Under the pieces are notes generated by a model. The model was given only the letters and a program-made list of their open reading frames with translations. It was not told where the DNA came from and ran no database searches. Of a stretch of DNA of 64,000 bases, positions 1 through 64,000 are shown in pieces. The stretch is from contig NZ_AP018207.1 in the NCBI RefSeq assembly GCF_002367995.1, positions 868,001 to 932,000 on the forward strand. The letters run 5' to 3'. This DNA is from Calothrix brevissima NIES-22 (GTDB lineage Bacteria; Cyanobacteriota; Cyanobacteriia; Cyanobacteriales; Nostocaceae). Both the position numbers and the translations under genes were made by a program. Position 1 is the first letter of the stretch, and each line of letters begins with the position of its first letter.

Positions 1-1002
1 CAAATTGAACAAGAAGCGATCGCTTATGTGGAAACTGAATTTATCGCATCACTCCCAGACGATCGCGTATTATTAGTTGTTCAGCCAAAGTGGCATCATG
101 GTGTAATCGGAATTGTCGCTTCCCGTTTGGTAGAACGCTACGGTGTGCCTGTATTTATTGCTACCTATGAAGATGATACACACATTCGCGGTTCCGCCAG
201 AGGAATTCCCGAATTTAATGTATTTGAAGCCTTGCAAGCTTGTGACGATTTATTAGGTAAATATGGCGGACACAAAGCTGCCGGAGGATTTTCTCTATCT
301 GTAGAAAATTTGGCAAAAATGCGATCGCGTTTGATTGAATTTGCAAATCAATGCTTAGAACCCCAGCATCTCAAACCATTATTGAAAATTGACACCCAAG
401 TCAATTTTAGTGAAATCAATTACCAGCTTTACCAACAGCTGAATGCTTTGCATCCCTGCGGTATCGATAATCCCGATCCAGTCTTCTGGACGCCGAATGT
501 GCAAGTAGTCGAACAGCAAATAGTCGGGAAAGGACATATCAAACTCACACTTGCCCAAACTATCGACGGACAACAGTATAAAATTAAAGCGATCGCTTGG
601 CGGTGGCGCGACTATTACCCCCTACCCTCGCGAGTCGATATTGCTTATAAATTGCGAGAAAATAACTTTAATGGCAATACTAGCATCGAGATGGAACTTA
701 TAGGACTGCGACTAACAACCCAGTCTCACCTATTTATTAGTTCCTCACCCCATCACTTAAGAACCACTTTTGAGTATAAACAACGCCAGTACAATTGCGG
801 TATCTTTCACCAAGGTTCCTTAGTAGAACTGAGAATTAAAAATCCTGAAGGCAAAATTTTAGTGATGCAACCAGGACATACAATTGGTTTACTCGGCAAT
901 AGCCGTGAAGATGCCCAAGAAATTGATATCTGTCAACCACAGTATGACCACATCATTCAAGCTGCACTTCAGGCTTTATCCGTATTGCACAATCAATCCT
1001 GA
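1..1002 (+). CDS. recJ: RecJ single-stranded-DNA exonuclease, C-terminal part (5' end outside window)
   Basis: The reading frame is open from base 1, so the gene enters from the left and only the last 333 codons are present. RecJ is a 5'-3' single-stranded-DNA exonuclease acting in recombinational and mismatch repair. The visible part begins inside the DHHA1 domain: the glycine-rich GKYGGHKAAGGFSL motif (bases about 256-300) is the typical RecJ substrate-binding signature. An OB-fold-like segment follows (VQVVEQQIVGKGHIKLTL), then a further C-terminal domain of the longer cyanobacterial RecJ. The catalytic DHH domain lies outside the window. An internal GTG at 28 is not the true start, because the upstream codons (QIEQEAIAYV) continue the family sequence. 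The gene is convergent with psb30. Confidence 0.9.
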   Translation, partial: QIEQEAIAYVETEFIASLPDDRVLLVVQPKWHHGVIGIVASRLVERYGVPVFIATYEDDTHIRGSARGIPEFNVFEALQACDDLLGKYGGHKAAGGFSLSVENLAKMRSRLIEFANQCLEPQHLKPLLKIDTQVNFSEINYQLYQQLNALHPCGIDNPDPVFWTPNVQVVEQQIVGKGHIKLTLAQTIDGQQYKIKAIAWRWRDYYPLPSRVDIAYKLRENNFNGNTSIEMELIGLRLTTQSHLFISSSPHHLRTTFEYKQRQYNCGIFHQGSLVELRIKNPEGKILVMQPGHTIGLLGNSREDAQEIDICQPQYDHIIQAALQALSVLHNQS

Positions 1003-1015
1003 ATTTTCAGACATC

Positions 1016-1052
1016 GAAGATCAGAGCAGCTTAAGTTGCTGTTCTGATCTTC
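1016..1052. terminator. Hairpin between convergent recJ and psb30
   Basis: A near-perfect stem of about 15 bp (GAAGATCAGAGCAGC against GCTGTTCTGATCTTC with one G-T pair) around a short TTAAGTT loop. It sits 14 bp after the recJ stop and 15 bp after the psb30 stop on the other strand. No strong T-run follows on either side, so a bidirectional terminator is inferred from position and stem strength. Confidence 0.6.
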
Positions 1053-1067
1053 AGTAACGCCGTACTA

Positions 1068-1190
1068 TTACAGATCGCCGTTACGAAATGCTAGGACAAA
1101 GATTACAGCTGGCCCAGCAAGGACAATGAGACCAACAAAAAGTAGTTGAAAAATAACTTCCCAATTGATATTGGCTAGAGCCTCAAACAT
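1068..1190 (-). CDS. psb30: Photosystem II reaction centre protein Psb30 (Ycf12)
   Basis: A 40-codon gene, [20 protein letters not shown] then [20 protein letters not shown]. It is a single-membrane-span subunit at the periphery of photosystem II near cytochrome b559. The N-terminal NWEVIFQL segment, the central AGPAVIF part of the transmembrane helix and the basic-acidic RNGDL tail match the Psb30/Ycf12 family, and 40 aa is a normal length. A strong ribosome-binding site (GGGAGG, 5 bp before ATG) fixes the start. The gene is monocistronic and convergent with recJ, with a plausible promoter about 105 bp upstream. It is easily missed because of its size. Confidence 0.9.
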
Positions 1191-1293
1191 GTTATCCTCC
1201 CGATTGTCTTAAAAAATTCAATAACGTCAAATTGCAAAACCCGCAATCGATCATATCCGGCGAAGGAGCGTCAGATTTAATTTACTTAACAAA

Positions 1294-1321
1294 ATTATAG
1301 AAAAAAACACAAAAATGTAAG
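1294..1321 (-). promoter_or_regulatory. Putative sigma70-type promoter of psb30
   Basis: On the minus strand, a CTTACA -35-like box (1316-1321) lies 16 bp before a perfect TATAAT -10 box (1294-1299). This would give a leader of about 100 nt before the psb30 ATG. It is inferred from consensus match and position only. Confidence 0.5.
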
Positions 1322-1325
1322 ATGA

Positions 1326-1469
1326 GGGGCTAGGGGCTAGGGAGTAGAAGGGGACAAGGAGGACAAGGGAGACAAGGGGGACAAGGAAGACAAATGACTA
1401 TTGTACAGACAAGGGTTCATCGCGTCTCTGACCATTGACCATTGACCATTGACCATTGACTATTGACAA
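1326..1469. repeat. Degenerate short tandem repeats upstream of the ykgJ-like gene
   Basis: Imperfect GGGGCTA and GGGGACAAGG-type repeats (about 1326-1393) are followed by a heptanucleotide array of ACCATTG units (about 1430-1469) that runs to within 3 bp of the ykgJ-like start codon. Such heptamer arrays recur throughout this window. Confidence 0.85.
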
Positions 1470-1471
1470 TT

Positions 1472-1822
1472 ATGACAACTTGGCAATGTATTAAGCAATG
1501 TGGAGCCTGCTGTAATCTTGATCCAGCAGATCGTCCAGAAATAGAAGATTATCTGACACCCGCAGAACTCGAACTTTATATGAGCATGGTGGGTGAAGGC
1601 GGATGGTGCGTGAATTTTGACCATATCACGCGAGAATGTCGCATCTACGCCAATCGCCCGCGTTTTTGCCGCGTCGAAGCGGAGATATTTCAAGATATGT
1701 ATGGTATTGAGCCGGAAGAGTTAAACGATTTTGCCATTGACTGCTGTCGCCAACAAATAGAAGGGGTATATGGCGATCGCAGTTTGGAACTGATCCGCTT
1801 CAACAAAGCCGTCGGTTTTTAA
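1472..1822 (+). CDS. YkgJ-family cysteine-cluster protein (putative Zn/Fe chelating)
   Basis: A 116-aa protein with the CxxxCxxCC cluster at its start (C6, C10, C13, C14) and further cysteines at about 46, 56 and 66, the last within RPxxC. This is the pattern of the YkgJ/UPF0153 family, thought to bind Zn2+ or an Fe-S cluster; no specific reaction is established. ATG at 1472 is preferred: the longer frame uses a TTG at 1463 inside the heptamer repeat. No clear Shine-Dalgarno is visible because the repeat array occupies that position. The gene stands alone, with the Tn7-like element inserted 43 bp downstream of its stop. Confidence 0.8.
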   Translation: MTTWQCIKQCGACCNLDPADRPEIEDYLTPAELELYMSMVGEGGWCVNFDHITRECRIYANRPRFCRVEAEIFQDMYGIEPEELNDFAIDCCRQQIEGVYGDRSLELIRFNKAVGF

Positions 1823-1837
1823 TCAACTCAATTGTAC

Positions 1838-1857
1838 AGACGCGATGAATCGCGTCT
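1838..1857. repeat. Palindromic repeat with GACGCGAT / ATCGCGTC arms
   Basis: A 20-nt inverted repeat (AGACGCGAT, GA, ATCGCGTCT). Copies or half-copies also occur near 1413-1429, 7518-7536, 46108-46125 and 46912-46968, often next to GTACAATTG or GTCTGTACAA. It is a dispersed small repeat; the Tn7-like element lies just beside this copy. Confidence 0.75.
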
Positions 1858-1865
1858 CTTGCAAA
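1858..1865 (+). repeat. Left flanking direct repeat CTTGCAAA of the Tn7-like element
   Basis: CTTGCAAA directly abuts the left terminal TGTCAC. The same 8 bp directly abut the right terminus at 7505-7512. It looks like a target-site duplication, although Tn7-family elements normally produce 5 bp. Confidence 0.65.
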
Positions 1866-2023
1866 TGTCACTGTAATCATAAGATGAGCAACTGTGAAAG
1901 CATAAGTTGAGCAACAGATTGCTGGAAACAGTATTAATTTCGTCAGGAGTAACAAGCAAATCCACGAGTCTTGAAAGTATAAGTTGAGCAAAAATATGAT
2001 TGAGAAAGTATAAGTTGCGCAAA
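1866..2023 (+). repeat. Left end: terminal inverted repeat and TnsB-like binding sites
   Basis: Four related sites in the same orientation: the terminal one within 1866-1893 (CATAAGATGAGCAAC), then 1895-1914 (GAAAGCATAAGTTGAGCAAC), 1972-1992 (GAAAGTATAAGTTGAGCAA) and 2002-2023 (GAAAGTATAAGTTGCGCAA). Spaced repeats at the end next to tnsAB are the usual arrangement of a Tn7-like left end. TnsB binding is inferred, not shown. Confidence 0.8.
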
Positions 2024-2118
2024 CATTTTCAACACTTTGTTCATAAATATACAGCATTGTGCTGAGATCAACAGTAGGAGAGACATTGGCAAGCAACACT
2101 CTCTCCTCACCTAAAATT

Positions 2119-4887
2119 ATGCTTGGCAAGCAAGAATTTAACAACTGGTGCCGTCAACAAGACCTCAGTCAAGCAGCGCAGGCAATAATTGAGGAGATTC
2201 GCAGCGCCAACCCATCTCGTCGAGTAACCGGGGCAAGAAAAAACGTATGTGGCAGTTACCCCTCAAGAAAAATGGGAGTGACTATTCAATTTGAGAGCCA
2301 TCATAACGAATTAGCACGTATTTATGAACTAGAACATGACCCATCTGTACTCGAATATTACGACCAACCGCCAGCAATAGAATTAGTCTATCAAAGCAAA
2401 AACGGGCGAAAAAACAGACACCAGTACACACCCGATTTCTTTATAATTCGGACAGATTCAGCTTTTTGGGAGGAATGCAAAACCGAACTAGAACTCAACA
2501 AGCTGACCGAATTGAACCCAAATCGCTATTGCAAAAGCCCAGATGGCAAATGGCATTGTCCCCCAGGTGAAGAATACGCTCGTCTTCAAGGCTTAGACTT
2601 TCACGTATGGTCAGATGCTTTGATTAATTGGAAGTTTCAACAAAATCTAATTTGGCTATCAGATTATTTCGGATACTCATCAGAAATTCTAGACGAAACC
2701 GAGCCTAGCTTGATTAGAGCCACGGTAAAAAATTATCCAGGAATAACCCTGGCAGAACTGTTACAAATAGAAGAAATAAATCCCGATGTTCTTTATTGGT
2801 TAATAGCCACAGATAAACTTTACGTAGAACTGAATCAAGTCAAACTCTCACAACCAGAAACCGTACTCGTATTTATTAACCAAGATGTTGCTTTATCTTA
2901 TGAGCATCTTAACTCAATCGAGTCAAAAACCCAAACTAGTAATCAAATATTACTCCAAATAGCAGTAGGTACTAATATTTATTGGGATGGAGAGTCATGG
3001 GAAATAGTAAATACTGGGACGACTACTACTGGATTATTACGTGCAGATGGCAAACTTATAGAACTACCAAATGCAGCATTCACAGCATTGATTGATACAG
3101 GTAAAATTGTGGGAGTTGAGACAACACAAACCTCAAATATTAAAGCAGCAGCGACGGAAATTATTAAACATGCAACTTGTGAAGATATTATCGAAGCCAA
3201 CCGTCGCTACAATTTAATACAACCATACTTAGGAGATAATCCGAGAGCATATCCAAGCAGCACAGTCCGTCGTTGGCGTACTCAATACCAAAAAGCCTTA
3301 CTCATCTATGGTCATGGATACCTGGGATTACTGCCCAAGCATAAAAGTAAAGGCAATCGTACTCCCAAAATTGATTCTCAAACCCAAGAATTTATGCTCG
3401 AATTTATCATAGAGCATTATGAAACACCCAAACAACGCAGAAAATTACGGGTTTACGAGGCATTTGTCTTAGCGTGCCAAAACCATGAACCCCCATTGAA
3501 ACCACCATCGAGAATCACATTTTGCCAAGCGATTAAACAACGAAGCGGGCACAATCAAACCAGAAAACGTCTTGGTAATCGAGCCGCTATTGCCGAAGAA
3601 CCATTTTATTGGGAATTAGAGCAAACTACTCCACAACATGGTAGTCGTCCCTTCGAGATTGTCCATATTGACCATACTCAAATTGACATTGAATTAGTCA
3701 GTTCCCTCGAATCTCTAACTAATTGTTATATTGCTACAAACAACTCAATTCATCACAATTTAGGTCGTCCTTGGGCAACCTTTATGGTTGATGCATATAG
3801 TCGAAGAATTTTATCAGTTTACCTGACCTTCGATGAGCCAAGCTACCGTGATTGTATGATGGTAATTCGCATATGCGTCGCCAGATTTGGACGGTTTCCG
3901 CAAAATATTGTTGTCGATAACGGAAAAGAATTTCACAGTCACTATTTTGAACAATTATTAGCATCTTATACTTGCACGCTGAAGTATCGCCCGCCAGCAT
4001 ATGCTCGGTTTGGTTCAATTGTTGAAAGACTATTTGGCACCGCGAATACGCAGTTTATTCATGAGTTGCAAGGTAACACCCAAATCAAACGCCTTCACCG
4101 TCAAGTCACCAAATCTGTCAGTCCAGAAAGATTAGCAATTTGGACATTAGAACAACTGTACTCTGCCTTTTGCGAATGGGCATATTCAGTTTATGACCAA
4201 CGATTGCATCCGGCATTAGGTACTAGTCCCCATGATGCTTTTGTCACTGGACTAGCAACAGGTGGAAGTCGCTTACACCGAAGAGTGGCAAATGACGAAT
4301 TATTCCAGATTCTGACTCTACCAGCACCCGATCAACGAAAGCGTAAAGTTCAGCCAGGAAAGGGTGTCAAAATACACAATATTTATTACTGGGCAGATGT
4401 ATTCCGTGACCCAGAAATCGAGAAATCAATGCTGTGGGTTCGTTACGACCCTTGGAATGCAGGAATTGCCTATGCACTGGCACAAGGACAGTGGGTCAAA
4501 TGCATTTCTTCTTACTATCAATACTTCCAAGGACGTTCCGAAAAAGAAATCCGGCTCGTCAGTGCAGAACTTAATCAGCGCCAACGCAATTATGGGCGAA
4601 AGTTAACAATCAATGATAGAGAACTAGTAGAATTTTTAAACTCAAAACATGCTCAAGAAGGCGCTATTCTCAAACAACGCTTGCGCGATGCTGAACATGA
4701 AAAAGTTCACAAAATGATTCAAAATAATTTCCTCCCCGAACCAAGTTTACATGTAGGAGAATTTCCGGCAGCAGAAAATAATGATTCTCCAGAAAATGAC
4801 TCGACTAATGAAGATAAAAATTGTGAAAGAGTCAGCCATTTAAGTGCATATGCCACAGAAACCCTTGAATATTATGGAGAGTTCTAA
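2119..4887 (+). CDS. tnsAB: TnsA-TnsB fusion transposase of Tn7-like element
   Basis: One protein (922 aa from ATG 2119; a GTG at 2059 would add 20 aa) joins the two strand-processing activities. Numbered from the GTG, residues about 75-190 are a TnsA-type endonuclease: E84 in SHHNELARIYELEHDP, D126 in YTPDFF and the E139-x-K141 motif in WEECKTE. The rest is TnsB, a DDE recombinase: D538 (HIDHTQID), D620 (VVDNGKEF) and E656 (ARFGSIVERLFG), with D620 and E656 spaced as in D(35)E enzymes, then a C-terminal beta-barrel-like region. TnsA cuts the 5' ends and TnsB the 3' ends, giving cut-and-paste movement. Single-chain TnsAB is known from some cyanobacterial Tn7-like and type I-B CRISPR-associated elements. 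The stop overlaps the tnsC ATG by 1 bp. Confidence 0.9.
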   Translation: MLGKQEFNNWCRQQDLSQAAQAIIEEIRSANPSRRVTGARKNVCGSYPSRKMGVTIQFESHHNELARIYELEHDPSVLEYYDQPPAIELVYQSKNGRKNRHQYTPDFFIIRTDSAFWEECKTELELNKLTELNPNRYCKSPDGKWHCPPGEEYARLQGLDFHVWSDALINWKFQQNLIWLSDYFGYSSEILDETEPSLIRATVKNYPGITLAELLQIEEINPDVLYWLIATDKLYVELNQVKLSQPETVLVFINQDVALSYEHLNSIESKTQTSNQILLQIAVGTNIYWDGESWEIVNTGTTTTGLLRADGKLIELPNAAFTALIDTGKIVGVETTQTSNIKAAATEIIKHATCEDIIEANRRYNLIQPYLGDNPRAYPSSTVRRWRTQYQKALLIYGHGYLGLLPKHKSKGNRTPKIDSQTQEFMLEFIIEHYETPKQRRKLRVYEAFVLACQNHEPPLKPPSRITFCQAIKQRSGHNQTRKRLGNRAAIAEEPFYWELEQTTPQHGSRPFEIVHIDHTQIDIELVSSLESLTNCYIATNNSIHHNLGRPWATFMVDAYSRRILSVYLTFDEPSYRDCMMVIRICVARFGRFPQNIVVDNGKEFHSHYFEQLLASYTCTLKYRPPAYARFGSIVERLFGTANTQFIHELQGNTQIKRLHRQVTKSVSPERLAIWTLEQLYSAFCEWAYSVYDQRLHPALGTSPHDAFVTGLATGGSRLHRRVANDELFQILTLPAPDQRKRKVQPGKGVKIHNIYYWADVFRDPEIEKSMLWVRYDPWNAGIAYALAQGQWVKCISSYYQYFQGRSEKEIRLVSAELNQRQRNYGRKLTINDRELVEFLNSKHAQEGAILKQRLRDAEHEKVHKMIQNNFLPEPSLHVGEFPAAENNDSPENDSTNEDKNCERVSHLSAYATETLEYYGEF

Positions 4888-5993
4888 TGGCACATGATTA
4901 TAGCTTTCCTCAAGAATTACTAACTCTACCTATTGCTGACAAAATTGCTTATTTTCAGCAATATACAATGGCACATCCCAAATTATTAAGAGCAGCAGAG
5001 AAACTCAAAAATGCAATTGATGACCCAGCGTTCTTTTCTTTAATATTTTTATTTGGCCCAACAGGTGTAGGGAAAACCACATTATTACGTCGCATCACAC
5101 AAAAGTTACTAGGTTCTTTTCAAAAAGAAATGGAGCTAGATAAAGGTTTTATTCCTATCGCTAATATCGAAGTAGCTACCCCTGAATTTAGTAATTTTGA
5201 TTGGAAAGATTTTTATCTACGTGCTCTGGGCGTTCTCCAAGACCCATGCATTCAGTTACCTGGTTCTGGTCGAATCACTAATTTGAAGTTGAAAACATCA
5301 TTAGAAGCTGCACTTAAACATCGTCGTCTGAAAGTTTTTTGCATTGATGAAGCACAAAATCTCAGTAAAGTTGCCAGTGGACGCAAATTACGTGACCAGA
5401 CGGACTGTATTAAGTCCCTAGCAAACCTGACTGGGGTCAAATTTGTACTAGCAGGTACTTATGACTTGTTAATACTTCGTAACTTGAGTGCCCAGTTATG
5501 CAGACGCAGCTTGGATATTCATTTTGAACGGTACAAAGCTGAGAATGAAGAAGATTTAAAAGCTTTCAGAGGTGTTGTTCAAACTTTCCAACGTCATTTA
5601 CCTTTTGAGGAAGAGCCTGATTTACTTCAATACTGGGATTTTTGCTACGAACGCAGTTTCGGTTGTGTCGGTATTCTCAAAGATTGGTTATCTCAAGCAT
5701 TGGCAACGGCGTTACACCAGGGAGCTAAAACTCTCACTCTGTCGCACCTTATATCTTCTGCTTACTCTCATGAACAATGCATAATTATCGTCAATGAAAC
5801 AAGATTGGGAGAAAAGCAACTTGAGTTGACCTCGGATAGTTCCGCTTTGAGAATTGCTTTGGGTTTGGAATCTCATCAGGTGTCAGTTACACATAGCACA
5901 TCCCAGACAACCAAAACTCAATCTCGTCGTTCTGCTACTGGTAACACTAAACCTCAACGTCGTCCTGTTGGAGGTGGTGAAAATGTCGGTTGA
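4887..5993 (+). CDS. tnsC: TnsC-like AAA+ ATPase transposition regulator
   Basis: 368 aa. Walker A is GPTGVGKTT (about residues 57-65) and Walker B is VFCIDEAQNL (D154, E155), the AAA+ arrangement of TnsC/TniB proteins. TnsC polymerises on DNA, bridges the target selector and the transposase, and gives target immunity. The C-terminal ~60 residues are Ser/Thr/Gln-rich and likely flexible, perhaps the contact with TnsAB or TniQ. The start codon overlaps the tnsAB stop and the 3' end overlaps tniQ by 11 bp, so the three genes are translationally coupled. Confidence 0.9.
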   Translation: MAHDYSFPQELLTLPIADKIAYFQQYTMAHPKLLRAAEKLKNAIDDPAFFSLIFLFGPTGVGKTTLLRRITQKLLGSFQKEMELDKGFIPIANIEVATPEFSNFDWKDFYLRALGVLQDPCIQLPGSGRITNLKLKTSLEAALKHRRLKVFCIDEAQNLSKVASGRKLRDQTDCIKSLANLTGVKFVLAGTYDLLILRNLSAQLCRRSLDIHFERYKAENEEDLKAFRGVVQTFQRHLPFEEEPDLLQYWDFCYERSFGCVGILKDWLSQALATALHQGAKTLTLSHLISSAYSHEQCIIIVNETRLGEKQLELTSDSSALRIALGLESHQVSVTHSTSQTTKTQSRRSATGNTKPQRRPVGGGENVG

Positions 5994-6900
5994 AAGTTTG
6001 GCTAATTATGAGTCTTGGGACTTAACAATGAACCAACTTCCAAAACGCAGTCATCTTTACTCTCTTCAACCAATAGGTTTTGGTACACCCACAGTTGAAA
6101 GTTTTACTAGTTACTTACAGCGCTTGGCTGCTGCACATGGTGTCGAGGTTGCTAGTTTAATTCGCTATAAAATTACGCCGTTATTTATCCAAAGCAACCA
6201 ACCACCAGATTTGTTGAAAGCTGATGATGCTATCAAAATGCTCATCAATGCTTGGCATCGGGAGCCTGCACTTTTACAACAGCAGTCTGCTAAATTTTGG
6301 TTAGACCGAACGCAACATGTTTCAAAGGTAGTTGCCATCGTTGAAAAATTAACTGCTAGGCGGGATCTGAGTTTTCTGACTTTACTCCAATGGCATTCCT
6401 GGCGGCTTAACTTCAATCATATTTTCCATACTGAACAACGTTGGTGTCCTGGTTGTTATCAAGACTGGCGTGAAGCTGGAAAACCTATTTATCACCCTTT
6501 GTTGTGGACAATAGAAGCTGTTAGTGTTTGTCCAGTTCACCAACGTTACCTACAATTGCGCTGCTTGTACTGTGGTTGTTTTCAAAAATTTCTCAATCTA
6601 GATTGTCATTCTCTTGGTTATTGTTGTGCTTGTAATGCATGGCTGGGTCGGTTTTTCGATAATACTGCTAAATCTCACGGATCTCGGTTCGATTGGGACA
6701 AGTGGGCTGCTCAATCTGTCGGACAGATTTTCGCCGCTCTGCCAACACTTAGTGAGACTTCTTCTTATAACCATACTCCGCTAGCTAAATATTGGCGAAA
6801 ACCTACTCTCACTACGTTTTTAAGGTGGTGTTACAAGCTGGGAATTAACCCTGTTGAGGGTTTGGAAATTCTCTCGATCATGCCGAGTGTAATCAGTTGA
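5983..6900 (+). CDS. tniQ: TniQ/TnsD-family target-selection protein
   Basis: 305 aa. ATG 5983 is chosen because an excellent GGAGGTGG Shine-Dalgarno lies just upstream inside tnsC and because the family N-terminus (LYSLQPIGFGTPTVESFTSYLQRLA, here split by the start region) follows soon after. A zinc-binding region with the TniQ pattern lies in the middle: WCPGCYQDW, then VCPVHQ, CLYCGC and CCACNAWLG. TniQ/TnsD proteins recognise the target DNA, or a CRISPR effector, and recruit TnsC. The protein ends soon after a helical segment (RWCYKLGINPVEGLEIL), so it is shorter than Tn7 TnsD (about 500 aa) and larger than minimal type V-K TniQ. It may have lost its C-terminal DNA-reading part. It is the only target selector in the element. 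Confidence 0.85.
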   Translation: MSVESLANYESWDLTMNQLPKRSHLYSLQPIGFGTPTVESFTSYLQRLAAAHGVEVASLIRYKITPLFIQSNQPPDLLKADDAIKMLINAWHREPALLQQQSAKFWLDRTQHVSKVVAIVEKLTARRDLSFLTLLQWHSWRLNFNHIFHTEQRWCPGCYQDWREAGKPIYHPLLWTIEAVSVCPVHQRYLQLRCLYCGCFQKFLNLDCHSLGYCCACNAWLGRFFDNTAKSHGSRFDWDKWAAQSVGQIFAALPTLSETSSYNHTPLAKYWRKPTLTTFLRWCYKLGINPVEGLEILSIMPSVIS

Positions 6901-6938
6901 ACCCAGACCTGAGCTACTGGACTGTGATTTTACCCCCC

Positions 6939-7404
6939 GCGTGACCAAATTTTGAACCATAGCGTGACCAAAAGTTAACGGAATTTCAAGCTTAAGAGCC
7001 AATCCATCACCTCATGCTATGAATCAAATCATGTCCGTGTGTTTTAAATGTGAACCATAATGTCACCAAAAGTTTTATTTATGCATTTTGTAAAAAAACC
7101 AGATTGAGACACATTCTTGAGAGCTAAAATTTTCAACATTCGGTCAAGATATGGTTCAAAACGCCAATAATATGGTTCAAAAACAGTTTTAGTTACAAAT
7201 TAAGTGATCAAGCGATCGCATCTAGACTCAGTTTTAAAGGCTCTGTTCGCTGCATTGCATACAAATGAACCACAAAAGCCCTATTGCTTGCTGTACTTAA
7301 ATTTTGAGGTTTTACACAGACCATTTATAGCTTTGAACTATATGTTGTCCTATGGGGTTACGAAGTATTTCGTGACCGTTTGGTCAAGACATGATTCAAA
7401 TCAC
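6939..7404. repeat. Second, distinct repeat family (GAACCAT...TGACCAAA) near the right end
   Basis: At least five copies or half-copies of a motif like TTTGAACCATAnnnTGACCAAA: plus orientation at 6951-6976 (with a half-site TGACCAAA at 6942-6949) and 7051-7076; minus orientation at about 7137-7163, 7168-7185 (half) and 7371-7402. The motif is unrelated to the AAGCATAAG family at the element termini and is absent from the left end. It fills most of the 700-bp stretch after tniQ, which otherwise shows no gene. It may be sites for another recombinase, or the remnant of another transposon end. Confidence 0.7.
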
Positions 7405-7430
7405 ATGGACGGTGCTTCCCTTTCCTTTTT

Positions 7431-7504
7431 GTAAGCATAAGATGAACAACCCGCGCATGAAAGCATAAACTGAGCAAGTTGCTCATCTTATGCTTACAGT
7501 GACA
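7431..7504 (+). repeat. Right end: inner sites and terminal inverted repeat
   Basis: Two inner sites in plus orientation (7431-7450 GTAAGCATAAGATGAACAAC; 7458-7477 TGAAAGCATAAACTGAGCAA) are followed by the terminal 28-bp repeat in minus orientation (7477-7504, ending CAGTGACA). The orientation switch inside one end is unusual: the inner sites point the same way as those of the left end. Confidence 0.8.
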
Positions 7505-7512
7505 CTTGCAAA
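7505..7512 (+). repeat. Right flanking direct repeat CTTGCAAA of the Tn7-like element
   Basis: The same 8 bp as 1858-1865, directly after the terminal ACA. A further TCTCTTGCAA follows at about 7533-7542 behind a half-copy of the CGCGTC palindrome, so the target region was itself repetitive. Confidence 0.65.
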
Positions 7513-7604
7513 TATCCGATTCATCGCGTCTCTTGCAATTTATTACAACAATCTGAGAAAATGAGAAGAATATGAAAACAATCTAGTAATTAAAACTACT
7601 GCCC

Positions 7605-8033
7605 GTGAAACTTGATTCTGCACCACCAAGCCTTTCTGGTATCTCTCAGACTGAAAACCAGCTAGAACTACAAGATAGTACCGATATTAACGTCACAACA
7701 GCAACCCTTGAGTCGCTTCAGCCTGTAGTCGCCGATAGTCCCAAAAAGCCAGAATCAGTAGCGATGATTTTTGGTACTACCTTCATCACCATTTTTCTCG
7801 CAGAAATCGGTGATAAAACTCAGCTATCTACCTTATTGATGAGTGCAGAATCTCACGCGCCTTGGGTAGTGTTTATGGGTTCTGCTGCTGCATTAATCAC
7901 CACCAGCTTATTAGGAGTCCTCTTAGGAGGATGGATCGCCACTAAGCTAAGTCCTAAAACCGTAGAGAAATCAGCAGGTGTGATGTTATTGCTCATTTCC
8001 ATCATGCTGTTTTGGGATGTAGTTGTTGGTTAA
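7605..8033 (+). CDS. Half-size GDT1/TMEM165-family (UPF0016) cation transporter, first half
   Basis: 142 aa with a ~45-residue polar N-terminal tail, then three predicted transmembrane helices. The first carries the family signature EIGDKTQLSTLLMSA, the E-x-G-D-(K/R)-(T/S) motif that forms the cation path. Full-length GDT1 proteins have two such motifs; this protein and the next gene each carry one, so they probably form a heteromer. In cyanobacteria this family exports Mn2+ (and perhaps Ca2+) from the cytoplasm and supplies manganese for photosystem II; half-size pairs have been described in Anabaena as hemi manganese exchangers, from memory. Start is GTG 7605. The partner follows 57 bp downstream in the same direction. 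Confidence 0.85.
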   Translation: MKLDSAPPSLSGISQTENQLELQDSTDINVTTATLESLQPVVADSPKKPESVAMIFGTTFITIFLAEIGDKTQLSTLLMSAESHAPWVVFMGSAAALITTSLLGVLLGGWIATKLSPKTVEKSAGVMLLLISIMLFWDVVVG

Positions 8034-8084
8034 TAGTCAATAGTCAACAGTCAACAGTCAACCGTCAACAGTCAACCGTCAACA
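8034..8084. repeat. Heptanucleotide array (TCAACAG/TCAACCG) between the two GDT1 halves
   Basis: About seven heptamers (AGTCAAT, AGTCAAC, CGTCAAC) fill the entire spacer between the first-half stop and the second-half start, leaving no recognisable ribosome-binding site except AAATAAT. Confidence 0.85.
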
Positions 8085-8090
8085 AATAAT

Positions 8091-8378
8091 ATGGATTGGC
8101 ATCTTTTAGGACTAAGCTTTATTACAGTTTTTTTATCAGAATTAGGTGATAAGAGCCAGCTAGCCGCGATCGCACTTTCTGGACGCAGTCAATCTCGGCG
8201 TGCTGTGTTTTTTGCTACTGCTTGTGCTCTAATATTAACTAGCTTATTGGGAGCATTAGCCGGGGGAGCCGTTGCAGAGGTTTTACCCACAAAGTTACTA
8301 AAAGCGATCGCGGCTGTAGGATTTGCGATACTCGCCGCACGCTTGTTATTTTTTAACGATTCCGAAGAATCACCATAG
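8091..8378 (+). CDS. Half-size GDT1/TMEM165-family cation transporter, second half
   Basis: 95 aa, essentially three hydrophobic helices with the second family signature ELGDKSQLAAIALSG at residues about 17-31. It lacks the N-terminal extension of its neighbour. As for the first half, manganese or calcium export through a heteromeric complex is the likely role. It is co-oriented and probably co-transcribed with the upstream half, and a strong intrinsic terminator follows 37 bp after the stop. Confidence 0.85.
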   Translation: MDWHLLGLSFITVFLSELGDKSQLAAIALSGRSQSRRAVFFATACALILTSLLGALAGGAVAEVLPTKLLKAIAAVGFAILAARLLFFNDSEESP

Positions 8379-8415
8379 TCAATACAAAGCTGGCAAAATA
8401 ATTACCATATATTCA

Positions 8416-8450
8416 TTAGGGGTTACAACAATGTTGTAACCCCTAATTTT
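8416..8450 (+). terminator. Rho-independent terminator after the GDT1 pair
   Basis: A perfect 14-bp stem (TTAGGGGTTACAAC / GTTGTAACCCCTAA) with an AAT loop, followed by TTTT. It can serve both directions: a minus-strand gene ends at 8490. Confidence 0.85.
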
Positions 8451-8489
8451 AGTTAATTTTATTTAAGATAATCACTTAAGATTGCAATC

Positions 8490-8981
8490 TTAAGCTTCCT
8501 GTTTCCAACAACAGTTTAAAAGCAAACCACCAGCTATCAGTTTGATAACTTCCAATACCCAATAACTACCGTGGAGCAAATTCATTGCTGCGGGAATAGT
8601 AGTTTCCCCATCAAATGCATTGAGATGTACACCAATCGCACTCATCTGTGGCGTTAAAAAATAAGTATCAAGCAAAGCTATAACTAGCAGCAGCACAGAC
8701 AAAATAATACCGTTGCGCCGCCAGTTGAGGTGGGTTTGGCTTAAAGCTAATACGCCAGTTAATACTACAGCAGCCGACAATAATTCTACACGATTAAAAT
8801 TCCAAAAAATCACATAGCCAACTGTAGAAAAACTAGCTTGAGTCATCATGCCAGAAATGTACAGGCTAGGCATAATTACCCAATCTAAAAGTAAACTAGC
8901 ACCCAGCCAAAAGCCCAGAGTTAATAGAACAGCAGGTCGCCAAAAGGACTGCTTGAATTGAAGGTTAGAAATAGTATGCAT
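8490..8981 (-). CDS. DUF4149-like four-helix membrane protein
   Basis: 163 aa with four predicted transmembrane segments (about 16-40, 60-80, 88-108 and 138-158) and short loops. The WLGASLLLDWVIMPSLY start and the C-terminal LHGSYWVLEVIKL helix resemble the DUF4149 family of small membrane proteins of unknown function. It stands alone on the minus strand between the GDT1 terminator and a repeat-rich gap. No function is assigned. Confidence 0.6.
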   Translation of the reverse strand: MHTISNLQFKQSFWRPAVLLTLGFWLGASLLLDWVIMPSLYISGMMTQASFSTVGYVIFWNFNRVELLSAAVVLTGVLALSQTHLNWRRNGIILSVLLLVIALLDTYFLTPQMSAIGVHLNAFDGETTIPAAMNLLHGSYWVLEVIKLIAGGLLLNCCWKQEA

Positions 8982-9296
8982 AAGAATAATTGCTGTGTTG
9001 TATTTCTAGTGTCGAGCTGTAGCCATGAGTTTGACAACACTTATCAATTATCCTTTACAAACTAACTGCAACCGGGGATAAAAACAGCAGTATTATTGAG
9101 TTTTATTACTTAAAGATTCAATGTAATAATTTTATTTAAAATAGCGTATTAGTCATTGGTCATTGGTCATTGGTCATTGGTCATTGGTCATTGGTCATTG
9201 GTCATTGGTCATTAGTTCCCTAATCTCTAGCCCCTAGCCCCTACTCCCTAGCCCCTAGCCTCTAGCCTCTAGCCCCTAGCCCCTAGCCCCTAGTCC
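8982..9296. other. Repeat-rich intergenic region
   Basis: The first 170 bp (up to about 9150) are A+T-rich with no recognisable gene and probably hold the promoter of the DUF4149-like gene. The remainder is two successive heptamer arrays, described separately. Confidence 0.7.
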
Positions 9297-9306
9297 CTAG
9301 TCCCTA
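9152..9306. repeat. Two adjoining heptanucleotide arrays (TCATTGG and CTAGCCC)
   Basis: About nine TCATTGG units (9152-9213) abut a degenerate CTAGCCC array (about 9224-9306; variants CTAGCCT, CTACTCC, CTAGTCC). The second array runs into the 3' end of the minus-strand acetyltransferase gene: its final residues and TAG stop are made from repeat units. Confidence 0.9.
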
Positions 9307-9917
9307 GTCTCTTCAAGAACGTGGCGGGTATGAATGAATTCATCTGCTGGAGATATTTGAAGTACATCCTCTACTTTTTCCCGAACTCTACTCTTAATAG
9401 GTTGAGCCGGGTTACCTGCATAAACGATCATTGGTTCTAAAGAGCGGCCTGTTACTCCCCCTAAGGCCAGCACTGCGCCTCGCCCAACTGTCACCCCAGG
9501 GCCAATTACCGACTTAGCCGCAATCCAACTACTTTCTTGAATATGAATCGGTGCAGGAATCAGTTTAAAATCTGGATGATACCAGTCATGGTTACCCGTG
9601 CAGAGATAGACCCCTTGCGATAGACATACATGGCTTTCAAGGATTACAGGCGCAAGATTATCTATCCAAGTATTTTCTCCAATCCAAACAAAATCACCAA
9701 CAGTTAAACGCCAAGGAAACTTCACCCGCACGCCAGGTTTAATTCGGACTTGTTGACCAATGCTAGCGCCAAAACTGCGAAGTACCCAAACCTTGAGAGT
9801 TGAAAAAGGTAGCCAATTACTCTCAACTATAGGCGAACCCAAAAAGTACCACAATAGTTGTTTCCAATAAGGTGCGCCAGGAGTATAACTGCCAAGAGAA
9901 TAGTTATTTAAATGCAT
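9297..9917 (-). CDS. WcaF-like putative acetyltransferase (left-handed beta-helix)
   Basis: 206 aa. Hexapeptide repeats (VRIKPGV, LTVGDFVWIGENTWID, VCLSQGVYLCTGNHDW, SWIAAKSVIGPGVTVGRGAVLALGGV) give a left-handed beta-helix fold, and NHDWYHPDF plus the C-terminal YAGNPAQPIK are typical of WcaF-type exopolysaccharide O-acetyltransferases using acetyl-CoA. The stop codon and last few residues (ETRD) lie within a heptamer array, so the true C-terminus may have been altered by repeat expansion. It is the downstream-most gene of the polysaccharide cluster, 5 bp after the ydcF-like gene. Confidence 0.8.
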   Translation of the reverse strand: MHLNNYSLGSYTPGAPYWKQLLWYFLGSPIVESNWLPFSTLKVWVLRSFGASIGQQVRIKPGVRVKFPWRLTVGDFVWIGENTWIDNLAPVILESHVCLSQGVYLCTGNHDWYHPDFKLIPAPIHIQESSWIAAKSVIGPGVTVGRGAVLALGGVTGRSLEPMIVYAGNPAQPIKSRVREKVEDVLQISPADEFIHTRHVLEETRD

Positions 9918-9922
9918 ATCGA

Positions 9923-10489
9923 TTAGTTAATATTAGGATGAAGGCTAGCTCCTGTACGTCCTGAAACAATCCAGAAGAAAGAACGACCAATATCTCGGAG
10001 GATGTGAACAGTAGATTCTCTAGGTTGCTTGGAGGGAATAGAAATAGAGGTAAAAGTAATGCCTTGACTACCTAGAACTAAAATGGCGATGGATGCTGCT
10101 CTAGGCATGTGAAAATCAGAGGTAATTAAATATAGATGCTGGATATGACGTTGTTTAAACTCAAAAACCAGAGAAGTAAAGTTAGTAACGGTATCAACAG
10201 CACGATAGTCAAGGTGAAGACGACTTTTAGGGATATCTGCGTCGTGGAAAATGTTTTGGGCTAGCTTTGGGGCTATACCACTAGAAACCCAGATGTCTAG
10301 AGTGGGATGTTGTTGGGCAAATTGGGCAGTGAATTTTTCTCTATTTGAACCGCCACCAAGAGTCAGAATAGCTTGAGGGTAGGGAGCTTGGTAAGATGCG
10401 ATCGCAATTCGTAGAGGAATTACGCTCAACAACACCATAATAATAGTGGCTAAGGTCAATAGCCTATATTTTCTGATTTGTTTATGCAA
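9923..10489 (-). CDS. YdcF/SanA-family (DUF218) protein
   Basis: 188 aa. An N-terminal hydrophobic anchor (about residues 8-32) is followed by the DUF218 core: AILTLGGGSNRE, then WVSSGIAP, a conserved AVDTVTNF segment and LITSDFHMPRA. Family members (SanA, ElyC, YdcF) act at the cell envelope, and ElyC affects lipid-carrier/peptidoglycan metabolism; the chemistry is not settled. The start is a TTG at 10489; an ATG 17 codons later would remove part of the anchor. It is 5 bp upstream of the acetyltransferase gene and likely co-transcribed with it. Confidence 0.8.
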   Translation of the reverse strand: MHKQIRKYRLLTLATIIMVLLSVIPLRIAIASYQAPYPQAILTLGGGSNREKFTAQFAQQHPTLDIWVSSGIAPKLAQNIFHDADIPKSRLHLDYRAVDTVTNFTSLVFEFKQRHIQHLYLITSDFHMPRAASIAILVLGSQGITFTSISIPSKQPRESTVHILRDIGRSFFWIVSGRTGASLHPNIN

Positions 10490-10511
10490 CCGTTCTATTC
10501 TGGGAAAAAAG

Positions 10512-11300
10512 CTAAATTTCTTCAGGATTAATTCCCATTTCTTGCAGTCTTTGTGCTAATTTAGCAGCTTTTTGTTCTGCTTGTTCTGCACGTTGACGTT
10601 CCTGTTCTGCACGTTGACGTTCTTGTTCTGCACGTTGACGTTCTTGTTCTACTAACTCGCTTCCCCAAGGTAGTAAATTTCCTGTTTGATCCGACCAGCG
10701 TAGCCAATAACCTTCTAATTCTGCTTTTTTCCCCATCCACACGCCTAAAAATAAGCCTAGTGCTTCTATCCAAAAGCGTCCGTTTTCATCTGGAGATTGT
10801 TGTTTATACTTACCCTGTTCTAATAAATAGGTTTCTAATACTCCGATTTGCGGATGGAAAATTATATAGACAGGAATTTTTAAAATCTGTTCGTAAAAGT
10901 ACCACTTACCATAGGGATAGTGGGGATTAATTGAGTATTCTCCTCCTTCTGTGGCGGAGATAAATTCCATGACTAAAGCTGGCTTGTCTCCTTCTGCATG
11001 GGGAGTATAGCTACGGCGAATTTCTCCTGAAGGTAGGGGATGAACCGATGGGACATAAACCCAATCGGGGGCTTTAACGATAGTTTTGTCACCGACGTTA
11101 GCACAAAGACCAAAATTAGAGGCAATTAACATTGATTCGAGAATCAAGCCTGCTAATTCAAGGGATTCTCGCAGGGCGGCGGCTAGCAGGGGTTGTAGAT
11201 TACTTTCCACAGGTTCATCGGGCAAAGGAAAATCAGCAGGTAGTTTCTGCCAGGTAATCAGTGGTAAGGCATTTGCCGGGTGACCTTGTAGAACTGTCAT
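10512..11300 (-). CDS. Uma2-family (DUF820) putative PD-(D/E)xK endonuclease with coiled-coil tail
   Basis: 262 aa. The central region (APDWVYVP, ALVMEFISATEGGEY, YEQILKIPVYIIFHP) has the Uma2/DUF820 arrangement of a PD-(D/E)xK nuclease fold, a family strongly expanded in cyanobacteria and with no firm cellular role. The C-terminal ~45 residues are a charged coiled coil made of heptads EQERQRA, encoded by a 21-bp DNA repeat. The gene lies between ydcF and the glycosyltransferases on the same strand but need not be functionally linked to them. Confidence 0.8.
   Translation of the reverse strand: MTVLQGHPANALPLITWQKLPADFPLPDEPVESNLQPLLAAALRESLELAGLILESMLIASNFGLCANVGDKTIVKAPDWVYVPSVHPLPSGEIRRSYTPHAEGDKPALVMEFISATEGGEYSINPHYPYGKWYFYEQILKIPVYIIFHPQIGVLETYLLEQGKYKQQSPDENGRFWIEALGLFLGVWMGKKAELEGYWLRWSDQTGNLLPWGSELVEQERQRAEQERQRAEQERQRAEQAEQKAAKLAQRLQEMGINPEEI
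10582..10650. repeat. 21-bp in-frame tandem repeat in the Uma2-family gene
   Basis: Three near-identical 21-bp units (10582-10602, 10603-10623, 10624-10644; TGTTCTGCACGTTGACGTTC plus one base) and a partial fourth. Each encodes one EQERQRA heptad, so unit number sets coiled-coil length. Confidence 0.9.
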
Positions 11301-11422
11301 GGTCTGGTTTAGGCGATCGCTAGCAGGGTCGATTTCTTATATTATACAGACTTGAATTTATTAAAGCTGGGATAAGAGCGATCGCTATTTGCAAAGGCTT
11401 AATACTGAGCAATACAAAGATA

Positions 11423-12229
11423 TCACTGATATTGCACCGACTTCTCAGTTGATGCAGCAGAATCATGTTTTAACTTTTCCGCTTCAATCAGATGAATTGC
11501 CAACAGAACTTCTGCTAATACACGCTGGAATGCATAATAACAACCGCGCCAGCCGTCGAGGATTCCGCCCTTAAGGATTAGGCAGTAGAACAAGATAATA
11601 ATGGGTGCAAGGATTTTTTGTTTGCGGATGCGATCGCTTAAACTGAGTTCGCTGTTTGGTGTCTCTAGCAATTTTCTAGCTTCAATTACCATATAACGAT
11701 CCTGTGCCCATAGCCAACGACTTAAGGGTTTGCGATCGTCATGGTAAATGTAAGCAGATAATTTACTTGATTGACCTTTTACTTCTAACAGTTGAGTATG
11801 TCCATCATCAATGTAAGTAGCTTGAGATTTTCGGAATAATACTTGACGTGGTGGTAAGATAGTACTACGCAGAGGTTTGCCGAATACACAATATTTAAAC
11901 TTTGCAAAATAGCCATCAATAGAGGAATGGAGAGAAAGTTTTTGAATTTCAGCTATTAATTCATCTGTAACAATATAATCTGCATCTAATGAAAGAACCC
12001 ATTCAGAGTTAACCTGCTCTAAACCATAGTTCCATTGGTTAGTGTGTGTATCAAATTTCCGATGAAATAGCTGAATTTGAGGATAAAGTTTTAAAATTTC
12101 TAAAGTCTCATCTGTGCTGTAGCTGTCAATAATGATAATTGTTTTCGCCCAGGTGAGACTTTGAAGCGTATTCTTAATATTGCAAGCTTCATTGTATGTG
12201 AGAATTAGAGGAGTAATGTCTTCTAGCAT
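11423..12229 (-). CDS. Family 2 glycosyltransferase
   Basis: 268 aa, GT-A fold. The N-terminus ITPLILTYNEACNIKNTLQSL and the metal-binding DADY motif (LSLDADYIVTDELI, about residues 87-100) mark a GT2 enzyme that moves a sugar from a nucleotide-sugar donor. The C-terminal hydrophobic segment (ILAPIIILFYCLILKGGILDGW) resembles the WaaE/KdtX-like GT2 group. The acceptor is unknown. It is the last glycosyltransferase of the minus-strand polysaccharide cluster, 29 bp after the methyltransferase gene. Confidence 0.85.
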   Translation of the reverse strand: MLEDITPLILTYNEACNIKNTLQSLTWAKTIIIIDSYSTDETLEILKLYPQIQLFHRKFDTHTNQWNYGLEQVNSEWVLSLDADYIVTDELIAEIQKLSLHSSIDGYFAKFKYCVFGKPLRSTILPPRQVLFRKSQATYIDDGHTQLLEVKGQSSKLSAYIYHDDRKPLSRWLWAQDRYMVIEARKLLETPNSELSLSDRIRKQKILAPIIILFYCLILKGGILDGWRGCYYAFQRVLAEVLLAIHLIEAEKLKHDSAASTEKSVQYQ

Positions 12230-12258
12230 TGCATGTTTATAAGAGTTTATTAGAGTAA

Positions 12259-12909
12259 CTATATTGGAGTGCTAGAACATAACATTGATTTCCATAAATA
12301 GGGAAATCTACCTGCAAAGTTAAATTGAATATCTGTATAATTTTCTGATTTAAGTAACTCATTCATTGTTGTCATAGAAAAAAACTTTATATGTCCACCA
12401 TCCCAGAGAGTTGTAAAATGTTTATCCATTTTGCCTGAAACAGCAAGCACAATATTCTTAAGGTAGCCATGATAAGGAGTGGTAAGGATTAAACGCCCAT
12501 TGGGCTTGAGACATTTTTTGGCATTTCTAACTAATTCCTTGGGATAAAATAAATGCTCAATTACCTCAGAGGCAATTACAATATCAAATTTATCTTCCAG
12601 TTCTTGATAAGGAAGATTGTAAATGCTTCCTTGAATAAATCGGCATTCGGGAAAAGCATAACTGGCAAGTTCCATCCCAGAATCAGATTCTTCAATACCA
12701 ACAACTTCATAACCATTTTTTGCAATTAAGTTGCTCAAACTGCCATTACCACAGCCAATATCTAAAATCCGTATAGGACGTTGTTTTTCAAGAACGGAAG
12801 CCGATTGAGATATCAGATTCAACAAAGGTTTAGCGAGATAGGTATGATGATGTCCAAGTTCGGCATCAGCATATAAATATTCATATTTATTAGCAATCAT
12901 AGATGTCAT
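12259..12909 (-). CDS. Class I SAM-dependent methyltransferase
   Basis: 216 aa. Motif I ILDIGCGNGSLSNLIAKNGYEVVGIEES (about 48-75), the post-I segment FDIVIASEVIEHLFYP and LKPNGRLILTTPYHGY show a UbiG/Methyltransf_11-like fold. Given its neighbours it likely methylates a sugar residue or a lipid-linked glycan; the substrate cannot be read from sequence. It lies 40 bp after the adjacent glycosyltransferase gene. Confidence 0.8.
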   Translation of the reverse strand: MTSMIANKYEYLYADAELGHHHTYLAKPLLNLISQSASVLEKQRPIRILDIGCGNGSLSNLIAKNGYEVVGIEESDSGMELASYAFPECRFIQGSIYNLPYQELEDKFDIVIASEVIEHLFYPKELVRNAKKCLKPNGRLILTTPYHGYLKNIVLAVSGKMDKHFTTLWDGGHIKFFSMTTMNELLKSENYTDIQFNFAGRFPYLWKSMLCSSTPI

Positions 12910-12949
12910 CAGTTATTTTTTCTATTTGATGATGGCAATTAGGTACAGG

Positions 12950-14122
12950 CTAATTATTGAGAATTATTTGATAAGATGAAATCAATTTTGAACCTACAAG
13001 CTCCCATGTATAATTTTCTAAGATAAACTGACAGGCGCGATCGCCCATCTTCTTCGCCTGCTGAGGGTAATCAAAAACTTCCTGTATAGCAGAAGCGATC
13101 GCATCTATATTCAACTCTGCAACATATCCTAGTCTCTCCTTTGCTACCATATCAGCTACCGCAACACCAGGAGTGAGTACTACCGGAAGACCAGCAGCTA
13201 AGGCTTCCATGACTGCTACCCCAAAATTTTCTGAGTAAGATGTGAGAGCAAATAGATCTGCACCTTGCATCAATAACTCTTTTATTTCTCCGTTAACAAA
13301 CCCTGTAAAGTGAGTACGGTTTTGAATACCATGAGAAACTAACAAAGATTTAACCTCAGTTTCATACTCTGGAGAACCACTACCTGCTAGTACCAAAGTA
13401 AAGCGGTAATTAGATAGTTTTGTTAACGCAGGAATTAGGTAATCTAAACCTTTTTTTGGATGCAGACGAGATAAAAATAAAATTACTGGTTCATCTATGG
13501 GAAGTTTAAGGTGTTCCCGTAAACGCTGACGAGCATTAGGAATATTATTGGCAATAGTAAGACCGTGGGGCAAAATAAAGCTAGGAGAATTTAAACGTAA
13601 CCGTGAAGCTTCTTGCTGTTCTTGCTCTGAGGTGAAATGGATATATTGACTGTAATTAAGATTATCTTTTTCTATAAGCTGGAGATATATCTGCTTTTTA
13701 CGAGTACTTTGTTGTAATGACCATTCACACAGCTGTCCTAGAGGGCGAACAATATAAGGAACTCTTTTGAGACGAGCGATCGCCATTGCGACTGTAGACG
13801 GATATGAAAAAATAGCATGAATATGTAGTAAATCATACTGATCCATCATTTGCCATAACCAAGTGCTTAAGTCACAGGAAAAAGCGAATTCCCTGATGGT
13901 ACGGTGCTTAGGAGAGAAACGGGGAAAAAACCAAACTGGAACCTCTTGATATTGAATGCATTGTCTCAAGGGTACATCAAGCAGATCCAGTCCATTATCG
14001 TTAGTGGTAGCAATTTCAGCCTCAATACCTCTATCTCTAAGTGCTTTAACCATCTCTAACACTGCCTGACTAGGGCCACCTCGAACTGAAGCAACAGAAG
14101 GAATCACATGCAGGACTTTCAT
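12950..14122 (-). CDS. Family 4 glycosyltransferase
   Basis: 390 aa, GT-B fold. The N-terminal donor-side loop is [28 protein letters not shown]; the C-terminal domain has [20 protein letters not shown] and the E-x7-E motif in [23 protein letters not shown]4 enzymes are retaining transferases using UDP- or GDP-sugars, acting at the cytoplasmic membrane face on a lipid-linked repeat unit. It is spaced 45 bp from the next GT4 gene upstream in the operon. Confidence 0.88.
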
Positions 14123-14167
14123 AAGTTATTCAGTGAGAGAAGGTTAGTGAAATGATAGATAAATGAT

Positions 14168-15322
14168 TTAGTTGTTCTTTAGAGATTGGAAATGCCGATC
14201 CAAATAGTTAGATAGAGTTTCTTGAAAACGCTCAAATCCAAAGGTATCAATTACCTTTTGACGTAGTGTTTCTGCCTGATATATTAAAGGATTGGGATAA
14301 GTACCTTGTAGAATCTGAATTATTGCCTGAGAAATTTCTTCTATATCGTCAGGATTGACCAGTGCCCCTAGTTCACCATTACACAAGGCATCAACTGCCC
14401 CATCTTGGTTACCGCCTAAAACAGGTTTGCCACAAGCCATTGCTTCTAGATAGACGATGCCAAAGCCTTCCTTTTTGCTAGGCATGGCAAACACATCGCA
14501 GAGATTATAATAATCACATAACTGCTCATCAGGTACAAACCCAGCTAGAGTCACACAATCTTGCAAACCCAGTTGTGCGATCAGTTGCTCAATTCTGGGG
14601 CGATCGCTTCCTTTGCCAGCAATAATGTAGTGGACATCAGGAATATGCTTACGGATATGAGGAAGTGCTTTGAGAATTTGGTCATAACCTTTGAAGCGTT
14701 CAGCGTCTGCCAACCGTGCCACAGTTAATATGACTGGTTGTTCAGGTCTTAAGCTAAGTTGCTTGAGTAAATATTTAGCTTTAGGTGCAGGCTGAAAGCG
14801 ACTGGGTTCAAATTGGCAGGGTAAAAGAAAAACTTTGTTGGGGTCGAGGTTTTGTTCCAGCAGAAGGCGATCGCGTGTATAACTACTGATAGCTAGAATT
14901 AAATCTGCATGGTGTAGAGCATTTTTCACAGAAGTTTTTTTAATATCCCAGGCTTCTATCCCATAAGCTACAGTCCAGTAGGGGATATTCGTGAAGCGTT
15001 TTAACCAGTAGGCTGCTACAGTAAAATTCAGATGACTGGCAATGACTAAATTGGGACGTTGCCAGAATCCCCACACCAACAACTGAGCAGCAAAAGCAGG
15101 TGTTCTCAATGGTAAAGGTATAAAACCGGCACAATGAAACTCAGTTGAGATTAAGTTCGAGCCATTGAGTGAGGGATACTTGTCATGTTTTAGAAAAATC
15201 CCATAGCGGTTACTAGGGTAGAGATTCTGAATTGCTTCCAATAAAAAAGCACAGTAGGTTTGAATTCCACCTTTGAAACCAAAAATGTTAGGGAACCACA
15301 GGTGAAATGTGGTTTGAGCCAT
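14168..15322 (-). CDS. Family 4 glycosyltransferase
   Basis: 384 aa, GT-B fold. FNIFGFKGGIQTY-like N-terminus (LWFPNIFGFKGGIQTYCAFL); C-terminal ILTVARLADAERFKGYDQILKALP, VTLAGFVPDEQL and the PSKKEGFGIVYLEAMACGKPVLGGNQDG nucleotide-sugar site with the E-x7-E pair. It differs enough from its neighbours to imply a separate linkage specificity, probably one sugar of an exopolysaccharide repeat unit. Confidence 0.88.
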   Translation of the reverse strand: MAQTTFHLWFPNIFGFKGGIQTYCAFLLEAIQNLYPSNRYGIFLKHDKYPSLNGSNLISTEFHCAGFIPLPLRTPAFAAQLLVWGFWQRPNLVIASHLNFTVAAYWLKRFTNIPYWTVAYGIEAWDIKKTSVKNALHHADLILAISSYTRDRLLLEQNLDPNKVFLLPCQFEPSRFQPAPKAKYLLKQLSLRPEQPVILTVARLADAERFKGYDQILKALPHIRKHIPDVHYIIAGKGSDRPRIEQLIAQLGLQDCVTLAGFVPDEQLCDYYNLCDVFAMPSKKEGFGIVYLEAMACGKPVLGGNQDGAVDALCNGELGALVNPDDIEEISQAIIQILQGTYPNPLIYQAETLRQKVIDTFGFERFQETLSNYLDRHFQSLKNN

Positions 15323-15366
15323 AAGCTTTCAAAAATAAGTTGAGGATTATTGAGAACTAATGTTGT

Positions 15367-16620
15367 TTATACTTGTAGGAGCGATCGCACTTGGTTAGCT
15401 AAACGTTGTCGATACAAACCCCAGTTCAACTGTTCAGCTTTGCGCCTAGCTGCTTTTCCCATTTCTGCTAACTCTTGAGGATGAGAGTGGCACCATTCTA
15501 GTTTTTCTTTAATTGCTTCTACATCCCGAATCGGAATAATAAAGCCTTCTACACCATTGGTAATGATATCACTTGCCCCCGTATTGGCAGTAACAATAAC
15601 AGGAATTCCACAAGCCATCGCCTCTAAAACTACCAACCCAAAACCATCAATTAAAGATGGCAAAATTATAAGACTAGCTTGACTATAATACTGATTTAGT
15701 AAGAAATGAGAGACTGACGGAATGTGGTGATATAGCCCTGAGTATTTTTCTTCTAACCATCCTTGAGGAAACCGATTTTCTCCAACAAATACCAGTTGAG
15801 CATTATTCAATTTTAAATCTTGCCACGCCTGTAGAAGATAATGTATTCCTTTCAACGGTGAGAATCTCCCAGTAAACATCACACGAAACAGATCATCTGA
15901 TTTAAGTTGAGGCTGAAAAGTATCAATAGGTGCTCCATAGGGAATGACGCTAATTTTATGAGAATTAATTCCACAATTAGTTAAAGATGTTTTAGTTACT
16001 GAGGAAGCTACAAAGATGTGATCTGCAAGCTCGATCTCCGTTTGTTTACGATTTAACTTCCAATTTGGTTCATGAATGGATTGCATACTATCTTTAAGGC
16101 TAGGAAATCTTTCAGCTTCCTCTAGCATGACTTGTCGAGTTGTCAGATAAAAAGGAATGGGTAAGTCATATAAACATAAAATATTTTGTTTTTTAGCTTT
16201 TTCAAAAGTTACTGCTGCTAAATCTTCATAACTATATATAGCAGCAATATTATGCAAATTATAGTGGGCTACTTGATAGTCTAATAAAGTAAAACCCCAG
16301 TTTCTTATTTGCTCAGAACTTATACCAGTACATTTGTTTAGTTGAGTTTTCAATAATAATATACGTAATAACTCATAGCCAGGATAACTTGTAATTTTCT
16401 TATCTTTAATTATCCACGTTCTTTTACTAAGTTCATCTCTAATTAAGCGATTAAGTTGAGATGGTAATAAATCAAGACAGCGCCAAATTGGTGCATGAGG
16501 ATTATATGCTAAAGTCGTAATTACTTCATTGAGTAAACCAGCTTCTGCAAATGCTAATGCTGACTGACGTACATTACTAGCATTACCATGATGAACTATA
16601 GATAAATTAACATCGAGCAT
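15367..16620 (-). CDS. Family 4 glycosyltransferase
   Basis: 417 aa. The C-terminal GT4 half is clear: VMFTGRFSPLKGIHYLLQAW, a vestibule segment, and LPSLIDGFGLVVLEAMACGIPVIVTANTGASDII with the E-x7-E motif. The N-terminal half (SIVHHGNASNVRQSALAFAEAGLLNEVITTLAY) is diverged from its neighbours, as expected for acceptor specificity. The stop and the start of the next downstream gene are 44 bp apart, and it lies 16 bp after the polymerase-like gene, suggesting one transcript. Confidence 0.85.
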   Translation of the reverse strand: MLDVNLSIVHHGNASNVRQSALAFAEAGLLNEVITTLAYNPHAPIWRCLDLLPSQLNRLIRDELSKRTWIIKDKKITSYPGYELLRILLLKTQLNKCTGISSEQIRNWGFTLLDYQVAHYNLHNIAAIYSYEDLAAVTFEKAKKQNILCLYDLPIPFYLTTRQVMLEEAERFPSLKDSMQSIHEPNWKLNRKQTEIELADHIFVASSVTKTSLTNCGINSHKISVIPYGAPIDTFQPQLKSDDLFRVMFTGRFSPLKGIHYLLQAWQDLKLNNAQLVFVGENRFPQGWLEEKYSGLYHHIPSVSHFLLNQYYSQASLIILPSLIDGFGLVVLEAMACGIPVIVTANTGASDIITNGVEGFIIPIRDVEAIKEKLEWCHSHPQELAEMGKAARRKAEQLNWGLYRQRLANQVRSLLQV

Positions 16621-16636
16621 GGTTTATAAATGTAAA

Positions 16637-18043
16637 TTAATAATTATTTTGAATAAAATATTTTTGTTCACATTTTTCTAAATCAGGCAATAAAAAAATA
16701 AATCCTGCAAAAAACCAATAATAAATACCCATATAGTTATTAAAAATAACCGGAATAGCTATCTGAAGAGCATGAAATAAAAAAGCGGATAAAGCTAGTT
16801 GGAATAAAAATGGATCGCGAAGTTTTCTTAATTTGATAAAAAGAGAAATAATTAAACTGATGCGAATCAAATACCATGAAATAAAACCAATTACGCCTAT
16901 TTCCACGGCTACTCTTGGTGGTTCTACTTCTAGCGGTGGTATAGGTTCACCTTGAGGCAAATCAAGTAATTTTCTGAGGAATAATGTTGCTTGGTGAGTG
17001 GCTCCAGTGCCATAGCTATCTATTTGTTTAGATTGAATTATGTAGTTGATTCCTGAAGCTGCTTCAACAAAAGGTGCCCAAATACGCCCAATGCCCTCTG
17101 CTGAATTTGATGTAGTACGTTCAGCAAGTAAATCAATACTCTTGGCAAAGTAAGTGGGAATAACCACTGCTGCAATAATTGTTGGCAGTATAAACTTTTT
17201 GATGATACTAGTCGCTTGATTGAGGTGTGTTAATGAAAATATGAGGAAATAACTAATTAAAAATAAAGCTTCATACAAAACTACTGCTCTTGAACCTGTC
17301 ATAAAAGAAGTTCCTAATACCAGTAGCAATTCAATAATAGTTAAACAATACCATATACGGGACTGTCGTAATGTGAGCATAGGTACAAGTAAAGACAAGC
17401 TAGCAGATAAGTATGTCCCAAATCCAGTAATATAAGAAAAAGTTCCAGTTACTCGAACTATCTGTTCTTTTCCTACTCCAAACGTTGCCACAATATCTGT
17501 ACCAGCAGCATAAACATTTAAAGGACTTGAAGGAGGACTAAAAAACTGAACTACTGCTAGCAAACAGACAGGAATAACTAGTAATAAGTAATTTCTGATA
17601 AATTTATACAAACCTGTTTTTGAATTAAATAAATCTGAAACAAGCCAAAATATAGGAATATACAATAAATATGTTTTTAAGCCGAATAAACCTACGATGT
17701 AAGAGCCTAATGCAGGATTAAAAGCTTGTACAAAACACCAAACAGCTAAAAGATATATAAATATATTAATATAGTGTTTTTTGATTCTTTTTCCCTCTAT
17801 AAAAAAATACTTGATATAAGCTCCTATTAAAACTAAATCCTTAATAAAATAAATTAAGTTACTAGCTTGGGGCAAAATCCATTTTCGTGCTAATCCTTCT
17901 AATATTAAAAATACTAGTACAAAAATAACTGATTTTTTCCAATCTAATGCAGAAATAAAAATTATCAAAGAAATTGCTAAGATAGCTAATAACATAATTA
18001 AAATTAATGATTTTATATGTATATAAAATTTTCCAATTAACAA
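16637..18043 (-). CDS. O-antigen ligase/polymerase (Wzy/WaaL-like) membrane protein
   Basis: 468 aa with about ten or more predicted transmembrane helices and one large central loop (roughly 285-380) holding the polar segment TNSAEGIGRIWAPFVEAASGI. The topology and GSRAVVLYEALFLISY-type helix resemble the Wzy_C/O-antigen-ligase group, which joins lipid-linked repeat units in the periplasm. This is probably the cluster's polymerase. The start at 18043 is TTG; an ATG 16 codons later (17995) is an alternative. The gene is notably A+T-rich, as are the flippase and methyltransferase upstream. Confidence 0.75.
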   Translation of the reverse strand: MLIGKFYIHIKSLILIMLLAILAISLIIFISALDWKKSVIFVLVFLILEGLARKWILPQASNLIYFIKDLVLIGAYIKYFFIEGKRIKKHYINIFIYLLAVWCFVQAFNPALGSYIVGLFGLKTYLLYIPIFWLVSDLFNSKTGLYKFIRNYLLLVIPVCLLAVVQFFSPPSSPLNVYAAGTDIVATFGVGKEQIVRVTGTFSYITGFGTYLSASLSLLVPMLTLRQSRIWYCLTIIELLLVLGTSFMTGSRAVVLYEALFLISYFLIFSLTHLNQATSIIKKFILPTIIAAVVIPTYFAKSIDLLAERTTSNSAEGIGRIWAPFVEAASGINYIIQSKQIDSYGTGATHQATLFLRKLLDLPQGEPIPPLEVEPPRVAVEIGVIGFISWYLIRISLIISLFIKLRKLRDPFLFQLALSAFLFHALQIAIPVIFNNYMGIYYWFFAGFIFLLPDLEKCEQKYFIQNNY

Positions 18044-18094
18044 TTTATATTATGAATATAATCCAAACAATGTTTGCGTCCGAGAAATTTCTAT

Positions 18095-18190
18095 AGGGTC
18101 ACGGCAGTGCCATTGGTGTCAACCGAAGAAGATAAAGCCCCAATTTATTGGGCGTAAGCGTTAATCTCGCGATGGCGCTTACGCCTGGTT
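18095..18190. repeat. Dispersed repeat with GGCGTAAGCG / CGCTTACGCC inverted arms
   Basis: CACGGCAGTGCCATTGGTGTCAAC-like sequence (about 18101-18122) is followed by inverted 10-bp arms at 18151-18160 and 18176-18185. The first part resembles the borders of the nested repeat at 50035-50298, so both probably belong to one family of small cyanobacterial intergenic repeats. No gene is seen in 18044-18316. Confidence 0.65.
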
Positions 18191-18316
18191 TTGACTAATC
18201 TAATTTGAAAAAATTATGTACACTTTAATCTTAAGTGTAGTCTGAGTAAGTATTGCCCATCATATCAGGTTTTTTCGAGCTACGTGTATTTCAGAAATCC
18301 AAAATGAGTCATATGA

Positions 18317-18916
18317 CTAACAATATTTACCTAGCCATGCTTCATAACAAGCAATCAGTTGCACTGGATTGTACTTAAGTTCTTGTGTTCTTTGCTTATC
18401 AAGTAATTTAGCAGGATTGCCAACAGCAATATTATATTCAGGTATATTTTTAGTTACTACTGCCCCTGCTCCAACTATAGCGCCTTTCCCAATATGAATA
18501 CCAGGTAGAATAATTGCATCTGTAGCAATCCAAGCATAATCATCAATAATTATCGGTTTAGCAAAAGAAGACCAAGATGGATCGTCGACATTATGACTGG
18601 CTGTGAGTAATTTGACTCCATCGTTAATTACAACGCAAGAACCGATTCTAATATCTGCGTGTATAGCAAGATATGCTTGGCCAATAAAAGTACAATCTCC
18701 GATAGTTAGTTTTTCTAGGCAACCTTCTATTCTACTTTTATTAGAAATAATACTAAGGCTGCCTATGCGAGAACCTTTTATTTTCAATAAAAACTTAGTC
18801 TTTAATACTGTAACTAATTGAGTAAAAGACAAAATTCGTTTTGCCCATTGCTTGAGCCAAAACCATGAAAAAGTATGTGTCTTTTCTCGATTTTGCCAAA
18901 GATATACAAAACTCAT
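18317..18916 (-). CDS. Putative serine/sugar O-acetyltransferase, left-handed beta-helix
   Basis: 199 aa. Hexapeptide repeats from about residue 55 on (GSRIGSLSIISNKSRIEG, LTIGDCTFIGQAYLAI, IRIGSCVVINDGVKLL, AWIATDAIILPGIHIGKGAIVGAGAVVTKNIPEY) and the C-terminal AVGNPAKLL mark a WcaF/LbetaH acetyltransferase; the histidine in TASHNVDD is the expected general base. It is the second acetyltransferase of the cluster, so the polymer probably carries O-acetyl groups. It is preceded by the GT4 gene at 18964. Confidence 0.82.
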   Translation of the reverse strand: MSFVYLWQNREKTHTFSWFWLKQWAKRILSFTQLVTVLKTKFLLKIKGSRIGSLSIISNKSRIEGCLEKLTIGDCTFIGQAYLAIHADIRIGSCVVINDGVKLLTASHNVDDPSWSSFAKPIIIDDYAWIATDAIILPGIHIGKGAIVGAGAVVTKNIPEYNIAVGNPAKLLDKQRTQELKYNPVQLIACYEAWLGKYC

Positions 18917-18963
18917 ATTTCTTATTCTTTATGAGATTTAATTCCAGTCTGAGAACAGATAGG

Positions 18964-20166
18964 CTAAATTCTAGATGTAGAAATTTCCAAAGCTTTTATG
19001 ACTGCTTTTATATACTCATGTGGTGACCAAGACTCCATCCGCTTAATTGCAGCAGTACCCACTTTCTGCAAACATTCATGGTCTGGAAGTACTTCTTGGA
19101 TAATTTTTGCTAATGCTTCTATATTTCCACAAGGATAAACATATCCGGTTTCACCATGTTTAACCAAATCGTACCTAGAACCTACTCGATCACTAACGAT
19201 TACAGGGCAACCGCAAAGCATTGCTTCGTTAACAACCAACCCAAAAGGTTCATAATCGGAAGATAATATAAATAAATCAGCAGAACGATACATTGAGGAT
19301 AAATGAGACTGATTCACAAAACCAAGAAACTTGACTCTATCTGTTAACCCCAAAGAATCTGTCTCTAATTCTAATTCTGCTCTGAGAGGCCCTTCACCTG
19401 CAAATACAAGGTAACTATTATGGACATCAGCTTGAGCAAAAGCTCTCAAGACATCATCAGGACGTTTCCAATGTTGAAGTTTGGCACAAAATAGCAACAC
19501 AGTAGCGTTTTCTGGAATGTTCCACTGCTTGCGAACGGCTTTAACATCTACTTGATTAGCTTCTGATATCCACCTATCGTTATCTACTGTATATGGAGTT
19601 AGAGCAATATTCTGTTCAGCAATGCCTAAACTATGAATCATTTGCTTACCCAATGTTGAAGTTACCATCACAATATCAGCAAGTTGGAAAATACGTGGTA
19701 GCAACATCTTTTTTAACCATATCTTCCACCTTTTTTGATCGCGAGGTTCAAGTACGCTAGCATCAGTACTAAACAAAAGTTTATTGAATTTTAGCTTTAC
19801 AGCTATAGCAGCAATCCAAAAGCTAAGACAGTTGTACCCAGTATAAAAAATGACAGCATCAAATTTATCTTTTCTGATTAGGTTCCATAACCCTAAGTTG
19901 ATTAGTCCAAAAAAACTACCAAGTTTAGGTTTGGGAGAATTATTTTCAATTTGCACCCAAGGATAACCATCTAGGAGCGGTATATCCCAGGCAACTTCTA
20001 TACCAAACCCTGCATCAAAACCTGCTTTAACACCTTGTAGACTACAATAAGCTACTTGAATATCCAGTTGAGGGTGCTTTGACATGAGCCTAAATAGTGG
20101 CGCAGCATACTGCACAGGATGGGAAGCAACTATTAAAACTCTGTATTTATGAACAACTTCACTCAT
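18964..20166 (-). CDS. Family 4 glycosyltransferase
   Basis: 400 aa, GT-B fold. N-terminal RVLIVASHPVQYAAPLFRLMSKHP; C-terminal ATVLLFCAKLQHWKRPDDVLRAF, VKFLGFVNQSHLSSMYRSADLFILSSDYEPFGLVVNEAMLCGCPVIVSDRVGSRYDLV with the E-x7-E motif. The SHPVQY N-terminus is a recognisable subgroup of GT4 enzymes in bacterial capsule clusters. It is co-oriented with the FkbM methyltransferase 21 bp upstream. Confidence 0.87.
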   Translation of the reverse strand: MSEVVHKYRVLIVASHPVQYAAPLFRLMSKHPQLDIQVAYCSLQGVKAGFDAGFGIEVAWDIPLLDGYPWVQIENNSPKPKLGSFFGLINLGLWNLIRKDKFDAVIFYTGYNCLSFWIAAIAVKLKFNKLLFSTDASVLEPRDQKRWKIWLKKMLLPRIFQLADIVMVTSTLGKQMIHSLGIAEQNIALTPYTVDNDRWISEANQVDVKAVRKQWNIPENATVLLFCAKLQHWKRPDDVLRAFAQADVHNSYLVFAGEGPLRAELELETDSLGLTDRVKFLGFVNQSHLSSMYRSADLFILSSDYEPFGLVVNEAMLCGCPVIVSDRVGSRYDLVKHGETGYVYPCGNIEALAKIIQEVLPDHECLQKVGTAAIKRMESWSPHEYIKAVIKALEISTSRI

Positions 20167-20187
20167 ATATTATCCAAGATTAATTAT

Positions 20188-20931
20188 TTAAGCATTAAAA
20201 TAAGCAATTATTTCATTAGAATTTTGGATATCTTCTCCATAAATAGTTTCTAATGTATAACCAAGGGAATTTAAAAATTGACAACATTGTTCATGGATTT
20301 CAATTCCATGAGTAGCTAGTAAAATTGTCGGATGTATCTTACTTAGCATAGACTTGGCTCCATAAAGAGCTAGCATCTCTGCACCTTCTATGTCAATTTT
20401 TAGAAAATCTGGCGGTGGAATTTGCTTTGTATCAATCAATTCATCCAGAGAAACTGTCTTTACTTGTAACTCACCTTGCGATGAAATATGTCCAGTAAAC
20501 CCACTACTATCAAATTGGATTACACCACTACTATCTGAAACAGCTCTATCAATAACTATTACATTTTCAAGATGATTGAGTTGCAAATGCTGTTTCAAAT
20601 AGTGCAAGTTTTGAGGATTAGGTTCAAAAGCAATTACTTTCCCTTGATATCCGACTAATACTGACGCTAGTATTGTATAAAATCCACTATGCGAACCGAG
20701 GTCGTATACAATATTTTCCTCTTTAATTATTTGCTGGAAGATAATTTGTTTTTCGTATTCGTAGCTTCCTAACCAAGCACCGTGTTGACCTGACTTAATA
20801 ATCCACTTTTTGCCTTTAAGTTTTCCCTGCAAAATAGGCATTACTGTTGTTGATGGAATAAATTGTAAAGGAAATCTTAAAATCTTACCTAATATTGTTT
20901 GATTTGAAATTCCTGAAAAATTAATAGACAT
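20188..20931 (-). CDS. FkbM-family methyltransferase
   Basis: 247 aa. The motif order is that of FkbM enzymes: NIVYDLGSHSGFYTILASVLVGYQGKVIAFEPNPQNLHYL (motif I and the acidic ribose-binding residue), then DFLKIDIEGAEMLALYGA, the family hallmark. FkbM methyltransferases O-methylate sugars or polyketides with S-adenosylmethionine; here a sugar hydroxyl is likely. It lies between two glycosyltransferase genes. Confidence 0.87.
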   Translation of the reverse strand: MSINFSGISNQTILGKILRFPLQFIPSTTVMPILQGKLKGKKWIIKSGQHGAWLGSYEYEKQIIFQQIIKEENIVYDLGSHSGFYTILASVLVGYQGKVIAFEPNPQNLHYLKQHLQLNHLENVIVIDRAVSDSSGVIQFDSSGFTGHISSQGELQVKTVSLDELIDTKQIPPPDFLKIDIEGAEMLALYGAKSMLSKIHPTILLATHGIEIHEQCCQFLNSLGYTLETIYGEDIQNSNEIIAYFNA

Positions 20932-21093
20932 AATTTTCTACCTACTAAATTAATAGTAAACAAACACATACAGTGCTTTTGAAGTAAGTGAAATACAACG
21001 ATTTTAGGGATGTTTTTTAAACTTTGAATTTGATTCAGTTGCTGTACCTCATAAACATCGAATCTGCTGTATTTAAACAATATAAGTAAGTTT

Positions 21094-22200
21094 TTATTTA
21101 TCTTTCTGTTCCAATATCAAGTTTTCCATGAAAATTTTGGCTTGCACTGGAAGGCTATGGGTTTGATACCATGTGTAAGCATTATCTGCAATATTCTGTC
21201 CCTGTATTAAACGTAATTCATTACTATGGTCATCATTAGACCAGTAATGTTTACCCTTTTCAAGACCGTCTATCGGTAATTTACTAGAAATAACCATGCA
21301 AGGAATTAATCTATGGGCACAGTAAGCAGCAAAAATAGTTGATTTTGCTAAGTATGCAGGAGGAGGAAAGTTTAAAAAACCAGCAATGGAATCTGCCAAA
21401 TTTTTACTAATTTCTTCTGCTTTATCCACCCCTTTTTCTATGATAGGAATGCTGTAAATTTCTGAAAGTTCTAACCCAGTTGGTACACCAATATCCAATA
21501 TTTCTTGAATGTTTAAACTTTGGCAGGTTTCTTTTAAGGCCTTGAGGCATTGATTATAGACCTGTAGCCTAGCGTTACGGCTACCAAAAACCACGAGTCG
21601 CTGAGAACGCTCTGCTAAATTTGGCAAGTATTCTGCTTCTCCAATATTGGAAAATACAGGAAGGCAAGTAATTTCAGTTTGTTGAGTGCGATTGAGTTGA
21701 TACAAAAGTTCGCCATAACTTTGTTTACTAGTTATACAGCGCTCGCTCATTTGTGCCAAACGTGCTGCTAAACTTTTTTGTAAGGATGATAGCCAGAAAG
21801 AACTTGTCCATATAGGGCCAGAAGCAGCAATTTCATGGAACATGGTAACTAGCGATCGCTTAGGAAATAAATTTTTCCAACGCTGTAAGCCATCGACCAA
21901 CCAAACTGGACAGCCTCTTTGAGCATAGCCGTAGCCTACATAATGTAAAAGGATGCTGGATGATCGATCGCTTGATAATAAACTTAGCAATGCATCAGGA
22001 GAGCGATCGCTAACTTGTCTTACAGGAAATCCTTCAATTTCTGCTGCGCCATTCCATTTGGAATTACCTACAACAAAATAGGTTTGAATATTAAAGTCCT
22101 TACGAAGCTGAAGAGCTAAATTTAGTGCATAGTCTCCTACCCCATCAATAGCAGGAGGGAGCCTGGGAACGATTGACATTACAGAAGCTAAATTACTCAT
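21094..22200 (-). CDS. Putative glycosyltransferase, GT4-like
   Basis: 368 aa. The N-terminus VMSIVPRLPPAIDGVGDYALNLALQLRKDF has the GT-B loop that lies near the sugar acceptor in GT4 enzymes (GVGDYA). The C-terminal half lacks a clear E-x7-E motif (AAYCAHRLIPCMVISSKLPIDGL occupies that place), so the donor-binding site may be diverged or inactive. It is 6 bp from the preceding methyltransferase gene on the same strand, implying co-translation. The function is tentative. Confidence 0.6.
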   Translation of the reverse strand: MSNLASVMSIVPRLPPAIDGVGDYALNLALQLRKDFNIQTYFVVGNSKWNGAAEIEGFPVRQVSDRSPDALLSLLSSDRSSSILLHYVGYGYAQRGCPVWLVDGLQRWKNLFPKRSLVTMFHEIAASGPIWTSSFWLSSLQKSLAARLAQMSERCITSKQSYGELLYQLNRTQQTEITCLPVFSNIGEAEYLPNLAERSQRLVVFGSRNARLQVYNQCLKALKETCQSLNIQEILDIGVPTGLELSEIYSIPIIEKGVDKAEEISKNLADSIAGFLNFPPPAYLAKSTIFAAYCAHRLIPCMVISSKLPIDGLEKGKHYWSNDDHSNELRLIQGQNIADNAYTWYQTHSLPVQAKIFMENLILEQKDK

Positions 22201-22206
22201 AATCTA

Positions 22207-23013
22207 TCAATAATTAGCATGAGTTAATAAAGCAACTGTACTTGTGTGCAATTTGCGTTTGACTATTAAAGGCATGGAACTAGTCAGTTTTTCACAGGTT
22301 GCAACCCAAGCTGCTGGCAGTATCTTTAACAAATAGTGGAGTTTAATATGACCGTTAGTTAATGAATTGGTGATCAATCTAATATCCTGAACGACTAATC
22401 CTGCTTTATGAGTCAGATGTTCAAGTTCATCTAAGTGGATTAAGAAAATATGTCCATCTGAGTTTGGCTTAAATTGTACTTCTTCATATTGACTCGCATC
22501 TGCACAATCTGAAAACTTGGGCAAACGATTCTTAAAATATTCACCGTTAGGTGTACTCATTACTATATGCCCCCCTGGCTTTAGCATCTGAGCAATTTTT
22601 TTTAAGAAATTGTCAGGATGAGCTACATGCTCAATAACCTCAGCAATTAAGATTACATCAAACTGAGCATAAAAGTCTAAATTAAAAATATTTCCTGGTG
22701 CATAGTTCACTATGCCATATTCCCATTTTAATTTCACATAATCAATAAGTTCTTCTCGCAAATCATTCCAAGTCACTTCATATCCTTGTTCTGCCAAGTA
22801 CAAAGTAAAATTTCCTTGTGCAGCAGCTACATCTAAAACTTTTGCCCCCGGTTTAGCAATCTTTTGAATCAACTCTAATGTATGTTTACGTCTATTAGCG
22901 TAGGCGTGAGCATATCCTGTAAGAGGATTTTCTTCATAGACTTCGAGTAAGTCATAAGGATAACTATATTTCCAACTTTCAGGCCAATTTTGGCTATATA
23001 ACAATTTTTTCAC
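22207..23013 (-). CDS. Class I SAM-dependent methyltransferase
   Basis: 268 aa, GTG start. Motif I KVLDVAAAQGNFTLYLAEQGYEVTWNDLREELIDY, then FDVILIAEVIEHVAHPDNFLKKIAQMLKPGGHIVMSTPNGEYF, is a Methyltransf_23-like pattern. The usual GxGxG glycine loop is AAAQGN here, a slightly unusual variant. A polysaccharide sugar is the probable substrate from context. Confidence 0.8.
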   Translation of the reverse strand: MKKLLYSQNWPESWKYSYPYDLLEVYEENPLTGYAHAYANRRKHTLELIQKIAKPGAKVLDVAAAQGNFTLYLAEQGYEVTWNDLREELIDYVKLKWEYGIVNYAPGNIFNLDFYAQFDVILIAEVIEHVAHPDNFLKKIAQMLKPGGHIVMSTPNGEYFKNRLPKFSDCADASQYEEVQFKPNSDGHIFLIHLDELEHLTHKAGLVVQDIRLITNSLTNGHIKLHYLLKILPAAWVATCEKLTSSMPLIVKRKLHTSTVALLTHANY

Positions 23014-23154
23014 TTAGGTATTTGTTAACTGTTTATTTAGATTAAGGGTAATTAGTCACAGCAATAAACAGAGCTTATTGAGAATAAACTAGCAAATAAG
23101 CTCTATGTCGATGGAGAACAATCTACCTGTGGTAAAGAAGATTAAAGTTTTTAA

Positions 23155-24123
23155 CTAAAAAAAACGGCCAATTATCTTGGCACACATTAAATCTAATTTT
23201 TTCCAGAAAAAATCGTTATTAGAATAAAGTTTAATAGGTGATTGAGTATAGCCCCAATACTGTTTATCAGCAAGAGTTAGGCGTTTTCCTTGAAGGGAAG
23301 AAAGAAACATTTGTTTACGCCAAGGTTTGATACTACCTAATGCATGAGACATAGTAAATCCACCTGGAATAATGTCCATCCCTTCTTTACCTATCAAACT
23401 GACAGGGCAAGAAGTAGATATTAAAGCAATATTTAGGGCATCCTGATCTGTTTTATCAAATAAAAAATGACGGCCTACTTCTTCAAATGTAGAGTTTATA
23501 TTGCGACTTTGATTAGCTTTCTGCAAGCCTGGATTAGCATTTTGAAGTCCTCTAATCTTTGGAGCCATTATCTCTTGAATCTTTAACCAGTTATCTAAAA
23601 AATCTTGTTCTCTTTTAGTTAAACCTATAAAGCCACCGTTAACATAAGTATCTGTATTAAGATTAAAATTGAAACCATGAGGCTCGTAAAATCTTCTCCA
23701 TGCCATACGTAAAGGATGGCTGTGGGGGATAGGTGAATTTATATCTTCACATAAAGCAACACCATAACTAACCCATTCTTCAAAATAAGACCAGCGACAT
23801 TTAATTACAATATCAGGATCAAAGTAGAATAAAGCTTCAGCATCAGGACAAAATTCTTGCCATAAGCTCAACATAAAGTTGGGTTTATAGTTTGTCAGAT
23901 GATAATCAGTTTCTAATTTAATAAATCGAATCGCACAGCCATCAGCAACAATGTACTCTTGGTAATTTTCATATTTGTTTATAGGCTGTGCCCAAGGTGG
24001 TAGTTCACCACGATAGCCTACCCAAATAATTCCGCGAAAGCCATGATGATATAAAGAGTTAGTTAACGCTCCTACACCATAGTGGTAATTTCCTTCAAAT
24101 AGAGTACAGATTGCTGTCAGCAT
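23155..24123 (-). CDS. Putative GT-A glycosyltransferase (GT8-like)
   Basis: 322 aa. MLTAICTLFEGNYHYGVGALTNSLYHHGFRGIIWVGYRG matches the N-terminal beta-alpha of GT-A enzymes, and ALFYFDPDIVIKCRW supplies the D-x-D metal/nucleotide motif (about residues 99-101). VNGGFIGL and the later DQDALNIAL segment are also GT8-like. It is probably a sugar transferase, but the family assignment is by motif only. It lies 8 bp after the stop of the following methyltransferase gene. Confidence 0.65.
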   Translation of the reverse strand: MLTAICTLFEGNYHYGVGALTNSLYHHGFRGIIWVGYRGELPPWAQPINKYENYQEYIVADGCAIRFIKLETDYHLTNYKPNFMLSLWQEFCPDAEALFYFDPDIVIKCRWSYFEEWVSYGVALCEDINSPIPHSHPLRMAWRRFYEPHGFNFNLNTDTYVNGGFIGLTKREQDFLDNWLKIQEIMAPKIRGLQNANPGLQKANQSRNINSTFEEVGRHFLFDKTDQDALNIALISTSCPVSLIGKEGMDIIPGGFTMSHALGSIKPWRKQMFLSSLQGKRLTLADKQYWGYTQSPIKLYSNNDFFWKKLDLMCAKIIGRFF

Positions 24124-24131
24124 ATAATAAA

Positions 24132-25100
24132 CTATTGATATTGAAAATTTTTGTTTTTTGAATATCTTGCTAACATACTAAACCCTGTTATTTTAGATTT
24201 TGATGTTAGCCACAATATCATTGAGAGAGGATAAATAGAATAACGGAAAAAACGCTCTGCCCAAATGTTGGCATACTTTATTTTACTCAGAAGCTTTTTA
24301 TAATAAAAAAATCTAGTTGAGTATGACCAAAGTATATTTTTAAATGTCATGGGTTCATAAATTAATTCTTGCAAATTCCATCCACTATTATGTCCAATTA
24401 TTTTCAAAGAATTTTCGCTCCATCTAGTTAAATGATGTGGAGGTTGATCCATAAAATCTTTCTCATTAAAACTTCTAGTTAGTCTTCTATCACTAGGTAC
24501 ACTTATCCATAGGTCAGAATTATCTGTAGTACATTTCCACGCTAGATTAAATACTTTATTAGGATTATCCAAGTGTTCAAGAACATGAAATAAAACCATT
24601 GTATTAAATTTCTCTCTTCCAATAATCTGCTCAGTGTTTGGATTAGATAAATCCAATAAATTAACGGGTAAATTCTCAGTCAGACATTGTTCGATAACTT
24701 CTTTTGAAAAGTCAAATCCTTGGCAATTAATGTTGTTAGCTATGCATTTCTTCAAAAAAAAGCCTACCCCGCATCCTAGCTCACCGACAAAAGCTGCTGG
24801 ATTGAGACGAGTAATAACATAGTCAAATTCCCATCGAGCCTCCGGATAGAGAGATAATAATTTATAGGCAAGACTATACCAATAGGTATTTGGTGCTACT
24901 AATGGATTAGCGTATTCAAGCCCACAATTTATGCATTTGTGCATTGTGTAGCTGTCTGCTGAAAGTTTAGCTGCTTGAGTTAGTTCCATCTGAGCAGCAG
25001 TATCTTCTCGAGCATACAATGCATGTTGTGATTGTAGATTTATATCTTCTAGCTTAATCGCTGTTTCTGCATAACAAGCTGGACACCGACTTTTAATCAT
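24132..25100 (-). CDS. Class I SAM-dependent methyltransferase with N-terminal zinc ribbon
   Basis: 322 aa. An N-terminal CPAC...CINCGLEYANP zinc-ribbon-like pair (residues 5-8 and 55-58) precedes a methyltransferase core (FVGELGCGVGFFLKKCIANNINCQGFDFSKEVIEQ; MVLFHVLEHLDNPNKVF), the arrangement of Methyltransf_13/23-type sugar C- or O-methyltransferases. A hydrophobic C-terminal region (IYPLSMILWLTSK) may lie at the membrane. Its start overlaps the flippase gene by 8 bp. Confidence 0.78.
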   Translation of the reverse strand: MIKSRCPACYAETAIKLEDINLQSQHALYAREDTAAQMELTQAAKLSADSYTMHKCINCGLEYANPLVAPNTYWYSLAYKLLSLYPEARWEFDYVITRLNPAAFVGELGCGVGFFLKKCIANNINCQGFDFSKEVIEQCLTENLPVNLLDLSNPNTEQIIGREKFNTMVLFHVLEHLDNPNKVFNLAWKCTTDNSDLWISVPSDRRLTRSFNEKDFMDQPPHHLTRWSENSLKIIGHNSGWNLQELIYEPMTFKNILWSYSTRFFYYKKLLSKIKYANIWAERFFRYSIYPLSMILWLTSKSKITGFSMLARYSKNKNFQYQ

Positions 25101-26406
25101 TGATATTTAATCCTTTCTGATATATTTTATTTCTCTCTTTAGTTATCTCTTGTGATAAACCTTTATATGTCATATAAAAATTTATGCAAGATGCTGGAAT
25201 CAATGACAACATACTAAAAAGAGTTATACCTATAATATTTGAGATATCTAAGAATAATAAGAGTACTATTTGAGTTCCAATGATTGTTGGAATAAATAGC
25301 CAAGATTCCTCAATCCAGCCTTTGGAAGCATTGATAGACCACAACATACCAGTAATTGATTGAGTTAAACTAGCCAATATAAAATAGAACACCTCTCTTT
25401 TTAGATGAGAATATTTTGTACCTAAAATCCATAAAATTTGTTCTGGAAAAAGTATCGATATTAATAAAATTAATAAACATAAAATAGTATAAAAAAATAA
25501 AATTTGGCAATATTTTTTTATTAAAAGCTTAAAAGATTGGCACCGAGAAAAGCTTGGTAAAATAATACCGATCATTACAGAACTGACAACAGAGAAAATT
25601 ACACCTAATCTACCCAAAGCCCCTACTTCAGCAATATTTTGAGTATTGCCAAATATGCTAATTAACCAAACTGTTATCTGTCCTTGTAGGCAGTAAAAAA
25701 TATTAGTGGGAGCTTGAGCTTTGACAATTTTTAATATTTCAAATTTATATTCTTGATTAATAGAAGCTTTTATATTAATACTTGATTTAACAAAATACCT
25801 CAGCATTGAATTCTGCAATCCTGATGCAATAGTTGAAGCAAAAGCTGCTATTGCTGCATTTAAGAAAGTTAAGGTTCCTCCTATAATTAAAAGTATTCTT
25901 GAGCCAGAGAAAAGTAGATCTAAACGCTGAAGTTGAGAAATTTGAGATTGTAACCTTGGTACAACTATTAAAACTCCTATAGTAAGATAAAAGTAAAGCT
26001 CAATCAAAATACCAGCTATTAATAATAGTGTATAGCTTATTGAAGCTCCGTTATGCAACAGCATTAAAAACAAAATTGGTGCTACTACTACTACTGAAAT
26101 TATGGAGAAATATTGGCGTAACTGAATAGCTGTATTAATCAGTTGTCCAAAACGATATGGATCTTGCCAAAGTCTACCTCCAATTGCAGACACTGCTGAA
26201 CTAATTCCAGTATCAGCTAATATATTCATTGTTGCCTGCATCGAATTAGCCAAAATAAAATAGGCGTAATCTTCTTTGCTTAATGTCCGAACTATTAATA
26301 CTCCGCAAGCTAAATTTATTGCCTGAACAATTAGTTGGTATGAGATAAATTTAAGCAGGATTTTAAGCCGACTAAATACTATGTTTAATTGTCTTAGTAT
26401 TAACAA
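25093..26406 (-). CDS. Polysaccharide flippase (Wzx/RfbX-like, MOP superfamily)
   Basis: 437 aa with 12-14 predicted transmembrane helices. The N-terminal FISYQLIVQAINLACGVLIVRTLSKEDYAYFILANSMQATMNILADTGIS pattern (starting from a helix followed by LSKEDYA) is typical of Wzx/PST transporters, which flip undecaprenyl-linked repeat units to the periplasm. With the polymerase-like protein and the Wzc-like kinase this indicates Wzx/Wzy-dependent export. The start at 26406 is TTG. Its 3' end overlaps the next gene. Confidence 0.82.
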   Translation of the reverse strand: MLILRQLNIVFSRLKILLKFISYQLIVQAINLACGVLIVRTLSKEDYAYFILANSMQATMNILADTGISSAVSAIGGRLWQDPYRFGQLINTAIQLRQYFSIISVVVVAPILFLMLLHNGASISYTLLLIAGILIELYFYLTIGVLIVVPRLQSQISQLQRLDLLFSGSRILLIIGGTLTFLNAAIAAFASTIASGLQNSMLRYFVKSSINIKASINQEYKFEILKIVKAQAPTNIFYCLQGQITVWLISIFGNTQNIAEVGALGRLGVIFSVVSSVMIGIILPSFSRCQSFKLLIKKYCQILFFYTILCLLILLISILFPEQILWILGTKYSHLKREVFYFILASLTQSITGMLWSINASKGWIEESWLFIPTIIGTQIVLLLFLDISNIIGITLFSMLSLIPASCINFYMTYKGLSQEITKERNKIYQKGLNIND

Positions 26407-26449
26407 TTAGCCTCTTAATTTAAGTATTATTTTAATTTTTTGTGGTTCT

Positions 26450-27418
26450 TTAACAGCTTACTGGCTTAGCTAACCTCGCTTCTACCATCATCTGCACCAC
26501 ATCTTTCACCTTGTATTTTGCTTGCCATCCTAATTGATTTTCTGCCTTAGCAGGATTACCTCTACCCACTGCTAAATCTGTAGGTCGTAGCAAGCTATTA
26601 TCTATCACCACATGCTCACGCCAATCTAAATTTACAGATGCAAATGCTGCTGAGACAAAATCCTCTAGCAAACTACTCTCTCCTGTGGCAATTACATAAT
26701 CATCTGGTTGTTCTTGCTGCAACATTAAATACATCGCTTCTACATATTCCGGTGCCCATCCCCAGTCACGCTGAATTTGCATGTTTCCTAAATAAAGTTG
26801 TTCTTTACTACCTTGAGCAATTCGACAAGCAGCAGCAACAATTTTTTGCGTCACAAATCTTTCTGGCCGCAGGGGAGATTCATGATTAAACAAAATCCCC
26901 GAACAAGCAAATAAACCGTAAGCTTCGCGGTAATTTGCAACTTCCCAAAATGCCGTGGCTTTGGCTACAGCATAAGGACTGCGGGGACGAAATGGTGTTG
27001 TTTCATCGGCTGCTGTGTCACCAGTGTCGCCAAAACATTCACTAGAACCTGCATTGTAAAGTTTGATGGGCGCACCTAAAAAGCGAATGGCTTCTAATAA
27101 GTTGAGGGTTCCAGTGGCTATACTTTCTAATGTTTCCACTGGTTGTCCAAAGGATAAACCAACTGAACTTTGTCCGGCTAAGTTGTAGATTTCATCGGGT
27201 TGAATTTTTGTCAGTACCTGCAACACGCTGCGGAAGTCAGTTAAAGCCATTGACTCTAGCTTTACCTGCTCGCGAATTCCTAAGTAAACCAAATTTGAGA
27301 ATGGGGAAATCTGCGCATCTCGTGAAGTACCGCAGACTGTATAGCCTTGATTGAGCAGCAACTGTGCTAGGTAGGCTCCATCTTGACCTGATATTCCACA
27401 AATAAGGGCTTTTTTCAT
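26450..27418 (-). CDS. gmd: GDP-mannose 4,6-dehydratase
   Basis: 322 aa (ATG 27418; a TTG one codon earlier is also open). It makes GDP-4-keto-6-deoxymannose, the precursor of GDP-fucose, GDP-rhamnose and related deoxysugars. NADP-binding GISGQDGAYL, then SSECFGD, and the SDR catalytic YAVAK pair are present, with the GMD-type segment NHESPLRPERFVTQKI and RDWGWAPEYVEAM. It is slightly shorter than the ~350-aa enteric enzymes. No GDP-fucose synthase or RMD gene is seen nearby, so the final deoxysugar is unknown. It is the first gene of the polysaccharide operon as transcribed on this strand. Confidence 0.88.
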   Translation of the reverse strand: MKKALICGISGQDGAYLAQLLLNQGYTVCGTSRDAQISPFSNLVYLGIREQVKLESMALTDFRSVLQVLTKIQPDEIYNLAGQSSVGLSFGQPVETLESIATGTLNLLEAIRFLGAPIKLYNAGSSECFGDTGDTAADETTPFRPRSPYAVAKATAFWEVANYREAYGLFACSGILFNHESPLRPERFVTQKIVAAACRIAQGSKEQLYLGNMQIQRDWGWAPEYVEAMYLMLQQEQPDDYVIATGESSLLEDFVSAAFASVNLDWREHVVIDNSLLRPTDLAVGRGNPAKAENQLGWQAKYKVKDVVQMMVEARLAKPVSC

Positions 27419-27537
27419 CAATTTGGTTAACTGTTGACGGTTGATTGTTGACTGTTGCTAAACCAGTTTATTCTAGATCTTCGCTAGGAATATATTTTTA
27501 AAACTGCTTATAACTGCATTCTTATTGTGAAACTTAA

Positions 27538-27567
27538 TAGGGACACAAAAATTTGTTTGTGTCCCTA
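27538..27567. terminator. Hairpin upstream of the polysaccharide operon
   Basis: A perfect 12-bp stem TAGGGACACAAA / TTTGTGTCCCTA around a 6-nt AATTTG loop, lying between the small gene at 27627 and gmd. It is oriented to end transcription of the upstream minus-strand genes, although no long T-run follows. Confidence 0.5.
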
Positions 27568-27626
27568 GATCCCTATTGCAGGTTGTTGAATATTAATGAC
27601 GGCTTGTCATCAGCAAGTCGCAGACC

Positions 27627-27848
27627 TTATTCATCTGTAGATTTACTGTCTTTGCGAGTATTCCGCTTGCGATCGCTCTTTCGTACACCTCCAGCCATTT
27701 GATATTCATCGCTATTTCTACCGTACTTAGAAGCGACACCAGTTAACATTCTTTCGCAAAACTCAGCCAGTCTTTTCTCGTTTTCTGCAACCATATTGCG
27801 TGTCTGATAATGAATTGGTCGAATCGATAAATGCTTTGTTTGTTGCAA
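27627..27848 (-). CDS. Small basic hypothetical protein
   Basis: 73 aa (55 aa if an ATG at M19 is used). The sequence is helical and charged, ending in a Lys/Arg/Asp-rich tail (GGVRKSDRKRNTRKDSKSTDE). The balanced codon use and the segment ENEKRLAEFCERMLTGVASKYGRNSDEYQMAGGVRKS suggest a real gene. No family is recognised. It could be a small regulatory protein. Confidence 0.5.
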   Translation of the reverse strand: MQQTKHLSIRPIHYQTRNMVAENEKRLAEFCERMLTGVASKYGRNSDEYQMAGGVRKSDRKRNTRKDSKSTDE

Positions 27849-28047
27849 GTATCCTCATCTACTAACAGACTTTGCAGGTGTCATTTTGAGCGAAACGAAT
27901 TATCTTTAAGCTTCTGCTTCATTCAAAACGACAGATGTTTTAGTATTTGCACCCATTGAAGTCGGTAATTACATCACGTTTAGATGACAAAACCTAAATT
28001 GACTTGAAACCCTCACCAGTCATCTTTTTTGAATTACACCTAGCAAC

Positions 28048-28560
28048 TTAACTGATAAACCGAAAATCAAGAATGCTGCGATGATCCATCATCCGGGACT
28101 GTCTAGTTGTAAACTCGCTGACAGAAGGATTCTTGTGGGGATGAATGACGCCGGTTGCTTGTTGCCAAAGTTCTGGTGGTGCGAGAGACAATTCATAAGT
28201 CGAGTCACGTTTACAAATGTGATACCACTTGGTTTGTTGGCATTCTTCACACCAAAAGGCTTCTAACCATTCACCTGCTAAAGGAACCGCAGTCTTAGCT
28301 GCTACTAACATTAAAGCTTCTCGTCGTTTAACCCCCCTTTGTTGTAATTGTCCGGCTTTTTCAGCAAATAAGCCGTATTTTTGACTCATGCTATTCATGT
28401 AACAGCCATGCACGGGACAATATATAGCTCGGCGTTTAGAACGCTTGCGATTGCGATCGCATCTTTTCTGCACTTCGGCCCTCCGTATCATTAGATATCT
28501 AACAGATCGCAAGAAGGTTGCGTTGAAGGGACTGAGATCCTTAAGACCATCAAAGCCCAC
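28048..28560 (-). CDS. Conserved-looking hypothetical protein with Cys/His zinc-ribbon pairs
   Basis: 170 aa from GTG (147 aa from ATG at M24). Basic N-terminus (KRCDRNRKRSKRRA), then YCPVHGCY and FWCEECQQTKWYHICKRD, two Cys pairs that may bind zinc. The middle carries AKTAVPLAGEWLEAFWCEECQ. It appears to belong to a cyanobacteria-restricted family, but no name is recalled. It lies between the polysaccharide operon and a GT4 gene, all on the minus strand, with 280 bp of unassigned sequence upstream. Confidence 0.6.
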   Translation of the reverse strand: MGFDGLKDLSPFNATFLRSVRYLMIRRAEVQKRCDRNRKRSKRRAIYCPVHGCYMNSMSQKYGLFAEKAGQLQQRGVKRREALMLVAAKTAVPLAGEWLEAFWCEECQQTKWYHICKRDSTYELSLAPPELWQQATGVIHPHKNPSVSEFTTRQSRMMDHRSILDFRFIS

Positions 28561-28843
28561 TTCTCTATCAACAGTGAGTTATTCAGTTTAAAAAGAAACA
28601 TTCACTCATTAGTGCAAGTTCTAGGGAACATGCTTGACGATCGTTTTTGTTGGCAGTAAATATTCAGTAATTTTGCTGAGGGAGAAATTGTATTTACCAG
28701 CTTACACAACATCACTCACAGAGTTAACTTGGTAAAAAGGTAGGTGCACTTTGTTTATATAGCCGCCAATTTCAATTGTCAAGCCAACAGTAAAATTAAA
28801 TTACGGGTTAGGGAATTAGTCAAAGCAATTACACTAACACACT

Positions 28844-30283
28844 TTACGAAACAGCTTTTTGCAGAACTTTTAAATATTGTTTAGCAATGATTTCTGGCGT
28901 AAAATGTGACTGCAAATACTTACGGGAAGCTATACCCATGTTTTCTGCTAGTTTTTGGTCATTACTGAGTAAGCGAATAAATTCTGCGAGTCCATAACTA
29001 TCACCATTCTCAAAACTATTGCCGCATTTGGCTTCTGTAATTAGTTGTCTTAAGTATGAAGACTGGGAACAAATCACAGCTACCGGACGCCCTGTAGCCA
29101 AGGCTGGATAAAGTTTACTCGGTGCAACTAAACTTTCCATCCCAGCTTCCACACTCACAAGGGATAAGTCACAAGCTGTTAAAGAATATGGTAATACATG
29201 TTTTTCTTGATACGGCAAAAAGATGAAATTACTTAATTCTAAATTATTAACTTCTTGGATAAAACTGTCATGTTTTGGGCCTCCACCAATACAAACAAAT
29301 TGAATTGGTTCATTTTGCAGTTGTTTAGCTGCTGCCAAAATGGTGTCTAAATCATGACAGCGCCCCATGTTACCGGAATAAAGAACAGTAAATTTGTTAA
29401 CTAAGTTATATTTCTTAGCAAACCAGTTATCTTTTTTGACAATTGGCACAATCAACTCAGGATCTCCCCAACTATGAATGACGCTAACTTTATCCGCTAT
29501 TTCCGGACAAGTGGTGACTAAGCGCTGTTTCATCGCTGGACTGAGGACAATTACGCCTTTGGATTTTTGCCAAATCTTTTTATTAAGTACTTGCCAGAAT
29601 TTGCCTAACCAGTGATTTTTGGGAATGACTCCCAAAGCGATCGCAATATCTGGATAAATATCATAAATTAAGCACACATAGGATAGCCCAAAAAACAGAT
29701 GGGCAATATATCCCACAATTGGTAAAAATGGTGGAGCGGAAGTCAGTAACAATAAATTCCGGCGACGAACGCATCTGATGAGATGCAGTACAGCGCGCAA
29801 GGTAAATAAGATACCATTGACAGCTTTACCTCGAAGTCTTCGCGACCACAATTGCGCACTGCGCGATCGCTGAATTTTCACTCTACCCACCTGTTCAACT
29901 GTAGGTGCACTAGAAGTACCAAACGCATAACCGGGTTGTCCTGTAAAGACCTCTATGTTTACTCCCTGTTTGCTTAACTGACTGACTAATTCTTCGATTA
30001 ATTGTCCTGTAGCAGCATAATCTGGGGGAAAAAACTCAGTGATTACAGATAAATTTAGCGATTGATTGTACCAAGCTTCCTTTACCCCTAAAGACTGATG
30101 GGAAATTATGGAAGGATAGACAAATGTCGACAATTTTTTACCATTATCTTGTCTTCCATCCTCGAAGTTAACTCCTTCACCTGACAAGAATTCTCTATCA
30201 GTTCCCATCAATCCCCGATCGTGATAACCCTTGTTTGTGTATTTGGTTAGCAACGATTTTTTCAGCCACTCACTAAATGTCAT
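28844..30283 (-). CDS. Family 4 glycosyltransferase (WcaI/WbuB-like)
   Basis: 479 aa. After a ~75-residue N-terminal extension of low complexity, the family core begins at LNLSVITEFFPPDYAATGQLIEELVSQLSKQGVNIEVFTGQPGY, the WcaI/WbuB start, followed by FTVLYSGNMGRCHDLDTILAAAKQLQ and a VEAGMESLVAPSKLYPALATGRPVAVI nucleotide-sugar site. The 75-residue extension is unusual; a shorter true start is possible. It is separated by 1.2 kb from the main operon but points the same way, and it borders the 1.8-kb gap. Confidence 0.82.
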   Translation of the reverse strand: MTFSEWLKKSLLTKYTNKGYHDRGLMGTDREFLSGEGVNFEDGRQDNGKKLSTFVYPSIISHQSLGVKEAWYNQSLNLSVITEFFPPDYAATGQLIEELVSQLSKQGVNIEVFTGQPGYAFGTSSAPTVEQVGRVKIQRSRSAQLWSRRLRGKAVNGILFTLRAVLHLIRCVRRRNLLLLTSAPPFLPIVGYIAHLFFGLSYVCLIYDIYPDIAIALGVIPKNHWLGKFWQVLNKKIWQKSKGVIVLSPAMKQRLVTTCPEIADKVSVIHSWGDPELIVPIVKKDNWFAKKYNLVNKFTVLYSGNMGRCHDLDTILAAAKQLQNEPIQFVCIGGGPKHDSFIQEVNNLELSNFIFLPYQEKHVLPYSLTACDLSLVSVEAGMESLVAPSKLYPALATGRPVAVICSQSSYLRQLITEAKCGNSFENGDSYGLAEFIRLLSNDQKLAENMGIASRKYLQSHFTPEIIAKQYLKVLQKAVS

Positions 30284-30595
30284 TGGCTACATCGTCCTTT
30301 GAAAACGTTTTTATTCCTAGAGATACCCGTGGCAGCAATTAAAGCAGATACTGCTCTCATGAATCAATGATTGCTGTTAAGTTCCTTTATAATCGATATC
30401 TCAGTAAATTAGTAAAAAAGCAACTTTTCTCTGAAAATACAATATTAATTTTTGTTAAACTACATAAATACTTATACTGTATTTTCTAGAAGAATCTGGA
30501 TAAAACCTATATTTTTCTAGCTATTATTGCTAATAATGTTGTTTAGTTAATCAAGAAAAATTTTCGTATTTACATATGTGAAATATGCAAAACTA

Positions 30596-30623
30596 TCAGA
30601 ATTTATATATATATAAATTCTGA
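30596..30623. repeat. 28-bp perfect palindrome
   Basis: Arms TCAGAATTTATATA and TATATAAATTCTGA meet without a loop. Outer ATATGCAAA (about 30582) and TTTGCATAT (about 30643) form a further inverted pair around it. It could be a dimeric regulator site, a cruciform or a symmetric mRNA end; there is no ORF here. Confidence 0.7.
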
Positions 30624-32009
30624 ATCTCTAGAAAATCAAGGACTTTGCATATTGTCTAAGTATTGTTGTAAATGATGCTTTATTAGATTGACTTATTTAA
30701 GTCTAACTCAAACAGAATAATCCTGATTGCCAGACAACTCCTGTAAAATTAATATTTTGGCTGGATTGCAGTGAATTAGTAAGATATCTGATTGCGTAGA
30801 TATCTAAGCAACATATCATACCACATGTATTTGATACGTCAATATTTTTCTCATAAGTCAACAAATTATTCTGTGGTGTTTTTTTCTTTAGTTATTTCAG
30901 AGCTACTGGTAAAAATATGAAATACGCTAACCTAAATAAAATGTAGTATGTATCAGCATCTGGGATATTTATCTAATAAATATGTTGTCATTTGGCTGGA
31001 AAAGAATTTAAAGACTATATTCTCAAGGTAATGATGATTTTTTAGGCTAAACCTGATGTTATTTATCATCACCAATGACAAAGCTTAAATTTTGCCAACT
31101 CATCAATTAATTATTTAGGATTTTGAACAGCTAATATAAATTTCTTCCTGATTAGCCACTTCCAATGATGAATTAGTTAGAGTAAGTTTTTCGGCTTATA
31201 GATTACCAATAAGTTGACATTCTACATATTTAAGCCAAAATATAGGATTCCTCCAGAAATTCTGCTTAATTCCCAAATGGGACGATATTGGGTAAAATTC
31301 ACAGATGCTAAACAAAGTACTATCTAGTACCTGTGCTTTGAAAGTTCAGCTTTCTTTACAAATCAAATAACACTGCTATATGTATATGTAAAACTTAATA
31401 TTGAAGTAATATCATAATTAGCAAAAATGCAGTAGGCTAGCTAGCAAACCAAGAGGAATTGTTTCTTCAAAGCCACCCTAATGGCGGCGATCGCCATTAG
31501 CGATGAATGAAATAAACAAGTCAAGTCCTTTACCTACCGCTTTCAGCCTTGTGTTATAACAGATACAACTAAATCCTGTCAATAGTACTAACTTCACCTA
31601 GAAGCTAAGACTAGTAGAAGGGTTTAGCAATCAACCAATTAGTGAGCTTAATTAGTCAAGACGTAGATATATTTTATACTCAATAATCTCCAAAATACCC
31701 AGGCTTACTGAATAACAGCCAGAATATACTTGCATAAGTATATTCCTGTTTATATGACTACAGCGTACAGTGTTAAGCTACGTACAATGCCCAATCATCT
31801 TTTCAATCTAATTGATGAGGACAAAGCTTATTTTCAGCAACCGCTAATCTAGCTTGGTATCTATCGCAGTAGAAATACTGCTGATGTTCCCCATTCGGCT
31901 TAAACATCTCACACAGGTATGTAAAATCTCTATATGGAAGAAGTTTTGTGGAGAAAAGCCAATAAATACCTGTCAGAATAAAAATTTTAATTTTATCTAA
32001 CTTCCACTA

Positions 32010-32038
32010 TTGACATTTTTAATTGCAACACTTAATTA
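32010..32038 (+). promoter_or_regulatory. Putative promoter of the wzc-like gene
   Basis: A perfect TTGACA (32010-32015), a 17-bp spacer and TAATTA (32033-32038), giving a leader of about 75 nt to the ATG at 32121. The -10 is a weak match, so this is a low-confidence call. Confidence 0.4.
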
Positions 32039-32120
32039 AAAGAGTGTGCTATTGTAGCTGACTTGGCTGAAAGACATCATAAAAAACCTTACCTACCTAA
32101 TTAGACAATCCGAATTCATA

Positions 32121-34316
32121 ATGGAGAATAATTTTACGAGAATTTCCAGTTACGAACGCAATGGTAATACTGTACATCCAGTATTTCCAACGCAATTTCC
32201 CATAGGGATTGAAAAGGATATTAATGATTGGGATTTACGACAATTATTAGGACTTTTACAGCGAAGATTTTTAATTATTGTGGGAGTAAGTACCGTAGTG
32301 ATGAGTGCTGTATCCTACTCAACACTGCAACAAAAACCAATCTATGAAAGCAACTTTCAACTTTTAGTAGAACCTGTCAATGAAGAAAAGTCTTTGGTAC
32401 AACTTACCTTAGATCCTAATAACTCAGATAAATCAGGAAACCTAGATTACGAAAGCCAAATTCAAGTTCTCAAAAGTCCAGAGTTAATGGCAGATATCGT
32501 CAAGCAAATTAACGCGGTTTATCCCGATATGAGCTATGGCGATCTCATGCATGATTTAACTATTCGTCGTTTAGGGACAGCTAAAATTATTGATGTACGC
32601 TACCGCAGTAATGATAGTAGTCAAATTAAAGTCATACTAGATATTATTGCTAAAGCTTACTTAAACTATAGTCTAGAAAAACGCCAAACCAAGCTTAGAC
32701 AAGGGGTAGAGTTTGTTGATAAACAGTTACCCACGATTAAAAATAGAGTAGATAACTTACAAAAAGAGCTACAACTATTTCGACAAAAATATGAATTTAT
32801 TAGTCCCGATACCCAGGCTGAACAAGTTGCCACTCGAGTTGGGACATTAAGCGATCAAAGACTAGATATTGCTCAAAAACTAGCAGAATATCGTGCTGCA
32901 TTTGCCAGTCTTAAAGGACAAGAAGGAGAACTAGCCGCTCTCAACAATGCACCTTTATATCAAGAAATATATAAGCAGTTAACTGAATTAGAAACACAAA
33001 TAGCTGGCGAATTAGTGCGCTTTCAAGAAGATAGCCCACCACTGCAAACTTTGCGCAAAAAGAGAGAGAATTTATTACCTTTACTCAAACAAGAAGCACA
33101 ACGGATTATTAGCGTCAAATTTGCCGAAATAGCGACGCAAATTCAAATTCTAGAAGAAAAGAGTCAAGAACTGAGTAAAGCAGAAAACAAGCTGGATCGA
33201 GAAGTTAAACTGTTACCAGTTTTATCAAGAAGATATACTGAACTGCAACGAGATCTGCAAATTGCGACAGAAAGCTTAAATCGGTTCTTAATTACTCGCG
33301 AAACCTTGCAAATTCAGGTAGCACAAACAGAACTACCTTGGGAATTAATCCAAGAAGCTTTTGAACCAGAAAAACCTATATCTCCTAATGTACCACGCAG
33401 TTTAGCTCTAGGATTTGTAGCAAGTTTACTTGTAGGTCTTGGCATCAGCTTACTGATAGAAAAAGTAGATAATACTTTCCATTCAGTTGATAATTTAAAA
33501 GAACTGCTCAAGCTACCTATTTTAGGAGTTTTACCTTTTGAAAAGAAAATCCAAAATAATCTATATCCAAATATAGAACGTAGAGATATTAACGAAAAAT
33601 CAACATTGAAATTTTGGCAAAAAGTTTCCCGCAAGACTAAAAATTCACAACGGAGTTCAAGTAGCGATCGCTATTATGGACAAGGTAGATTTTGGGAATG
33701 CATTCAGGTACTGTACTCAAATATACAGTTACTTAGTTCCGATCAAGCGATTAAATCTTTAGTTATCAGTTCAGCCCTACCAGGAGATGGTAAATCTACT
33801 GTTTCATTTCAATTAGCCCAAATAGCAGCTGCAATGGGCAAACGTGTATTACTTGTAGACGCAGATTTACGACGCCCTCAAGTTCATCGTTTATGCGATC
33901 TAAATAATTTGTGGGGATTAAGTAGTTTAATTTCCACGAATATACCCGCAGGGCAAGTCATTCGCCAAATGCCCGATATGAACAACTTATCTGTGGTAAC
34001 TTCAGGGCCAGTACCACCAGATCCAGCAAGGTTACTTTCATCAGAAAAGATGAAGCAACTAATGGGATATTTCCAAAGAACCTTTGACTTAGTGATTTAT
34101 GATGTTCCTCCCATTGTCGGATTAGTTGATGCCAGAATGCTAGCACCCTACACAGACGGGGTAGTGTTAGTTGTCAGAATAGACAAAACAGACAAAACAG
34201 GCATTATGCAAGCACAGGAAAGTCTAAAACTCTCACCAATTAATCTCTTAGGAGTTGTGGCCAATGCGGATAAAACTAGATACAAAGGCTATAAGCATTA
34301 CTATAAAACCTATTAG
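32121..34316 (+). CDS. Wzc-like polysaccharide co-polymerase and BY-kinase
   Basis: 731 aa. The Wzz/GumC domain includes a transmembrane segment near residue 50 (RFLIIVGVSTVVMSAVSY), a large periplasmic coiled-coil region and a second segment near 435 (LALGFVASLLVGLGISLL). A CpsD/CapB-type tyrosine kinase follows: Walker A LPGDGKST (K558), Walker A' LLVDADLRRPQVH and Walker B VIYDVPPIVG. The C-terminus ends in a Tyr-rich cluster (RYKGYKHYYKTY), the usual autophosphorylation tail. Such proteins set chain length and export of capsule or exopolysaccharide, so it likely serves the cluster on the other side of the 1.8-kb gap. A heptamer array follows directly after the stop. Confidence 0.9.
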   Translation: MENNFTRISSYERNGNTVHPVFPTQFPIGIEKDINDWDLRQLLGLLQRRFLIIVGVSTVVMSAVSYSTLQQKPIYESNFQLLVEPVNEEKSLVQLTLDPNNSDKSGNLDYESQIQVLKSPELMADIVKQINAVYPDMSYGDLMHDLTIRRLGTAKIIDVRYRSNDSSQIKVILDIIAKAYLNYSLEKRQTKLRQGVEFVDKQLPTIKNRVDNLQKELQLFRQKYEFISPDTQAEQVATRVGTLSDQRLDIAQKLAEYRAAFASLKGQEGELAALNNAPLYQEIYKQLTELETQIAGELVRFQEDSPPLQTLRKKRENLLPLLKQEAQRIISVKFAEIATQIQILEEKSQELSKAENKLDREVKLLPVLSRRYTELQRDLQIATESLNRFLITRETLQIQVAQTELPWELIQEAFEPEKPISPNVPRSLALGFVASLLVGLGISLLIEKVDNTFHSVDNLKELLKLPILGVLPFEKKIQNNLYPNIERRDINEKSTLKFWQKVSRKTKNSQRSSSSDRYYGQGRFWECIQVLYSNIQLLSSDQAIKSLVISSALPGDGKSTVSFQLAQIAAAMGKRVLLVDADLRRPQVHRLCDLNNLWGLSSLISTNIPAGQVIRQMPDMNNLSVVTSGPVPPDPARLLSSEKMKQLMGYFQRTFDLVIYDVPPIVGLVDARMLAPYTDGVVLVVRIDKTDKTGIMQAQESLKLSPINLLGVVANADKTRYKGYKHYYKTY

Positions 34317-34318
34317 GT

Positions 34319-34357
34319 TGGGCATGGGGCATTGGGCATTGGGCATTGGGCATTAGT
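34319..34357. repeat. GGGCATT/GGGCATG heptamer array
   Basis: About five heptamers immediately after the wzc-like stop codon. Confidence 0.85.
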
Positions 34358-34447
34358 TAAGCCTTTCCTTCCCCCCTGCTCGCTGCTCCCTAGCCCCTAT
34401 TTTCACGGTACGTTAGGCTGTAATAGTTGGGTGTTCTAGATAAAGCC

Positions 34448-35023
34448 ATGCGTGTTGCAGTGATATGGGGAATAGCGATCGCAACTATATTTGGATCTGC
34501 AGGATATACTGATAAATCGAGTTCAGCCATTCAGTTGCAAGATGGCACAGTATATTTTGCCTCACCACCGCGCCTGGTTGCTGCTTCTACTACTTTTAAT
34601 GAAGTTTATGTTTGGGGTGCAACCTATTACTTTACTCTCAAGCTCCCAGAAAATGCTGGCGAACCCTTACAAAAAGTCACAATTAACCAGCACGAAGGAG
34701 TAGACTATATTCGCTTCAATCTGCAAAATAGTTTTGCTTTTGAAGGGACGAGTTCTCATGAAGGTCAAAAGTTAGGATTAAAACAGGCGAATAGCGATCC
34801 TCAAACTCAGACAGTCTTACTCACATTCGATCCGCCAATAGCTCCTGGAAAAACCATTACAATTGCGCTTCAACCTCAACAGAATCCTTCAGTTTCCGGT
34901 GTTTACTTATTTGGCGTTACGGCTTTTCCTAGCGGTGAAAAATCCCACGGGCAATTTTTAGGATTTGGCCGACTACATTTTTACAATCATGGTCACTCTA
35001 TTTTTTCACCTTTTGGGTGGTGA
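34448..35023 (+). CDS. DUF2808-domain exported protein
   Basis: 191 aa from ATG 34448 (a TTG at 34427 would add 7). The N-terminus VAVIWGIAIATIFGSAGY looks like a signal peptide. The mature part (TFNEVYVWGATYYFTLKLPENAGEPLQKVTI..., DPQTQTVLLTFDPPIAPGKTITIALQPQQNPSVSGVYLFGVTAFPSGE) has the pattern of the cyanobacterial DUF2808 family, a beta-rich envelope or secreted protein without a known role. It is a single gene flanked by heptamer arrays and convergent with cyaB1. Confidence 0.78.
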   Translation: MRVAVIWGIAIATIFGSAGYTDKSSSAIQLQDGTVYFASPPRLVAASTTFNEVYVWGATYYFTLKLPENAGEPLQKVTINQHEGVDYIRFNLQNSFAFEGTSSHEGQKLGLKQANSDPQTQTVLLTFDPPIAPGKTITIALQPQQNPSVSGVYLFGVTAFPSGEKSHGQFLGFGRLHFYNHGHSIFSPFGW

Positions 35024-35030
35024 GATCAAT

Positions 35031-35127
35031 TCAAAATTCAAAATTCAAAACTTGTACTGAGCTTGTCGAAGTATTCAAAAATAAATTATCAATGCCCAAT
35101 GCCCCATGCCCCATGCCCCATGCCCAA
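35031..35127. repeat. TTCAAAA and GCCCCAT heptamer arrays
   Basis: A short TTCAAAA array (35032-35051), then GCCCCAT units (35090-35127), between the convergent DUF2808 and cyaB1 genes. Confidence 0.85.
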
Positions 35128-35133
35128 TAAATA

Positions 35134-37719
35134 TTACTTTTCCTTAAATGTCCACACACCTTCATCCCAATCTGCGTCTGATGGGGGTGATTGTATCCAG
35201 TGCTGACAACGGCGTAAGTATAAGAGAGCCGCTTTATCATTACTATCAATAGCCAAGACTTGACTAAATTCGCTGAGTGCTTGCTGAAATTGCCGATTTA
35301 AGTAATACTCTCTTCCTTTTTGATAGCGTTCAATTACTTCTAATTTTTGGCTACTAATAGAATCGGAACGTAAACTGATGAGTTCGTAAATCGCCACTGG
35401 CTCATTTCTGCCTTTAACGCGAATATAATCTAACTCTCTAGCCCAAATATTATTTTGGCATGGTCTATAAGTATTATCGCTAATAATGATGTCACAACCG
35501 TACTGTTTGCTGACACTTTCAAGTCTGGAGCCTAGATTTACACCATCACCAATAGCAGTAAATTCCATTCTTTTACTAGAGCCAATATTACCGCTAATTA
35601 CTGTATCAGAATTAATGCCAATACCAATGTTAATTCTGGGCTTATTGGTAAGGTAGCGACGATGATTAAATTCTTGCAAGCGGTGGCGCATTTCTAAGGC
35701 TGTTTGTACCGCCATCCAAGCATGTTCTTCTAATGGTAAAGGGGAACCAAATACAGCCATAATGGCATCACCAATATATTTATCTAGAGTGCCTTTATGT
35801 TTAAATACTGCTTCTACCATTGATTCAAAATATTCATTGAGCATACTCACAACTTCTTCAGCTTCCAGGTTTTCTGTTAAAGTTGTGTAGCCACGAATGT
35901 CAGAAAAGAGAATCGAAACTTCTTTGCGATCGCCTCCTAATTTGGCATCATCTAATTTGAGTAATTCTTCAGCCAATTCTTGCGTCATGTAGCGATACAT
36001 AGTACTTTTGAGCCGCTTTTCATCGCTGATATCTTCCATGACGACTAGTGCGCCTTGAATTTTTTGGTGATCGCTAGCATCGGCAATGGTATTAATTGAT
36101 AAATTGATACTGTGCTGTTCTGTACCTGAAGCGATCAATGTGCGATCGGGGTAATATTGCTGGCGATTTTTCAAGTCTGCTGCATTTAAAGCATTTTCAC
36201 ACCATTTACTAAAATTACCTTCTTTAATGTTGATTAAGTCTTGAATTAGTTTACCTTCTAAACGGTCTGACTCTGGTAGTTCTAACAGGCGTTTAGCACT
36301 TTCATTCGCTGCAATAATTAATCCAGATTTATCTGTAGAAATTACCCCATTAGATAAACTGCGCAAAATATCTCGCTGCATTTGTTCTTGTTGTTTGACT
36401 TTGGCAAATAACTGGGCATTTTGTAGCGCTACACCTGCTTGAATATTAAAAGCTTCCATAAATTCTTCATCATCACGATCGAAACTTGCTTGGAAGCATT
36501 CTGGAGCTTTCGGCCAAAGAGAGTGATCATAGGGGGGAAAATCACCTGATTTACGTTTATTCACTAATTGCGTCACGCCAATCAATTCTTGATCGGCATT
36601 AAATACAGGCATACAAAGTAAACTACAGGTACGAAAATTAGTTTCTTGGTCAATTTTTTTGGCTGTTTCTGAATCTGGATGATTGTATAAATCAAAGGGA
36701 ATATTCAGTTTTTTACCTGAAGCGGCGACTATCCCCGCAAAACCTTTACCTATGGGAACTCTTAATTCCTTTTTTATGCCATTATCTTGAGTGATTTTCG
36801 TCCATAATTCTTGGCGATCGCGGTCGATTAACCATAATGTACTGCGATCGGCATTCATCAGTTCTTTAGCTTCATCCATTACCCTTTTCAGGGTATCTTC
36901 TAAGTCTAAATTGCTTTGTGAAAGCGATTTAATAGCTTTCATTAAAGCGGCGGCGGCTCTTTGTTTTTGAGTAGCTATATAAAAAGAACGAGATGATTCT
37001 AAGATTAATCTAATTGATGGTGCAAATTCTTGAAATAATGCTTCGTCTGCTTTGGTAAAGCCTTGAGTATCAATTCGCTCGCCAATGGGAGAATCGAGAT
37101 TATGTACGGGTTTTAATTTATTCAGTAATTGGACTACAGCAACTAATTGTCCTTGTTCATTTAACAATGGTAAAGCCAGCATTGTATATGTCCGATACCC
37201 AGTGATTTTTTCTTGCTCTCTGGCAAATACTGAGCGAGGATCTTGATAGAAATCATAGGGAATATTAATAACTTTTTTAAAGGTTGCTACTTCGCCAGCA
37301 ATTCCTTTATCGGCAGGAATGCGAATTTCTAAAGAGCGATCGCCTTCACTAGCCGCTAAAATTGACCATAGCTGTTGCTTGTCTTCATCTAATAAAAAGA
37401 TGGTCGTTCTGTCTGCACCTAATAATTCTCCGGTTTTGAAAGTAATTGAATGCAGCATTTCTTCCAAAATGGTATCAAACCCATGAGAATCTAATCTCGA
37501 TAAAGTTTGATGCACAATCTGTAATTTCTGCTCGACTTCTTTAACAACTTGTTTAAAAGTTTCCTGAGTCAGGGGAGCAAGAAAAGAAGAAATAGTGCCT
37601 TGTCTTTTTGCCAACGCACCTACAGTAACGGTATTTTCTTGTAAATAGCCATTTTCAGGATTACGTACACCAATAATTAAATCGGCAGTCTCATCAAAAC
37701 TAGGTTGATGGGATGACAT
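35134..37719 (-). CDS. cyaB1: CyaB1-type adenylate cyclase (GAF-GAF-PAS-cyclase-TPR)
   Basis: 861 aa, almost the same size as Anabaena CyaB1 (about 859 aa). Order: GAF-A (about 65-225), GAF-B (about 255-430), PAS (about 445-560), class III cyclase catalytic domain (about 590-770; VSILFSDIRGYT and LDKYIGDAIMAVFG carry the two metal-binding Asp), then one TPR (about 800-840). In CyaB1, cAMP binding to GAF-B activates the enzyme in a positive loop; it is expected to signal light, nitrogen or carbon state. The protein makes cAMP from ATP and is soluble. It is convergent with the DUF2808 gene and has an upstream gap of 620 bp. Confidence 0.9.
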   Translation of the reverse strand: MSSHQPSFDETADLIIGVRNPENGYLQENTVTVGALAKRQGTISSFLAPLTQETFKQVVKEVEQKLQIVHQTLSRLDSHGFDTILEEMLHSITFKTGELLGADRTTIFLLDEDKQQLWSILAASEGDRSLEIRIPADKGIAGEVATFKKVINIPYDFYQDPRSVFAREQEKITGYRTYTMLALPLLNEQGQLVAVVQLLNKLKPVHNLDSPIGERIDTQGFTKADEALFQEFAPSIRLILESSRSFYIATQKQRAAAALMKAIKSLSQSNLDLEDTLKRVMDEAKELMNADRSTLWLIDRDRQELWTKITQDNGIKKELRVPIGKGFAGIVAASGKKLNIPFDLYNHPDSETAKKIDQETNFRTCSLLCMPVFNADQELIGVTQLVNKRKSGDFPPYDHSLWPKAPECFQASFDRDDEEFMEAFNIQAGVALQNAQLFAKVKQQEQMQRDILRSLSNGVISTDKSGLIIAANESAKRLLELPESDRLEGKLIQDLINIKEGNFSKWCENALNAADLKNRQQYYPDRTLIASGTEQHSINLSINTIADASDHQKIQGALVVMEDISDEKRLKSTMYRYMTQELAEELLKLDDAKLGGDRKEVSILFSDIRGYTTLTENLEAEEVVSMLNEYFESMVEAVFKHKGTLDKYIGDAIMAVFGSPLPLEEHAWMAVQTALEMRHRLQEFNHRRYLTNKPRINIGIGINSDTVISGNIGSSKRMEFTAIGDGVNLGSRLESVSKQYGCDIIISDNTYRPCQNNIWARELDYIRVKGRNEPVAIYELISLRSDSISSQKLEVIERYQKGREYYLNRQFQQALSEFSQVLAIDSNDKAALLYLRRCQHWIQSPPSDADWDEGVWTFKEK

Positions 37720-38341
37720 AATGAGCTTTATATATATAATGGTTATATTTTAGAACTGGAATTTAATTGTTGCAGATGACAACAACCACTAGACAGTATC
37801 CACAGTTTAATCTGTTGTTGAGCTAGCGTCATCATGTGGAAAACTGGGTAGAATTAATAATCCTGGATTTGTATTCAAATCATATACAGTAATTTCCATG
37901 CCTTTACGCCTCTTGCGAGCTGCTTCAGGGTCAGCAATCAGCCAAAGTTTGATTTCTTTCCTTAGCCACTTTCTTACTGGCAAATTTCATCACAATCAAG
38001 ACATACCCTAATTCTGGCTGGCTGTAAAGATATCATGCTGATACGTTGGGAAAATGTCAACCAGTTAATCATCAAATTGCATAATTAAATTTGATTCATT
38101 TACCTACCTATAAATACAGAGAATAACCGTAGGATACAAGACTGTTATAGGAATAGAGGGTGTTGATGATTTAGTCAGCCGTGCAGATATTACTCGTGAC
38201 CAAATATAAAGTTTTGTAAAAAAATTAGCTATCTGCATAAAACCTAGATAACAGGGCGATGTATAGACACAGACGTTGAATATTCCCTCAACAAAGTCTC
38301 AAACCTCATATTTTAATCTTTTTCCACAGGAAAATTAACTT
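37720..38341. other. Intergenic region upstream of cyaB1 and of the 59-aa peptide gene
   Basis: 620 bp between divergent genes. It holds a possible coding remnant on the minus strand (37807-37983) and a short plus-strand open stretch around 38134-38223 (VGYKTVIGIEGVDDLVSRADITRDQI then a stop) with no start codon; no complete gene is seen. Confidence 0.5.
37807..37983 (-). pseudogene. Possible coding remnant of unknown family
   Basis: A 58-codon frame (LPVRKWLRKEIKLWLIADP..., then ...EITVYDLNTNPGLLILPSFPHDD) opens after a stop and has only a TTG to start with. The composition is protein-like (helical, basic, then beta-like) and suggests the 3' end of a lost gene. No family is recognised. Confidence 0.3.
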
Positions 38342-38521
38342 ATGGTTCAAACATTAGAACGCCCAACAACAGTAGTCAAGAGTACCTATACTCCCCCTAA
38401 TCCCAAACCTTTATTACCGGATCTCGATCCAAAAACTGCACCAGCAGAGACAGAAGAAACTACTGCACCTGCGGAGACAGAAGAAACGCCTGCGCCTGCG
38501 GAGACAGAAGAAGCTTCATAG
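38342..38521 (+). CDS. 59-aa Pro/Thr/Glu-repeat peptide, hypothetical
   Basis: ATG 38342 to TAG 38521, 59 codons. An N-terminal part with basic and proline residues (MVQTLERPTTVVKSTYTPPN, then PKPLLPDLDP) is followed by three copies of a 9-residue repeat of the type TAPAETEET (residues 32-58; DNA units of 27 bp at 38435-38461, 38462-38488 and 38489-38515). AGGAAA 8-9 bp before the ATG is a fair ribosome-binding site, and an intrinsic terminator follows 50 bp after the stop, so the peptide is probably a real single-gene unit. No signal peptide or membrane helix is present. Function unknown; a disordered linker-like protein or a modified-peptide precursor are possibilities, but no maturation enzyme is nearby. 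Confidence 0.7.
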   Translation: MVQTLERPTTVVKSTYTPPNPKPLLPDLDPKTAPAETEETTAPAETEETPAPAETEEAS

Positions 38522-38572
38522 TTAAAATCAAGGCCCATCACCAGGTATACTAGATTGCTAATGCCTTACCAG

Positions 38573-38596
38573 ACGCTATTTATAGCGTTTTTTTTT
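38573..38596 (+). terminator. Rho-independent terminator after the 59-aa peptide gene
   Basis: Stem ACGCTA / TAGCGT with a TTTA loop, followed directly by about ten T residues. It lies just before the next gene's start. Confidence 0.85.
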
Positions 38597-38627
38597 GGGA
38601 ATTTTTCAGCAGAGGCCAATTCTGGAG

Positions 38628-41069
38628 ATGGGTAAAAGTTGGAAAAATTTTGCTTGTAAACTGGGTTTAGCAACTCTTGGGGGAAGCAGTATGAGCTTGT
38701 TGATGAGCAACTGCGTATTTGCCCAGAGTGTGATTATTCCCGATAATAACCTTGGTAATGAAAGTTCTCAAGCGATCGCCAATTATCAAAATGCTACAGA
38801 TGCGATCGCAGGTGGGGCAATACGCGATCGCAATTTATTCCACAGTTTCCGAGAATTTAACGTCAGTGAAGGACGTACAGCCGTTTTCTTGAGTCCTAAC
38901 GGTAATATTCAAAATATTCTCGTGCGGGTGACTGGAAATAACCGCTCGGAGATTTTTGGCAAGCTGGGTATATTGGATTCTAATGCCAATTTATTTTTAT
39001 TTAACCCCAACGGCATATTTTTTGGCGCTAATGCTCAACTGAATATCGCTGGTTCCTTTGTCGCAAGTACAGCCAGTGGCATTAAATTTGCTGATGATAC
39101 AGTTTTTAGCGCCACTAATCCCCAAACACCACCGCTATTAACCATTAGTACGCCTGTGGGGTTGCAATTTGACAAACTAGGGGGAGAAATTAATCATTAC
39201 GGCTCCCTAGAAGTACCTACAGGTAAGACTTTAGCTTTAGTCGGCGGGAATGTTAACCTATTTGGTAACGGTCAATTAGATCCCAATCGGAGAACGCTCA
39301 AAGTTATTGGTGGACAAATTGCGATCGCGGGAATCTCAGCACCAGGAACAATCCAAATCAATCTTGATAGTCAAAATCAGCCTTTAACCTTTCCTGATAA
39401 CGTCACCCTAGCCGATATATCATTGCAAAATCTTGCTGTCATCTTAACTGATGGACTTGATGGTGGTTTTATTCAACTCCAAGGTAGACAAATTCAACTT
39501 ACCCAGGGTTCAATAGCTCAAGCAGAGAACTTAAGCAGTGAAAATGGCAGAGGTATAGTTGTGCAAGCACAGCAGTTAACTCTGGAAGATGGTTCCCAAA
39601 TCACGGCTAGTGTAGGTGAGAATATCACAGGTTCTGGAGGCAGTTTAACAGTTAAAGTCTCAGACTCAATTCAAGTCAGGGGAACTATCCCCCCTGGTAA
39701 ACCTTTTGCGGGTGCACCCAGTGGTTTAGTTACGAGAAGCTTTGGCGATGGTTCGGCTGGAGCCTTGACTGTAGAAACCAAAAAATTAATTATTGATGGT
39801 GGGGGAAATATTACCACTACTGCTTGGCAAGGTAAAAGTAATAGCGGCATGTTAAGTGTAACCGCCTCAGACTCCATTTTTCTCGATGGTGCTTCTTTTG
39901 ATGATTTTCCCAGTGGTTTGTTTTCCCAAACTCTCGCTTTAGGAAATGCAGGTTCCATAACAATTAATACCAGACAGTTTATTGCCCAAAATGGTGGAGT
40001 CGTCACCGCCGGTACAGGTAGGAATAGTCAAGGTAAAGGAAGTAACCTGACAGTAAATGCTTCTGAATTTATTGATTTAAGCGGAGTCTCACCCCGCGAT
40101 AAAGATCCTAGCGGTTTATTTGCGCGCAGTCGCGGTACTGGTGAAGCAGGTTCCTTATTCGTAAATACACCAAAAGTAATTGTCAGAGATGGCGCAAGAT
40201 TGACAGTAGAAGCGCTAAAGACAGGAAATGCTGGTACATTGGCAGTTAATGCCACAGAAATGCGTTTAGAGAGACAAAGTAAAGTAGTTGCGGAAACTGT
40301 CTCTGGTAATGGTGGCGATCTCAGATTAGAAATTCAAAATTTACTGCTTTTACGCGATCGCAGTCAAATCTCCACCACCGCAGGCACAGCTGGTGGTGGT
40401 GGTAACGGTGGTAATATTACCATTGATACCCCCAATGGCTTTATTGTTACCGTCCCCAAAGAAAATAGTGATATCACAGCTAATGCTTTCGCCGGTTCTG
40501 GTGGGAAAGTTCTGATCAACGCCTATGATATTTTTGGCATCGAACAGCGCAGCCGAATAGATTTAGTAACATTGCTCAACACTAACGATCCGACTAAACT
40601 TAATCCCCAACTGCTGCAAACCAACGATATTACCGCCATTTCCCAGACAAACCCCACCTTAAACGGCGTAGTTGATATTAATACACCAGATGTTGATCCC
40701 AATAGTGGCTTAGTCAACTTACCTACCCAACCGATAAACTTAAAAGTAGACGAAACTTGTAAAGTAATTGTCGCTAATAATAAAAGTAGTTTTACCATCG
40801 CTGGACGCGGGGGTATACCTTCCAGTCCCACAGAAACCTTGAGTAGTGATGCAGTCATGGCTGATTGGATTGCTGTTGATAGCATTCGTCAACCATCCTC
40901 TCAACCCACCGCTAACCTAGATTCTCCCCAATCTCCCAGCGCCAACATTGTAGAAGCGACAGGATGGGTAATTAATCCCCAAGGTGAAGTTGTACTCACC
41001 GCCAATGCGTCTACCGCAGAAACTCACAATTCTTGGTACAAGTCAAGTGATTGCAACATACCTCAATGA
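38628..41069 (+). CDS. TpsA-type filamentous-haemagglutinin-like exoprotein
   Basis: 813 aa from ATG 38628 (CTGGAG ribosome-binding site; the longer TTG start at 38595 lies in the terminator). Signal peptide about 1-34 (LGLATLGGSSMSLLMSNCVFAQS). The TPS secretion domain follows, with the hallmark NPNGIFFGANAQLNIAGSFVAST (about 125-147) and beta-helix repeats of GS-rich strands through to about 650. It is presumably exported across the outer membrane by a TpsB (FhaC/ShlB-like) partner, which is not in the window. The C-terminus (ATGWVINPQGEVVLTANA...CNIPQ) is the usual cyanobacterial end. Role: surface adhesion or envelope structure, inferred. Confidence 0.85.
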   Translation: MGKSWKNFACKLGLATLGGSSMSLLMSNCVFAQSVIIPDNNLGNESSQAIANYQNATDAIAGGAIRDRNLFHSFREFNVSEGRTAVFLSPNGNIQNILVRVTGNNRSEIFGKLGILDSNANLFLFNPNGIFFGANAQLNIAGSFVASTASGIKFADDTVFSATNPQTPPLLTISTPVGLQFDKLGGEINHYGSLEVPTGKTLALVGGNVNLFGNGQLDPNRRTLKVIGGQIAIAGISAPGTIQINLDSQNQPLTFPDNVTLADISLQNLAVILTDGLDGGFIQLQGRQIQLTQGSIAQAENLSSENGRGIVVQAQQLTLEDGSQITASVGENITGSGGSLTVKVSDSIQVRGTIPPGKPFAGAPSGLVTRSFGDGSAGALTVETKKLIIDGGGNITTTAWQGKSNSGMLSVTASDSIFLDGASFDDFPSGLFSQTLALGNAGSITINTRQFIAQNGGVVTAGTGRNSQGKGSNLTVNASEFIDLSGVSPRDKDPSGLFARSRGTGEAGSLFVNTPKVIVRDGARLTVEALKTGNAGTLAVNATEMRLERQSKVVAETVSGNGGDLRLEIQNLLLLRDRSQISTTAGTAGGGGNGGNITIDTPNGFIVTVPKENSDITANAFAGSGGKVLINAYDIFGIEQRSRIDLVTLLNTNDPTKLNPQLLQTNDITAISQTNPTLNGVVDINTPDVDPNSGLVNLPTQPINLKVDETCKVIVANNKSSFTIAGRGGIPSSPTETLSSDAVMADWIAVDSIRQPSSQPTANLDSPQSPSANIVEATGWVINPQGEVVLTANASTAETHNSWYKSSDCNIPQ

Positions 41070-41475
41070 ATGAATTCAAAAAGTTTTTGCGGTACATGAA
41101 TATATTCTAGAGGGCATGGCAGTGCCATGCCCCTACCATCTGTCACATTCTTTTTTAAATTGGTATGACTATTGACTATTGACTATTGACTATTGACTAT
41201 TGACTATTGACTATTGACTATTGACTATTGACTATTGACAACCCATCACCAGTATTTTCCTGACTGTGTCCTACTTGCTTGATAGTTTAAGACTGAAGTC
41301 CCTGGCTCTGAGATAATAAATAATGTTTGTCTAATCAATTAAGGAATACCAAAAAGGCAATTATCCGGGAATTTAGGGTATTTCTGGGAATTTCGGGAAT
41401 TTTTACCTTGGCTGTTCCTTATTTTTAACTACGAATTAGTCAGCCGTCCTTTAGATGATGTCAAGAGAGGAATTT
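41070..41475. other. Intergenic region with hairpin and heptamer array
   Basis: It holds a perfect hairpin GGGCATGGCA / TGCCATGCCC (41112-41132, single-base loop), a long ACTATTG heptamer array (about 41167-41238), and a plain stretch before the Rieske gene. No gene seen. Confidence 0.75.
41167..41238. repeat. ACTATTG heptamer array (about ten units)
   Basis: Near-perfect repetition of GACTATT. The same unit occurs at 61740-61775 and in degenerate form near 1430-1469. Confidence 0.9.
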
Positions 41476-41826
41476 ATGAACTGGATTCAGGTTATTGCAG
41501 AAAACGAACTACCACCCAATGAACGCAAAGTAGTCAAAGTTGAAAACCGTTCTATTTTACTAGTTCACCATAACAACAAAATTTACGCCTTAGAAAATTC
41601 TTGCCCGCACATGAAATTACCCTTAAAGAAGGGCAAAATTACCGAAGAAGGTGCAATTGTCTGTCCTTTTCACCGTAGTGCTTTTGACTTAAATACTGGT
41701 AATCCTACTGAGTGGATTACTTTCCCACCTGGAATTAATAAGCTCATGGGTTTAGTATCTCAGGAAAAAGCGATCGCTGTTTTCCCCACCCGTGTAGAAA
41801 ATGGCAATATTTTGATCGGCGTGTAA
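41476..41826 (+). CDS. Rieske [2Fe-2S] ferredoxin-like protein
   Basis: 116 aa from ATG 41476, where GAGAGGA lies 5 bp upstream (an ATG at 41455 would add 7 aa but has no ribosome-binding site). The cluster ligands are C-P-H (SCPHMKLPLKKG, about 44-46) and C-P-F-H (VCPFHRSAFDLNTG, about 64-67). It is a soluble Rieske domain without an oxygenase partner nearby, so a small electron-transfer or NirD-like role is likely, not membrane b6f. Monocistronic. Confidence 0.85.
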   Translation: MNWIQVIAENELPPNERKVVKVENRSILLVHHNNKIYALENSCPHMKLPLKKGKITEEGAIVCPFHRSAFDLNTGNPTEWITFPPGINKLMGLVSQEKAIAVFPTRVENGNILIGV

Positions 41827-41933
41827 AGCTCACCAAGTATTTCTTGTAGGTTGGCATTATCTCTCAATATATCTTTTAATGTATAGCGGGAGATAATGCT
41901 TCCTGATTTCATTACTTTGGTGCAAGATGAGAA

Positions 41934-44132
41934 CTAACCAGCCTGCCAAATTCGGATGGTTTTATCTTCGCTGGCACTAGCGAGAATTTTAGCATCGGGG
42001 CTGATATCGAGAGATAAAATACTACCAGTATGTCCTGTAAGGGTTTGTAGCAATTGTCCTGTTTGTAAGTTCCAAATTTTGATGGTGCGATCGCCACTTC
42101 CACTAATTAAAGTCTGTCCATCTGGGGTAATGACTAAACTTTCGATTAAACCTTTATGTCCTTCTAGCTGTTGTTGTAGCTTTCCTGTTTGTAAATTCCA
42201 AATATTAATGACGTTACCGTAACCGCCACTCGCAATAATTTGTAACGTTGAACTAATAGCTACTGTACGCACAAAACCAGGGTTATCGGGAATAGTGCGC
42301 AAGAGTTCGCCATTATCTAATTGCCAAATTTTAATGGCGCGATCGCTCCCTCCGCTAGCAATCAATTTACCATCAGGACTAATGGCTGCGGCGTACACTA
42401 AACCGCTATGTCCGGATAAGGTTTGCAGTAAATTTCCTGTCTGTAATTGCCAAATTCTAATCGTTTTATCCCTACTCCCAGTTACCAACAGTTGTCCGTT
42501 AGGACTAATCGCCAGGGAATTAATCAAGTCAAAATGTCCCCGGAGGACGCGCTGTGGTCTGTTGACGTTCAGATGCCAAATTTTGATTGTATTATCGTTA
42601 CTACCGCTCACAATTGTCTGTCCATCAGCTGCGATCGCTGCGACTATCCACATTCCCGTATCATTTAGCATCATTTGTTGCTTACCTGTTTGCAGGTTCC
42701 AAATTCTGATTGTCTTATCGTTGCTGCTACTAATCAAAATTGGCGAATTTTTACTAAAAGCAACAGATCTGACTAAGTTTCCATGTCCACTGAGACTATA
42801 AGCAAAAGCTGCTGCTTGGAATTGTGGTTTTGATTGCGGTTTTGATTGCGGTTGTGATTGTGGTTGTGAGTATGGTTGTGAGTATGGCTGTGAGTTTACA
42901 GGGGTATAGCCGCGCTGTATAGATAAAATATAATCACGCCCTTGCAGCGCTTGGGTAAACTGAGGATTGATCGTCAAAGCGCGATCGTAATCTGCAAGTG
43001 CAGCATCATAATTACCCAATTTTAAATACACATTACCTCGATTACACCAAGCCTCACAATAACTAGGATTTATTTGTATCGCTTGGTTGAAATCTGTCAG
43101 CGCACCTTGGTAATCTTGGCGTTGCAGTTTATCTAAACCCCACAAGTGATAAGTTTGTGCATTATCTGGGGATTGGTTGTGAAAAACTGGTACGGTGGGT
43201 GGTATATTCGATGTCCGATGCTGTAAATCTTGCAAAACTTCTGCTGCACTTTGATATCTTTCTCTCACTAAATGCTTCAGCAACTTATCGAGAATCCGTC
43301 CTAAATCCTCGCTAATACTTAAACCTTGTTCTCTCAACCTTTCTCGCCACAACCACCGCGCCTCTCTGACATCATAAAGCGAGTCAGCTAAATTACCGTA
43401 AGCATCATGTAACGGCAAACATCTAGTTAACAACCGCGCACAAGTCGCACCCAGAGCATATAAATCGCTTGCTGGGTAAGCGTATCCTTGCATTTGTTCT
43501 AAAGGCGCATAACCAATTGTATAAATTCCCGTTCCTTGACGCGCTAAAGTTGTTTGGGTGACTTGTTTTGCACCGCCAAAGTCAATCAGTACCAATTTGT
43601 GATCGTAGCTTCTGCGAATAATATTTTCTGGTTTAATATCCCGATGAATGATATGGCGATCGTGAACAAATTGGAGAATCGGCAATAAATCATTTAACAA
43701 TTCTCGAATCTGCGTTTCATCAAAAGCATGTTGTTGGAGTTCTGTAGCTAAAGTTTCCCCAGGAATAAATTCTTGTACTAAATATAAATTTAATCCTTGC
43801 TCAAAATAAGCTACCAGTCTGGGAATTTGGGGATGATTTTCTCCCAGTTCAAATAAACGCTTGGCTTCTTCTTTGAACATTTCCGCCGCTTTTTTCAGCG
43901 CGCCTGTACCTTGCACTTGGGGAACAAACTGCTTAATGACGCAAGACGCTTCTAATCTATCTATATCTTTGGCTTCATAGGTTTTACCAAAACCACCTTC
44001 ACCTAATAATCGGCTGATGCGGTAGCGGTTTTTGAACAATGTACCAAAATTATTAGTACCACAACTAGTGCAAAATCTATTGTTATCAGGGTTAAAAGGA
44101 TTTGAGCAATTCAGATTTTGACAGATTTGCAT
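41934..44132 (-). CDS. Ser/Thr protein kinase with zinc ribbon, TPR and WD40 beta-propeller
   Basis: 732 aa. An N-terminal four-Cys ribbon (CQNLNCSNPF, FCTSCG) precedes a Hanks-type kinase (about 35-295): GEGGFGKTYEAKD loop, lysine in CVIKQF, HRDIKPENI with the catalytic Asp, DFGGAK. Then comes a TPR pair (about 325-395), a Gln/Pro/Ser linker (SQPYSQPYSQPQ..., made of short DNA repeats) and seven WD40 repeats (about 445-730) forming a propeller (the last ends EDKTIRIWQ). Such kinases sense and relay signals in cyanobacteria; target unknown. It is a single gene with 300 bp of unassigned sequence upstream. Confidence 0.9.
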   Translation of the reverse strand: MQICQNLNCSNPFNPDNNRFCTSCGTNNFGTLFKNRYRISRLLGEGGFGKTYEAKDIDRLEASCVIKQFVPQVQGTGALKKAAEMFKEEAKRLFELGENHPQIPRLVAYFEQGLNLYLVQEFIPGETLATELQQHAFDETQIRELLNDLLPILQFVHDRHIIHRDIKPENIIRRSYDHKLVLIDFGGAKQVTQTTLARQGTGIYTIGYAPLEQMQGYAYPASDLYALGATCARLLTRCLPLHDAYGNLADSLYDVREARWLWRERLREQGLSISEDLGRILDKLLKHLVRERYQSAAEVLQDLQHRTSNIPPTVPVFHNQSPDNAQTYHLWGLDKLQRQDYQGALTDFNQAIQINPSYCEAWCNRGNVYLKLGNYDAALADYDRALTINPQFTQALQGRDYILSIQRGYTPVNSQPYSQPYSQPQSQPQSKPQSKPQFQAAAFAYSLSGHGNLVRSVAFSKNSPILISSSNDKTIRIWNLQTGKQQMMLNDTGMWIVAAIAADGQTIVSGSNDNTIKIWHLNVNRPQRVLRGHFDLINSLAISPNGQLLVTGSRDKTIRIWQLQTGNLLQTLSGHSGLVYAAAISPDGKLIASGGSDRAIKIWQLDNGELLRTIPDNPGFVRTVAISSTLQIIASGGYGNVINIWNLQTGKLQQQLEGHKGLIESLVITPDGQTLISGSGDRTIKIWNLQTGQLLQTLTGHTGSILSLDISPDAKILASASEDKTIRIWQAG

Positions 44133-44430
44133 ATGTAAATAATTTAAAATTTATTAAATTTATCGATAACCAAGCTAGAAACGTTGTATTATTTAAAGTT
44201 AATATTTTTTTAATTGATAAATTAGCAATACTTACTGATACTATTTTAGTATTAAACTTGCGTAGAAAATTTTAACTAAAATTTAAATTTATCGGTAAAT
44301 ATTACAAAATATTAATAAGCGTAAAACCATTAGCCATGACTAATGACCAATGACAAATTACCGCGAAGCATAATTTTTGAAGATTGTGAACCGCAGAGTA
44401 CGCAGAGGACACAGAGAGTAAAAAAGAAGT

Positions 44431-45063
44431 TTATCGGAAAATTGATGGTAATAAACTTGGGGCTAATAATAGTGCATAACCAATAAAGGCAAATATTCCG
44501 GTAATTAAAACAGTAAATATATAGCTAATACACATCAATAAACCATCAGATTCGATGGTGGCTACTGCTAATAATAAAATACCAACAGTAGGAATAGGAT
44601 TGGTAAAGGGAATTGGTGAAATAAGGAGTATTGTTAATAGAGAAATACAAAATCCGTTGAATCGCCAAGCCCAACGACTATTGGCGATTTTTCCTAATCG
44701 GGGACGCGCAATTTTTTCAACTATTCTGGTAATTCGGCGTAAGTTACTCAATAATATATGCGCGAAGCGACGCGGAAATTGATAGTTAGCTATTTTTTTA
44801 GGTAGCCAAGGCGATCGCCTGCCTAAAACCATCTGTATTGATAATATCAAACAAGCAGCACCAAAAGGCCCGGTTAATCCCGGTGGCATGGGAAATAAAA
44901 ATGGTAAAACTAATAAAGCTATGACTAAGCTAAAACCACGTTCGGAAGTTTTAGCCAGAATTTCTCCTAAGGTTAACGGCTGTTCGGCTAAATTTTGCAG
45001 CAGTGACTTAATTTCTTGAGAAAATCTCAGGTGCGTTTGGCTTGATTCTAGGCGATTTTCCAC
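44431..45063 (-). CDS. ExoD-family membrane protein
   Basis: 210 aa, GTG start. About four predicted helices in the second half; LTLGEILAKTSERGFSLVIALLVLPFLFPMPPGLTGPFGAACLILSIQMVLGRRSPWLP is the ExoD family block (exopolysaccharide synthesis protein ExoD of Rhizobium). The role is not defined biochemically; it could influence envelope or cation homeostasis. It is followed by a gap ending at the kinase gene. Confidence 0.78.
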   Translation of the reverse strand: MENRLESSQTHLRFSQEIKSLLQNLAEQPLTLGEILAKTSERGFSLVIALLVLPFLFPMPPGLTGPFGAACLILSIQMVLGRRSPWLPKKIANYQFPRRFAHILLSNLRRITRIVEKIARPRLGKIANSRWAWRFNGFCISLLTILLISPIPFTNPIPTVGILLLAVATIESDGLLMCISYIFTVLITGIFAFIGYALLLAPSLLPSIFR

Positions 45064-45188
45064 AATACTCAGGTTTAGTTAAGTAAATCACTGATAAAGA
45101 TATACATTTGTTCTACTAGGAATTCCGTAAAAAATCAAATTTTATTTATGTTTAATATCTTCTGTATTACTAATTTACCAGTCATTAA

Positions 45189-46076
45189 TTAAAACTGTTC
45201 TCCTCCTGTTGGGACGAACACGGATATAGCTTTGGGGATAACGTAAAAATGCGCAGGGGTATAAGTAGTAATTTCACCATCGGTATTTATGGGGCGAGGT
45301 TTGCGCGTATGAATTACTATGTCTTGTCCTTGCAAATCTCTTACCTGTTTCGCTTGGATATGTTTTCCTTGGCGCATAGCAGGAAGTAAAGGTATAATTT
45401 GCCACCAATGATTGATTTCTATGCTGTAGAGATCTAGTCTTTGATCGTCAATCGTAGCATCATGAGCTACTGTCATTCCCCCACCATAATAACGCCCATT
45501 ACCTACAGCGATTTGTACAGTTCGCACGCGAATTGATTCACCATTCATCCGAATCTCAGCGCTAAATGGGCGAGATTCCCAAACTACTTGTAATGCTGTG
45601 GCGAGATAAGCAAATATTCCCCAGCGACGCTTGACTTCTTTGGTAAGTCGCTGAGTGATTTTTACACTCAATCCCATGCTAGCAACGTTGAAAAAATGCT
45701 TACCATTTACCCATCCTAAATCTATACGTTGCTGCTGACCGTTGGCAATAATTTTGCAGGCTGCGGTTAAAGAATTAGGTATGCCTAAAGTTCTGGCTAA
45801 GTCGTTGGCTGTGCCTAAAGGTAAGATACCTAAAGGTAATTGTGTTTTCACTAATGCATCGGCTGCGGCATTAAGTGTACCATCACCACCGCCAACAATA
45901 ACTAAGTCAACTTGATTGCGGTAGTGAAGAATAATTTCACTGATTTGATGGGGTTTTTCTGTTGATTCTTCTATTAAATCAAAGCCAGATTTTTCTAAAC
46001 ATTGAATTGCTTCTGTGAGGCGTTTTTGTCCTTGGCGAGCATGACGATTTACCAATAGCAGTGCGCGGGGAATCAT
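45189..46076 (-). CDS. Lipid kinase of the YegS/BmrU (diacylglycerol kinase catalytic) family
   Basis: 295 aa. VNRHARQGQKRLTEAI (N-terminal loop), the catalytic GGGDGTLNAAADAL (about residues 60-73), then PLGTANDLARTLGIP and the C-terminal DGEITTYTPAHFYVIP match DAGK/YegS kinases that phosphorylate a lipid head group or sphingosine-like alcohol. Soluble, membrane-associated. It is divergent from the DUF2459 gene downstream at 46173. Confidence 0.85.
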   Translation of the reverse strand: MIPRALLLVNRHARQGQKRLTEAIQCLEKSGFDLIEESTEKPHQISEIILHYRNQVDLVIVGGGDGTLNAAADALVKTQLPLGILPLGTANDLARTLGIPNSLTAACKIIANGQQQRIDLGWVNGKHFFNVASMGLSVKITQRLTKEVKRRWGIFAYLATALQVVWESRPFSAEIRMNGESIRVRTVQIAVGNGRYYGGGMTVAHDATIDDQRLDLYSIEINHWWQIIPLLPAMRQGKHIQAKQVRDLQGQDIVIHTRKPRPINTDGEITTYTPAHFYVIPKAISVFVPTGGEQF

Positions 46077-46172
46077 GAGTGTTACCTTTGATATCGTCAG
46101 TTGTTAGAGACGCGATGAACCCTTGTCTGTACAATTGTTATTGGTCATTTGTTAAGGAGGTAATAGTAATTT

Positions 46173-46919
46173 GTGTTATTTATGTTGTTATACCCTGATG
46201 TCATGATTGTGATGAAATTTACTTGTAATCTATTGAGGCAAAGGTTTTTATATTGTCGGCGTTACTTTTTTATCGGGTGCTTATTTAGTCTAGCTTTATT
46301 AACTTTAGGTGTAATCATCCCCAGGAAATGGAGTTATCAACCGCAAGATAATTGTAATTTAGATGTTTGTATTTCTAATACAGGTATTCATTCTAATATA
46401 ATTTTGACCACAAAGAATTATGCTTTTGATTGGCACGAGTATATATCTGTAGATGGAATTGGTATAGATAATTTCAATGATTACAATTATCTCAGCTTTG
46501 GTTGGGGCGATCGCGCTTTTTATATGTCAACGCCTTCTATGGCAGATTTGCAATTGTCTACTACCTTTAAAGCTTTATTTTTACCTACTCCTTCAGTACT
46601 ATATGTTAAAGGTTATCAATTAATACCAGATAATCTAGAGGTTAAATGTATTAAAGTTAATAAAAATAACTATTTGCAACTAATAAAATTTATTCAAGCT
46701 ACTTTTAAGGTAGGCGATCGCGGTAGAGTTATCCGCCTTGGTAATGGTCATACTACTAATGCTGGCTTTTATGATGCTTTTGGTAGTTATTCAATATTAC
46801 GAAATTGTAATAATTGGACAACAGAAGCTTTAAGACAAGCTGATGTGAATACTCCGCTTTGGGGTGGGCTGTCGGGGGCTATTATGTTGCAATTAAGAAG
46901 TGGGTGTGAGACACGATGA
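46173..46919 (+). CDS. TIGR02117/DUF2459-family exported protein
   Basis: 248 aa from GTG 46173; ATG codons 3 and 13 codons later are alternatives. An N-terminal hydrophobic helix (FFIGCLFSLALLTLGVII) anchors or exports it. The conserved part (CNLDVCISNTGIHSNIILTTKNYAFDWHEY..., FGWGDRAFYMSTP, GHTTNAGFYDAFGSYSILRNCNNWTTEALRQADV) matches the TIGR02117 family of unknown function, with a NCNNW motif resembling a cysteine/His envelope enzyme. A minisatellite starts 70 bp after the stop. Confidence 0.75.
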   Translation: MLFMLLYPDVMIVMKFTCNLLRQRFLYCRRYFFIGCLFSLALLTLGVIIPRKWSYQPQDNCNLDVCISNTGIHSNIILTTKNYAFDWHEYISVDGIGIDNFNDYNYLSFGWGDRAFYMSTPSMADLQLSTTFKALFLPTPSVLYVKGYQLIPDNLEVKCIKVNKNNYLQLIKFIQATFKVGDRGRVIRLGNGHTTNAGFYDAFGSYSILRNCNNWTTEALRQADVNTPLWGGLSGAIMLQLRSGCETR

Positions 46920-47228
46920 ATCGCGTTTTTACAATGGTCATTGGTCAGAGACGCGATTCATCGCGTCTGTACAATGGTCAGTGAAATCTGCAAATGCGTT
47001 TAGCGGAGTAACAAATGCGTACGCCGGAGTTACAAATCCATACGCCGGAGTTACAAATGCGTACGCCGAAGTAACAAATCCATACGCCGGAGTAACAAAT
47101 CCATACGCCGGAGTAACAAATCCATACGCCAATATAAGGACTGTGGGCTTCGGCTTCGCTCAGCCCACTAGCTGAGTTGAGGCGTTTGCGCAGCGTCTGC
47201 CCTTGGGAGAAGAGACGCCGAAGCTTGG
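46920..47228. other. Gap between DUF2459 gene and CHAT array
   Basis: It contains two copies of the CGCGATGAATCGCG-type palindrome (46912-46968), the 21-bp minisatellite (next entry) and a hairpin GTGGGCT / AGCCCAC (about 47144-47171). No gene is supported; the long open frames here are a by-product of the repeat. Confidence 0.7.
46990..47136. repeat. 21-bp minisatellite, seven units
   Basis: Unit ACAAATCCATACGCCGGAGT plus one base, with ACAAATGCGTACGCCGGAGT variants (units at 47011, 47032, 47053, 47074, 47095 and 47116; a degenerate first near 46990). Because 21 is divisible by 3, several frames on both strands stay open and spell heptapeptides such as TNPYAGV. Confidence 0.95.
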
Positions 47229-49904
47229 CTACCTTTCGCCAATTAAAGTAAACGCCGCCCAATCGCCGGGGGAAGGAAACTTTTCTTTTGTTTTCAACAT
47301 CGCTTGGCGCAACGCTAGGGCTTTATCTGGCTGAGTTTGCAAACTCTTATAGAATTCCACCATTAAATATTGTGTTGGTGCATCGGGTACTTGCCACAGG
47401 GAAACTAGCACACTGGGAACACCCGCAGAAATTAAAGAACGCGACAACCCAATCACACCATCACCAGAAAGTTTTCCTTTCCCGGTTTCACAAGCACTTA
47501 AAACTACTAATTGGGCATTAATTTTTAAATCTAATATTTCCTCAGCTTTGAGTAAACCATCATCTTTTCCCGAAGGTGCTAGCGCAATCCAGCTACCCAA
47601 ACCCCGGTTATCATCAGCCCAGCCGTGAGTAGCTAAATGAATCACATCGACTGAAGATAAGCGTTGCACAATATTGGCTTTAGTTGCATCTTTACCCAGA
47701 ATTGCCTTAGTTTTTAATAAATCGGCAATAGTTTTTGCTTCTTGTTCTGCCCCTGGTAGTGAAATTAACTGTGTTCCCGGTTTACCTGGTTCTGTAGATA
47801 CTACAGGCATAGTAGGATTACCGACAATCAAGGCGTTATGATAATTGGTTTGTCTCCCATGCCCCAATTGATGAGTAAACTTTAACACCTGAATTGCTGG
47901 GGCAGTGAGAATGGTATGTTTTTCAACTAAATATTTACCTTGTTCATCAAGTAAAGCTGGGAAAGGTGCAAGAAATAAAGAACCTTGAGGAATGAAAATA
48001 ACTCGCTCGCTAGGATTTTTTGGTAATAAATCAGCGATATCTTTAATTAAAATGTCATGTAATTGTTGTAATGGCTTTTTAACGTTTGCAGCATCAGGGT
48101 TTTGGCTGACGGTAATACCACCACGCCCCCTAGCTGCACCAATGATGATCCGACTTTGACTAACTAATTTATCCAAAGTTGTATTATCTTTTTGCCACAG
48201 AGATTTAAGGTCAACCTTGCGGAATGTGACTTCACCTGTAGGCTTAACAACCCAAATATACAGGTCTGATTCTTGATATTGTAGTTTACCACTGACTTTA
48301 AAATCGTCTTTAATAATAGAATATTGTACGAGAGTGGCATTTTGCTGTTTAGCAATTTGTTTAATCTCAGCAATTGTCGGTGGTTCGGGTGATTTATCCG
48401 CCTGTTTATTATTAGTAGATAAACGAGAAGCTAACAACTCAACAAACGCCCTAGCGCGACCGCGTTCGGCAATTTCTAAAGCAGCATCAGTTTTATTTTG
48501 GGCAATTAGGACTTGTTGTAAAGTTCTGTAGGTGTTGCTTTGGGTGTCAAAAAATGAGACTTTGTTAGTATCAGCTAGCTTTTTATCCCGCAGAGATTCT
48601 TTAACCTTAATTCCCTCATACAGGGTTTTTTCCGCTTCGGCGAGATTACCTTGTTTGTAGAAAGCAAGTCCTAGATCGTTTAAAGATTGTCCCTCGCCTA
48701 ATTTATCTTTAATTTCTTTGGCGATCGCTAAACTCTGCTGCTGGTACTCTATCGCTTTTGGGTAGTCTCCCAATGCATCGTAAGCATTACCGAGATTACC
48801 CAGGGACTGTCCCTCCCCTAGTCTATCTTTAATTTGTTTGGTGATCGCTAAACTCTGCTGCTGGTACTCAATCGCTTTTGGGTAGTCTCCCAATGCTCTG
48901 TAAGTAATACCGAGATTACCCAGCGCCTTTCCCTCGCCTAGTCTATCTTTAATTTCTTTGGCGATCGCTAAACTCTGCTGCTGGTACTCTATCGCTTTTG
49001 GGTAGTCTCCCAACTGAAAGTAAGCAAGACCAAGATTACCCAGCGCCTTTCCCTCGCCTAGTCTATCTTTAAGTTCACGGGCGATCGCTAATATCTGCTG
49101 CTGATACTCAATCGCTTTTGGGTAGTCTCCCAACTGAAAGTAAGCAAGACCAAGATTACCCAGCGCCTGACTCTCGCCTAGTCTATCTTTAATTTCACGG
49201 GCGATCGCTAAACTCTGCTGCTGGTACTCAATCGCTTTTGGGTAGTCTCCCAATGCTTTGTAAGCAAGACCGAGATTACCCAGCGCATTACCCTCGCCTA
49301 GTCTATCTTTAATTTCTTTGGCGATCGCTAAACTCTGCTGGTAGTACTCAATCGCTTTTGGGTAGTCTCCCAACTCAAAGTAGGCAAGACCGAGATTACC
49401 CAGCGCCGCACTCTCGCCTAGTCTATCTTTAATTTGTTTGGCGATCGCTAAGTGCTGCTGGAAGTACTCAATCGCTTTTGGGTAGTCTCCCAATGCACCG
49501 TAAGCAATACCGAGATTACCCAGTGCTGCACCTTCGCCGAATGTGTCTTTGATTTCACGGGCGATCGCTAAGTGCTGTTGCTGGTACTCAATAGCTTTTG
49601 GGTAGTCTCCCAACTGAAAGTAGGCAATACCGAGATTACCCAGCGCCCCACCCTCACCTTGACGGTCTTTAATTTCTCGGTAAATAATTAGTGCTTGTTG
49701 CCACGATCGCAATGCAGCTTCAAATTGACTGGTTTGAAACTGCTGATTACCTTGATTAAACAGTCTATCAGCTTCGGCTTTCCGCGCCTGTGGGTTTTGC
49801 GCTAACGCCTGGGTTATTCCCACTGTGGGTAGGTTGATGGGTGTTTGGGCGATGGTGGTGAGTAGGGCGATTAGGCTAACAAGCGCGATTTTCTGTAACT
49901 TCAT
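47229..49904 (-). CDS. Exported TPR-CHAT protein 1 (putative caspase-like peptidase)
   Basis: 891 aa. Signal peptide about 1-36 (ALVSLIALLTTIAQTPINLP, ending ITQALA before QNPQ). Then eight near-identical 40-residue kinesin-light-chain-type TPRs (GNLGIAYFQLGDYPKAIEYQQQ...), a ninth diverged TPR and a linker. The C-terminal CHAT domain contains H760 in HLATHGW and C805 in SACETG, the clan CD (caspase/separase) dyad, plus SLISAGVPSVLVSLWQV. Both dyad residues are intact. CHAT domains cleave proteins in separase-like enzymes and in type III-E CRISPR Craspase; here it would act outside the cytoplasm. It is the last of four paralogues in one direction, ending close to a minisatellite. Substrate and trigger are unknown. 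Confidence 0.88.
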   Translation of the reverse strand: MKLQKIALVSLIALLTTIAQTPINLPTVGITQALAQNPQARKAEADRLFNQGNQQFQTSQFEAALRSWQQALIIYREIKDRQGEGGALGNLGIAYFQLGDYPKAIEYQQQHLAIAREIKDTFGEGAALGNLGIAYGALGDYPKAIEYFQQHLAIAKQIKDRLGESAALGNLGLAYFELGDYPKAIEYYQQSLAIAKEIKDRLGEGNALGNLGLAYKALGDYPKAIEYQQQSLAIAREIKDRLGESQALGNLGLAYFQLGDYPKAIEYQQQILAIARELKDRLGEGKALGNLGLAYFQLGDYPKAIEYQQQSLAIAKEIKDRLGEGKALGNLGITYRALGDYPKAIEYQQQSLAITKQIKDRLGEGQSLGNLGNAYDALGDYPKAIEYQQQSLAIAKEIKDKLGEGQSLNDLGLAFYKQGNLAEAEKTLYEGIKVKESLRDKKLADTNKVSFFDTQSNTYRTLQQVLIAQNKTDAALEIAERGRARAFVELLASRLSTNNKQADKSPEPPTIAEIKQIAKQQNATLVQYSIIKDDFKVSGKLQYQESDLYIWVVKPTGEVTFRKVDLKSLWQKDNTTLDKLVSQSRIIIGAARGRGGITVSQNPDAANVKKPLQQLHDILIKDIADLLPKNPSERVIFIPQGSLFLAPFPALLDEQGKYLVEKHTILTAPAIQVLKFTHQLGHGRQTNYHNALIVGNPTMPVVSTEPGKPGTQLISLPGAEQEAKTIADLLKTKAILGKDATKANIVQRLSSVDVIHLATHGWADDNRGLGSWIALAPSGKDDGLLKAEEILDLKINAQLVVLSACETGKGKLSGDGVIGLSRSLISAGVPSVLVSLWQVPDAPTQYLMVEFYKSLQTQPDKALALRQAMLKTKEKFPSPGDWAAFTLIGER

Positions 49905-49908
49905 GGGT

Positions 49909-49934
49909 GTTACTGCGGTAATCCTGTCAGTAGC
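49909..49934 (-). promoter_or_regulatory. Leader hairpin of CHAT gene 1
   Basis: A 26-nt block 4 bp before the ATG, with outer arms GCTACT and AGTAAC and inner CAGG...CCGC diverged. The same block precedes all four CHAT genes at the same distance (see findings). Confidence 0.55.
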
Positions 49935-50034
49935 ATATATCTCTGTAATGGCGAAGCCTATGCAGTTTTGGTGAAATTTGTTTTTGGCATCAACGGCAGC
50001 AAAACAATGTTACATTACCCACATCGTTGGTTGC

Positions 50035-50298
50035 TAGGGGCACGGCATCCACAGATTTTCGCTGATACAAATATTTGATCGGTGCCCATTGGTGTCAACT
50101 TAACGCGAAACCCGCTTGGCGACAACGTTTTGCCCTCGCCCCCAGCCCCTCTCCCACCGGGAGAGGGGAGCAAGAGATTTAATTCCCCTTCTCCCCCAGG
50201 AGAAGGGGTTAGGGGAGGAGGGCGAGGGTTTTTATACAACACTCGCTATGTATAGCTTTTAGCTTAAGTTGACACCAATGATCGGTGCCGTGCCCCTA
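50035..50298. repeat. 264-bp nested inverted-repeat element
   Basis: Three concentric inverted pairs: TAGGGGCACGGC / GCCGTGCCCCTA (50035-50046, 50287-50298), TTGGTGTCAACTTAA / TTAAGTTGACACCAA (50089-50103, 50264-50278) and CCCTCGCCC / GGGCGAGGG (50133-50141, 50220-50228). The core holds two further stem-loops (CCCTCTCCC...GGGAGAGGGG and CCCCTTCTCC...GGAGAAGGGG). It has no transposase, so it is a non-autonomous, MITE-like or RNA-structured repeat. Confidence 0.75.
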
Positions 50299-50370
50299 CA
50301 TATATTTCCACGCTCATAAAAAAAGCTATAAATTTGGTTCACAAAACCTGTAAATGCGATCAATCGCAGA

Positions 50371-52932
50371 TTACCTTTCACCAATTAAGGTAAACGCCGC
50401 CCAATTAACAGGGTAAGGGAATTTCTCTTTTGTTTTCAACATCGCTTGACGCAAAGCCAGCGCCTTATCTGGCTGAGTTTGCAAACTCTTGTAAAACTCC
50501 ACCATTAAATATTGTGTTGGTTCATCCGGTACTTGCCACAAGGAAACCAGCACGCTGGGAACACCCGCAGAAATTAAGGAACGCGACAACCCAATCACAC
50601 CATCACCAGAAAGTTTACCTTTCCCCGTTTCGCAAGCACTTAAAACTACTAATTGAGCTTTTAATTTTAAATCTAATATTTCCTCAGCCGTGAGTAAACC
50701 ATCATCTTTTCCCGAAGGTGCTAGCGCAATCCAGCTACCTAAACCCCGATCATCATCCGCCCAGCCGTGAGTAGCTAAATGAATTACATCTGCTGTTGAT
50801 AACTGTTGCAAAATATTGGCTTTAGTCGCATCTTTACCGACAAGTGCTTGAGTTTTTAATAAATTAGCAATCGTCTTTGCTTCTTGTTCTGCCCCTGGTA
50901 GTGAATCTAACTGTGTTGCAGGTTGACCTGGTTCTATAGAAACCACAGGCATAGTTGGATTACCCACAATTAGGGCATTATGATAATTTGTGGTTCTTCC
51001 TTGTTCTAATTTATGAGTAAAATCTAACACCTGAATTGCTGGGGCAGTGAGGATGGTATGTTTTTCAATCAAGTACTTACCTTGTTCATCGCGCAAAGCT
51101 GGGAAAGGTGCAAGAAATAAAGAACCTTGAGGAATGAAAATAACTCTATCATTCGGATTTTTTGGTAATAAATCGGCGATATCTTTAATTAAGATGTCTG
51201 ACAGTTTTTGTAATGGCTTTTTCACATTTCCAGCCTCAGAATTTTGACTGACAGTAATACCGCCAGCATTTCTACCCCTAAAAGCACCAATTTTTATGCG
51301 GCTATTAGTAACTAATTCATCTAAAGTTGTATTATCTTTTTGCCACAGGGGTTTAAGGTCAGCTTTGCGGAATGTGACTTCACCATTTGGCTTGACAACC
51401 CAAATATAGAGGTTTGATTCTTTAGTTTGTTGTTTACCTGCAACTTTGAAATCATCGGTAATAATAGAATATTGAATGAGAGTGGCATTTTGCTGTTTAG
51501 CAATTTGTTTAATTTCGGCAATTGTCGGTGCTAGAGGTGATTTATTTGCCTGTTTATGATTAGTAGATATACGAGATTCCAACAACTCAACAAATGCCCT
51601 AGCGCGACCGCGTTCAGCTATTTCTAAAGCAGCATCAGTTTTATTTTGGGCGATGAGGACTTTTTGTAAAGTTCTGTACGTGCGGCTTTGGGTGTCAAAA
51701 AATGAGACTTTGTTGGTATCAGCTAACTTTTTATCTCGCAAAGATTCCCAAACCTGAATTCCTTCATACAGAGTTTTCTCTGCTGTGGGCAGATTACCTT
51801 GTTTGTAGAAAGCAAGTCCTAGATTGTTTAAAGACTGTGCTTCGCCGTTGCGGTCTTTAATTTCCCGGGCGATCGCTAAACTTTGTTGCTGATACTCAAT
51901 GGCTTTTGCATAGTCTTCCAAATACTGGTAAGCAGTACCGAGATTACCCAGGGACTTTTCCTCTCCTAAACGGTTTTTAATTTCCCTGGCGATCGCTAAA
52001 TGTTGCTGCTGGTAATCAATGGCTTTTGGGTAGTCTCCTAAAGACTGGTAAGTATTACCGAGATTACCCAGCGCCGTTCCCTCGCTGTTACGGTCTTTGA
52101 GTTCACGAGCGATCGCTAACTGTTGCTGCTGGTAATCAATGGCTTTAGGGTAGTCTCCTAAAGACTGGTAAGCAAGACCAATATTACCCAGTGCTTGAGC
52201 CTCGCCGTTACGGTCTTTGATTTCACGAGCAATCGCTAAACTTTGCTCTTGATAGTCAATCATTGTCGGGTAGTCTCCTAAAGCATAGTAAGTACCACCC
52301 AGATTACTCAGCGCCGCAGCCTCAAGTTGACGATTTTTCATTTCCCGGGCGATCGCTAAACTTTGCTGCTGGTACTCAATCGTTTTTTGGTAGTCTCCTA
52401 AAGCATAGTAAGCAGCGCCCAGATTACCCAGCGCCGTTCCCTCGTTATTAAAGTCTTTAAGTTCACGGGCGATCGCTAAACTTTGCTGCTGGGACTCAAT
52501 CGCTTTTGGGTAGTCTCCTAAAGAATAGTAAGCAACACCAAGAATAAACAGCGCAGCCATCTCCCTATTACGGTCTTTAATTTCCCGGATAATCACTAAA
52601 AATGGCTGGTGGTACTCAATCACTTTAGGATAGTCTCCCAAAGAATAATAAATAAAACCGAGGCTACCTAAGGACTGTGCCTCGCCATTACGGTCTTTAA
52701 TTTTTCGGTAAATCATCAGTGCTTGTTGCAATGATTTTAATGCAGCTTCAAATTGACTAGCTTGATACTGCTGAAGACCTTGGTTATACAATCTATCTGC
52801 TTGTGCTTTCTGCGCCTCTGGGGTTTGCGCTAACACTTGGGTTATTCCCATAATTCCGGGTATGTTTGTCATTTGTCCAATAGTGGTGAGTAAGGTAATA
52901 AAGGTAATCAGTGGGATTTTGTGTATTTTCAT
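50371..52932 (-). CDS. Exported TPR-CHAT protein 2
   Basis: 853 aa. Signal peptide (IPLITFITLLTTIGQMTNIP, ending QVLA before QTPE), then seven TPR units (the first two diverged: SLGSLGFIYYSLGDYPKVIEYHQ and ALFILGVAYYSLGDYP) and the CHAT domain with H722 in HLATHGW and C767 in SACETG. The most diverged of the four in its TPR part, so it may have a different partner, while the CHAT end remains nearly identical. Same strand and spacing style as its neighbours. Confidence 0.88.
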   Translation of the reverse strand: MKIHKIPLITFITLLTTIGQMTNIPGIMGITQVLAQTPEAQKAQADRLYNQGLQQYQASQFEAALKSLQQALMIYRKIKDRNGEAQSLGSLGFIYYSLGDYPKVIEYHQPFLVIIREIKDRNREMAALFILGVAYYSLGDYPKAIESQQQSLAIARELKDFNNEGTALGNLGAAYYALGDYQKTIEYQQQSLAIAREMKNRQLEAAALSNLGGTYYALGDYPTMIDYQEQSLAIAREIKDRNGEAQALGNIGLAYQSLGDYPKAIDYQQQQLAIARELKDRNSEGTALGNLGNTYQSLGDYPKAIDYQQQHLAIAREIKNRLGEEKSLGNLGTAYQYLEDYAKAIEYQQQSLAIAREIKDRNGEAQSLNNLGLAFYKQGNLPTAEKTLYEGIQVWESLRDKKLADTNKVSFFDTQSRTYRTLQKVLIAQNKTDAALEIAERGRARAFVELLESRISTNHKQANKSPLAPTIAEIKQIAKQQNATLIQYSIITDDFKVAGKQQTKESNLYIWVVKPNGEVTFRKADLKPLWQKDNTTLDELVTNSRIKIGAFRGRNAGGITVSQNSEAGNVKKPLQKLSDILIKDIADLLPKNPNDRVIFIPQGSLFLAPFPALRDEQGKYLIEKHTILTAPAIQVLDFTHKLEQGRTTNYHNALIVGNPTMPVVSIEPGQPATQLDSLPGAEQEAKTIANLLKTQALVGKDATKANILQQLSTADVIHLATHGWADDDRGLGSWIALAPSGKDDGLLTAEEILDLKLKAQLVVLSACETGKGKLSGDGVIGLSRSLISAGVPSVLVSLWQVPDEPTQYLMVEFYKSLQTQPDKALALRQAMLKTKEKFPYPVNWAAFTLIGER

Positions 52933-52936
52933 CTGT

Positions 52937-52962
52937 GTTACTGAGCTAATCCTGTCAGTAAC
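52937..52962 (-). promoter_or_regulatory. Leader hairpin of CHAT gene 2
   Basis: Related 26-nt block 4 bp before the ATG: outer arms GTTACT and AGTAAC are intact, inner arm CAGG versus GCTC no longer pairs. Confidence 0.55.
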
Positions 52963-53081
52963 ATATATCTCTGTGATGCTTTAGGTATGCAGTTTTGATA
53001 AAATTTTTCTTCGTCAGTTGGTGATTGTCATTTGAGTACGTCGAAATAGTAAATGTAGTCTCCACAACGGCAAATATATAA

Positions 53082-55640
53082 TTACCTTTCACCAATCAAG
53101 GTAAACGCCGCCCAATTAACGGGGGAAGGAAACTTTTCTTTTGTCTTCAACATCGCCTGACGCAAAGCCAGCGCTTTATCTGGTTGAGTTTGCAAACCTT
53201 TATAAAATTCCACCATTAAATATTGTGTTGGTTCATCTGGTACTTGCCATAAAGAAACCAACACGCTAGGAACACCCGCAGAAATTAAGGAACGAGATAA
53301 CCCAATTACCCCATCACCGGAAAGTTGCCCTTTCCCCGTTTCACAAGCACTCAGAACGACTAATTGCGCTTTTAATTTTAAATCTAAAATTTCTTCAGCC
53401 GTGAGTAAACCATCATCTTTTCCCGAAGATGCAAGGGCTATCCAGCTACTCAAACCCCGGTTATCATCCGCCCAACCGTGAGTAGCTAAATGAATCACAT
53501 CGAAAAGCGATAAGCGTTGCAGAATATTTGCTTTAGTTGCATCTTTACCCACAATCGCCTGAGTTTTTAATATCTGAGCGATCGTCTTTGCTTCAAGTTC
53601 CGCCCCTGGGAGTGGAATTAACTGTTGTGGAGGTTGGCCTGGTTCTGTAGAGACTACAGGCATGGTAGGATTACCGACAATTAAGGCATTATGATAATCA
53701 GTTTGTCTCCCTATGCCTAATTGATGAGTAAAATCTAACACCTGAATTGATGGGGCAGTGAGGATAGTATGTCTTTCAATCAAATACTTACCTTGTTCAT
53801 CACGCAATGCTGGGAAGGGTGCAAGAAATAAAGAACTTTGGGGAATGAAAATAACCCTATCATTAGGATTTTGTGGTAATAAATCAACGATATCTTTAAT
53901 TAAGATATCAGACAGTTTTTTTAATGGCTTTTTAACGTTTGCAGCATCAGAGTTTTGACTGACAGTAATAGCGCCGCGACCTCTAAAAGCACCGATTCTC
54001 ATACGACTTTGAGTGACTAATTCAGCTAAAGTTGTATTATCTTTTTGCCACAGAGGTTTAAGGTCAACTTGACGGAATGTGACTTCACCTGTTGGTTTAA
54101 TAACCCAAATATAGAGATCTGATTCTTTAACTTGTTGTTTACCAGCAACTTGGAAATCATCATAAATAAAAGAATATTGCACGAGAGTAGCATTTTGCTG
54201 TTTGGCGATTTGTTTAATCTGGGCAATTGTCGGTGATTGGAGTGATTGATCCGCCTGTTTATTATTAGTAGATACACGAGAAGCTAACAACTCAACAAAC
54301 GCTCTAGCACGACCACGTTCAGCAATTTCTAAAGCAGCATCGGTTTTATTTTCGGCGATGAGGACTTTTTGTAAAACCACGTAGGTGCTGCGTTGGGTCT
54401 CAAACAAAGAGACTTTATTAGTATCAGCTAACTTTTGATCTCGCAGAGATTCATAAACCTTGATTCCCTCATACAAAGTTTGCTCGGCTGCTGAGAGATT
54501 ACCTTGTTTGTAGAAAGCAAGACCTAGATTGTTTAAAGACCGTCCCTCACCTAATTTATCTTTAATTTCTTTGGCGATCGCTAAGTGCTGCTGGTGGTAC
54601 TCAATGGCTTTTGGGTAGTCTCCCAATGCATAGTAAGCAACACCGAGATTACTCAGGGACTGACTCTCGCCTAATCTATCTTTAATTTCTTTGGCGATCG
54701 CTAAGTGCTGCTGGTGGTACTCGATGGCTTTTGGGTAGTCTCCCAATGCATAGTAAGCAATACCGAGATTACCCAGTGCCTGACTCTCGCCTAGTCTATA
54801 TTTAATTTCTTTGACGATCGCTAAACTTTTTGAGTGGTACTCAATGGCTTTTGGGTAGTCTCCCAATGCATAGTAAGCAATACCTAAATTACCCAGAGAC
54901 TGTCCCTCACCTAATCTATCTTTAATTTCTTTGGCGATCGCTAAACTCTGCTGTAAGTACTCAATTGCTTTTGGGTAGTCTCCCAATGCATAGTAAGCAA
55001 TACCGAGACTACCCAGGGACTGACTCTCGCCTAATCTATCTTTCATTTCTTTGGCGATCGCTAAGTGTTGCTGCTGGTACTCTATCGCTTTTGGGTAGTC
55101 TCCCAACTGAAAGTAGGCAATACCGAGATTACCCAGAGACAGTCCCTCGCCTTGTCTATCTTTAATTTGTTGAGCGATCGCTAACCACTGTTGATAATAC
55201 TCAATCGCTTTTGGGTAGTCTCCCAACTGAAAGTAGGCAATACCAAGATTACCCAGCGCCTGTCCCTCACCTAGTCTATCTTTAATTTCACGCGCGATCG
55301 CTAAACTCTGCTGCTGGTACTCAAGTGCTTTTGGGTAGTCTCCCAATGCAAGGTAAGCAGCACCGAGATTACCCAGTGCATTACGTTCGCCTTGACGGTC
55401 TTTAATTTCTTGATAAATAATTAGCGCTTGTTGCCACGATCGCAATGCTGCTTCAAATTGACTTGTGTGATACTGCTGTTTACCTTGATTCAACAGTCTA
55501 TCACCTTCGGCTTTCCTCGTCTGTGGGGTTTGCGCTGACGCTTGGGTTATTCCCACAATTGCGCTGTGGTTGATGGGCGCTTGTCCAATGGTGGTGAGTA
55601 GGGTAATGAGGGTAATTAGTGTAATTTTGTGTATTTTCAT
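53082..55640 (-). CDS. Exported TPR-CHAT protein 3
   Basis: 852 aa. Signal peptide (ITLITLITLLTTIGQAPINH, ending ITQASA before QTPQ), seven TPR units of 40 residues and one diverged, then CHAT with H721 and C766 intact. The N- and C-terminal parts and the 150-bp downstream gap are almost the same as those of gene 4 (772 aa): the difference is two TPR units (about 80 residues), so the pair arose by duplication followed by repeat-unit change. Confidence 0.88.
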   Translation of the reverse strand: MKIHKITLITLITLLTTIGQAPINHSAIVGITQASAQTPQTRKAEGDRLLNQGKQQYHTSQFEAALRSWQQALIIYQEIKDRQGERNALGNLGAAYLALGDYPKALEYQQQSLAIAREIKDRLGEGQALGNLGIAYFQLGDYPKAIEYYQQWLAIAQQIKDRQGEGLSLGNLGIAYFQLGDYPKAIEYQQQHLAIAKEMKDRLGESQSLGSLGIAYYALGDYPKAIEYLQQSLAIAKEIKDRLGEGQSLGNLGIAYYALGDYPKAIEYHSKSLAIVKEIKYRLGESQALGNLGIAYYALGDYPKAIEYHQQHLAIAKEIKDRLGESQSLSNLGVAYYALGDYPKAIEYHQQHLAIAKEIKDKLGEGRSLNNLGLAFYKQGNLSAAEQTLYEGIKVYESLRDQKLADTNKVSLFETQRSTYVVLQKVLIAENKTDAALEIAERGRARAFVELLASRVSTNNKQADQSLQSPTIAQIKQIAKQQNATLVQYSFIYDDFQVAGKQQVKESDLYIWVIKPTGEVTFRQVDLKPLWQKDNTTLAELVTQSRMRIGAFRGRGAITVSQNSDAANVKKPLKKLSDILIKDIVDLLPQNPNDRVIFIPQSSLFLAPFPALRDEQGKYLIERHTILTAPSIQVLDFTHQLGIGRQTDYHNALIVGNPTMPVVSTEPGQPPQQLIPLPGAELEAKTIAQILKTQAIVGKDATKANILQRLSLFDVIHLATHGWADDNRGLSSWIALASSGKDDGLLTAEEILDLKLKAQLVVLSACETGKGQLSGDGVIGLSRSLISAGVPSVLVSLWQVPDEPTQYLMVEFYKGLQTQPDKALALRQAMLKTKEKFPSPVNWAAFTLIGER

Positions 55641-55644
55641 CTGT

Positions 55645-55670
55645 GTTACTCAGGTAATCCTGTCAGTAAC
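55645..55670 (-). promoter_or_regulatory. Leader hairpin of CHAT gene 3
   Basis: Related 26-nt block 4 bp before the ATG, with full dyad: arms GTTACT / AGTAAC and CAGG / CCTG around ATTA, interrupted by a GA bulge. Confidence 0.6.
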
Positions 55671-55790
55671 ATATATCTCTGTGATGGTTTAGGCTATGCA
55701 GTTTTGATGAAATTTTTCTTTGTCAGTTGGTGATTGTCATTTGAGTACGTCGAAATAGCAAATGTAGTCTCAACAACGGCAAATATATAA

Positions 55791-58109
55791 TTACCTTTCG
55801 CCAATCAAGGTAAACGCCGCCCAATTCACAGGGTTCGGGAATTTTTCTTTTGTTTTCAACATCGCTTGACGCAAAGCCAGGGCTTTATCTGGCTGAGTTT
55901 GCAAACTCTTATAAAACTCCACCATTAAATATTGTGTTGGTTCATCTGGTACTTGCCACAAGGAAACCAACACACTAGGAACACCCGCAGAAATTAAAGA
56001 ACGGGATAACCCAATCACCCCATCACCGGAAAGTTTACCTTTCCCTGTTTCGCAAGCACTGAGAACTACCAATTGCGCATTGATTTTTAAATCTAAAATT
56101 TCCTCAGCCGTGAGTAAACCATTATCTTTTCCTGATGGTGCAAGCGCAATCCAGCTACCTAAACCCCGGTTATCATCAGCCCAACCGTGAGTAGCTAAAT
56201 GAATTACATCAACTTTTGATAACTGTTGCAGAATATTTGCTTTAGTTGCATCTTTACCGAGAATTGCTTTAGTTTTTAATAAATCAGCAATTGTCTTTGC
56301 TTCTTTTTCTGCTCCTGGTAGTGAATCTAACTGTGTTGCAGGTTGACCTGATTCTGTAGAAACCACAGGCATAGTTGGATTACCAACAATCAGAGCGTTA
56401 TTATAATTTGTTGTTTTACCTTGATTTAATTGATGGGTAAAATCTAACACTTGAATTGCTGGCGCTGTCAAAATAGTATGTTTTTCAATTAAGTATTTAC
56501 CTTGTTCATCGCGCAAAGCTGGGAAGGGGGCGAGCAATAAAGAACTTTGGGGGATAAAAATAACTCTATCGCTAGGGTTTTTTGGTAACAAATCGGCGAT
56601 ATCTTTAATTAAGATGTTATACAATTTTTGTAATGGCTTTTTAACGTTTACAGCATCAGGATTTTGACTAACAACAATACCGCCGCGCCCCCTAAGAGCA
56701 CCAATGTTTATACGACTATTGGTAACTAATTCCTCTAAAGTTGTATTATCTTTTTGCCACAGGGGTTTCAGGTCGGCTTTACGGAATGTGACTTTACCAT
56801 TCGGCTCGACAACCCAAATATAAAGGTATGATTCTTTCCATTGTTGTTGACCTGCTACTTTAAAATCATCATAAATAATTGAATATTGAACGAGAGTGCC
56901 ATCTTGCTGTTTAGCAATTTGTTTAATCTCGGCAATTGTTGGTGCTTGGGGTGATTTATCCGCCTGCCTACTATTAGTAGATGAGCGAGATGCTAACAAC
57001 TCAACAAACGCCCTAGCACGACCGCGTTCAGCAATTTCTAAAGCAGCATCAGTTTTATTTTGGGCAATGAGGACTTGTTGTAAAGTTCTGTAGGTGTTGC
57101 GTTGGGTGTCAAAAAGTGAGATTTTGTTATTATCAGCTAACTTTTTACCTCGCAGAGATTCATAAACCTGAATTCCTGCATACAGGCTTTTCTCGGCTGC
57201 GGTAAGATTACCTTCTTTGTAAAGAGCAAGTCCTAGATTGTTTAAAGCTTGTCCCTCACCTAGTCGGTCTTTCATTTCCCGGGCGATCGCTAAACTTTTT
57301 GAGTTGTACTCAATGGCTTTTTTGTAGTCTCCCAAAGCATAATAAGCAATACCGAGATTAGCTAGGGACTGCCCCTCGCCTAATCGGTCTTTTATTTCCC
57401 GGGCGATCGCTAAATGTTGCTGCTGGTACTCAATCGCTTTTGGGTAGTCTCTCAAACCTAAGTAAGCATTACCGAGATTACCCAGCGCTGTTCCCTCGCC
57501 TAATCGGTCTTTCATTTCCTGGGCGATCGCTAAACTTTTTGAGTGGTACTCAATCGCTTTTGGGTAGTCTCCCAAAGCATCGTAAACATTACCGAGATTA
57601 CCCAGTGCTGCACCTTCGCCATCACGGTTTTTAGTTTCCTGGGCGATCGCTAAAGATTGTTGAAAGTACTCAATTGCTTTTGGGTAGTCTCCCAAAGCAT
57701 AGTAAGCAGCACCGAGATTACCCAGCGTCGCACCTTCGCCATTACGGTTTTTAGTTTCCTGGGCGATCGCTAAAAATTGTTGGAAGTACTCAATTGCTTT
57801 TGGGTAGTCTCCCAAAGCATAGTAAGCAGCACCGAGATTACCCAGCGTCGCACCTTCGCCATTACGGTCTTTGATTTCTCGGTAAATAATTAGTGCTTGT
57901 TGCCACGATCGCAATGCTGCTTCAAATTGACTAGTTTGATACTGCTGATTACCTTGCTTAAACAGTCTATCAGCTTCGGCTTTCCGCGCCTGTGGGGTTT
58001 GGGCTAACGCTTGGGTTATTCCCACAATGGCGCTTTGGTTAATGGGCGCTTGCCCAATGGTGATGAGTAGGGTGATGAGGGTAATCAGTGCGATTTTGTG
58101 TATTTTCAT
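55791..58109 (-). CDS. Exported TPR-CHAT protein 4
   Basis: 772 aa, the shortest: signal peptide (IALITLITLLITIGQAPINQ, ending ITQALA before QTPQ), five TPR units plus one diverged, then CHAT with H641 in HLATHGW and C686 in SACETG. The dyad is intact. It is the first gene of the array in transcription order and follows the nrt operon on the same strand, separated by a palindrome and a terminator, so it probably has its own promoter. Confidence 0.88.
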   Translation of the reverse strand: MKIHKIALITLITLLITIGQAPINQSAIVGITQALAQTPQARKAEADRLFKQGNQQYQTSQFEAALRSWQQALIIYREIKDRNGEGATLGNLGAAYYALGDYPKAIEYFQQFLAIAQETKNRNGEGATLGNLGAAYYALGDYPKAIEYFQQSLAIAQETKNRDGEGAALGNLGNVYDALGDYPKAIEYHSKSLAIAQEMKDRLGEGTALGNLGNAYLGLRDYPKAIEYQQQHLAIAREIKDRLGEGQSLANLGIAYYALGDYKKAIEYNSKSLAIAREMKDRLGEGQALNNLGLALYKEGNLTAAEKSLYAGIQVYESLRGKKLADNNKISLFDTQRNTYRTLQQVLIAQNKTDAALEIAERGRARAFVELLASRSSTNSRQADKSPQAPTIAEIKQIAKQQDGTLVQYSIIYDDFKVAGQQQWKESYLYIWVVEPNGKVTFRKADLKPLWQKDNTTLEELVTNSRINIGALRGRGGIVVSQNPDAVNVKKPLQKLYNILIKDIADLLPKNPSDRVIFIPQSSLLLAPFPALRDEQGKYLIEKHTILTAPAIQVLDFTHQLNQGKTTNYNNALIVGNPTMPVVSTESGQPATQLDSLPGAEKEAKTIADLLKTKAILGKDATKANILQQLSKVDVIHLATHGWADDNRGLGSWIALAPSGKDNGLLTAEEILDLKINAQLVVLSACETGKGKLSGDGVIGLSRSLISAGVPSVLVSLWQVPDEPTQYLMVEFYKSLQTQPDKALALRQAMLKTKEKFPNPVNWAAFTLIGER

Positions 58110-58113
58110 CGGT

Positions 58114-58139
58114 GTTACTCAGGTAATCCTGTCAGTAAC
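58114..58139 (-). promoter_or_regulatory. Leader hairpin of CHAT gene 4
   Basis: Same dyad and spacing (4 bp before the ATG) as gene 3: GTTACT / AGTAAC outer and CAGG / CCTG inner arms. The conserved stretch continues about 50 bp further upstream (GATATATG..., ...CATAGCC, ...AAAACTGCATA on the minus strand). Confidence 0.6.
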
Positions 58140-58205
58140 ATATATCTCCGTGATGGCTTAGGCTATGCAGTTTTGATGAAATTGAAGATTCTTCGTGAAA
58201 ATTGA

Positions 58206-58237
58206 GATCCCCGACTTCTTCAAGAAGTCGGGGATCT
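58206..58237. repeat. Perfect palindrome GATCCCCGACTTCTT / AAGAAGTCGGGGATC
   Basis: A 32-nt inverted repeat with almost no loop, a common dispersed REP-like sequence in cyanobacterial intergenic regions. It is between the nrt terminator and CHAT gene 4. Confidence 0.85.
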
Positions 58238-58267
58238 GGGCTACACTTTTACTTTCTCCTAGCTCAT

Positions 58268-58320
58268 AAAAAAAAGCCAAAAATAAAAGGCTGGTTGTCA
58301 ACTAAAACCTTTTATTTTTG
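58268..58320 (-). terminator. Probable terminator of the nrt operon
   Basis: An inverted pair AAAAATAAAAGG / CCTTTTATTTTT (58279-58290, 58308-58319), then on the minus strand a short AGCC...GGCT stem ending in eight T residues. Located about 40 bp after the nrtD stop. Confidence 0.6.
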
Positions 58321-58360
58321 ACTCGGTGCTAACCTTTCTTTGTTGTGTCGGGGGGACATT

Positions 58361-59227
58361 TTAGCCTACGTCATCGTGGGCAAATCTGTTAAACAGGAAG
58401 TCTAGGGCATAGTTACGCAGCTTGTAATATTGTGGATCTTCCATGATGCGGGCGCGATCGCGGGGACGAGAAAAAGGTATTTCCATGACTTCCCCAATCT
58501 TGGCGTGGGGGCCATTAGTCATCATCACCAATTTGTCGGCTAAAAATAGCGCTTCATCAATATCATGGGTAATCATCAACACTGTGCAGCGATTATCACC
58601 CCAAATCTTCAGTAATTCTTCTTGTAATTCTTCTTTGGTAATCGCATCTAACGCCCCAAAAGGTTCATCTAAAATCAAAACTTTGGGACGAATTGCCAAT
58701 GCACGGGCGATGGAAACGCGCTGTCTCATACCACCGGACATTTGCATTGGTTTCTTTTCCATTGCATCCGCCAGTCCTACCATTGCCAAATGTTCCCGGA
58801 CGATCGCTCTTTTTTCCTGTTCTGGTTTTTCAGGATACACTGCATTTACAGCTAGATAAATATTTTCAAACGCTGTGCGCCAGGGAAGTAAAGCATAGTT
58901 TTGGAACACCACCATTCTATCTGGGCCTGGTTTGGTGATGGGTTGACCTTCTAGCAGCACTTGTCCTGATGAGGGAAAGTTAAAACCCGACACCATATTT
59001 AACAAAGTGGATTTACCACAGCCAGAGTGACCAATTACACAAATAAATTCACCTTTTTCGACGTTGAGATTAACGCCATCCAGTACGGTGAAGGGGCCTT
59101 TTTTGGTGGGGTAAACTTTAGAAACATCTTTAATTTCTAGGAAAGGCTGACGGCTGCTTCCACTGGCGTAGCTTGTTCTTTGTGTATCTCTAGGATTTTC
59201 GGCTAATCTTAAGTTGCGGTTTTGCAT
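58361..59227 (-). CDS. nrtD: Nitrate/nitrite ABC transporter ATPase NrtD
   Basis: 288 aa. Walker A GHSGCGKSTLLN, signature MSGGMRQRVS, Walker B LILDEPFGALDAITKEE and the H-loop ITHDIDEA are complete; the C-terminal MEDPQYYKLRNYALDFLFNRFAH is typical of NrtD. It hydrolyses ATP with NrtC to drive NrtAB uptake of nitrate and nitrite. It is the last gene of the operon here, separated from nrtC by a 21-bp minisatellite instead of the usual short gap. Confidence 0.92.
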   Translation of the reverse strand: MQNRNLRLAENPRDTQRTSYASGSSRQPFLEIKDVSKVYPTKKGPFTVLDGVNLNVEKGEFICVIGHSGCGKSTLLNMVSGFNFPSSGQVLLEGQPITKPGPDRMVVFQNYALLPWRTAFENIYLAVNAVYPEKPEQEKRAIVREHLAMVGLADAMEKKPMQMSGGMRQRVSIARALAIRPKVLILDEPFGALDAITKEELQEELLKIWGDNRCTVLMITHDIDEALFLADKLVMMTNGPHAKIGEVMEIPFSRPRDRARIMEDPQYYKLRNYALDFLFNRFAHDDVG

Positions 59228-59674
59228 AGGGATGGAGAAGGGGTGAGAGATTAAGGTGTTGTTGTGGGGGTTTTAGGAATTTGTCTCACGCAGAGGCGCA
59301 AAGGCGCAAAGGTAGAGAGAATAGAAGGGTGAGATTGAGTTTTTGGGATTCGTTAATGAGGTTCTGAGGCTGATTAATGAGTCTTTGAGGCTGATTAATG
59401 AGTCTTTGAGGCTGATTAATGAGTCTTTGAAGCTGATTAATGAGTCTTTGAGACTGATTAACGAGTCTTTGAGACTGATTAACGAGTCTTTGAGACTGAT
59501 TAACGAGTCTTTGAACCTCATTAATGAGTCTTTGAGACTGATTAACGAGTCTTTGAACCTGATTAATGAACTTTCAAGACTCTCGATTCTGGAAAATGAG
59601 GGCTGAGGATGCCCTCAAGGGTTAAACACTGAGAAAATTATTTTGAATTTTGAATTTTGAATTTTGAATTCCCT
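59228..59674. other. Gap within the nrt operon (nrtC-nrtD)
   Basis: 447 bp with no gene; it holds the 21-bp minisatellite and a TTTTGAA heptamer array (about 59641-59669). Open frames here result from the repeats. Confidence 0.75.
59352..59582. repeat. 21-bp minisatellite, eleven units
   Basis: Unit ATTAATGAGTCTTTGAGGCT plus one base, with variants ATTAACGAGTCTTTGAGACT and ...GAACCT. Units begin at 59373, 59394, 59415, 59436, 59457, 59478, 59499, 59520, 59541 and 59562, plus a diverged first at about 59352. It stays open in several frames (INESLRL on plus, KDSLISL on minus). Confidence 0.95.
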
Positions 59675-61678
59675 CTATGCTGCTGTTCTGCGCGGTGCAT
59701 CGAGAATAACTTCGGCAATGGAGAGGTCGCGCTTAATGTCTAAACTGTTGAGATAGGAGATTGGATCGTCAGCGTTAAATGGTTTACCATCAAATAGCTG
59801 AATCGGTTGGCGAGTATAGCTGATATCTAAGCCTAATTCTCTGGCGGCGGTGCTGAAGACGCGGACGCGACAAACTCTTTCCACAACTTCTACCCAGTTT
59901 CTTGGGAAGGGAGTATCACCCCACCGCGCTAGCTGACTCATGATCCAAATTTGTTCGGTACGGCTGGGACGGTTGATTGCCGACTCGGAATAAAATTGGT
60001 GATGAGCGTAATCCCGTAAGGGGTGGTCTAAATCGCAAGACAAGCTTTCAGGATCTTCGAGTTGAATATACTCTATATCGGTGCTGACGTAATCTCTACC
60101 GGCGGTAATTCTTCTGATTTCCTGGGCATTTTTGGGATCTGCACAGTATACGCAAGCTTCTAGTAAGGCTTTGGTTAAAGCAATATGGGTATTGGGGTAA
60201 GCTTCCGCCCAGTCTTCCCGTACACCGAGAACTTTACCGGGGTGCCCTAGCCATACTTCTAAATCTGTGGCTACGGTAAAACCAACACCTTCAACGGCGG
60301 CGCGGTAGTTCCAAGGTTCGCCGACGCAATAACCGTCAATACTACCATTTTGTAAGTCGGCTACCATCTGCGCTGGAGGAATGGTCTTCATATCCACATC
60401 AATATCGGGGTCAACTCCGCCAGCTGCTAGCCAATAACGCAGCAGTAAGTTGTGCATGGATGCGGGATGCACTACCCCCATGATGTGTCTTTGTTCGCGA
60501 GTACGTAAAAGATATTTCTTAAAGTCTGATAAGCTTTGTACCCCTTGGTCGTAAAAGCGTTTTGCCAGAGTAATGGCGTTACCGTTACGAGTCATGGTGA
60601 GGGAACTAACTACAGGTACTGGCTGATTTTTATGTCCGCCCAATGTTAACCACATAGGCATACCTGAAGGCATTTGGGCTGCATCTAAGTAACCGCCAGT
60701 GATACCATCTTCAATTCCGCGCCAGCTGGTTTCCCGGACTAGGTTCACTTCATCTAAACCATGCTTGGCAAAAAAGCCTTTTTCTTTAGCAACAGCTAGA
60801 GGTGCGCAAGCGCTGAGGGGTAAGAAGCCAATTTCTAAGTTGACTTTTTCTAAACCATGACGAGAAATATTCGCTGTTTTCCGCGCCCGAATTTTCTTGA
60901 TGCGTTTCTGCTGGTTGAGGAAGTAAATCATCTCGCTGCGCAGAATGTAGTAGCTGGGATGTTCTACTACTTCCATCCGTTTGCGGGGTCTGGGAATATC
61001 TACTTCTAGGATGTCACCAATTTTCGATTCGGGGCCATTGGTTAACATGACAATTCTGTCAGATAGCAATACTGCTTCATCTACGTCATGGGTAACCATG
61101 ACTGCGGTGACTTCGTTTTCTTCGCAGATTTGCATTAATTGTTCTTGCAAGTTCCCCCTGGTTAATGCATCTAACGCACCGAAGGGTTCATCTAGCAATA
61201 ATAGTTTAGGACGAATTGCTAAAGCGCGCGCGATCGCTACCCGTTGTTTTTGTCCCCCAGATAACATCCCTGGTTGTTTATCAGCATGGGGACGCAAACC
61301 CACCATATCTATATGTTTCTCTACAATAGCTCGGCGTTCGCCAGCAGGCATTCCCTTCATCACAGAATCCACAGCCAAAGCAATATTTTCTCTAACAGTC
61401 CGCCAAGGTAGTAAAGAATAGTTTTGGAATACCACCATTCTATCTGGGCCTGGTCTGGTGATTCTTTGTCCTTCCAAAGTAACCACACCTTCCGATGGTA
61501 AATCTAAACCCGCAATCATATTTAACAGAGTAGATTTACCGCAACCAGAGTGACCAATTAAAGAAACAAACTCACCTTTTCTAATTTGTAGGTCAATTCC
61601 TTTGAGGGCAATATATTGACCGCCACCAGTTAACTCAAATACTTTATCAATTTGATCGACAGCAACGAATACGCTCAT
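59675..61678 (-). CDS. nrtC: Nitrate/nitrite ABC transporter ATPase-regulatory subunit NrtC
   Basis: 667 aa, the typical NrtC fusion. The ATPase domain (1-265) has GHSGCGKSTLLN, MLSGGQKQRVAIARAL and LLLDEPFGALD. The second domain (about 285-660) resembles NrtA and binds a regulatory ligand; in cyanobacteria it mediates ammonium-triggered inhibition of nitrate uptake. The linker carries KIRARKTANIS. It is required for the transporter together with NrtD. A heptamer-containing gap precedes it. Confidence 0.93.
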   Translation of the reverse strand: MSVFVAVDQIDKVFELTGGGQYIALKGIDLQIRKGEFVSLIGHSGCGKSTLLNMIAGLDLPSEGVVTLEGQRITRPGPDRMVVFQNYSLLPWRTVRENIALAVDSVMKGMPAGERRAIVEKHIDMVGLRPHADKQPGMLSGGQKQRVAIARALAIRPKLLLLDEPFGALDALTRGNLQEQLMQICEENEVTAVMVTHDVDEAVLLSDRIVMLTNGPESKIGDILEVDIPRPRKRMEVVEHPSYYILRSEMIYFLNQQKRIKKIRARKTANISRHGLEKVNLEIGFLPLSACAPLAVAKEKGFFAKHGLDEVNLVRETSWRGIEDGITGGYLDAAQMPSGMPMWLTLGGHKNQPVPVVSSLTMTRNGNAITLAKRFYDQGVQSLSDFKKYLLRTREQRHIMGVVHPASMHNLLLRYWLAAGGVDPDIDVDMKTIPPAQMVADLQNGSIDGYCVGEPWNYRAAVEGVGFTVATDLEVWLGHPGKVLGVREDWAEAYPNTHIALTKALLEACVYCADPKNAQEIRRITAGRDYVSTDIEYIQLEDPESLSCDLDHPLRDYAHHQFYSESAINRPSRTEQIWIMSQLARWGDTPFPRNWVEVVERVCRVRVFSTAARELGLDISYTRQPIQLFDGKPFNADDPISYLNSLDIKRDLSIAEVILDAPRRTAA

Positions 61679-61689
61679 TTTTATTTGTC

Positions 61690-61775
61690 CTTTGTCAGTT
61701 GTCAGTTGTCAGTTGTCCTTGAACCATAGTCAGTAGTCAAATAACTATTGACTATTGACTATTGACCATTGACTA
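61690..61775. repeat. Heptamer arrays (GTCAGTT and ACTATTG) between nrtC and nrtB
   Basis: A short GTCAGTT array (about 61695-61718) and an ACTATTG array (about 61740-61775) fill most of the 101-bp gap. Confidence 0.85.
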
Positions 61776-61779
61776 ATAA

Positions 61780-62619
61780 TTACTTCTGCTCTGCTGGTAA
61801 AATTAGGTTTTGTACCCAAGCCATTAATTTATCGAGGAGTAAACCAACTACACCGATATAAACTAGAGCTAAAATAACTTCGCTGACGTTGTTATTTTGA
61901 TAAGCATCCCAGATAAAGAAGCCAATACCGACAATACCGGACATAACGATTTCTGCCGCGATAATCGCTAACCAAGCCAAACCAATTGCAATTCTTAAAC
62001 CTGTGAAAATATAGGGTAATGCAGCAGGAATTAAGATATTGGTGAAGTAATCTTTGCGGCTTAATTGCAGTACTTTGGCAACGTTGTTGTAATCTTGAGG
62101 AATTTGAGTTACGCCCACAGCAGTGTTAATTAATATCGGCCAAATTGCGGTGATGAAAATTACGAATAAAGCTGCTGGTTCGTTTTGGCGTAAAGCTGCT
62201 AAGGAAATGGGAACCCAAGCTAGAGGTGGTACAGTCCGTAATAATTGGAAGATGGGGTCTAATGCTTTAGACATTGTTTTATTTACCCCAATCAAAATAC
62301 CCAATGCAATACCAACAATTGCTGATAGGGTATAGCTAATTGCTACCCGTTGGAGACTTGCCCAAATCTGCCAAAAAAGACCTTTATCTGTACCACCTTT
62401 GTCATAAAAGGGATACAAAATCAATATCCAAGTGTCTGTAATTACTTGAATTGGCCCTGGTAATGTAGCGCCTGGAGTTAAAGCAAATAGTTGCCACACA
62501 GCCAGGAATATCAGAATTGCGATCGCAGGTGGTACAAAATCGGGAAATTGTTTTTGCAGCCGGGATATAAAACTATTATCAAACTTAGGGTTTGCTGGGC
62601 GTTTTTGAGCAATTGTCAT
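61780..62619 (-). CDS. nrtB: Nitrate/nitrite ABC transporter permease NrtB
   Basis: 279 aa with about six transmembrane helices. The EAA-type coupling segment (YNNVAKVLQLSRKDYFTNILIPAALPYIFTGLRIAIGLAW) and the LRTVPPLAWVPISLAAL helix are those of the NrtB/SsuC/TauC permease family. It forms the membrane channel and contacts NrtC/D. It lies between nrtA and nrtC. Confidence 0.93.
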   Translation of the reverse strand: MTIAQKRPANPKFDNSFISRLQKQFPDFVPPAIAILIFLAVWQLFALTPGATLPGPIQVITDTWILILYPFYDKGGTDKGLFWQIWASLQRVAISYTLSAIVGIALGILIGVNKTMSKALDPIFQLLRTVPPLAWVPISLAALRQNEPAALFVIFITAIWPILINTAVGVTQIPQDYNNVAKVLQLSRKDYFTNILIPAALPYIFTGLRIAIGLAWLAIIAAEIVMSGIVGIGFFIWDAYQNNNVSEVILALVYIGVVGLLLDKLMAWVQNLILPAEQK

Positions 62620-62644
62620 AAACTCTGATCTCCTCAGATTATTG

Positions 62645-62777
62645 GTACTTGGTCTTGGTAGCTGGTATATGGTATTTGGTCTTTGCTATTGATTATTTGT
62701 CATCTGTCATTGGTCATTTGGCATTAGTGATGGGAATAAATAACTTTAGCCAATGACCTTTGACTATTGACTTTTGA
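62645..62777. repeat. Degenerate heptamer repeats between nrtA and nrtB
   Basis: Imperfect TTGGTAC, TCATTGG and TGACTAT-type units (about 62645-62780) in the 158-bp gap. Confidence 0.6.
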
Positions 62778-64000
62778 CTAAACACTGACCTTTTTAATCT
62801 TCAGACTCTTGAGGTATTCTTCTGGGTTTTCGGGGTCAAATTTAGTGCCATCGAAAAACTCTTCTACGCCACGAGATGTATTTGTGGGAATATCAGCCGC
62901 CGCAATGCCTAATTCTTTCGCAGCTTCTTTCCAAATATCTTCCCGGTTAACTTTATTAATTAACTCTTTGGCTTTAGCCGCATTATTGGCGATGTAATCT
63001 TTGGGTAAGAATCCCCAGCGCACGTTTTCTGTAATGAACCATAAATCGTGGCTCTTGTAGGGATAAGAAACGTTACCTTTTTCATCTTTCCAGTAGTAAG
63101 CTGCCATTGATTTATCATCAATTTTGCGACCATCACCCATATCATATTTACCTTGATAGGGATCTGAGAGAATGTCTGCTGAGGGAAGGTTAAAGTAATT
63201 ACGTCCGGCGAGAATTTGCGCAGCTTCTTTGCGGTTATCAAAGTTATCTAACCACTGTTGCGCTTCCATGATGCCTTTGAGTATGGCTTTGGTGGCTTTA
63301 GGATGTTTGTCAACCCAATCAGCTCTCATCGCCACATATTCTTCAGGATGATTCTTCCAAATCTCTGCGGTTAATGCGGCCACATAACCGATTTTGTCTG
63401 TGACAATGCGGTAAGGCCAAGGGTCACCAGTACTGAAAGCATCCATTGTGCCGGTCTTCATGTTAGCTACGGTTTGCGCCGCAGGTACGGTGAGCAATTT
63501 CACATCTGCATCTGGATCTATCCCACCAGCTGCTAACCAGTAGCGAATCCACAAATCTTGGTTAACGTGGGGGAAGGTGAAGGCGGCGGTGAAGGGAGTA
63601 GAAGATTTAAGTTCTGCAAATAAGGACTTAGCACTAGCTAACTGTAAACTAATACCTTTACCTTGGTGCTTGTTTGCGATCGCAATTCCATTCCCATGTG
63701 TAATTAATTGACACAATATATACATGGGAATTTTTTGATTACCCTTGGTAATTAAACCTTCTGTAATTAAATGAGGCATTGGCATTTGCCATTGGCCGCC
63801 ATCAATCCCACCACCAGCAGAACCAATTTCTAAGTTATCCCGTGCTGCACCCCAAGAGGCTTGTTTGGCAAGTTCTACATTGATACCGTGCTTCGTAAAT
63901 AAGCCTTTTTCTTTGGCAATAATTAGTGGTGCTGCTTCCACAATGGGGATATATCCCAACTTAACTGTCGCGATTTCTGGCTTTTGTTCTGCGCTAACAT
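62778..64000 (-). CDS. nrtA: Nitrate/nitrite-binding protein NrtA (5' end outside window)
   Basis: At least 406 codons are visible; the frame runs off the right edge ([33 protein letters not shown]), so the first residues, including the lipoprotein signal peptide, are outside. NrtA is the membrane-anchored solute receptor that captures nitrate and nitrite and hands it to NrtB. The NMT1/NrtA fold is recognised by [65 protein letters not shown] and AQWLD... segments. The promoter (probably NtcA-controlled) is upstream of the window. Confidence 0.93.

Follow-up and report, generated by a model that had tools for sequence, protein, structure and literature searches.

Sequence comparison places most insertions of a cargo-free Tn7-like transposon family beside a conserved block on Nostocales plasmids

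The 64,000-nucleotide stretch of Calothrix brevissima NIES-22 analysed here (the window; NZ_AP018207.1, positions 868,001 to 932,000) contains at 1866–7504 a transposon that encodes a TnsA-TnsB fusion, TnsC and one short TniQ. A Tn7-like transposon is defined as TnsB plus TnsC plus TnsA and/or TniQ (PMC11406308), and the element, which has all four, falls within this definition. How a single short TniQ chooses an insertion site was left open in the initial annotation, and a ~52-bp block on plasmids of related cyanobacteria provides a partial answer.

The element boundaries were determined with window positions 1861–7512 as a DNA query. Bases 6–5644 of the query (1866–7504) matched two further places at 100% identity, and because the search stops at 1866 and 7504 elsewhere, it is repetition, not visual judgement, that fixes the two ends. 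A letter-for-letter comparison by script showed that the three host copies (window, C2 and C1:8.04 Mb) are identical over 5,639 bp; as the identical copies end at the same bases, a larger cargo-bearing element extending beyond the repeats is excluded. A fourth copy, on contig C3, an apparently circular plasmid, has a single-base difference within tniQ and diverges after this gene, where it lacks a nested mini-transposon. The terminal inverted repeats, TGTCACTGTAATCATAAGATGAGCAAC and inverted TGTCACTGTAAGCATAAGATGAGCAAC, are alike in 26 of 27 bases and provide TGT...ACA ends. The left end (1866–2022, forward strand) comprises the 27-bp terminal inverted repeat and repeats resembling TnsB sites (terminal, ~1895, 1972 and 2003), and the right end (7430–7504, forward strand) comprises such repeats at 7430–7450, 7458–7477 and 7478–7498 (inverted) together with the terminal inverted repeat; these repeats presumably bind TnsB. 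No 5-bp target duplication flanks the window copy, which lies instead between the two units of an 8-bp direct repeat, CTTGCAAA, at 1858–1865 and 7505–7512. The C2 and C1:8.04 Mb copies and L093 likewise show no target duplication. Five-base-pair duplications occur elsewhere in the family: TGAGT (host C3), TCTGT (L047), GTATA (L048) and ATAAT (L049), as well as GAACT and TCATA in Nostoc sp. 106C, where the two ends lie on different contigs and were paired by inference.

The nested mini-transposon (TGTGATTT...AAATCACA; 6923–7405) is 483 bp long, has internal repeats and no gene that we could find, and is bounded by the target duplication TGGAC at 6918–6922 and 7406–7410. It also stands alone at C1:7084458 and is 94% alike in relative G229; a search for its parent identified none. 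Without it, the host element is 5,151 bp long and cargo-free. The coordinates and the cargo-free plan of the initial annotation are retained, to which the nested mini-transposon and the other host copies, both missed there, must be added. The region 1866–7504 is a complete, probably self-sufficient cargo-free Tn7-like transposon, the nested mini-transposon aside, and a small, apparently recently active jumping gene.

All three genes lie on the forward strand. The tnsAB gene (2119–4887, 922 residues) fuses a TnsA nuclease to a TnsB DDE transposase; its open frame runs from GTG 2059 (942 residues), and the start at ATG 2119 was picked from the annotated start of a 91% homologue on pC052_D. It is followed by tnsC (4887–5993), encoding a 368-residue AAA+ ATPase, and by tniQ (5983–6900), encoding 305 residues with a TniQ domain and zinc-finger cysteines but no long C-terminal extension. 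TnsAB is a single open frame with Pfam matches to TnsA-N, rve and Mu-transpos_C, TnsC matches AAA_22 and TniB, and TniQ matches PF06527. The predicted catalytic or binding residues, assigned with the help of an alignment to PDB 9bw1, are present: D538, D620 and E656 of TnsB, E79, D126 and K141 of TnsA, the Walker A and Walker B motifs of TnsC (starting at residues 57 and 150, respectively), and four CxxC-type motifs of TniQ. The earlier claim of intact catalytic and Walker motifs is borne out at the sequence level, and no damaging mutation was found in tnsAB. The same tnsAB-tnsC-tniQ plan occurs in Nostoc sp. C052 (pC052_D) and Nostoc sp. 106C, with ~110–120 bp between tniQ and the right end.

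The best PDB matches of TnsAB and TnsC are those of the type I-B2 PmcCAST (E 3.2e-274 and 2.9e-96, respectively). PmcCAST (PDB 9bw1, 8v32 and 8fcu) likewise combines a TnsA-TnsB fusion with TnsC, but the window element contains no Cascade genes, CRISPR array or second TniQ/TnsD, and so lacks the internal Cascade genes and array of type I-B2 or I-D CAST elements. TniQ matches TnsD of PDB 8v32 significantly. Since this match ends at TnsD residue 244 of 462 (TniQ residue 256 of 305), TniQ lacks an equivalent of most of the TnsD C-terminal part; a further short match, to TnsD residue 314, is not significant. An AlphaFold model of TniQ, computed from an alignment of six close sequences, was discarded (mean pLDDT 34.4). 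The ORFs of the element include no resolvase gene, the 20 direct-repeat families listed (of 55) include nothing resembling a CRISPR array, and the 64-kb window has no tRNA. No Rfam family reached its cut-off in the window, the single sub-threshold match (E 0.05) being the right-end hairpin.

A search of 84,980 genomes for the end pattern, blind to the target, yielded 25 right-end matches in 23 loci, 24 of which (22 loci) have a readable flank. Sixteen of the 24 right ends lie 22–25 bp from one ~52-bp block, with 0–8 mismatches in 27; these represent 16 of the 22 readable loci and 13 genomes, and their distances spread over 4 bp. Six more lie 85–398 bp from the block (2–6 mismatches), one is the gdt1 site described below, and one has nothing comparable. 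In shuffle controls, the best match among 480 flanks of 60 bp had 9 mismatches, and that among 480 flanks of up to 600 bp had 8, once. The four best TnsAB plasmid matches (>80% identity) each have a right end 21–25 bp from the block; on pC052_C the right end near the block is a second one and not that of the complete copy. No block was found at L099 or at the remnant L084. Related genomes were examined for empty sites and other insertions and yielded both, defining the target for most loci: L148 and L111 show the pC052_D site without an element, and C2 of the host carries a single TGAGT at the position where, on C3, two copies of it flank the element. As judged from these flanks, the family mostly inserts into large Nostocales plasmids, its right end 22–25 bp outside the block and on the side where a predicted, divergently transcribed tyrosine recombinase gene lies. 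No earlier report of this target appears in literature listings or in the passages covered of PMC11406308, PMC10293859, PMC8649781 and PMC12585508, and priority is unproven.

The block lies upstream of the recombinase gene, whose product keeps a Phage_integrase domain. Recombinase homologues (E<=1e-60) were detected in 43 plasmid records, the block in 36 and both in 29, and in all 29 the block and the gene are on opposite strands. The distance from gene to block is 16–75 kb in 8 of these 29 plasmids. Seven of the 36 block-bearing plasmids have no detected recombinase homologue, among them pC052_C with its element at the block, and Nodularia CP020115 has the recombinase at 85% and no block match.

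The window copy is chromosomal. Its left neighbour is a CxxCxxCC (YkgJ-like) gene (1463–1822, forward strand; PF03692), and its right neighbour is gdt1, a GDT1-family cation antiporter gene (7605–8033, forward strand; PF01169). The sequence upstream of gdt1 (TTGCAATTTATTACAAC...; 7533–7590, forward strand) is conserved in relatives and begins 28 bp from the right end; in Nostoc sp. 106C, too, an insertion occupies this spot, 27 bp from the conserved sequence. A similarity between this site and the plasmid block was rejected, as the best local score was equalled by 73–77 of 500 shuffles on one strand and 297–338 of 500 on the other. The spot upstream of gdt1 is probably a secondary target, the route to which is unexplained. 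The C2 and C1:8.04 Mb copies lie at junctions absent from the relatives examined, neither of them near the block; outside the shared flank, the host genome has no more than short weak matches to the sequences that continue their left flanks in relatives. Of the four host copies, C3 alone lies close to the block, at a distance of 85 bp and past the apparent relic end of another element. Recombination between host copies was considered as the cause of the missing target duplications: the GCAAA at the left of the window copy equals that at the right of C2, but the idea was dropped, since the window flanks are adjacent in relatives. A search of the host for an empty form of the window-copy flanking repeat matched only the window site, with 3 mismatches.

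In trees of TnsAB and of TniQ, the window family and a group of Tn5469-sized elements form separate, fully supported clades. The latter elements carry a different short TniQ (~34% identity between the two lineages) and lie at this block too, on its opposite side. One of them, the Tolypothrix PCC 7712 element in L145, encodes proteins of 909, 375 and 272 residues, the sizes of the Tn5469 proteins; on that basis L145 is taken to be Tn5469. So identified, Tn5469 shares only ~44% identity in TnsAB and ~33% in TniQ with the window element, too distant a protein relationship for the latter to be Tn5469 proper, although it resembles it in general plan. Tn5469 of Fremyella diplosiphon also has a single TniQ and no cargo, was discovered through gene inactivation, and is listed in a review as showing apparently only untargeted transposition (PMC11406308). 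Unlike Tn5469 as listed there, the window family has a target, judging by its insertion sites.

In the mechanism that we propose, with roles assigned from the protein families, TnsAB would excise the element and join its ends, TnsC would link it to the target, and marking that target would fall to the short TniQ. TniQ would not itself read the block; a protein occupying the block, in the simplest case the tyrosine recombinase encoded by the plasmid, would recruit it, by analogy with Tn5053 and serine resolvases on res sites. Short TniQs with no long extension have been suggested as a hallmark of elements that use a further target selector (PMC10293859). That a block-bound protein, perhaps the recombinase, recruits TniQ, so that the family homes to the block with the gdt1 spot as a secondary site, we regard as evenly poised between right and wrong. 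Counting against it, the window copy is chromosomal and three of the four host copies are not near the block.

The main rival to recruitment by a bound protein is that TniQ, together with TnsC, reads the DNA of the block directly, in the way that TnsD proteins recognise their attachment sites, the recombinase being merely a neighbour. The tight spacing of 16 of the 24 right ends agrees with this and is comparable to the 30–33 nt of TnsD-directed CyCAST homing (PMC10293859), and so do the significant match to TnsD and the element at the block on pC052_C. We consider it unlikely, though a serious contender: most of the C-terminal part of TnsD is missing from TniQ, and two TniQs of ~34% identity serve one block from opposite sides. 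The bound protein could also be a partition, transfer, regulatory or other DNA-binding protein of plasmid or host, since the block is kept on plasmids whose recombinase gene is tens of kb distant or was not detected; the recombinase, the sole gene assessed in this way, is nevertheless repeatedly beside the block and oppositely oriented in 29 of 29 cases, which makes a different protein improbable.

Essentially untargeted transposition, as stated for Tn5469, with the plasmid site enriched for harmless, plasmid-spread insertions, would accommodate the two host copies that lie elsewhere with no motif and the discovery of Tn5469 through gene inactivation (PMC11406308). It is highly improbable, as survival alone would hardly leave right ends facing the block, within a 4-bp range of distances, at 16 loci in 13 genomes. 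Guidance of TniQ in trans by a host CRISPR-Cas system (Cascade) deserves almost no weight: PmcCAST, whose TniQ binds Cascade (PMC11406308), provides the nearest PDB relatives of TnsAB and TnsC, but no array or cas gene was seen in the element, and one DNA block common to many hosts is unexpected from host spacers.

Recruitment by the plasmid recombinase has partial precedents. Elements of the Tn5053 type are not known to have a TnsA, and they transpose replicatively and carry their own resolvase; the window element has an intact, fused TnsA and no resolvase ORF. The Tn5053/Tn402 family also has a single TniQ and targets a plasmid recombination locus (PMC11406308), a preference shared by the window family as a whole but not by the window copy; here the neighbouring enzyme is a tyrosine recombinase and the dependence on it putative. 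In Tn6022 a short TniQ is coupled to TnsF, a protein related to tyrosine recombinases (PMC10293859), but TnsF is encoded by the transposon and has no catalytic chamber, whereas the recombinase here is the plasmid's own and keeps its Phage_integrase domain. Tentatively, and with somewhat less than even confidence, we suggest that the plasmid tyrosine recombinase selects the target for TniQ in trans, that at least two lineages of TnsAB, whose short TniQs are dissimilar, use opposite sides of its upstream site, that minimal Tn7-like elements so ride plasmids with no CRISPR, TnsD or TnsE, and that TnsF could represent this partnership in domesticated form.

If true, three genes and a defined landing site marked by a protein would make a compact alternative to RNA-guided integration. 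The ~52-bp block, the narrow insertion distance, the empty sites and a candidate partner gene make the question directly testable. How Tn7-like elements arrive on plasmids with neither TnsE nor CRISPR is named as an open point by Benler et al., and the conserved plasmid spot beside a recombinase gene suggests how a stripped-down Tn7-like element may find a safe landing place.

The sequence at window positions 1866-7504 is a complete transposon whose boundaries are proven by repetition. A DNA search followed by letter-by-letter comparison located the same 5,639 bp, with zero differences, in the window, at C1:8037265-8042903 and at C2:74624-80262 (C1, C2 and C3 are contigs of the host). The initial annotation had noted that the catalytic residues of TnsA and TnsB and the Walker motifs of TnsC look intact; tnsAB (2119-4887; 922 aa from a start taken from a relative), tnsC (4887-5993) and tniQ (5983-6900; 305 aa) all contain the Pfam domains and motif residues expected of them. 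Three copies without a difference suggest that the element moved recently; since every one contains a nested mini-transposon, they probably descend from a single progenitor. The latter (window 6923-7405) is a gene-free 483-bp sequence with Tn7-like ends, TGTGATTT...AAATCACA, and TGGAC duplications. It also occurs alone at C1:7084458 and, 94% alike, in a relative (G229). Without the mini-transposon and one duplication, the window element measures 5,151 bp, as long as the copy on pC052_D of Nostoc sp. C052. The fourth host copy, on C3, is 5,943 bp long and differs from the others by one base in tniQ and in the region 3' of tniQ. In this copy, 789 bp identical to C3:156796-157584 and including an LprI-like ORF replace the mini-transposon (L011 100-888), plausibly as filler DNA from the same plasmid that closed the gap left by excision. 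C3 resembles a circular plasmid, since bases from the end of the contig, together with the element's left flank, make up a perfect TGAGT duplication.

A TnsAB search of 72,556 plasmid records yielded four best matches with more than 80% identity, all of which have a right end 21-25 bp from a common motif, counted to AAAATAAG. pC052_C carries a complete copy 220 bp from the motif and a second right end that adjoins it; the copy on pNsp_b is interrupted by an IS630, and in the Aulosira laxa copy a single fused frame replaces tnsAB and tnsC. To avoid selection by target, the right-end sequence alone was then searched in 84,980 genomes, giving 25 matches in 23 loci, 24 of them with flanking sequence and one without. 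Sixteen of the 24 right ends, from 16 loci in 13 genomes, are 22-25 bp away from a conserved block of ~52 bp of plasmid DNA upstream of a tyrosine recombinase gene, the two weakest block matches having 8/27 (L088) and 6/27 (L092) mismatches. Six others are 85-398 bp from the block (the first ends of L092 and L096, and L089, L091, L095 and L106), and one is at the counterpart of the window copy's own chromosomal place, the gdt1 site, in Nostoc sp. 106C (L090). No block was found at the remaining end (L099) or at a further right-end remnant (G388, L084). In two sets of 480 shuffled controls each, the best match was 9 mismatches with 60-bp flanks and 8 mismatches, once, with flanks of up to 600 bp. 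We are highly confident that the family of the window element prefers the block as its insertion site.

The initial annotation had proposed searching relatives for the empty site and other insertions to define the target. Empty versions were found of two occupied sites. The empty site on C2 reads TTGTGAGTTTTGCCACG and its C3 counterpart TTGTGAGT, element, TGAGTTTTGCCACG, with a block of 8/45 mismatches beyond, 85 bp from the C3 copy. The pC052_D site (target duplication GTATA) is empty in p057_K of C057 (L148) and in N. edaphicum pNe_5 (L111). The C2 and C1:8.04 Mb copies lack a target duplication, and the two flanks of either copy were not found as neighbours in the relatives examined. At its junction, absent from those relatives, the C1:8.04 Mb copy starts 88 bp downstream of a tRNA-Lys (TTT) gene (L010 10904-10993). 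Mini-elements of 334 bp with window-family ends are present 24 bp (L098, L104) and 240 bp (L092) from the block, with a 5-bp duplication in L092 and L104, and are likely non-autonomous derivatives. In L049 (5538-21085) and in L047 (7808-13153), a single block bears a stack of several elements or ends; therefore target immunity between those elements appears weak.

Across 34 distinct sites the block is highly conserved from -16 to +36 (AAnACAAAATAAGnnACCCTTATCTTTTATCCGAyATAAACTACGATTAAnA), and conservation falls at both edges except at single positions such as +41, +44 and +59. The sites are mutually related, and because the pattern that selected them spans about -11 to +15, conservation counts as independent evidence only beyond that interval. 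The block occurs at 37 places in 36 plasmid records of Nostoc, Aulosira, Tolypothrix, Trichormus, Anabaena and Calothrix, and in 35 of the 36 it overlaps no annotated feature. Homologues of the pC052_D tyrosine recombinase (Phage_integrase domain) were detected in 43 plasmid records (E<=1e-60). The host also has the recombinase, on C2 and C3, at 82% identity to the pC052_D enzyme. Block and recombinase occur together in 29 records, always on opposite strands, at distances within 2.15 kb (17 pairs), of 4.6-6.1 kb (4) or of 16-75 kb (8); these counts are not independent because the plasmid records are related. In p057_K, 63 bp separate the block from the annotated start of the recombinase gene. 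The recombinase was not found in seven block-bearing records, nor the block in 14 recombinase-bearing records, 13 of which have a recombinase at most 65% identical; the exception is Nodularia CP020115 (85%). In L148 (1404-2578), L113 (2761-3908) and L145 (3809-4941), the plasmid recombinase gene is followed by two genes that are similar in size and arrangement; the L148 pair has no Pfam match.

Other elements share the block. The first element of L049 is a sister element (TnsAB 58% identical), and the end that follows it, GACAACTTATGGCTAAAGTCACA, is taken to be its right end, 23 bp from the block after subtraction of a later insertion. The same end is exact in L091, L116 and L118 and has 3 mismatches in L095, 24-27 bp from the block. 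Elements with a 907-910-aa TnsAB and a 272-279-aa TniQ, found in Tolypothrix PCC 7712, Nostoc HK-01 and UHCC 0926, occupy the side of the block opposite the window family, with tniQ closest to it; end-like TGTGACT... sequences occur in between, at roughly 20-40 bp from it. We take these protein sizes to be those of Tn5469. The two groups form separate, well supported clades in the TnsAB tree; both are fully supported in the TniQ tree, where deep forks are weak. Among 20 other TnsAB loci, TniQ frames are of 437-524 aa (11 loci) or 339-384 aa (3), and none was detected in six. At up to 6 mismatches, the block did not appear in the stretches retrieved for these 20 loci, taken without locating right ends; L154 and L157 break off near or before the tniQ end.

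Beyond the observed gene content, ends, duplications, site preference, orientation and spacing, TnsA and TnsB activity together would give cut-and-paste transposition and TniQ would mark the target. The significant part of the TniQ alignment to TnsD of 8v32 ends at TnsD residue 244 of 462, and short TniQs have been suggested to need partners (PMC10293859). A protein bound on the block may recruit TniQ, the plasmid tyrosine recombinase being the natural candidate; that the recombinase fills this role seems to us evenly balanced. The block could instead be read directly as DNA, which we regard as rather doubtful: two dissimilar short TniQs flank one block, so two independent direct readers would be needed, and recruitment by a bound protein fits better.

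At the gdt1 site, the flanks of the window copy are contiguous in all six relatives examined (G359, G392, G388, G390, G389 and G381). In Nostoc sp. 106C (G391) the same intergenic region is also occupied by an element (target duplication GAACT), its right end 27 bp from TTGCAATTTATTACAA, compared with 28 bp for the window copy. A complete 106C element on another contig is 95% identical to the window element and the flanking genes are 84-89% identical, which makes independent insertion likelier than inheritance; gene conversion is a further possibility. Local alignment found no sequence common to the gdt1 site and the plasmid block. The window copy has no 5-bp duplication, and CTTGCAAA stands on either side of it within repeat-like sequence. 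Palindromic repeat-like sequences of the AGACGCGATGAATCGCGTCTCTTGCAA type flank it at 1829-1865 and 7505-7538.

The window element joins the Tn5469-like group as a new member. According to a review (PMC11406308), Tn5469 is apparently untargeted and Tn5053 is a hunter of resolvase sites; the review also cites a 2022 survey for other non-CRISPR targeting in cyanobacterial TnsAB elements. The plasmid site, perhaps marked by a protein, looks to be the novelty here, and may already be described in that survey.
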